Below, in pieces: positions 1 through 24,708 of a DNA stretch of 24,708 nucleotides (positions within the stretch are counted from its first letter, which is position 1; each line of letters opens with the position of its first letter). The DNA comes from a virus. The notes beneath the pieces were generated by a model, which was not told the origin of the DNA, did no database searches, and saw only the letters and a program-made list of their open reading frames with translations. The stretch is taken from positions 1 to 24,708 of IMG/VR virus record IMGVR_UViG_3300031658_000115. One strand, written 5' to 3'. A program made the translations under genes and the position numbers.

Positions 1-2
1 AT

Positions 3-2027
3 TATCTGTTCGACAAAGGACGAGAAGGCACAAGGCTAGGGATGGGTAACTCTGTCATGTATACTCCTTCCCTAGAAGGTTTCAGATCTTCCCCGGAATA
101 TATTTCTAGGAATTTGAGCCCTGACAAACTTCTGGAAACAAGGATCAGGAATTACGAACAGCTGAAACTTCAATATGTTAACTCTAGCTCCACTGAAGAG
201 AGACGTGAGGTGCAGAATGCGCTGCAAAGAGTTGGCGATGAGATAAATCAGCTCAGCCAAAATGTTGATGTTGGGGGTTATACCCAGCAAAGATCCAATC
301 TCCCAGACACAAACACATTCACTCCTTCGCTCGACTTAGCACAAACCAGCAATGATGATACTCCTCCCCTTAAAGCAGATGCTGTAACTGCTGAGTCGAG
401 CACCCCAACACTTGGAGCTTCCAACACCAATCTTGATGATCTTTCCGCAGGTGCTTTAAAAGCCCTCGGAGGAGCTGAGAGTGTTCAAGCTGCATTGGAA
501 ATAGCCAAAGCTATGCAACCGAAGTTAAGAGATGTTGACCCTGCGTTGTTGGCGTTCCAGTTCTTCACCAACATGGCGGCAGAATCCAGCAAGCCAGGAG
601 CCACCGCACTAGGTGCTGCTTCTACAGCTTCTTTGGTTCCTGCTGAATATTTGATGCAAGACTTCCAAGCCCGTAGAAAAGCTGAATCAGAACTCCCAGC
701 AAATGCTATACAGATTGCTGGTATGATTAAACCACCATCAGGCACAGGCGTTGGGCGTTCGTATACAAAAGGACCACCAGTTGTTGATGAAGAAGGGGTT
801 GTGGTTAGGAGTGCTGAGGGTGCAGCGATGTATAACTACACTGTTACAGACAATGCTGGTAATACTATTGAAAATGTACAGATGCCAGATGTCTCCTCGA
901 TCGTTAAAAAGAAATTCATAACAGTTGTTGACAATCAAGCAGAAGACAATCCAGAAACTCCGATTGACGAACGACTGGTCAGAGTTGATGAAACTATTGT
1001 AAATGCTGATGCAACGGGTCGTTATGCATCCAAAGATGCTCTTGCAAAGCCATCCAAAGGGAAAAGCAGGGTTCAGGGAGCACAAGCAATTTACCAAACC
1101 AAAGAGCAAGCCACAGCGACACTTGCAAGATTCGGTGTAACTGAGGAAAGCCCAGAATTTAATGAGCTGATTAGCAACATAACAACTGAAGATCCTTCTA
1201 AACTAGGACAGCCTGTTATTATTGGAGAGCAATACGTAAGTTTCTACACCCCAGACCCTGGCAGTGGCCTAGGAGTTATCCTGAGAGCACCAACAGGAGG
1301 AACAACCCCACAATCGGTTATTGGGATGAAAAAAAGAGTTGAAGAAGCAGACAAACTGGTTGCGAAAACAAGGACCACAAGAGACGATATTGTTCCTACT
1401 CTTGAGGCTGCTATGACCATTTTAATGCAGAGTCCTGATTTAACGGGTGGTTTCACTGGTCGAGTGGCAGAGATAAGAAGTGTGCTGACTAATGTGTTTG
1501 GTGTAAATTCACAAGATGTCCAAGATCAAAAATACCTTGAAGCACTTTCTTTTGCGCTTGCTCCTAAAATGCGCCCAGTTGGTTCTGGTTCAACCTCGGA
1601 TATGGAATTCAAAGCCTACCAAAGAGCTATTTTGAGTTTAAATAATCCAGGAGCTACGAACTACTTAACTATGTACAAGTTATACAAGCAAAGTCAGAAC
1701 CAAGCAACAGATGCTATTCTCTTCAGAGACCTAGCAACTCAAGGGAAGTCGGCTGTTGAAATTGACAAAATTATAAAAGAGCAAGATTCTGGGATATATG
1801 AAAAGTTTTCACCCACCCAAAAAGATGAAAAGTATAACACAGGAGATGATGAAGCAGATACTGCAGCTTGGGTTGCGGACAGAAAAGAGTGGTACAACTC
1901 CATCCCGGATGGTGCTGTTATTCTTAATGAAGTAAACGGCAAACGTGGAACAAAACTTTTCCAAAATCAAGGTGCTTTAATTATTAAAGGTTGGAAAGGT
2001 GAACAACCAAATCTGGAGCTTCAATAA
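3..2027 (+). CDS. Large virion protein, probable internal/ejection protein (5' end likely outside window)
   Basis: The reading frame is open to the left edge, and the residues before the first ATG (position 42) look protein-like, so the gene probably begins upstream; ATG 42 with AAGG six bases before it is the alternative start (661 aa). Counting from that ATG, residues about 25-75 are charged and helix-rich (coiled-coil-like). A Thr/Ser/Pro-rich linker follows at about 80-125, then Ala-rich helices to about 210. Near residue 515-540 there is a 'GSGSTSDMEFKAYQRA' stretch of the kind I associate with large phage virion or DNA-transfer proteins. No enzymatic motif or signal peptide is seen. It directly abuts the next gene (TAA then ATG), and both belong to the rightward late operon. 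The virion role is inferred from size, composition and position, not from a decisive domain. Confidence 0.6.
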   Translation, partial: YLFDKGREGTRLGMGNSVMYTPSLEGFRSSPEYISRNLSPDKLLETRIRNYEQLKLQYVNSSSTEERREVQNALQRVGDEINQLSQNVDVGGYTQQRSNLPDTNTFTPSLDLAQTSNDDTPPLKADAVTAESSTPTLGASNTNLDDLSAGALKALGGAESVQAALEIAKAMQPKLRDVDPALLAFQFFTNMAAESSKPGATALGAASTASLVPAEYLMQDFQARRKAESELPANAIQIAGMIKPPSGTGVGRSYTKGPPVVDEEGVVVRSAEGAAMYNYTVTDNAGNTIENVQMPDVSSIVKKKFITVVDNQAEDNPETPIDERLVRVDETIVNADATGRYASKDALAKPSKGKSRVQGAQAIYQTKEQATATLARFGVTEESPEFNELISNITTEDPSKLGQPVIIGEQYVSFYTPDPGSGLGVILRAPTGGTTPQSVIGMKKRVEEADKLVAKTRTTRDDIVPTLEAAMTILMQSPDLTGGFTGRVAEIRSVLTNVFGVNSQDVQDQKYLEALSFALAPKMRPVGSGSTSDMEFKAYQRAILSLNNPGATNYLTMYKLYKQSQNQATDAILFRDLATQGKSAVEIDKIIKEQDSGIYEKFSPTQKDEKYNTGDDEADTAAWVADRKEWYNSIPDGAVILNEVNGKRGTKLFQNQGALIIKGWKGEQPNLELQ

Positions 2028-4232
2028 ATGGCGATAAATGAAAAATTAATAAATGATGAGGAAATAATCCCATCACCCCAAGAGCCTATTGCTGAAGGAT
2101 CTTCTTCAGACATAGAATTCCCGGATGTCCCAAGTGCGACAGAGATCGAAGATGTTGGATTCTTTGAATCCTTAATCCCTAATGTTAAGATTATGTTCTC
2201 AAAAGACGACAACTCCAAAGCTGAGATAATAAAAAAATCTTTCGCTGGCGACTCGAGATTCGGAGGAGTATTCTCGGATAAGTTCGGCTTGCCGATGATT
2301 GTTTGGAATGACGAGCCTTATTACATTAACAAACCAGGATTAGATTTTACAGATATCGCCACTTTCACAGGTGAGGTGATTAAATACCTACCAGCCAGCA
2401 GATATACATCTGGGGCAAAAGGAATTAAAGAAACTATCCAACGCGGGATAACAACTTATCCTGCAACCGAGGCAGCAAGCATAGCTGGGGAATCATTATT
2501 GGCTCCAGAAACTTCAAAAGCCAAAAACAGAACCTTCACAGACATTGGTCAAGAAGTAGGACTGGCCACAGGCATAGGAGTTGCAGCAGACGTTGTGTTG
2601 CCGCCAGCTTTAGGTTTAGCGGTGAAAGGTGCTGTAAAAAGTGCAACAAAAACAGCAACAGCAGCAAAGTCTGTTTTCCCGAGGTTTAATGCTGAGAAAA
2701 TAATTGAAAAAATAACTCCAGACCCAGCGCAAAAATCCGCATTCCCTTTAACAGAAGGGCAACGAGGTGCAAAGCTCCCAGACCGGAAACAGGGTCCAGG
2801 ATCAAGAGTCACAGAGCAACTCGAAGTAGAAGATGTTTTGCGTAATGCTCCAGGGACTGATCCTTCTGCTTCTGGAATTATGCGTGGGTTTGATGAAAGA
2901 CAGCTCGGGATGATAAGGGCAGAGGCTGAAAGATTACAAAAAGAGTTCGGCTCAGGCACGTTGTCTGCAGCAGAAGATGTTTCGACTGCAGCAGCAGAGT
3001 CTGTTCAAAACATAGCCACATCAGGTTCAGCAGCTATTAAAGAATTATCTTCTCAAGCATACAATGCTGTTAAAACAGCGGACATGCCTCCTATCATGAA
3101 GCCAGAAGGTGTTCTTCAAACTTCAAAAGAAATGCTAGACGCTATCACAAAAGGTGGCGACGAAGGCTTGGGGATAACTGCTCGTGAATTAGCGGATATG
3201 CCTATCCTCAGAAGAGAGCTTGAGTATCTTAAACGAATATCAAAAATCGCTAGCAATCCTAAGTTCAAAGGCCAGCCATTAAAAGTTCTGCACGGATATC
3301 AAAAATCCCTTAACAGAGCTGCAAGAACCGCGCAGGCAGGTTCTCCGGAGGCAATGGCTTTGAACAGGATGAAAGGTATTTTGGACTCTTCTATATTTAA
3401 CGGAATTGAAAGAGGGTTGATTGCTGGGGATGAAGCAATACTGAAAGAGCTTAAAAACGCGACTGATCTTTACAGACGTTATATTGGCATGACAGGGAAA
3501 GGGTCTGCGAAAGATTCTCAAGAAAGAGCTGCTAACAAAATATTAGAAACACTCTCAAACCCCAACTACACTCCTATGCAAGTTACCAGACTTTTGTTCG
3601 GACATGCAAAATTCGCACCAAGCCAAGCTCTTGGGCTAGCTATACGGAAACTGAAACAAAATTTAGGGGACGAAGGCTCTGAGGAAATAATTGCTTTAAT
3701 AAAAGACGGTTTTTTAGAAAAAGCATTCTCAGGAGCTGGGACATCTGGCATCACAAGGACTAACATTGTTAACAATTTTAATGAAATTTTTGTTAAGAAT
3801 AGAAAATTAGTAGAGGAGTTTTTCTCCCCAGCGGAGATAAAACAAATTGCTAAATTCCGGCAAGATGTCATGCCGACACTTTGGTCAGAGATTAAACTTA
3901 ACCCATCAGGCACAGGCTACACAGTGATGTCTGCGATGGCACAAAAAGGTATTTTAAATTATATTAAGATGATACCTTTTGGCGCAGGAGAAGCTCTCGC
4001 AACAGGTGCTCAAGTCCAAAGAGCAACCAATGTTGCTAGGAATGCGACCAGCCAGCAAGTTGATCGTATGAACAAACCTTTATTCTCACAGGTGGTGCAA
4101 AGTTCTGTTAGACCTCCTGCAATTGAAACAATACAAGAAGATTATGATTCACCGACTTTGAATCAAATAACAACTTCAGCCTCGCCAGCTTTGAGGTCAA
4201 AACTCCAAGAAGCAGTTATGATTGGTCCGTGA
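2028..4232 (+). CDS. Large virion protein, probable internal virion/DNA-ejection protein
   Basis: This is a 734-aa protein starting on the ATG immediately after the previous stop, so translation is probably coupled. The N-terminus is acidic (residues 1-45). A compact segment 'FGGVFSDKFGLPMIVWNDEP' lies near residue 75-95, followed by Ala/Gly-rich helical segments (about 145-215) that could be amphipathic or membrane-active. Long alpha-helical regions fill the rest, and a short Ser/Pro tail ends it. No catalytic motif is recognised. The size, helix content and last position in a rightward late operon are typical of podovirus-like internal core or ejection proteins, but this is inference. Its 3' end overlaps the convergent leftward nuclease gene by 17 bases, so rightward and leftward transcription meet here with no visible terminator. 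Confidence 0.6.
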   Translation: MAINEKLINDEEIIPSPQEPIAEGSSSDIEFPDVPSATEIEDVGFFESLIPNVKIMFSKDDNSKAEIIKKSFAGDSRFGGVFSDKFGLPMIVWNDEPYYINKPGLDFTDIATFTGEVIKYLPASRYTSGAKGIKETIQRGITTYPATEAASIAGESLLAPETSKAKNRTFTDIGQEVGLATGIGVAADVVLPPALGLAVKGAVKSATKTATAAKSVFPRFNAEKIIEKITPDPAQKSAFPLTEGQRGAKLPDRKQGPGSRVTEQLEVEDVLRNAPGTDPSASGIMRGFDERQLGMIRAEAERLQKEFGSGTLSAAEDVSTAAAESVQNIATSGSAAIKELSSQAYNAVKTADMPPIMKPEGVLQTSKEMLDAITKGGDEGLGITARELADMPILRRELEYLKRISKIASNPKFKGQPLKVLHGYQKSLNRAARTAQAGSPEAMALNRMKGILDSSIFNGIERGLIAGDEAILKELKNATDLYRRYIGMTGKGSAKDSQERAANKILETLSNPNYTPMQVTRLLFGHAKFAPSQALGLAIRKLKQNLGDEGSEEIIALIKDGFLEKAFSGAGTSGITRTNIVNNFNEIFVKNRKLVEEFFSPAEIKQIAKFRQDVMPTLWSEIKLNPSGTGYTVMSAMAQKGILNYIKMIPFGAGEALATGAQVQRATNVARNATSQQVDRMNKPLFSQVVQSSVRPPAIETIQEDYDSPTLNQITTSASPALRSKLQEAVMIGP

Positions 4233-4635
4233 TCACATCAGCAAGCTCTGCCCAATCAGCTTTGGTCATCTTGCCGAATTTTTTATAAGCTAAGCACTTT
4301 AAAAAATCTGGGACAGGGAGTTTCTCGTAAAGTTTTTTTGCTTCCGCACCATCCACCAGCCCTATAAAGTCTGTCCCTATCCGGATCATAATCCAACAGC
4401 GACCGTCTAACTTTTTATACTCATCAAGCCAAAAACTCTGGTTCAGCCTCAAACCGATTTTTATGTTGTTGCGTTTTGGCCAATCTGCTAGATATTTTAA
4501 TTCTACCCAACCCGAACTCCCATTACGTATGTAATGAATATCAGGCATGCCTTCAGAAACTCTATTCTCAACTCGGTACATTTTAATGCCTGGGAGAGAG
4601 CTTCTAACATATTTCCAAAAATTATGTTCACTCAT
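4216..4635 (-). CDS. PD-(D/E)xK nuclease, VRR-NUC / Holliday-junction-resolvase-like
   Basis: This 139-aa protein shows the restriction-fold nuclease core. A Glu sits at about 24, then G-M-P-D-I at 29-33 (metal ligand Asp32), then E45-L-K47 as the E-x-K half, and a downstream Gln65 in 'LNQSFWLDEY', as in VRR-NUC and archaeal-resolvase-like enzymes. The substrate is probably branched or flapped DNA during recombination or packaging. The ATG at 4635 overlaps the end of the SNF2 helicase gene by 8 bases (ATGAGTGA), a typical coupled start. A longer frame to 4677 would overlap by 50 bases and is less likely. A nuclease of this type beside an SNF2 helicase is a recurrent phage pairing. The fold call is good; the exact activity is inferred. 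Confidence 0.8.
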   Translation of the reverse strand: MSEHNFWKYVRSSLPGIKMYRVENRVSEGMPDIHYIRNGSSGWVELKYLADWPKRNNIKIGLRLNQSFWLDEYKKLDGRCWIMIRIGTDFIGLVDGAEAKKLYEKLPVPDFLKCLAYKKFGKMTKADWAELADVITDQS

Positions 4636-6319
4636 TTTCAATAAGGAACATAGATATCGGGTCTTTTGTGATAACATCTGCTAAGTTCTTTTTGCTCCTC
4701 AGAGCTTTTATAATTTTAGAATCAATTGTTTTTGGAGCTTCAATATCAATATATGTTACATTGTTCTTGGTTCCAATCCGGTGGCACCTGTCCTCGGACT
4801 GCAATCTTGTTTCCAAATCAAAACTGTTGGAATAATAAATTGCATAATCTGCCGCAGTTAAAGTTAAACCAATTCCACCAGACTGAGGTTGTCCTATGAA
4901 ATATCGGATTTTAGGATCATTCTGAAAACGCTCTACCGCATCCGCTCTGTCGTTGTTTGAGACCTCTCCATGGTAAGCAACAGCTGCACTCCCTAACAAA
5001 CGCTCTATAGCCTTTAAATCAGCTTTAAATCGTGCCCAGATGATTACTTTGGAGTCAATGTCGCTTAAAATCTCCATAAGAGCATTCAAACGCGGATTTT
5101 TGTCCTCAATCGGGACAACGCCATTCTCTGTCGGGAACCAACCGCAGGTGATTTGTTGCAACCGTAGGAGACGAGTTATTGCCTCAGGAGCATCTACTTG
5201 CTCCCCGTCCATCTCTGCGATAAACTGTTTACGCATCTGGTCATAGAGTTTGCGTTGTTTCACAGACAGCTCCACAGGATATCTTTGGTATATTTTATCA
5301 GGAAGATCCAAACAGTCTTTTTTCAGCACCCGATAAGAATGACCTTCGATGTTCTTGGTCAGCTCGTCCACATTTTGATAAGAAACAATCTGCTTGCTCT
5401 CAAACCCACCCATGATACAGTAACGAGCTTTGAATGAGTAGAAGCTGTCATAGCCCAGTATCTGAGGGTCTAAAAATTTAAACTGGCTGTAAATATCCTC
5501 TGGACCTTTTGTCACAGGAGTTCCAGTCATTATTCTCCGGTATTTTGCCAGAGTAGACAGCTTGGTTATTACTTTTGTGCGCTTTGCTCCTGGGCGTTTT
5601 ATCCTAGAGCTCTCGTCAACCACGAGCATTGCATCGTTTGCTAACAAAATTTTATTTATCAGCTCAACAGCTGTTTTGCTAACAAATGCTTCAACATTGA
5701 ATGCAAAAATTTTAAGACAGTCCTCAGAAAACATTGTTTCTTCAAACGCCTCAAGGTCTTTTTTCTTCATGCCTGAGTAATAATAAGAGCACTTGTGCTT
5801 GCACCAATCCGGCATGTGGTCTGGTATTTCTTTATGGATCCAGTTCCGGTGAACACCGTTTGGAGCAATAACAACCAAACAGTTTATTCTCCCAGCACCA
5901 TACAAATACGCGCTGTTGTCTATGATGACTTTTGTTTTCCCAGTTCCCTGCTCCATCAGCAAAGCAAATGACTCATTGTCCCGAGACATGTAGAATGCAG
6001 AGCGTTGGTGTTCAAATGGTTTTGTTTTGAACATGAAGTCGTCATTCTCTGGTGGTGGTTGAGTTTTTAATTTCCTGACGGACTCTGCATCTTTAAGGGT
6101 TTGTATGTATAAGTTGAGTATGTCTGAAGCAGAATCGTGCCAATCAGCGTCTGGCCAGAATTTCCGGATGTGATCGATGTTGGCTCCTGTGGCGGCAAAA
6201 AGAAGATCTCGCCCAACCCACTTTTTAAATCCTGGGAGAGCGGATAACCTCTGTACTGTTTCGGAATCTAGTTTTACTTTTGCTGTGCAGTAATTAGCAT
6301 GAGCTTTGTTTATTTGCAT
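4628..6319 (-). CDS. SNF2-family DEAD/DEAH-like helicase (superfamily 2)
   Basis: This 563-aa protein carries two RecA-like domains with SF2 motifs in order: Q-like 'FEHQRSAF' (102-109), Walker A GTGKT (125-129), motif Ia 'IAPNGVHRNW', Walker B D-E-S-S (235-238, replacing DEAH), and motif III TGTP (265-268). Later come 'IIWARF', 'YHGEVS', 'GIGLTLTAAD' and motif VI 'QSEDRCHRIG', the last two characteristic of SNF2-like ATPases. It probably translocates on duplex or branched DNA and works with the downstream nuclease during replication or recombination. The N-terminal 100 residues are a separate small domain I do not recognise. The ATG overlaps the upstream stop as ATGA (4 bases), so it is translated as part of the 6725-4216 operon. 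Confidence 0.93.
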   Translation of the reverse strand: MQINKAHANYCTAKVKLDSETVQRLSALPGFKKWVGRDLLFAATGANIDHIRKFWPDADWHDSASDILNLYIQTLKDAESVRKLKTQPPPENDDFMFKTKPFEHQRSAFYMSRDNESFALLMEQGTGKTKVIIDNSAYLYGAGRINCLVVIAPNGVHRNWIHKEIPDHMPDWCKHKCSYYYSGMKKKDLEAFEETMFSEDCLKIFAFNVEAFVSKTAVELINKILLANDAMLVVDESSRIKRPGAKRTKVITKLSTLAKYRRIMTGTPVTKGPEDIYSQFKFLDPQILGYDSFYSFKARYCIMGGFESKQIVSYQNVDELTKNIEGHSYRVLKKDCLDLPDKIYQRYPVELSVKQRKLYDQMRKQFIAEMDGEQVDAPEAITRLLRLQQITCGWFPTENGVVPIEDKNPRLNALMEILSDIDSKVIIWARFKADLKAIERLLGSAAVAYHGEVSNNDRADAVERFQNDPKIRYFIGQPQSGGIGLTLTAADYAIYYSNSFDLETRLQSEDRCHRIGTKNNVTYIDIEAPKTIDSKIIKALRSKKNLADVITKDPISMFLIENE

Positions 6320-6537
6320 CAGTGTATTAGTTTTATATCTTCTTCTATAACGATGTACTCTTCACCGTATACAGGATCGGATATTTTTGCCTCTTCGATG
6401 AGTTGCTCCATAATGTCCTCATTTGAGATCTCGTCTTCGTCGTTTATATAAGGCACCTCAATATAAACGTCGTAATATATTTTCTTAACAACTGTGCCTG
6501 TAAATTTTTTGTACTTGTATTCTTTTGGCTCTCTCAT
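6319..6537 (-). CDS. Small acidic protein of unknown function (72 aa)
   Basis: I do not recognise this protein. The start at 6537 is chosen because ATGA overlaps the upstream stop and GGGAG lies seven bases before it; a longer frame begins six codons earlier but lacks such a site. A basic N-terminus (residues 1-14, Lys/Arg/Tyr-rich) is followed by predicted beta strands ('GTVVKKIYYDVYIEV') and a strongly acidic stretch with many Glu and Asp. It forms ATGA junctions with both neighbours, so its expression is tied to the SNF2 helicase. It could be a DNA-mimic or a helicase partner, but nothing in the sequence proves either. Confidence 0.75.
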   Translation of the reverse strand: MREPKEYKYKKFTGTVVKKIYYDVYIEVPYINDEDEISNEDIMEQLIEEAKISDPVYGEEYIVIEEDIKLIH

Positions 6538-6725
6538 TTTGTTCTCCCTCTCCAAATTGCCATGCGTTGCAAATTTAATTTTCTTTTTTCAGGCAAATCC
6601 AAAAAGTGAACACAGATTAGGCGATCAAGTTCTATTAACGCTATTGCATCTTGATGATTGCAGCCCATACTTTTTAAGTAAGCCAATCTAGTGTCTGGCG
6701 TTACTTCAACAAATTTAACTTTCAT
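6534..6725 (-). CDS. Small protein of unknown function (63 aa), first gene of the SNF2/nuclease operon
   Basis: This unrecognised protein starts at ATG 6725 behind the phage-wide ribosome-binding block CTGAGAAAGGAAG, not at the upstream alternative start at 6764, which would include the binding site and leader hairpin as coding sequence. It has mixed alpha/beta character, an 'NHQDAIALIELDRLICV' helical core and a basic C-terminus ('RKLNLQRMAIWRGRTK'). It begins about 45 bases downstream of a clear promoter and is the first cistron of the 6725-4216 unit. It overlaps the next gene by 4 bases. Confidence 0.78.
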   Translation of the reverse strand: MKVKFVEVTPDTRLAYLKSMGCNHQDAIALIELDRLICVHFLDLPEKRKLNLQRMAIWRGRTK

Positions 6726-6747
6726 TTTTCTTCCTTTCTCAGTTTCG

Positions 6748-6762
6748 GGGGTTGTTTTCCCC
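6748..6762 (-). other. Leader hairpin between promoter and ribosome-binding site
   Basis: On the minus strand the leader reads GGGG, a seven-base loop, then CCCC, starting about 10 bases after the -10 box and ending just before the ribosome-binding block. GGGA/TCCC-type hairpins occupy the same place in two other units (7395-7413 and 22621-22636), which argues that this one is a functional leader element and not chance. Confidence 0.55.
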
Positions 6763-6771
6763 AATACAGTT

Positions 6772-6800
6772 ATTATCCCTCTTTTCTGTCATAAAGGCAA
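6772..6800 (-). promoter_or_regulatory. Sigma-70-type promoter for the SNF2/nuclease operon
   Basis: Minus strand: -35 TTGCCT (6800-6795), 17-base spacer, -10 GATAAT (6777-6772). The element from -35 to -10 is nearly identical in three places (here, 16612-16640 and 22583-22611), including the spacer TTATGACAGAAAAGAGG. It sits directly after the terminator of the upstream gene, so this unit is switched independently. Confidence 0.85.
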
Positions 6801-6802
6801 CA

Positions 6803-6837
6803 AAAAAACAAAAAATTCCTCCCCCAAGAGGGGGAGG
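6803..6837 (-). terminator. Strong Rho-independent terminator
   Basis: On the minus strand a perfect 8-bp stem CCTCCCCC / GGGGGAGG (6837-6830 and 6825-6818) with loop TCTT is followed by a T-rich run interrupted by a G (6817-6803). It begins 8 bases after the stop of the C39-like gene. It ends that short transcript and abuts the next promoter. Confidence 0.9.
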
Positions 6838-6844
6838 TTGTTTG

Positions 6845-7354
6845 CTAGAAACGAGGTCTAGAAGTGATTGGCCAGTAGTACTTCACCTGACGATCCTTGT
6901 GCTTAAACTCGCTGATCGGAACCCATTCACCTGCATGCCAGCTGTCGGTGGCAGTCTTGTCACGCCCATCAACAACAACCCAATGGTTTGTGACGCAAAC
7001 GATATAGAGATTCCCCTCTAGGTTTTCCCGTAAAAGATGGTGCAGTTTTTTCCTAATACCAAAACGACCATAACCCGAGTCCATTGTTAAAGCAGCTCTG
7101 GTTTTGAGTCTGGTAATCTCCCCAGACTTAACACCGTGCTCGGAACAAACCCTCTTAACCTCATCAGCGTGAGTCCCAGCAACATGGCGTTTCCCAGTTA
7201 TTTTCCGGAAGGTCTGGTAAGCAGTCTCGTAGTCAATTTTGCAAACTGCCGCTGCAACATATGGACCACACCAAGTGTTACGTCTCACTCTGCTGGAGTC
7301 GAAAACCTCTCTTTTTTCAGGAGCAGGTTTATCTTTAAGATTAAGACAAATCAT
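6845..7354 (-). CDS. C39-like (papain-fold) cysteine peptidase-like protein, function unknown
   Basis: This 169-aa protein starts at ATG 7354, behind CTGAGAAAGGAAATAAAA; an upstream extension to 7498 would run through the promoter. It has the layout of C39-like peptidases: catalytic-type Cys29 in 'NTWCGPYVAAAV', a helical middle (40-115), then His124 in 'VTNHWVVVDG' with Asp129 and Asp137 as candidate third residues, followed by a conserved-looking 'DSWHAGEW'. There is no signal peptide, so it would act in the host cytoplasm. It is flanked by its own promoter and terminator inside the replication block, as expected of an independently expressed accessory gene. It could cleave a host or phage protein, or keep the fold without activity; the target is unknown. 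Confidence 0.65.
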   Translation of the reverse strand: MICLNLKDKPAPEKREVFDSSRVRRNTWCGPYVAAAVCKIDYETAYQTFRKITGKRHVAGTHADEVKRVCSEHGVKSGEITRLKTRAALTMDSGYGRFGIRKKLHHLLRENLEGNLYIVCVTNHWVVVDGRDKTATDSWHAGEWVPISEFKHKDRQVKYYWPITSRPRF

Positions 7355-7394
7355 TTTTATTTCCTTTCTCAGATTTTTAAAGAGCAACATGATC

Positions 7395-7413
7395 TGGGAG
7401 AAAACATTTCCCA
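7395..7413 (-). other. Leader hairpin upstream of the C39-like gene
   Basis: A perfect TGGGA / TCCCA stem with a nine-base loop lies 8 bases downstream of the -10 box. A second possible stem (CAGAT / ATCTG) follows and ends at the ribosome-binding block. It is the same type of element as at 6748-6762 and 22621-22636. Confidence 0.5.
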
Positions 7414-7421
7414 TTACATTT

Positions 7422-7450
7422 ATTATACTCCATCTCTTCAGAGAAAGCAA
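7422..7450 (-). promoter_or_regulatory. Sigma-70-type promoter for the C39-like gene
   Basis: Minus strand: -35 TTGCTT (7450-7445), 17-base spacer, -10 TATAAT (7427-7422). This is close to consensus, 68 bases upstream of the ATG at 7354 and just after the DnaE stop. With the terminator at 6803-6837 it makes a one-gene transcription unit. Confidence 0.82.
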
Positions 7451-7498
7451 CATTTTTCTTAAGACCCTTGTATCTATTAGGTTTTTTAATTCAATCAC

Positions 7499-10312
7499 TT
7501 ATGAGAGCTTTTTCCACTTATCAACATAAACCTTCCGGAAACCTGCTCTCAGAGTGCCTTTCACAAGATACCAATCGCCAATCCTTCCATCCTCAACTAT
7601 TTGCTTTCCCATTTTATTATATTTGAATCTGTCGATGGTTGCGATGATTGGACCAGTGTCATCCTCAAAAGTTAAATTCAGCCACAGGTTATTTGTTTCA
7701 ACCCTACGACCACCTCGCTTGGACAAGTTGACAGTCTCGTTCATGTCTCGTAAGTTTTTCTCTTTTAACTTTCCGAAGAAAACAAAAGTCCCTGGGGTGT
7801 CGGCATCCAATTGCTCTATGTCAACGATCTTGGTCTTAATGTTGTGCTCTTCTGGGTTTTTCTTAATGTGACCGAATCTTCGCTCGCACTCGAAAATATC
7901 ATCATATGGTGTTGTGCCTTCATTTAACAAATTTTCCTGACGTGGTGTCAATGGCTGCATAAGTTTTCGACGCTCGACTATGCCCTCTGCCATTTTGGGT
8001 CCAATGCCTTTTATGCCAATCAACCCACCAATCAGCTCTCCGTCCTGAACAGACCAATTCTCTCCGGATTTGAATTTGTCGAAAGATTTATAAACTAATC
8101 CTTCTTTGACCACTTCACGCAAGAGCTTAACTGCTTGCTCGTCGTCTTTAACATTCCGCAAACATGCAGCAGCAAACTCAAGAGGATACCTAGACTTAAG
8201 AACACAACACCAATAAGAAACCATGCCATAAGCAATAGCGTGGCTCCTGTTAAAAGCCCAACTTCCCATAGTGTTGATGTTGTCCCAGATGCGCTGGGCT
8301 TGATCTTCTTTGATACCATTTTCTGCTGCACCAATTTTGAATCTCTCCCAGAATGTGTCAAAATATTCCTTTCCGTAAGATTTAGACATTGCCTTGCGTA
8401 AAGTTGAAACATCTTCCCACGACAGCTTCCCAACATCCCGAGCAATAGTCATCACTTGCTCCTGGTAAACAACAACGCCATTTGTGACCTTTGTTATTTT
8501 CTCAGTCAGAGGATGAAGATACTCCACAGGAGCTTCCCCTATGTGCCGTTTAATGTATTCAGTGGTGCCTCCGGAGTTTAATGGTCCAGGGCGAGCCAGA
8601 GCTGTGATCGCGGCAATGTCCTCAAAGCTATGCACCTTCATCTGATGAGTGACTGACTGCAATGCATAACCTTCAAATTGGAATATCCCTGCGTATCTCC
8701 CTGAGTTAAGAACCTCGAATGCTTCTTTGTCTTCCAAAGGAAAGTTGATCAGCGAGTCTCTGTCCCATCCGATTTGATCCAGAACATCTTGCAAAACTGA
8801 AAGCGTACGCAGACCCAAAGCGTCGATTTTCAAAAGATTTAATTCTTCTGCATCTTTTTTATCAATTTGAGCTGCACCTGTCTGCCCAGAAACCGAACAG
8901 TACCTGCTGACTGGGTGCTCTGTGACAATCATCCCTGCTGCATGAACACCAGTGTGCCGAGCGTGATTCTCCATGTCTGCTGCAACTTTCATTTGAGGAT
9001 ATTTCCTCATCACCTCACGCCCAACATCCAATTCATTAAAAGTATCCAAGATGCAAAAAGCTGAACGCGAATCCCCAGAACTCCGCTCAATAATTGCACC
9101 CTTCAAATCATTCACCTCCCAAGCAGGGATACCGAGTTCCTTGGCGACTTCTGCGATAGTGCTCTTTGCTTTGTATCGGGAGACAGTTCCTAAGTGTGCA
9201 ACTTTCTCTGCACCGTACTTTTCCCGTAGATACTCAAACACCATCTCGCGCCTGTCGTCTTGAAAATCAATATCGATGTCTGGGAGGTCTTCACGAGTTA
9301 TATCGATGAAACGCTCAAACAACAAATCATGCTTGATCGGGTCAATATCGGTTATGTCGGTGAGATAACAAACCAATGATCCTGCTGAAGATCCTCTTGC
9401 TGGTCCAACAAGCATATGTTGTTTTGCATATTTAATCATGTCAGCTATGACATAAAAATAGTCTTCAAATTTCTTTAACGCGATCATATCAATTTCGCGC
9501 TTCAATCTAGCAGAATAAACCTCATCAGAAAGGTCTATCTTTTTCTTAACAGCACCCTCCTCGCACATTTGTTTAAGGGTTTTTTCACTTCTGAAAGTTA
9601 TATTGGTCGCAGTCGGCAGATCAACATCACAGCTCTTTGCTATCTCATATGTATTTTTGATTGCCTCCTCCGGTGCCCATGGCAGTGCCTCTCTCCACTC
9701 CCATTCATTGAGGATGTGCATTGGTGCGGTGCGGTCTGTGCGGTTGCGACCGATAAGAACCTCGTATGCTTTTTTGTCTTTAACAGCTGGGTAAAAATTA
9801 TCAGAAGTCGCAACAACTTTGAATCCCTTTCGTTCCGCGAAATCCAAAGACTTGCGCACACTCATGGGGTTCAGCTCTATGTAAAGATTTTCTTTCTGCA
9901 TTAAGGGCAGCAGTCCCCAGTTTGGATTTGTACCACTGAGTATTATCACATTGTCACTCAGATCAAACAAATGCTCATAACTCAGCCTCGGGAAATAATA
10001 AAAATGCTGCTTGTCAGTGCTTTTTGTAACCAACTGATAAATCTCAGACAGACCCTCGTTGTTCTTGGCGATGAATGCCATCTCGTTGGCTGGTTGCTTT
10101 GAGCGTTCTGTTGCATCCTCAACAATGGGAATCTCAACCCCAAACAGAGCTTTCTTGCCTAGGGCTTTGCAGGCTTTGCTGAAGTTGACATGACCCCAAG
10201 TCCCAGAGTCGCATATCCCGAGGGCATTTCCTGTTGAAGCTGCAACAACACTGTCGATGGGTCCAAATGCTTTCCGGAAACAATATTCAGTTCTGTTGCG
10301 TATGTTAATCAT
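7499..10312 (-). CDS. dnaE: DNA polymerase III alpha subunit (C-family, DnaE-type)
   Basis: At 937 aa this is shorter than the roughly 1160 of bacterial DnaE. In order: a degenerate N-terminal PHP domain (about 1-210), palm/thumb with 'GPARGSSAGS' (303-312), the catalytic aspartates in 'DLPDIDIDF' (Asp347 and Asp349 as equivalents of E. coli 401/403) and Asp497 in 'LLKIDALGLRTL' (E. coli 555), fingers with 'ALARPGPL' and 'FNRSHAIAYG', a helix-hairpin-helix ('IGIKGIGPKMAEGI'), and a C-terminal OB fold. The three polymerase carboxylates are intact. The PHP metal ligands are not: HxH is replaced by R-T-E and the TDHG motif reads C-D-S-G. Proofreading is probably supplied by the exonuclease gene just upstream. 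The gene is the last of the 13834-7499 unit; its ribosome-binding site is weak. Confidence 0.95.
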   Translation of the reverse strand: MINIRNRTEYCFRKAFGPIDSVVAASTGNALGICDSGTWGHVNFSKACKALGKKALFGVEIPIVEDATERSKQPANEMAFIAKNNEGLSEIYQLVTKSTDKQHFYYFPRLSYEHLFDLSDNVIILSGTNPNWGLLPLMQKENLYIELNPMSVRKSLDFAERKGFKVVATSDNFYPAVKDKKAYEVLIGRNRTDRTAPMHILNEWEWREALPWAPEEAIKNTYEIAKSCDVDLPTATNITFRSEKTLKQMCEEGAVKKKIDLSDEVYSARLKREIDMIALKKFEDYFYVIADMIKYAKQHMLVGPARGSSAGSLVCYLTDITDIDPIKHDLLFERFIDITREDLPDIDIDFQDDRREMVFEYLREKYGAEKVAHLGTVSRYKAKSTIAEVAKELGIPAWEVNDLKGAIIERSSGDSRSAFCILDTFNELDVGREVMRKYPQMKVAADMENHARHTGVHAAGMIVTEHPVSRYCSVSGQTGAAQIDKKDAEELNLLKIDALGLRTLSVLQDVLDQIGWDRDSLINFPLEDKEAFEVLNSGRYAGIFQFEGYALQSVTHQMKVHSFEDIAAITALARPGPLNSGGTTEYIKRHIGEAPVEYLHPLTEKITKVTNGVVVYQEQVMTIARDVGKLSWEDVSTLRKAMSKSYGKEYFDTFWERFKIGAAENGIKEDQAQRIWDNINTMGSWAFNRSHAIAYGMVSYWCCVLKSRYPLEFAAACLRNVKDDEQAVKLLREVVKEGLVYKSFDKFKSGENWSVQDGELIGGLIGIKGIGPKMAEGIVERRKLMQPLTPRQENLLNEGTTPYDDIFECERRFGHIKKNPEEHNIKTKIVDIEQLDADTPGTFVFFGKLKEKNLRDMNETVNLSKRGGRRVETNNLWLNLTFEDDTGPIIATIDRFKYNKMGKQIVEDGRIGDWYLVKGTLRAGFRKVYVDKWKKLS

Positions 10313-10373
10313 AAAATTTCAAAAATAAAATAAACAACAATGCAAGCAATTATATTAGCGGTTATTGGATCCA

Positions 10374-10907
10374 TTATATGTGCCCCTCTTTTTTATACCA
10401 CTTTAAGATTTCAACAGTTGCCAAAACATCAGCTATTGAACGATGAGCACCTTTGTGCTCTTGTCCTGTTACTTCAAAATAAATATCCGCGAGTTTCCGG
10501 TAAGTTCCCCAAACAGACTTGCCAATCTCAACTGTACAGATGTGTTCAATTGGCCATGGGAACTTTGTGAGCTTGTCGTTGCGCTCGAGTTCGAATTTAA
10601 GTATCTTGCGGTCGAATGGTAAATTGTGTGCAACGAGTTTTGTTTCACCTAAGAAAAAATCACACAAAGGTTTATAGCTTGCTATGAATGGCTTTTCATC
10701 TTTTAAATCATCGTCTGTGATTTTTGTTATCTTGGTTATGATTGGGTCGAGTGGGTGTCCAGGATTGCAGAAAAACTCCAACCTACCAATCTCGTTTAAA
10801 TCTTCGTCCAGCTTAATACCTCCGAACTCTATGATCTTTGGCTGGATGTCTAAATCAGATCCCTCTGCTTTTGGAAGACCTGTTGTCTCTAAGTCGAATA
10901 CAATCAT
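10374..10907 (-). CDS. DnaQ-like 3'-5' exonuclease (DEDDh), probable proofreading subunit
   Basis: This 177-aa protein begins at ATG 10907, behind AAAGGAGACTGGA; the longer frame to 10952 would run through the zinc-ribbon gene in another frame. It has all three DEDDh motifs: Exo I Asp5-x-Glu7 ('FDLETTG'), Exo II 'AHNLPFD' (Asp99), and Exo III 'HRSIAD' with His155 and Asp160. It removes 3' mismatches and, sitting directly before a polymerase that has lost its PHP metal site, is the natural proofreading partner. Its ATG overlaps the zinc-ribbon stop as ATGA. No beta-clamp-binding pentapeptide is obvious. Confidence 0.92.
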   Translation of the reverse strand: MIVFDLETTGLPKAEGSDLDIQPKIIEFGGIKLDEDLNEIGRLEFFCNPGHPLDPIITKITKITDDDLKDEKPFIASYKPLCDFFLGETKLVAHNLPFDRKILKFELERNDKLTKFPWPIEHICTVEIGKSVWGTYRKLADIYFEVTGQEHKGAHRSIADVLATVEILKWYKKEGHI

Positions 10908-11050
10908 TCCAGTCTCCTTTTGAATCCAGAAACATTTTTCCTTTGGCGGCACAAATCACACTGCCATTGCTTCCGACCATTGCTCATGAGTATAAGTTTT
11001 TGTGCAGGACGCTTTAAACATTTACCGCAAGTTTTTTCTACATCGCTCAT
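10904..11050 (-). CDS. Zinc-ribbon-like small protein (48 aa)
   Basis: Two CxxC pairs, Cys8-x2-Cys11 and Cys31-x2-Cys34, are separated by about 20 basic residues. This is a typical treble-clef or zinc-ribbon knuckle, followed by a very basic tail ('RQRKNV...FKRRLE'). ATG 11050 follows GGGAG by nine bases, and the TGA overlaps the exonuclease ATG (ATGA), so the two are translationally coupled. The upstream VOC gene ends only 4 bases before. A nucleic-acid-binding or polymerase/exonuclease accessory role is inferred from the fold and coupling. The name of the family is not known to me. Confidence 0.75.
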   Translation of the reverse strand: MSDVEKTCGKCLKRPAQKLILMSNGRKQWQCDLCRQRKNVSGFKRRLE

Positions 11051-11054
11051 CAAC

Positions 11055-11534
11055 CTATCTCCCACTATCATCTTTGTCAATCCTAACTATAAATTTGAGA
11101 TCGACACCAAGTATTTCTTTGGTATCAAATATGACATAGTTGTAAGACCTCAATCCTGCTATAACAGGGTTGGTGTGAGAGTCGGTTAAAACTTCTTGAG
11201 CAACTCTGATATCACGAGCTTTGAAAAATTCTCTCCAATCAAGCAACTCTTCTGCAGTGCAATGCATCCCTAGATGACTTACAGTGTTCCTTTCCCCTCT
11301 ATGATCTATCCAATTCCGACCAGATGTGTAATCAAGTACTTCAAATTCTTTACCAGAAAACAAATCATAATTGAAAGAAAGATTTGCTTCATTTGTTCCT
11401 TGGTTTCCAAAAACACTGCCAGTGGCAACAACATGATCTTCAGCCCAATCAATAGCTCCGATTTCAGAAAGCAGTTTCTTAGCTGCTGCAGGGTCTTTCG
11501 GTACGATTGCTATTTGTTCTATTGTAAATTTCAT
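11055..11534 (-). CDS. VOC / glyoxalase-fold protein (159 aa)
   Basis: The fold looks like two beta-alpha-beta-beta-beta modules of the vicinal-oxygen-chelate superfamily: module 1 about 1-75 ('FTIEQIAIVPKDPAAAKKLL', then 'FEVLDYTSG' with Glu65) and module 2 about 85-150 ('VSHLGMHCTAEELLDWREFF' with His87 and His91, then 'GVDLKFIVRI'). VOC enzymes bind a divalent metal with such His/Glu residues and act on glyoxals, dioxygen or antibiotics; here the substrate is unknown. ATG 11534 lies one base after the stop of the dehydrogenase gene, so the two are co-translated. A paired dehydrogenase and VOC protein suggests a small-molecule or nucleotide-sugar step. The fold call is moderate and the reaction is not inferable. 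Confidence 0.6.
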   Translation of the reverse strand: MKFTIEQIAIVPKDPAAAKKLLSEIGAIDWAEDHVVATGSVFGNQGTNEANLSFNYDLFSGKEFEVLDYTSGRNWIDHRGERNTVSHLGMHCTAEELLDWREFFKARDIRVAQEVLTDSHTNPVIAGLRSYNYVIFDTKEILGVDLKFIVRIDKDDSGR

Positions 11535-11535
11535 T

Positions 11536-12207
11536 TTATGCTCCGTATGGTATGATGCACCCTGTGAGGTACTTGTGATGTTGTTTGGATTGAAGTAAAA
11601 AGGAGACAAACTCAGCCAATCTTTCTGGTGGCGTCTCTTCCCCTGTAAGCAGCCCATTCAGCTGATACTTTTGAGCATATTCTTTCGTCCAGCCACGAGT
11701 TGCAACAACTTGATTATCAATGTCGTCGCTCATCCCAGTGTTAGACAATTTGTTTGGAGCTATCCCGAAAACTGTGATGCCATGCTTTTTTGTCAACTCA
11801 CGAGCCAGTTGCAAAGTCATGATGTGCGCAGCACCTTTTGAGGCATTGTAAGCCAAAGAGCAAGTCATAGGCATGTGTGCAGCATTACTCACTATGTTGA
11901 CAACTGTGCCTTTGTTCTTGATCAGAGCAGGCAAGCAAGCCCTTGTCATCATGTAGATGCCTTTGGCATTGGTGTCCATGACCTTGTCCCAGTCTGACTC
12001 CTCGAATTCTTCCAGCCAGTTGATTATGTTTACGCCAGCATTGTTGATAAGAACGTCAATTTCTGGTATCACAGAACCCTCTGGGTTTCGAATGTCATTC
12101 CCATCTTTTATATCGAACCCATAGACTCTGTGGCCTTGTTTTTCTAGCTCAAATTTCATAGCTTTGCCAAGACCTTCCCCAGATCCTGTTATTAAAATGT
12201 TACTCAC
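11536..12207 (-). CDS. Short-chain dehydrogenase/reductase (SDR), classical type
   Basis: This 223-aa Rossmann enzyme has a complete classical SDR set: cofactor loop T7-G-S-G-E-G-L-G14, Asp32 after the second strand ('YGFDIKD', favouring NAD(H) over NADP(H)), N55-N-A-G58, and the catalytic tetrad Asn80, Ser107, Tyr120 and Lys124. It should therefore be an active NAD(P)-dependent alcohol/carbonyl oxidoreductase; the substrate is not evident. The ATG overlaps the previous gene by 8 bases and the next gene starts one base after its stop, so it is firmly embedded in the operon. SDRs in phages are uncommon and usually belong to nucleotide-sugar or base-modification routes, but fatty-acid or sugar metabolism cannot be excluded. 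Confidence 0.9.
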   Translation of the reverse strand: MSNILITGSGEGLGKAMKFELEKQGHRVYGFDIKDGNDIRNPEGSVIPEIDVLINNAGVNIINWLEEFEESDWDKVMDTNAKGIYMMTRACLPALIKNKGTVVNIVSNAAHMPMTCSLAYNASKGAAHIMTLQLARELTKKHGITVFGIAPNKLSNTGMSDDIDNQVVATRGWTKEYAQKYQLNGLLTGEETPPERLAEFVSFLLQSKQHHKYLTGCIIPYGA

Positions 12208-12538
12208 TTTTATCCTCCTCTGGAATTAAAGATTCAATCATCGCAGCATAAACTGCGGCATCATGTATACTGTCTCTGTGAGTTAAGTTCGTATTAGCAA
12301 ACCTAGTCAATTTTACAATCATCAACTCAAAAAGATGCCAAGTATTGTAATCGTCAATTGTTTTAAGATTGACCCCATCAGGGAACAAGCCAGACATCAC
12401 AATCCCGACAGTTTTGTAATTATCTCCGTAAACTTTATTTCTCTCCTTAAATGTGGTAGCCATATCTTGGAGTATTTTAGAAGCATCATTTTTGCTCTTC
12501 GGCTCCCCTTTGCTGGAATCGTAAATAACATTATCCAT
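12200..12538 (-). CDS. DUF6378/DUF1599-like phage protein, possibly nucleotide-modification associated
   Basis: This 112-aa helical protein has 'FKERNKVYGDNYKTVG' near residues 30-45, then 'LFELMIVKLTRFAN' and a final 'HDAAVYAAMIESLI'. That R-x-x-x-YG ... KxxR ... D-x-x-xYAA pattern is what I associate with the DUF6378 and DUF1599 phage families, the latter described as nucleotide-modification associated and resembling all-alpha NTP pyrophosphatases. Biochemical function is unproven. The ATG overlaps the stop of the 72-aa gene by 8 bases, and its own stop overlaps the SDR start. The family call is from memory of the pattern. Confidence 0.6.
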   Translation of the reverse strand: MDNVIYDSSKGEPKSKNDASKILQDMATTFKERNKVYGDNYKTVGIVMSGLFPDGVNLKTIDDYNTWHLFELMIVKLTRFANTNLTHRDSIHDAAVYAAMIESLIPEEDKSE

Positions 12539-12749
12539 CTACTGCTCCCTTCATTCCTTTGTTGTAACCATCCTGCCAACCCTCTCGGTAAGCGTCCTGG
12601 TAAAATTTATTTTTGTCTGCAGGTTCTGTGTTGATCTGAGTTATCGTTTTTTCAAGCTGATCCCGCAAAGTCCCAGCAACATGGAAAACCCTAGCAACCT
12701 TTTGTCCGTTCAACTCTATGTCATTTCCTTTTAGCCTTAAATCATTCAT
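12531..12749 (-). CDS. Hypothetical protein (72 aa)
   Basis: I do not recognise this protein. ATG 12749 is chosen because it overlaps the previous stop (TGATG) and AGGAGA precedes it by about six bases; the frame to 12779 lacks a site. The N-terminal 25 residues look like a small beta hairpin ('NDIELNGQKVARVF'), followed by a helix ('LRDQLEKTITQI') and a polar 'AYREGWQDGYNKGMKG' segment. Helices ending in similar 'GWxDGY' motifs are frequent in small phage proteins. Tight overlap with both neighbours ties it to the HAD phosphatase and DUF6378-like genes. Confidence 0.75.
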   Translation of the reverse strand: MNDLRLKGNDIELNGQKVARVFHVAGTLRDQLEKTITQINTEPADKNKFYQDAYREGWQDGYNKGMKGAVDG

Positions 12750-13183
12750 CAGAAGTCTCCTGGAGCAACTTGCAAACAATTAAGTCCTTGGCCACGCCAC
12801 ATGTCGACACAACCTTTGCGATCCTCGAGGACAAACCATATCTCTCTGTAATCGTAGTTGTCGGTGAAAAGTTTTTCTTTAACATCCCAATCAGACCTAT
12901 TGTCGCCTATGCCGCGCATTAAAAGTTTATCAAAAGGAATATCATTGAGGTTGAGCCACTTCTCAGTCATCTTCCTTTCAGTTTCTTCCCGAGCAGTTAT
13001 GACTACGATCTCTGTATCGTCATCTTTCAATCTACGGAGTATGTTGCAGATGGATTCGATAGGCTTGTCGTTTATTCCTTGTTTGTTAAACTCTGTGTAG
13101 TTCCTGTCTTTGTAAAGATGCTCTCTGTGTCCGTAGTCACCGAGCGTACCATCTAGGTCAGAAATAATTACGCGCTTATCCAT
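12749..13183 (-). CDS. HAD-superfamily phosphatase, polynucleotide-kinase 3'-phosphatase-like
   Basis: This 144-aa protein has the HAD nucleophile motif Asp9-Leu-Asp11-Gly-Thr13, motif II Thr63 in 'VVITARE', a Lys around 102-104, and an acidic motif 'VLEDRKGCVDMWR' (120-130). The 'ITAR' and 'EDR...D.WR' pattern matches the phosphatase half of T4-type polynucleotide kinase (PseT), without a kinase domain. It would remove 3' phosphates from nucleic-acid ends or act on nucleotides. That fits repair of host-cleaved DNA or RNA, or nucleotide recycling. It overlaps the previous gene by 16 bases and the following one by 1. Confidence 0.85.
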   Translation of the reverse strand: MDKRVIISDLDGTLGDYGHREHLYKDRNYTEFNKQGINDKPIESICNILRRLKDDDTEIVVITAREETERKMTEKWLNLNDIPFDKLLMRGIGDNRSDWDVKEKLFTDNYDYREIWFVLEDRKGCVDMWRGQGLNCLQVAPGDF

Positions 13184-13662
13184 GATGGAGCCTCTCTGTT
13201 TGTGTATTTGGTTGCGAAGGAAATTTTCTCATTGACAATGTAGTCTCGGTATGCTTTGACTGCAAAGTTGGGGTGTTGTTTATACTGATCGGGCATGCAC
13301 TGGGGTGGCTGGCTCCAAGCAACATTTGGGCAGTTGTCTGGGTAATTTTTTAGAACACTCATCAGCTTTTGCTCAGTCTTGTGGACTTTGCCGTAACGAT
13401 GGGTGTACTCTTTGCACAGCTCAACAAAAAGATCATACGCCCAACGATAGTGCTTCCGAGAGGCACGAACCCAGACTGCTGACGGGTGATTTTTATGTGT
13501 GGACTTATACATCCCAGCCACATCAGCATAGCCATCACCATCTAACTCCCTGTGTGCGGTGCTGAGTAGTTGTGCTGTCTCAAGTATCATCTTCACACAG
13601 TGCTTGTCGCAATGCATACTTGCAGCAATCTTAGGGTAATGATGTAAATAAAATATGTTCAT
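13168..13662 (-). CDS. Conserved phage protein of unknown function (164 aa)
   Basis: Start at ATG 13662, behind CTGAGAAAGGAATTATC; the frame extends to 13725, but that part is coding for the 52-aa gene in another frame. It has a compact His/Cys/Trp-rich sequence: 'MHCDKHCVKMILETAQLLST' at about 16-35 (His, Cys, Asp, His, Cys, a possible metal or active site), 'HKNHPSAVWVR' near 55-65, and 'QPPQCMPDQYK' near 125. I believe similar proteins occur widely in tailed phages without assigned function. The clustered His and Cys residues suggest metal binding, but no enzyme family can be named. It leads into the HAD gene with a 16-base overlap. Confidence 0.8.
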   Translation of the reverse strand: MNIFYLHHYPKIAASMHCDKHCVKMILETAQLLSTAHRELDGDGYADVAGMYKSTHKNHPSAVWVRASRKHYRWAYDLFVELCKEYTHRYGKVHKTEQKLMSVLKNYPDNCPNVAWSQPPQCMPDQYKQHPNFAVKAYRDYIVNEKISFATKYTNREAPSWISA

Positions 13663-13675
13663 GATAATTCCTTTC

Positions 13676-13834
13676 TCAGGCAATTTTAATAGTGATCTCA
13701 TCCAAAGGAGTTTCACCCGACTCATGCGACTTCAACCAATCCTTAATTTCACTCAAAGCTGTGGAAGATTTGCGCTTAATAACACAATGTTTAAACCCGC
13801 ACTCATCAGTAAAATATATTATATATTTAGTCAT
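13676..13834 (-). CDS. Small hypothetical protein (52 aa), first gene of the polymerase operon
   Basis: ATG 13834 follows TTGAGAAAGGAAAAAATA, the phage-wide ribosome-binding block, about 30 bases after a good promoter. The TGA falls within the CTGAGAAAGGA of the next gene, so the two are tightly linked. The product has an N-terminal beta hairpin ('KYIIYFTDECGFKHCVIKRK') and an amphipathic helix ('TALSEIKDWLKS'). I do not recognise a family. The promoter, ribosome-binding site and spacing make it a confident gene despite its size. Confidence 0.8.
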   Translation of the reverse strand: MTKYIIYFTDECGFKHCVIKRKSSTALSEIKDWLKSHESGETPLDEITIKIA

Positions 13835-13863
13835 TATTTTTTCCTTTCTCAATTGGAATAGTA

Positions 13864-13892
13864 ATTATACTCTATATGGCAGAAAAAGTAAA
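13864..13892 (-). promoter_or_regulatory. Sigma-70-type promoter for the 13834-7499 operon
   Basis: Minus strand: -35 TTTACT (13892-13887), 17-base spacer, -10 TATAAT (13869-13864). Bases after the -10 (TATAATTACT) match the promoter at 16612-16640 (GATAATTACT). It lies 2 bases past the stop of the HTH-like gene and 30 bases before ATG 13834. No leader hairpin is seen in this short leader. Confidence 0.75.
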
Positions 13893-13894
13893 GT

Positions 13895-14089
13895 TCATTT
13901 CCGAGTGAAAAGGTCTCGGATTCTAGAAAACAAAGACTTTGGAGTTGGATTCCTCCTACGGATTATGTATTTGACTCTGTCTGTGTTTTTGCCCCACCCC
14001 ATTAGCCTGGATATCGTTTTGTAATTTGAACCAGAATTTTTAAGGTCGTGCACTCTGTCTACTGTTGCTTGATTGAATCTCTCTCCCAT
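13895..14089 (-). CDS. Small basic protein, HTH-like (64 aa)
   Basis: ATG 14089 follows AAAGGATAGAGAC and lies 4 bases after the ThyX stop. Residues 7-35 ('ATVDRVHDLKNSGSNYKTIS' then 'RLMGWGK') resemble a resolvase- or MerR-like helix-turn-helix that recognises DNA through the 'NYKTISRLMG' helix, followed by a very basic tail ('RRRNPTPKSLFSRIRDLFTRK'). The protein could be a transcription regulator of the phage promoters or an architectural DNA binder. The HTH assignment is by eye only. It is the last gene before the promoter at 13864-13892. Confidence 0.65.
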   Translation of the reverse strand: MGERFNQATVDRVHDLKNSGSNYKTISRLMGWGKNTDRVKYIIRRRNPTPKSLFSRIRDLFTRK

Positions 14090-14093
14090 GTCT

Positions 14094-14744
14094 CTATCCT
14101 TTTGGGTTAAGGGCTTTGCCCATTGAGGGTGCAGCCCATTCGGTTGGTGTTAGAAAAGGTTCTGCCCATGGATGGACTTTAACAACTTCAGCCACCATCA
14201 TTTTAAAAACCTCTTGGTATTCGCCTTGTGCTCTTGGTGAGAGTCGGGACTTGGCCATTTCACTCAGTGTGCGCAAATTGAATTTTGCTACAATGTTTGT
14301 ATGAATGTTGGTTGGCAATACCCCACGAGCATCTTCAGCTGGGACGTGTTTGCGGAGTTTCTGGTAGTAATAGTTTATTGTTTTCATACACTCATCATAA
14401 TACGTTTTTGCATCTTCATCATTTTCAATCTCAGGAGGTGTGTAATAGCTGAAGCCACTCATGTCGACTGTGCGCTGAGACTGCTGGGCGTAGGATGCTT
14501 GTCGGGTGCGAACGAACTGGTGAGTGAAGCCACGTGTCACATCTCTTATGTTAAATACGTAATCTATAAACTCCCAAGACGAGCGTATTGTTTTCAACAT
14601 ATAATCTAACTCTGATTGTTTCTTTTCCCACTCCCACTGGGCGATGGTTTTGTAAGCATCATCATCCGGCATAAGTCGAGTGTTCTTTGTGAATAATAAA
14701 AGATTGACTGCGTCCTGTGTGTAATTTACCAATTCTACTTTCAT
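14094..14744 (-). CDS. thyX: Flavin-dependent thymidylate synthase ThyX
   Basis: This 216-aa enzyme converts dUMP to dTMP using methylenetetrahydrofolate and FADH2. The ThyX signature RHRxxSxxxxSxR is present with exact spacing as R79-T80-R81-x-x-S84-x4-S89-x-R91, so the usual His is Thr here. The C-terminal nucleotide-binding part ('GVLPTNIHTNIVAKFNLRTL' and 'SRLSPRAQGEYQ') is also typical. Its ribosome-binding site AAGAAAGGAAATTAAC is encoded within the 3' end of the preceding flavin oxidoreductase gene, whose stop is one base before the ATG, so the two flavoproteins are co-translated. It supplies dTMP for an AT-rich phage genome, unless the substitution signals a changed substrate. Confidence 0.95.
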   Translation of the reverse strand: MKVELVNYTQDAVNLLLFTKNTRLMPDDDAYKTIAQWEWEKKQSELDYMLKTIRSSWEFIDYVFNIRDVTRGFTHQFVRTRQASYAQQSQRTVDMSGFSYYTPPEIENDEDAKTYYDECMKTINYYYQKLRKHVPAEDARGVLPTNIHTNIVAKFNLRTLSEMAKSRLSPRAQGEYQEVFKMMVAEVVKVHPWAEPFLTPTEWAAPSMGKALNPKG

Positions 14745-14745
14745 G

Positions 14746-15714
14746 TTAATTTCCTTTCTTAATTGTTAATGTTTCCTGCCAAGTTTTTTGAGAATGCATC
14801 CAACGTGAATAGTCGGAGTTTTTCTCCAAAAAATTTTCTATTATTTGTAAATCTTCAACAACATCATCCATCAGCAATTGCCGCCAAGTCGCAAAACGAC
14901 CAACCGAGTAAATGTTGTACTTGGTTGTCATCTCGAAAATAAACTGCTTGCGCAACTGCTCATCAATTGGGCGGATCTTGCCGTAATCTTGAGATGAGTC
15001 TTTTATGTCCACGAGCTTTCGGGGTTTTATCCCAAAGTCTTCCATCAAAATTGTCATGATGTTTGAACCTGCACTCCCATCAGGTTTCCGTATTGATTCT
15101 GAGATGACAGTGTCCCCAACCACGGAAACTCTATAGTGGCTGGTCAATGGGTCAGGGTAATAAATAGTTTGATTAACTGAACACTCAGTTTCTTCAATCC
15201 GAGCGGTCTGTGTATAAATTTTTTGCTTTGGGAATTTTGGAATGTCTCTCCACTTAACAATCTGCATTAACACAGGCATGGGTATTGTAGATATTATCGG
15301 AACACCAACCCCATTGGCTTCTGTTATGTCTTCCATCGTCAATGGCAGGTTGTACTCTATGCCACAGTTGCGAGAAAGCATATTGATTAAATCCCATGGT
15401 GCGATGTACCGTTCAACAGAGTCAAGATTATTTATCGAACGATCAAGCACAGCCCCAGTTACTTTTTGTGAGTACATGTTGCTGAGTTGTATGTTCGGCT
15501 GTGTTATTATTTTCCCATCATACTTGATTGCTTTTTGAACTTTTACTTTTTTAAAAGGTATGTTGCTGGCAATCCCAACTCGATCTGTTCTGAATCGTAA
15601 CAGAGCACCATGGTTGTTTGGGAGCTTGCCTTGCGACTCACAAACAGTGGGGACAAATCTCCGGAAAACATTTGCTGCCAAAAGTCCTGCCAGACCTGCT
15701 CCATAAATTAACAT
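14746..15714 (-). CDS. FAD/NAD(P)-dependent oxidoreductase (Rossmann flavoprotein)
   Basis: This 322-aa protein opens with a perfect dinucleotide-binding motif at residues 5-10 ('IYGAGLAGLLAANVFRR') followed by an acidic residue after the second strand ('CESQGK', Glu26), as in FAD-binding enzymes. A C-terminal 'YSVGRFATWRQLLMDD' (about 270-285) resembles the second FAD-contacting segment of the amine-oxidase / UDP-galactopyranose-mutase type. No membrane segment or signal is seen. It directly precedes ThyX, and its last codons supply the ThyX ribosome-binding site. It may reduce flavin for ThyX, or make a modified nucleotide or sugar; both are inference. Its ATG shares one base with the stop of the upstream gene. 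Confidence 0.82.
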   Translation of the reverse strand: MLIYGAGLAGLLAANVFRRFVPTVCESQGKLPNNHGALLRFRTDRVGIASNIPFKKVKVQKAIKYDGKIITQPNIQLSNMYSQKVTGAVLDRSINNLDSVERYIAPWDLINMLSRNCGIEYNLPLTMEDITEANGVGVPIISTIPMPVLMQIVKWRDIPKFPKQKIYTQTARIEETECSVNQTIYYPDPLTSHYRVSVVGDTVISESIRKPDGSAGSNIMTILMEDFGIKPRKLVDIKDSSQDYGKIRPIDEQLRKQFIFEMTTKYNIYSVGRFATWRQLLMDDVVEDLQIIENFLEKNSDYSRWMHSQKTWQETLTIKKGN

Positions 15715-16205
15715 CAGATCTCCTTTGCCTCAACTCTTCCTTTTTTTATATCCCAAGCCAAGTCTCTGCGTATGCCTCCTGCTGCTATGTATGCCTCATA
15801 AGTGATTGGTGAGTTTTCAATTATTATCTGTAGAGCCACTTGAGCAGCACTGCCTTTTCTACGTTTGTTCTCCTGAGTTTTCGCTACCAAGAGCTTCCCA
15901 CTGTAAGCGGATTTGCGACCTCGTTCTTCTTTGCTGGTTGTTTCAACTTTAACTTCTACAACTTGTTCCACTGGTTTCTCCTTTTTTATTTGTGTAATTT
16001 TTTCTTTTAACTCTAACAACTCTTCATAAGTCTCTGCCCAACCAAAATTCATATTACCTGCTTTGTGGAATTCATGCCAGTCTTTTTTAAATTTATTCTT
16101 GAATTTTTTAAGATCAGCAATCATCCAAACAACTCCAGGTTTTAACTCCTGCACTATCAAGTGCATGGAGCGAGCAAGCTGTTCACAAGTTGATTTATCA
16201 GTCAT
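15714..16205 (-). CDS. Hypothetical protein (163 aa), possible DNA-binding C-terminus
   Basis: I do not recognise this protein. The N-terminal half is helical with several Lys/Trp clusters, then a Lys/Glu/Val-rich low-complexity linker (about 70-105), then a basic C-terminal domain with 'SAAQVALQIIIENSPITYEAYIAAGGIRRDLAWDIKKGRV' (split here only as a description), which could be a winged-helix-like DNA-binding unit. ATG 16205 lies 2 bases after the stop of the 118-aa gene, with AAGGA about ten bases upstream. The context between two conserved early genes and the flavoproteins gives no clear clue. Confidence 0.72.
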   Translation of the reverse strand: MTDKSTCEQLARSMHLIVQELKPGVVWMIADLKKFKNKFKKDWHEFHKAGNMNFGWAETYEELLELKEKITQIKKEKPVEQVVEVKVETTSKEERGRKSAYSGKLLVAKTQENKRRKGSAAQVALQIIIENSPITYEAYIAAGGIRRDLAWDIKKGRVEAKEI

Positions 16206-16207
16206 GA

Positions 16208-16564
16208 TTAGTCCATCCTTGATTGAGCAAAGGCTTTGATGCCTTTCTGGTTAAGAACTTCGCAAAATGCTCGAGCGTATGATTCTTTTTTCTGCATCGA
16301 TTGATTAAAGTCTCCGATCCAGATTGTGTACCCACCTTCGTATGAATTTTTTCTACCGATATTTTGCTCTTTCAAAAACTTTACGAACTTCCCTCGGTTA
16401 GGCATATTGACCCAAGCAAAACCACAAACACCATCTTCCACAACCTCTTGGGTTGGTTTTCCGTTGGCAACATAATTAACAACCATTGGGTTCGGAGTGC
16501 AATTTTCTGCAGCTGCAATACCTGCTAGGTGGGCTGTTGTGTAAATGATGTTCTCTGTGTTCAT
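16208..16564 (-). CDS. Conserved phage protein of unknown function (118 aa), first gene of the ThyX unit
   Basis: ATG 16564 follows TTAAGAAAGGAAAATAAA, and a strong promoter lies 48 bases upstream. The C-terminal half ('GGYTIWIGDFNQSMQKKESY' near residue 77-96, ending 'IKAFAQSRMD') is a pattern I have seen in many tailed-phage early proteins, annotated as unknown. The N-terminal part has 'CTPNPMVV' and 'GVCGFAWVNMPN'. There is no enzyme motif and no membrane segment. Function is unknown; conservation and promoter position suggest a real middle or early gene. Confidence 0.8.
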   Translation of the reverse strand: MNTENIIYTTAHLAGIAAAENCTPNPMVVNYVANGKPTQEVVEDGVCGFAWVNMPNRGKFVKFLKEQNIGRKNSYEGGYTIWIGDFNQSMQKKESYARAFCEVLNQKGIKAFAQSRMD

Positions 16565-16611
16565 TTTATTTTCCTTTCTTAAGACTGGCTATTCATTTAG
16601 TCAGTAAAGTA

Positions 16612-16640
16612 ATTATCTCTCTTTTCTGTCATAAAGGCAA
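16612..16640 (-). promoter_or_regulatory. Sigma-70-type promoter for the ThyX unit
   Basis: Minus strand: -35 TTGCCT (16640-16635), 17-base spacer, -10 GATAAT (16617-16612). It differs from the 22583-22611 promoter at one base in the spacer. A small GACT/AGTC hairpin (16602-16583) lies between it and the ribosome-binding site. The 45 bases back to the helicase stop hold no convincing terminator, so read-through is likely. Confidence 0.85.
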
Positions 16641-16684
16641 CAATTCTGGCAGATTTCTTTTCTTTTAAAATCAAACATTTAAAA

Positions 16685-18145
16685 TTAAATTTCATAATGC
16701 CTTAGTCCTCTTGGTCTGATTATGAACAGATTCTCACGAGTCCGAGTGAGTGCAACGTACCAAACCCGATTCTCCTCATCTCGGTGAGAGTTCTCCCAAC
16801 TCAGCCTGCCCATGTCAGTCATCAGCACAACATTGTCAGCCTCACCACCTTTGGATTGATGGATTGTGGAGATTGCAATTCTTGGGTCTGAGAAAAACTT
16901 CTCCCCATTGCGCAAGCATGAACGTAAATACTCACGCTCTTCTGGTTGTATGCCTCGGAGCATTTGCATCCAGTCGTAGCTTTTTGCAGCTTCAGGCAAA
17001 CCAAAATCTGAGAGCATGTAAGCCTCTTGTTTCTTTATTTTCGGAACATGAGCTAAAAATTGAATCATGTTCTTGGCTTCGAAATTTGTAATTTTATCCC
17101 CAGCACGCAAACGCTCCCAACTTGAGATTGCGCGAGTTTCTTCTGAGTCAAGAGAGTTTTTGCCGCCATAAGAATATCCATAGCCTTGTTGGCGTACTGA
17201 TTTTTTATACCGACTCATCAGATACTTGCTCCGAGCCAAGCACAACCAGCTCCCTCCTGAAGAAAAATCTATTTGTTGCTCATCTACAATATACTCAACA
17301 CAACCTTTGTCTGTGCGTGGTGACCATGGTTTAACGTATCTGTTTTTAATTCGCTTGACAACATCAAGCGCCAAACGGTGAACAGAGGTTGGGATGCGGT
17401 AGCTTTGAGGTAGAACCATGCGTTGGCCTTTGAGGTTCAAAAACTTATTAACATCTGCTCCAGCCCAACCAAAAATCGCTTGGTCATCGTCTCCTGCGAT
17501 GTAAACTTCCTTGGCATGAGTTGCGGCTTTGATCGCCATTTTGTACTGGAGTGAGCTCAGGTCTTGTGCCTCGTCGATGATGCAGATATCGATGTCGAGC
17601 TCTGAGTTGTACGACTCGAGCATGTCGGTGAAATCAAACAACCCCAAATCTTTTTTATACTTCCGTAAAGAATTATCGTACTGCTTCACAGCGTGGAGCG
17701 TGAGATCATTAACAGAGGCGATCTGGTACTGCTCCTCTGGAGAGCGCAACCCGACCCGAGCCAAGCTCTCCACCCTCGAGCACTTATCCCCCAAACCATC
17801 TCCGGTGTGAATGCCCAAGTCCTCATCATAAATCCCACGGAACTCCACTCCGAGTGCTTTGCCGAGTTTCCGGTAGTGGTTGTTGGTCATGACCTCATCC
17901 CTTTGGAGTCCGAGCTCTTTGAATGCCAAAGAGTGCAGTGTCCGGAAAAACGGAAAACGAGCCTCTTCAAAACCAAACTGTTTCATTGCACGATCTTGCG
18001 CCTCGTATGCAGCTTTGCGAGTGAATGCCAAATACGCAATCTTCTCTGGGGGGACTCCTCTGGCCAAAGCATCTTCCACGATCCTGAGAAGAGTTGTGGT
18101 CTTACCAGTTCCTGGTGGTCCGAGTATTATCTGGACATTACGCAT
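16685..18145 (-). CDS. UvrD/Rep-like superfamily 1 DNA helicase
   Basis: This 486-aa helicase carries Walker A 'GPPGTGKTTT' (9-18), motif Ia 'AFTRKAA' (40-46), Walker B 'DEAQD' (191-195), motif III 'GDDDQAIFGWAGAD' (218-231), 'LPQSYRIP' (motif IV), 'STIHQSKGGEADNVVL' (motif V) and 'YVALTRTRENL' (motif VI). It is shorter than UvrD (about 720 aa) because the 1B/2B insertions are reduced. It unwinds DNA 3' to 5', probably as the replicative or recombination helicase. ATG 18145 lies behind TTAAGAAAGGAACAAACAC, directly after the primase gene, forming a primase-helicase unit. Confidence 0.95.
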   Translation of the reverse strand: MRNVQIILGPPGTGKTTTLLRIVEDALARGVPPEKIAYLAFTRKAAYEAQDRAMKQFGFEEARFPFFRTLHSLAFKELGLQRDEVMTNNHYRKLGKALGVEFRGIYDEDLGIHTGDGLGDKCSRVESLARVGLRSPEEQYQIASVNDLTLHAVKQYDNSLRKYKKDLGLFDFTDMLESYNSELDIDICIIDEAQDLSSLQYKMAIKAATHAKEVYIAGDDDQAIFGWAGADVNKFLNLKGQRMVLPQSYRIPTSVHRLALDVVKRIKNRYVKPWSPRTDKGCVEYIVDEQQIDFSSGGSWLCLARSKYLMSRYKKSVRQQGYGYSYGGKNSLDSEETRAISSWERLRAGDKITNFEAKNMIQFLAHVPKIKKQEAYMLSDFGLPEAAKSYDWMQMLRGIQPEEREYLRSCLRNGEKFFSDPRIAISTIHQSKGGEADNVVLMTDMGRLSWENSHRDEENRVWYVALTRTRENLFIIRPRGLRHYEI

Positions 18146-18160
18146 GTGTTTGTTCCTTTC

Positions 18161-19696
18161 TTAAAATTCTCCTGCTAAGTTTGATGGTATGTCGAGTTCG
18201 TCTGAATCGTCATAGAATTCTGGAGCTGGGACTGACCAAACTTTTACTGGCTTTTTCTTTAAACGCCAAGATGCTCTGTCGCCACCTGATTCTCGTAACC
18301 AACTCCAAACCTGATGCTGAGATAAGTATCGGAAACGTCTTGCCTCAAGATATAAAAATAAATCTTCTGAACGGAAAAACATCTTGGATGTTTCCTCGTC
18401 GTAATACGGCTTGCCATTCATTATTTCGTCTTTGTGTCGGGCTTGTACTTTCCCTGTTAAGAAAGCATCCAACATTTTCTCAAATTGACCTTGAGGCGAT
18501 GCATCGTCTGGGTCTTGAACAATCTCAACCGTTGTTAACAGTTCATTGATACGTTGCTCCCACTTTGGGGCTGGGAGTTTGGAGGGACACTTGTTGAGTT
18601 TCTCGATACATATTTTTTGTAGCTGACTTTGGTCCATCAACTGAAGAGTGGTGACCTCGATGCGCTCTCCTTGCATCTCGAGATACCAACGCACAGAACT
18701 CCGGTTCTCGGTTTCGTACTTTGTGATGGAGTCGATTTGCATTGCTGCACCACCCGAGAATCCACCGATACCGAATTCACGCTTCATGCACTTGGGCTTC
18801 TCACAGTAGTTGCATATTGGGGACTGCTTGCAGGTGTAGGCGTAATCTTTTTTACTCACAGACTTTATAAGTCCATTCACCTCAGAGCTCGGCAATGGAT
18901 TTTCAATTTCATAGTTAAACGCAAACAAGTCCTCTTGCCAGTCGTCGGGGTTTTTCTTCCGGAAATAAACTCCTGCATTGAACAGCGATATGTTCCGACC
19001 ACCTTCCGGGAAACCCATCGTCATGATGTGCTGGAGGCAAGGTGGTCCATCCTCGAACTTGGCGGTGAGTTCAGGTTTGAATGATTGTAGCTTTTCCCAA
19101 GTTGTTCTTTTTTTCTCAGCAAGATCTAAAAACTTTTCCAGCGAGAGTTTCTTGCCTTTGTGTATTGCGTAGCGTTCGCTTTTGTCCCCATTCCAGTACG
19201 CGAGGTTGATCCAATTGCCTCGATCCTGCGCATTGGCTCGGCTGATTTGCTTGGGGAAGATCTCCGCACCACCATAACCCATTGTCGCGGCAAACTCGTT
19301 GAGCTTGGAAACCATGTCGACTGCGGCAATTGGCGGATCACAAAACAAATACAAATGCGCACCACCACTCTTCGAACGACAAAGCACAAGTGGAGTTTTT
19401 TCTATTTTCCGCTCTAAATCTTCAAGAGTGTCGTGCAGCTTAACATCACCACGAATGTCTACATCAATTGCTCCAAAGCTGCATGAGTTGTCATCACGCA
19501 ACATAATAATTCCTAAAATATAATCCTTACCACTCAAATGAGATTCAAAATGAGCCTGTGTTGGTCCCTCAGAGATCGTGATTGCTCTGCCTGCTTTTTT
19601 CCCATCTGCCTCGGTTCGCTTGACGCTGTACTGTCCGTGGGCTTTGGTGTAGCCTTGGAACAGATTCATGAAGCGTTTTAAATTGGTTACTTCCAT
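18161..19696 (-). CDS. Archaeo-eukaryotic-type (AEP) DNA primase with zinc motif
   Basis: This 511-aa protein is a primase of the AEP/Prim-pol superfamily. Its catalytic pieces are in order: Asp78-x-Asp80 in 'FGAIDVDIRG', 'SKSGGAHLYLF' with His114, and 'EIFPKQ' (145-150), resembling primases of TOTE-type systems. Next comes a PriCT-like helical part with 'GGRNISLFNAGVYFRKKNP' (232-250) and a four-Cys site at 289, 295, 298 and 303. The C-terminal 180 residues are unassigned. ATG 19696 follows CTTAGAAAGGAAGACTTAAAC, after a strong leader hairpin. It makes primers for the DnaE polymerase; bacterial DnaG-type and T7-type motifs are absent. Confidence 0.88.
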   Translation of the reverse strand: MEVTNLKRFMNLFQGYTKAHGQYSVKRTEADGKKAGRAITISEGPTQAHFESHLSGKDYILGIIMLRDDNSCSFGAIDVDIRGDVKLHDTLEDLERKIEKTPLVLCRSKSGGAHLYLFCDPPIAAVDMVSKLNEFAATMGYGGAEIFPKQISRANAQDRGNWINLAYWNGDKSERYAIHKGKKLSLEKFLDLAEKKRTTWEKLQSFKPELTAKFEDGPPCLQHIMTMGFPEGGRNISLFNAGVYFRKKNPDDWQEDLFAFNYEIENPLPSSEVNGLIKSVSKKDYAYTCKQSPICNYCEKPKCMKREFGIGGFSGGAAMQIDSITKYETENRSSVRWYLEMQGERIEVTTLQLMDQSQLQKICIEKLNKCPSKLPAPKWEQRINELLTTVEIVQDPDDASPQGQFEKMLDAFLTGKVQARHKDEIMNGKPYYDEETSKMFFRSEDLFLYLEARRFRYLSQHQVWSWLRESGGDRASWRLKKKPVKVWSVPAPEFYDDSDELDIPSNLAGEF

Positions 19697-19723
19697 GTTT
19701 AAGTCTTCCTTTCTAAGCAAGTC

Positions 19724-19741
19724 GGGGAGCCAAAGCTCCCC
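19724..19741 (-). other. Leader hairpin upstream of the primase gene
   Basis: A perfect 7-bp stem GGGGAGC / GCTCCCC with loop TTTG lies between the -10 site and the ribosome-binding block CTTAGAAAGGAAG. No U-run follows, so it is not an intrinsic terminator. It closely resembles the hairpin at 23040-23059, which also precedes CTTAGAAAGGAA. Confidence 0.65.
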
Positions 19742-19749
19742 TTCCTCCG

Positions 19750-19778
19750 ATTATACCGAGTGTGGGCAGTAAGTTCTG
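19750..19778 (-). promoter_or_regulatory. Candidate promoter for the primase/helicase unit
   Basis: The -10 is TATAAT (19755-19750), overlapping the stop codon of the secreted 63-aa gene. At 17 bases the -35 (CAGAAC) is poor; TTCAGA at 19 bases is an alternative. The leader hairpin and ribosome-binding block placed directly downstream support a transcript start here, but the weak -35 suggests an activator or low activity. Confidence 0.45.
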
Positions 19779-19942
19779 AAACTTCTGCGTGTGACGTAAT
19801 TGCACGCAAAGTCCACACAATAAGTCCCGATATAAATAAACCCACTCGAGGTGCTAACACCTTCGCACTTGAGCAAACGCCCAGCATGGGCAGATAAGGG
19901 CAGTAACATCAACATAGATAAAACTAAAAACAACTTAGTCAT
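19751..19942 (-). CDS. Small secreted protein with signal peptide and four cysteines (63 aa)
   Basis: A clear Sec signal peptide fills residues 1-20 (Lys3, hydrophobic 'LFLVLSMLMLLPL', then 'SAHA' before the cut), leaving about 43 residues with Cys26, 42, 47 and 59, which could form two disulfides in the periplasm. ATG 19942 follows AAGGAGAAAATGCA, a strong site. The stop TAA lies within the -10 box of the primase promoter. I do not recognise the family. A periplasmic phage peptide expressed early could act in superinfection exclusion or envelope modification; that is inference. Confidence 0.75.
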   Translation of the reverse strand: MTKLFLVLSMLMLLPLSAHAGRLLKCEGVSTSSGFIYIGTYCVDFACNYVTRRSFRTYCPHSV

Positions 19943-19996
19943 TGCATTTTCTCCTTATTTTTTGTGTGTAAAACTTTGCTTTGGTGTTTCTTACTT

Positions 19997-20089
19997 TTAA
20001 GTGACCTTCTCGTCACCATCGTCAGGGTGGTCACCATTTTTAAACCACTGTGTGGCTTCAATGGCTATCTGCTTCTTTATGAATTTCAT
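19997..20089 (-). CDS. Truncated 30-aa remnant of a phage 'KxxxIEAxQW' family protein
   Basis: ATG 20089 overlaps the stop of the 56-aa gene (ATGA). The 30 residues run 'MKFIKKQIAIEATQWFKNGD' then 'HPDDGDEKVT' and stop. This matches the N-terminal start of a common phage protein family, whose full members continue for about 60-100 residues with a Cys/His segment and a 'PGDW...G' motif; none of these follow here in any frame. It is either a decayed gene or a shortened but still expressed one. The family call is from memory of the N-terminal pattern. Confidence 0.5.
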   Translation of the reverse strand: MKFIKKQIAIEATQWFKNGDHPDDGDEKVT

Positions 20090-20256
20090 TTAGCTTTCTC
20101 CCGATAGCACTCCTGAACAATCAACTCGGTGAACCTCTCTAGCTCTGGATATAAAGTATTCTCAAGCGTACCGTTTCCAAATTCTCCAGCGTGTTGTTCA
20201 AGTATTGCCAAAAGGCCAGACTCGTTAGCAATTTCCATTATGTCTTTAACCTTCAT
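20086..20256 (-). CDS. Small acidic helical protein (56 aa)
   Basis: ATG 20256 follows AGGGAGAAAATAAT, a good ribosome-binding site. The sequence has one helix 'VKDIMEIANESGLLAILEQH', a Gly/Asn turn and a second helix 'ELERFTELIVQECYREKAK'. Tiny proteins ending in 'FAELIVRECA'-like helices are frequent in phages; no function is known to me. Its stop overlaps the next ATG (ATGA). Confidence 0.75.
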   Translation of the reverse strand: MKVKDIMEIANESGLLAILEQHAGEFGNGTLENTLYPELERFTELIVQECYREKAK

Positions 20257-20268
20257 ATTATTTTCTCC

Positions 20269-20344
20269 CTAGGAAATGCGTTGAAATTCTTGTCCAAGAG
20301 GCTCCTGGTTTTCTAAAAGTTCAGCACACAATGCTTTCAAAAGT
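20269..20344 (-). other. +1-frame coding-like extension of the 31-aa ORF
   Basis: In the +1 frame relative to the 31-aa ORF, the minus strand reads an open stretch of about 24 residues, 'LLKALCAELLENQEPLGQEF' plus 'QRIS', ending at TAG 20271-20269. It looks like real protein but has no start codon or ribosome-binding site of its own. It would be joined to the upstream ORF by skipping one base near 20337-20345. See the matching finding. Confidence 0.4.
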
Positions 20345-20416
20345 ATCCATATTTAAACTGCGTTGAGCCTGTACGGAACCGTTCTCTTCTGATTTTAGTA
20401 TTTTTTTAAAGTCCAT
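20321..20416 (-). CDS. 31-aa ORF with perfect Shine-Dalgarno, possibly frameshifted
   Basis: ATG 20416 is preceded by AAAGGAGGGGAGCAAC, the strongest ribosome-binding site in this block, so translation here is very likely. The product 'MDFKKILKSEENGSVQAQRS' plus 11 residues stops early at TGA 20323-20321. Immediately after its middle, the +1 frame carries protein-like sequence (20269-20344). The gene is therefore either a broken 48-50-aa gene or one read through by +1 frameshifting. A 10-bp inverted repeat (20365-20374 and 20444-20453) brackets its ribosome-binding site and start. Confidence 0.5.
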   Translation of the reverse strand: MDFKKILKSEENGSVQAQRSLNMDTFESIVC

Positions 20417-20453
20417 GTTGCTCCCCTCCTTTCAAGTTTCATTGTACAGGCTC
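20365..20453. repeat. 10-bp inverted repeat bracketing a ribosome-binding site
   Basis: GAGCCTGTAC at 20365-20374 and its exact reverse complement GTACAGGCTC at 20444-20453 are separated by 69 bases containing the Shine-Dalgarno and start codon of the 31-aa ORF. It could be a pair of operator half-sites or an RNA stem that loops out the start. Confidence 0.6.
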
Positions 20454-20462
20454 TGCTTCTAT

Positions 20463-21263
20463 TTAAAAGCTATCAGAGCTCTCACCACTTGTCTCTTCTT
20501 GCTTAACTTGGACTTCGCCTGCTTTGACTTGTTGTTGGAACTCTCTGGCGGAAAGATAAATGTCTTTTCCGTTCGGGAGTTGCTGGATTATGCCTCCGCT
20601 GTTGGCGTCGTACAACATCTTCACTGACCACCCGAACCAAGTGCCTTGATCATTTTCTTGAGGCACTGTGGAGAGCTGATATGCGTTCCAAAAAGCTGCA
20701 GCAGGAACACGCTTATCTTGGACTTGGATCACGAGACTCTGCATCATTGAGTTCCACTGGCGAGCTTTTTTATTTTGGCTCTTGGACATGCTGATTGAAG
20801 CTGGAGCGTATGAATCGTCCTCACCCAAAACATAAACAAAAAACTCTGATGTTGGAACAATCTCATTGCCTTCTGTGGTGATGTGCTCTCCCCGAGGCCC
20901 ACGCTCACAAGCTACGAGGCATTCACTCGAGGCTCCGTGGTCAGCAACAAAACCTCCTCTGTTGGCTTTCCACTCAAGGTGTGCTTTGCGGAAACTGATC
21001 GGGACAACTGTGATGCCTTTGTCTCCATCATACAACTTATCAGTAACATTGTTGAAGATTAAACCTTGCTCAGCACCTTCAATGTACGCACCATCACGTT
21101 TGTTGACTTGGGGGCTGAGTGCTTGGAGAATGCTCAAGCGCGGGATCATTATGTCGTCTTTGGTGATGTTCTCTAATCCGAGACCAGCGTCTGCGAGCAG
21201 GACTGATTCATCAAAAACCACAACTTCACTACTTTCTTTTTTTGCTACTTCGTTTTTAGCCAT
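20463..21263 (-). CDS. Putative single-stranded DNA-binding protein
   Basis: This 266-aa protein is of a kind common in phages near recombination and replication genes. The core has 'DDIMIPRLSILQALSPQV' (about 36-53), 'GLIFNNVTDKLYDGDKGI' and 'VVPISFRKAHLEW' (beta-rich, OB-like). It ends in a flexible acidic tail 'EETSGESSDSF' with a terminal Phe, as in SSB and T7 gp2.5 tails that recruit partners. ATG 21263 follows AAAAAAGGATAAACAAC. Its position next to the Gam-like protein and upstream of primase, helicase and polymerase supports a replication role. The SSB call rests on tail and context, not on a recognised family. Confidence 0.5.
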   Translation of the reverse strand: MAKNEVAKKESSEVVVFDESVLLADAGLGLENITKDDIMIPRLSILQALSPQVNKRDGAYIEGAEQGLIFNNVTDKLYDGDKGITVVPISFRKAHLEWKANRGGFVADHGASSECLVACERGPRGEHITTEGNEIVPTSEFFVYVLGEDDSYAPASISMSKSQNKKARQWNSMMQSLVIQVQDKRVPAAAFWNAYQLSTVPQENDQGTWFGWSVKMLYDANSGGIIQQLPNGKDIYLSAREFQQQVKAGEVQVKQEETSGESSDSF

Positions 21264-21268
21264 GTTGT

Positions 21269-21862
21269 TTATCCTTTTTTAATGTTGGCACGTCTGCCAG
21301 TGAATACGCGAAAAAGTTCCATTGGAACATCTTTGCCAGCCTCCATGCGCTCTTTGACGAAGCCATTAAGCGTTTGGGGATGGACAGCTGTTGCTTGCTT
21401 GTAGTTCAGATTGTGATCACGGAGTTGATCTGTAAAATTCTTACAGTCTTGCTCCTCACCACGACCGAACTTAACCTCAACTGCGCTTTTAATTAAATCT
21501 GCGCCACCGTTCTCACGCAACCAATTAAAACACTGCTGTTGCAGCACTATGAGCTCCGCACGCACACTTTCCTCTTTTGCGCGTTCAATTGCGCCTGATG
21601 AGGGGATGGTGGCTTGTATGATGGGTTTGACCTCGATGGAGAAGCCGTCTGTTAATTCAAACGACCGCATATTGAGTTCTTGCATCATGTCGGGGACATC
21701 GTGCTCTGCCAACATTCTGAGATTCTGCTTCTTTTGCTTCAGCAACTCTTCATCACGTTCGATCTGTTTTTCTAGATCAACCATCTTCTGAGCCAAATCC
21801 GCTAATGCACCTATTTCTTTATTGGATGCTGGTGCCACATCCGCGAGCAGATCTATTTCCAT
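21269..21862 (-). CDS. Coiled-coil early protein, Gam / DUF7173-like
   Basis: The 197-aa product has a long coiled coil at about 18-55 ('LAQKMVDLEKQIERDEELLK'), then a beta-rich part 'LNMRSFELTDGFSIEVKPII', and a C-terminal half with 'NFTDQLRDHN' and 'VHPQTLNGFVKERMEAGKDV'. This order resembles phage proteins described as host-nuclease-inhibitor Gam-like or DUF7173. If so, it would protect DNA ends from host exonucleases. ATG 21862 follows AAGAAAGGAACACAATGTA. A minimal ATG-TAA lies between the binding site and the ATG. It is next to the SSB-like gene, 5 bases apart. Confidence 0.55.
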   Translation of the reverse strand: MEIDLLADVAPASNKEIGALADLAQKMVDLEKQIERDEELLKQKKQNLRMLAEHDVPDMMQELNMRSFELTDGFSIEVKPIIQATIPSSGAIERAKEESVRAELIVLQQQCFNWLRENGGADLIKSAVEVKFGRGEEQDCKNFTDQLRDHNLNYKQATAVHPQTLNGFVKERMEAGKDVPMELFRVFTGRRANIKKG

Positions 21863-21879
21863 TACATTGTGTTCCTTTC

Positions 21880-22239
21880 TTATTTACGAAGCTCAAGTGC
21901 CACAGGCATGTACCAACCTTTGCGCCTGTCACGCTCTCCTTCTTCCATGTTGCGCTCCCAACGGAGCACTCTTACTGTTGGGGATTTTTCGGAGGCAATC
22001 ATACAACAGATCATCACCGCGATTGGATCCCCACCTCCTGGCCAGAGCAGATAATCCTCTGGGCTGAAGTCTTTCATTATCTCACGAGCTTTGCGGATGC
22101 TTGGTGCGGGAACGAACTGGGGCTGATCACTTGCCTCGAAAACAACTTCCAACGCACCATAACGTGCAGCATCAGACAAATCCGGTGTCCAGCCAAACTT
22201 GTTGCGGACTGGGCGATTAACTACATAAACTTTTTGCAC
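21880..22239 (-). CDS. Conserved early phage protein of unknown function (119 aa), GTG start
   Basis: The frame is open to 22314 with a TTG, but the phage-wide block ATGAGAAAGGACAGAAA sits just before GTG 22239, so this GTG is chosen. The product carries 'LSDAARYGALEVVF' (about 21-34), 'SPEDYLLWPGGGDPIAVMIC' (about 59-78) and 'VRVLRWERN', a pattern I associate with small early proteins of many tailed phages. Function is unknown; there is no signal peptide. It is the first gene of the leftward early operon, right beside the putative origin region. Confidence 0.75.
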   Translation of the reverse strand: MQKVYVVNRPVRNKFGWTPDLSDAARYGALEVVFEASDQPQFVPAPSIRKAREIMKDFSPEDYLLWPGGGDPIAVMICCMIASEKSPTVRVLRWERNMEEGERDRRKGWYMPVALELRK

Positions 22240-22269
22240 TTTCTGTCCTTTCTCATTTGTTGAAGGTTT

Positions 22270-22298
22270 ATTATGCCTGAACGCGGGCACAAAAGAAA
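22270..22298 (-). promoter_or_regulatory. Candidate promoter for the leftward early operon
   Basis: Minus strand: -10 CATAAT (22275-22270) with TTTCTT (22298-22293) 17 bases upstream. The downstream CATAATAAA resembles other phage -10 regions here (GATAATAAC, TATAATAAA). The -35 is weak. It lies 30 bases before GTG 22239 and inside the rejected longer frame. Confidence 0.45.
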
Positions 22299-22314
22299 CA
22301 AAAATCTTGCCCAA

Positions 22315-22543
22315 CGAAACCAGAGAACCCAGACTTTGTGGTTTCGCAGTTGTTTTTGGACCCGTCCTTGGAAAATCATAGATAAGTATAAGGGAAGATT
22401 TTTTGTTGTTTTTTATTTTTTAAAATTCTCAGGTTTTTGTGGAGTCTGGTTTCGTTGGTGTGTTTTATTTAATTAAATCAAAGACATAAGAGTGGAACCG
22501 AACCCGAAACCTAAAGATAAACGAAACCGCATCTCTGGTTTCG
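22315..22543. repeat. Iteron-like array of CGAAACC/GGTTTCG, candidate origin or operator region
   Basis: Six exact copies of the heptamer lie in 229 bases: CGAAACC at 22315-22321, 22505-22511 and 22522-22528; GGTTTCG at 22340-22346, 22448-22454 and 22537-22543. Longer matches exist: TCTGGTTTCGTTGG at 22445-22458 is an inverted copy of 22311-22324. Between them are AT-rich stretches (22400-22428, 22461-22478). It occupies the divergent non-coding region between early operons. Whether it is an origin, an operator cluster or both cannot be decided from sequence alone. Confidence 0.7.
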
Positions 22544-22582
22544 ATTTATTGTAAGTCTTTGTTTTTAATGAGAACATAGTTG

Positions 22583-22611
22583 TTGCCTTTATGACAGAAA
22601 AGAGGGATAAT
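22583..22611 (+). promoter_or_regulatory. Sigma-70-type promoter for the rightward early genes
   Basis: -35 TTGCCT (22583-22588), 17-base spacer, -10 GATAAT (22606-22611), nearly identical to 6772-6800 and 16612-16640 on the other strand. The transcript starts about 22618, has a small GGGA/TCCC hairpin (22621-22636), then the ribosome-binding block for ATG 22658. Confidence 0.88.
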
Positions 22612-22657
22612 AACTGCATTGGGAAGAATAACTCCCTTAACTGAGAAAGGAAACAAA

Positions 22658-23035
22658 ATGACACAACGTGAAATAAAATATGAAAGCCCAGCACACAAAA
22701 TCTTTGAAGGCAAAGGTGAGTACAAAGATAATGATGTTATAGCGATAGCATTTGAGTCAAAAAACTACGGCACTCTGCATCGTTTTTACACTTTAGGCAG
22801 TGTTGTTGGATACGCAATCGATAATTGCAAATGCCCATTTGAGTCAGTTGAAAGAGAAAAAGAGCTTGGTCATGAAATTCACTGGGCAAACCAAAACTCA
22901 AGCATGATTACTAGCCATGAACGTGCGCAGGAATATTCATTCATGCAAAAGCATGGCGATAAAATTAAATTCCACGGCAAGACTTTTGAGATTGTCCCAA
23001 CACCAAATAACAACATATCTCTTAAATTAGTATAG
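22658..23035 (+). CDS. Hypothetical early protein (125 aa)
   Basis: ATG 22658 is chosen because CTGAGAAAGGAAACAAA precedes it; the frame opens 13 codons earlier with TTG, which would include the leader hairpin. I do not recognise a family. It has an N-terminal basic segment, a central beta-rich part ('DVIAIAFESKNYGTLHRFYT'), two Cys ('NCKCPFESV'), a helical charged part ('HERAQEYSFMQKHGDKI') and a short beta tail. No membrane segment. It is the first gene of the rightward early unit beside the iteron region, often the place of host-takeover genes. Confidence 0.75.
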   Translation: MTQREIKYESPAHKIFEGKGEYKDNDVIAIAFESKNYGTLHRFYTLGSVVGYAIDNCKCPFESVEREKELGHEIHWANQNSSMITSHERAQEYSFMQKHGDKIKFHGKTFEIVPTPNNNISLKLV

Positions 23036-23039
23036 TCAT

Positions 23040-23059
23040 CAGGGAGCTTCGGCTCCTTG
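23040..23059 (+). other. Intercistronic UUCG hairpin
   Basis: An 8-bp stem (one G-U pair) CAGGGAGC / GCTCCTTG with an exceptionally stable TTCG loop lies between the two early genes, right after the first stop. There is only TTT after it, so it is a weak terminator at best; it more likely protects or processes the mRNA. It resembles the primase leader hairpin at 19724-19741. Confidence 0.6.
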
Positions 23060-23081
23060 TTTAACTTAGAAAGGAAATAAA

Positions 23082-23369
23082 ATGTTTTGTACAGTATTCC
23101 AAAAAGACAGGTACGACGCAATCAAAGTTGTTGCTTCAGTTGAAGTAGAAACCACCAACGAGCAAGAAGCTCTGAACGAGGCTTACTCCCTGACCCAAAC
23201 CGTTAACCGCTGTTGGTGGCAGAATGATGGCGTGATGAGTTTGTTTTCAGGCGATGGTTGCCCTTCAACCTCGGTGGGGGACATTATCGCGACCCCAAGC
23301 GCATTCTATCAGGTTGAACCAGTTGGGTTTGCGGAAATTGAAGACATCACTAAAATAATTAACTTTTAA
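23082..23369 (+). CDS. Hypothetical early protein (95 aa)
   Basis: ATG 23082 follows CTTAGAAAGGAAATAAA. The N-terminal part is a beta-alpha unit ('DAIKVVASVEVETTNEQEAL'), then 'NRCWWQNDGV', then 'STSVGDIIATPSAFYQVEPV' and 'GFAEIED'. The 'SxSVGDII...YxVxxxGF' ending is a pattern I have seen in small phage and plasmid proteins of unknown function, probably an ASCH- or SH3-like fold. No catalytic residues can be named. It is the second gene of the rightward early unit. Confidence 0.78.
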   Translation: MFCTVFQKDRYDAIKVVASVEVETTNEQEALNEAYSLTQTVNRCWWQNDGVMSLFSGDGCPSTSVGDIIATPSAFYQVEPVGFAEIEDITKIINF

Positions 23370-23382
23370 AGGAGTCTGCAAA

Positions 23383-23562
23383 ATGTTTTTAAAAGTAATG
23401 ATAAATTTCGGGTTATTCCTTATTATCACCGTTCTGCTGGCTGTTGTTCTTTTGGAATGGTCAGTGGGTTGTGGTGAGCCAATCTACAAAGCAGATGGGA
23501 GTTGGGAGACTGGAGAGTGCATGTTCTACGATAATGAGATAAAAAAAGGAACTTGGCGGTGA
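23383..23562 (+). CDS. Small membrane protein with one transmembrane segment (59 aa)
   Basis: ATG 23383 follows AAAGGAGTCTGCAA, a strong ribosome-binding site, 13 bases after the previous stop. Residues about 8-25 form a hydrophobic helix ('NFGLFLIITVLLAVVLLEW'), after which a polar tail contains Cys30, Cys46 and aromatic residues. One Lys near the N-terminus suggests the tail faces the periplasm. It could be an anchor-type superinfection-exclusion or lysis-related protein; there is no decisive motif. It is the last gene before a strong terminator. Confidence 0.78.
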   Translation: MFLKVMINFGLFLIITVLLAVVLLEWSVGCGEPIYKADGSWETGECMFYDNEIKKGTWR

Positions 23563-23603
23563 GGTTTAAAGTATAATTTGTTTACTCCATTTCAAGGTGT
23601 TTG

Positions 23604-23630
23604 GCCCAGATTAAATTCTGGGCTTTTTTT
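23604..23630 (+). terminator. Rho-independent terminator of the rightward early unit
   Basis: A perfect 7-bp stem GCCCAGA (23604-23610) / TCTGGGC (23617-23623) with a six-base loop is followed by seven T. It is 41 bases after the stop of the membrane-protein gene and separates early genes from the terminase genes. Confidence 0.93.
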
Positions 23631-23652
23631 ATTTTCTAAAATAAGACATAAT
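23624..23652 (+). promoter_or_regulatory. Candidate late promoter before the terminase genes
   Basis: CATAAT (23647-23652) followed by TACTT matches the -10 and downstream bases of other phage promoters here (GATAATTACTT at 16617, TATAATTACTA at 13869). At 17 bases the -35 is only the terminator T-run (TTTTTT), so a host-only promoter would be weak and a phage activator may be needed. Tentative. Confidence 0.3.
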
Positions 23653-23707
23653 TACTTCAGTTTTAAAACAGTTGACCACTGAATAGAAAGGTTCTGAACA
23701 AAAAACT

Positions 23708-24274
23708 ATGCCTCCAGAGAACAAAAAAAGAATCGGCAGACCACCAAAGCCAAAAACCCAGCAAACAGTTGTTCAACGTCCTATCAAGGACGGCAGACCT
23801 GTTAACCCAGAAACCTGGGACGGGAGATTCCAATCAGTTGAGCCTTTGGATGTTCAAAAACCAGCAAGGCAAAAACGCTACAAATGGAATCATCACGCCA
23901 CAATCAACTGGATCATGGGTCAGGCAGACCCTGTAGGATTTCTGGCGGCAGTTATGCAGGGTAAAGAAATGTTCCCTGTTTATACAAAAGATCCTGAGGG
24001 GATAGCAACCAAGTCTGGGAAAATATCCGCAGACCCAGAGTTAAGAGTTCTGGCGGCAAAGACTTTGCTGGGCAAATGCGTCCCGGATTTGAAAGCTGTG
24101 GAAATTAAAGCACAGGTACAACAAACACGAGTTTTGGACATAAACAGAATAACAGATGACGACCTCGACACAATTGAAAGAGTTCTTGAACACGCTATCA
24201 TTGACGGAGGTGAGAGCGGAGAGGATGAGGAGATCGTTGAAGGAATTTACCAAGAGATCTTGGGGAACGATTGA
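23708..24274 (+). CDS. Terminase small subunit-like protein (188 aa)
   Basis: The protein directly precedes the terminase large subunit, as small subunits do. The N-terminus is very basic with an AT-hook-like 'KKRIGRPPKPK' (residues 6-16), followed by a Pro/Arg-rich linker. The middle has 'HHATINWIMGQADPVGFLAA' (62-81) and a helical 'PELRVLAAKTLLGKCVPDLK', seen in many phage terminase-associated proteins. The C-terminus is very acidic (Asp/Glu-rich, about 165-185), probably for binding the large subunit. It would recognise phage DNA and load it for packaging. The ribosome-binding site is weak. The assignment rests mainly on position. Confidence 0.7.
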   Translation: MPPENKKRIGRPPKPKTQQTVVQRPIKDGRPVNPETWDGRFQSVEPLDVQKPARQKRYKWNHHATINWIMGQADPVGFLAAVMQGKEMFPVYTKDPEGIATKSGKISADPELRVLAAKTLLGKCVPDLKAVEIKAQVQQTRVLDINRITDDDLDTIERVLEHAIIDGGESGEDEEIVEGIYQEILGND

Positions 24275-24708
24275 ACCAGGACGAGAGTTCCATGACAACT
24301 GGCATATAGACGCAATAAGCGAACATTTGCAAGCGGTTGTGGAAGGTAAAATCCGGAGACTGATTATAAACATCCCTCCTCGGCACATGAAGTCGATATC
24401 AGTGGCGGTGGCTTTGCCTGCATGGACTTGGACCATTCAACCCGAGAAGCGGTTTTTGTTTGCATCTTACGCGAGCTCTCTTTCCATCCGAGATTCAGTT
24501 AAGTGTAGACGGTTGATCGAGTCTCCTTGGTACAAAGATCATTTCGGAGGGATGTTCTCGCTCACAGGTGACCAGAACCAGAAACAACGGTTTGAGAATG
24601 ATAAAACAGGGCAAAGGATCGCAACCTCTGTGGATGGGGCTTTGACAGGAGAGGGTGGAGATATAATTGTTATTGATGATCCTCACAATGTCCGAGAGGC
24701 TGAATCTT
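24225..24708 (+). CDS. terL: Terminase large subunit, N-terminal ATPase part (cut by window end)
   Basis: The frame runs off the right edge (161 codons seen). It shows the packaging ATPase pieces: an adenine-site part 'EFHDNWHIDAISEHL', deviant Walker A 'NIPPRHMKS' (around residues 45-53), 'FLFASYASSLSIRDS', and Walker B 'IIVIDDP' (about 148-154). The terminase motor drives DNA into the prohead; the nuclease domain lies outside the window. ATG 24225 is preceded by a perfect GGAGGTGA 11 bases upstream, within the small-subunit gene, giving a 50-base overlap; TTG at 24237 is an alternative start. Confidence 0.93.
   Translation, partial: MRRSLKEFTKRSWGTIEPGREFHDNWHIDAISEHLQAVVEGKIRRLIINIPPRHMKSISVAVALPAWTWTIQPEKRFLFASYASSLSIRDSVKCRRLIESPWYKDHFGGMFSLTGDQNQKQRFENDKTGQRIATSVDGALTGEGGDIIVIDDPHNVREAES

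Follow-up and report, generated by a model that had tools for sequence, protein, structure and literature searches.

The DNA analysed here is the entire IMG/VR virus record IMGVR_UViG_3300031658_000115, and this whole stretch of 24,708 bp is referred to below as the window. In it, leftward and rightward genes diverge from a non-coding gap that contains several copies of the heptamer CGAAACC, or GGTTTCG on the other strand. Besides those listed below, the leftward genes encode a UvrD-type helicase, a thymidylate-synthase-like protein, a DnaE-type polymerase and a SNF2-type helicase, while the rightward genes encode small unknowns and the small and large terminases. The genes and sequence elements considered are as follows.

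18161..19696, − strand: AEP primase carrying the PriCT_1 helix-bundle domain, a candidate for the protein that reads the array
20463..21263, − strand: Pam3 gp34-like protein
21269..21862, − strand: Pam3 gp33-like protein (DUF7307)
21880..22239, − strand: Pam3 gp32-like protein (PF23992, E 2e-20), whose gene opens the leftward replication operon
22240..22657: entire divergent non-coding module, candidate origin/regulatory region, between the GTG (22239, − strand) and the ATG at 22658 (+)
22315..22330, + strand: left cluster, CGAAACC 22315-22321 and GAACCC 22325-22330, 9 bp apart; relatives have tandem + sites there
22340..22346, − strand: GGTTTCG, additional inverted site of the left cluster, present too in relatives L001 and L005
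22358..22367: near-palindrome GGACCCGTCC by the presumed leftward transcription start, conserved in the alignment of 40 relatives
22385..22390, − strand: leftward −10, TATACT, in a conserved block (TATAAT in L001, L003 and L033)
22395..22440: AT-rich tract between the left and middle clusters, candidate unwinding element
22448..22454, − strand: middle cluster, GGTTTCG, a single copy here; most relatives have two in tandem, 7-9 bp apart
22476..22488, − strand: IHF-like site, one mismatch
22500..22511, + strand: right cluster, GAACCC 22500-22505 and CGAAACC 22505-22511
22522..22543: right palindrome CGAAACC-N8-GGTTTCG, then a T-rich stretch; N7/N8 palindrome in relatives
22552..22564, + strand: IHF-like site TAAGTCTTTGTTT with one mismatch; L006, L011, L044 and L070 match the consensus exactly there
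22583..22611, + strand: rightward sigma-70-type promoter TTGCCT-17-GATAAT, at the same place in relatives

The near-palindrome at 22358-22367, which reads GGACGTCC in L048, is possibly a separate operator. As for the genes, the model of the gp32-like protein (pLDDT 90) has its best, weak matches among CARF/SAVED ring nucleases; the protein might bind or cleave a cyclic-nucleotide signal, and a GGGDPIA motif is conserved in it. The genes at 11536-14744 encode the thymidylate-synthase-like protein, a short-chain dehydrogenase, a PNKP-type phosphatase and a pyrimidine-dimer-glycosylase-like protein, which may constitute a base-modification/repair cluster, and two long proteins of 661 and 734 aa without a PHROG or Pfam match are encoded at 42-4232. 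An 84% identical copy of the first rightward gene (22658-23035) lies downstream of the primase in the close relative L005 (9965-10339), a position that points to recent gene movement.

The repeated word and its non-coding gap

An earlier note on this DNA had described six exact copies of the heptamer at 22315-22543, and all six are present, at 22315(+), 22340(−), 22448(−), 22505(+), 22522(+) and 22537(−). Only two others, at 12084(−) and 18710(−), occur in the entire 24,708-bp record, over which 2.1 copies would be expected by chance; since the record is the entire IMG/VR fragment, extra copies could be sought in relatives only. In a scan of all 7-mers, CGAAACC forms the top cluster of the record (6 copies; runner-up 4), and its clustering in the gap exceeds that in dinucleotide shuffles (p = 0.003, 300 shuffles of the gap). 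A heptamer equally frequent elsewhere would have counted against a special role, and this is not the case, the densest 7-mer cluster of the record being here. GAACCC, a word of the same class, occurs at 22325 and 22500, and both sites are counted as part of the array. Clustered copies of a short sequence in one non-coding region are a feature of iteron origins.

Among the longer matches pointed out before, the inverted copy of 22311-22324 at 22445-22458 is real and exact over 14 nt, and the second is also real but one nucleotide longer than had been given, with 12 nt shared between 22315-22326 and 22532-22543. Similarly, the 229 bases regarded as non-coding are indeed so, but the true gap is larger (22240-22657, about 418 bp), because the leftward gene most likely begins at the GTG at 22237-22239. 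This start sits behind AAAGGA, and the alternative TTG at 22314 is disfavoured. The AT-rich tracts between the repeats and the diverging transcription units that had been claimed are both supported. On the leftward side, no good −35 was found with the TATACT −10, and the transcription start is a presumed one. The DnaA-box pattern gave four exact matches across 29 regions, none of them in the studied record.

Conserved geometry and concerted change in close relatives

Searches with gp34 and the primase yielded about 100 viral loci, from which 54 non-redundant upstream regions were extracted. About 40 relatives with the same primase and neighbours carry clustered GAAACC, GTTACC, GTTCCC or GAACCC at the corresponding place; the exact heptamer is kept in a subset of them, and the others have one of the last three words there. 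That the heptamer might not be conserved while the neighbouring genes are had been named as evidence against the proposal, and literally this is half true, since the exact heptamer varies, but the place, the geometry and the word class are kept. In most close relatives, the densest 350-bp cluster of the word class exceeds all 200 shuffles (p = 0.005), and with a degenerate word the array region is the densest 350-bp place in 6 of 7 longer records, with a tie in G002. The distant loci L022-L026 are without a word-class cluster.

The module has a common order, namely one-way tandem sites, the leftward −10, the AT-rich tract, opposing tandem sites, the palindrome, an IHF-like site and the rightward promoter. 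In the aligned relatives, the left side has 2-4 tandem sites of the same orientation, 8-9 bp apart, and the first two left sites are 31 bp apart in 17 cases. The middle cluster has one or two tandem sites of the opposite orientation, 7-9 bp apart, and the right-hand sites are located at 45/46, 67/68, 74/75 and 87/88 bp from it, the last two being the palindrome. Both the site order and the spacings, whose comparison among related phages had been proposed as a check, are therefore kept. AT content peaks between the clusters, with a mean of 76-78% over 60 bp to the left of the middle cluster (34 relatives); as a sequence feature, this corresponds to the adjacent AT-rich element of an iteron origin. 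IHF-like sites are enriched in the 34 relatives, with 8 exact sites vs. 0.8 expected and 48 vs. 19 when one mismatch is allowed, and the site keeps a fixed place. Many relatives also have a TTGCCT-17-GATAAT-like promoter.

The word class has switched at least seven times on the primase tree, and the copies within a phage switch together. The word of the middle cluster is also found in the left cluster in 27 of the 27 phages tested, vs. 13.5 expected (p = 0.0005, a value inflated by shared descent), and the right cluster tracks the word more loosely (p = 0.03 and 0.37). Such concerted change of the left and middle clusters is the behaviour that would be expected of sites read by one protein. 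Because place, geometry and word class are kept and the copies change together, the pattern speaks more strongly for function than a fixed word would. A column-by-column covariation analysis of 11 proteins against the word gave nothing above the phylogenetic background, the signal being confounded by descent.

The left and middle sites remain complementary while changing, which would also suit an RNA or single-strand structure in which the inverted sites pair within a transcript. This is the least probable of the explanations considered. The presumed leftward transcript begins between the left and middle clusters, and consequently the two do not share one RNA; in addition, copy numbers and spacers differ between the two sides, single-strand folding of the region is unremarkable (z −1.5), and the Rfam search returned no match.

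Arrays and replication genes in distant phages

Five cultured phages, PMBT28, K21lambda1, Kokobel2, Bhz9 and JeffCo, have primases that are 31-33% identical to that of the window, and a similar array occupies a gap of about 430 bp directly upstream of the primase gene. The words are TGGAACG in PMBT28 and K21lambda1, TGGAACC in Kokobel2, GGAACC/GTAACC in Bhz9 and GGTAAC in JeffCo, with a tandem spacing of 8-9 bp and inverted copies 45-60 bp further on. Shuffle tests back the arrays of PMBT28, Kokobel2 and Bhz9 (p 0.003-0.017), and the primase-side array of JeffCo, taken alone, is not significant (p = 0.11). In each of the four whole cultured-phage genomes, one more array occupies a different non-coding gap, roughly antipodal to the first. 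These second modules are as follows.

L140: 42900-43070
L141: 43644-43910
L142: 14182-14434
L143: 43298-43530

In JeffCo, Bhz9 and Kokobel2, inverted arms of 17-25 nt, 180-200 nt apart, enclose the module on the primase side.

The marine family and the cultured phages have in common the primase, the SNF2 helicase, the UvrD helicase and gp32-34, but differ in polymerase and gene order. Since the array and the replication genes are shared in spite of these differences, the array goes with the replication module; linkage to replication genes across relatives is likewise a feature of iteron origins. No array was found in ct3Et533 or in the examined part of DSL-LC04, despite their related primases, and upstream of gp32 in 023Pt there is no array or no gap. 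CRP-901/902 were considered as relatives and rejected, as they have only the terminase in common and a different prim-pol.

A search of 2.9 million viral contigs with 19 bases from the double middle site gave 10 matches, all 10 in this family and beside gp32, and at least three of the matched contigs are new to the collected relatives. The 16-base pattern GCGGTAACGNNGGTAACG was discarded, its matches being mostly coding-repeat noise. The shorter GGTAAC pattern was found mostly in repetitive coding sequence; two dense arrays of it in unrelated phages, chosen by eye out of 80 loci, lie at replication genes: in L192 (1346-1530) at the 3' end of a gene for a VapE-like protein, and in L175 (3084-3330) inside the gene of an AAA_25 helicase, with a DnaG-like gene beside it. 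The literature search found no origin described for PMBT28, the diaminopurine Acinetobacter phages or Loki, and the host search in genome contigs gave distant matches only.

The small terminase gene is 1-3 kb from the array in the marine family, and repeats with IHF-like sites near it recall lambda cosB. The small terminase could then use the array for packaging, as a cos or pac site, which we regard as highly improbable. Adjacency to the small terminase does not hold across relatives: in PMBT28, Bhz9 and JeffCo, at least about 20 kb separate the primase-side array from the terminase end of the map, a distance that speaks against packaging. Moreover, near-complete contigs end at differing places, and G011 closes on itself.

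The main rival to an origin is an array of operators, on which a phage or host regulator would control both divergent promoters, for example by looping between the left and middle clusters, with no role in replication. The clusters stand on both sides of the leftward −10, with a good rightward promoter downstream of them; the arrays of the isolates likewise precede promoters, and the pair of arrays in each isolate genome could form a small regulon. As the module contains promoters too, transcription control alone could conserve it. Several observations speak against this explanation, and we hold it to be possible but rather unlikely. The sites fall outside the core promoters, and dimeric regulators do not usually have tandem sites spaced at 8-9 bp. 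The repressor and integrase genes that would accompany a cI-type operator of a temperate phage were not found as HTH_3 (PF01381) or tyrosine integrase (PF00589) in 8 records, some of which may be fragments. The 64-aa HTH-like protein, put forward earlier as a binder, occurs in just 3 of 40 relatives. Finally, where gene order differs between phages, the array stays with the replication module.

A candidate origin and its likeness to known systems

The conservation of the module in relatives and its tie to replication genes even in distant phages favour an origin. Therefore, of the two designs suggested in the earlier note, an origin with an iteron-like array is preferred, and the master operator is still a live alternative. 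With a probability of slightly less than 0.6, the 418-bp gap is a replication origin combined with the divergent promoters of the early/replication and the packaging-side operons. Cumulative GC skew, which had been proposed as a check, reaches its minimum no more than 500 bp from the region in six relatives, but does not discriminate: it was set aside as evidence for an origin because the gene strand switches at the same place, and there is no skew switch at the array in isolates whose genes all lie on one strand.

If the gap is an origin, its clusters of a 6-7 bp site (CGAAACC), in tandem at 8-9 bp and facing each other, would flank the AT-rich stretch; a protein of the replisome would bind the sites cooperatively, host IHF would help to bend the region, and the AT-rich stretch would open, so that synthesis could begin on both strands. 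The reader would be a protein that travels with the array; the leading candidate, only by analogy with NrS-1 and SCCmec, is the AEP primase, which carries a PriCT/helix-bundle domain. Its model has a confident AEP fold, with the best PDB matches to CAPP prim-pol, followed by RSF1010 RepB' and S-2L PrimPol, and a weak match to NrS-1. Compared with RepB' (3h20), the Foldseek E value is 2.7e-4 but the TM-score is 0.34, and CAPP prim-pol is closer. Other candidates are gp32-gp34 and one of the two helicases, SNF2-type or UvrD. The 119-aa protein, another binder suggested before, belongs to the Pam3 gp32 family, and its model resembles the Rossmann folds of CARF/ring nucleases, not a DNA-binding fold. 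If the primase reads single strands, the left sites (template − strand) would prime rightward across the AT stretch and the middle sites (template + strand) leftward, like IncQ RepB' at ssiA/ssiB.

In a narrower version, which we consider unlikely, the phage's own AEP primase would recognise the array as its specific start signal, made of tandem hexamers on opposite strands and used without a separate initiator. Hexamer switching would then mark replication-specificity groups, and co-infecting relatives could not start each other's DNA. Alternatively, the array might serve as template priming sites only, where the AEP primase starts primers while opening takes place elsewhere or by transcription. 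The PriCT/helix-bundle domain of the primase and the presence of the NrS-1 word TTTGGTTA at array sites in L002, L077, L078, L048, L080 and L102 agree with this, but the exact 8-mer is absent from the studied record, the structural similarity of the primase to NrS-1 is weak, and the many tandem copies exceed what priming needs; such a role is very unlikely.

For a large, globally sampled, uncultured family of marine phages, an origin here would provide a defined start site and a set of candidate initiators. The word has changed naturally at least seven times at unchanged geometry, so that protein residues can be matched to it in the search for the reader of an origin. A further prediction of the comparison is that several cultured phages with PurZ-type genes of base-modified (Z) genomes have two origins.

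Among known systems, the origins of SaPI and SCCmec (SaPI Rep; Cch2 with CCPol-MP) likewise have iterons of 5-6 bp, clustered next to their replication genes. Two sets of repeats flank an AT-rich stretch there, and each Rep is specific for its own repeats. Unlike in those elements, the array here is upstream rather than downstream of the genes, with inverted geometry and IHF-like sites, between divergent promoters; no initiator helicase of the Rep/VapE/D5 type was found among the record proteins scanned, the helicases being of the SNF2 and UvrD types. The polymerase-primase of SCCmec starts preferentially at iterons (PMC7581432).

IncQ plasmid RSF1010 is similar in its opposed elements on two strands, and RepB' (3h20) is among the best structural matches of the record's primase. 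At ssiA/ssiB, the recognition elements are arranged on two strands. The differences are that the RepC iterons of RSF1010 are separate from its hairpin ssi sites and that the array has no such hairpins; the sites here are 6-7 bp, not iterons of about 20 bp, and neither RepC nor RepA was found among the scanned proteins. In RSF1010 oriV, opposed recognition elements are used with the AEP-fold primase RepB' (PMC4234260).

The AEP polymerase of the marine phage NrS-1 starts at TTTGGTTA, which occurs once per strand at the proposed origin (PMC8718748, PMC7102993). An AEP enzyme and a short template word are common to both, a similar word being present at array sites of some relatives, but NrS-1 has two copies of the word rather than an array, the structural match is weak, and the studied phage has a separate DnaE-type polymerase. 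The lambdoid ori with its O-protein iterons and the origins of SV40 and papilloma viruses likewise place short repeated sites beside an AT-rich element. The lambda iterons are about 18 bp long and lie within gene O, and the sites of the SV40 origin are GAGGC pentamers, bound by a hexameric helicase. Compared with these systems, the array adjoins an AEP-primase replisome without a recognised initiator, and would represent an iteron origin with very short, close-set and mirrored sites, in which the word switches repeatedly and the geometry is constant.
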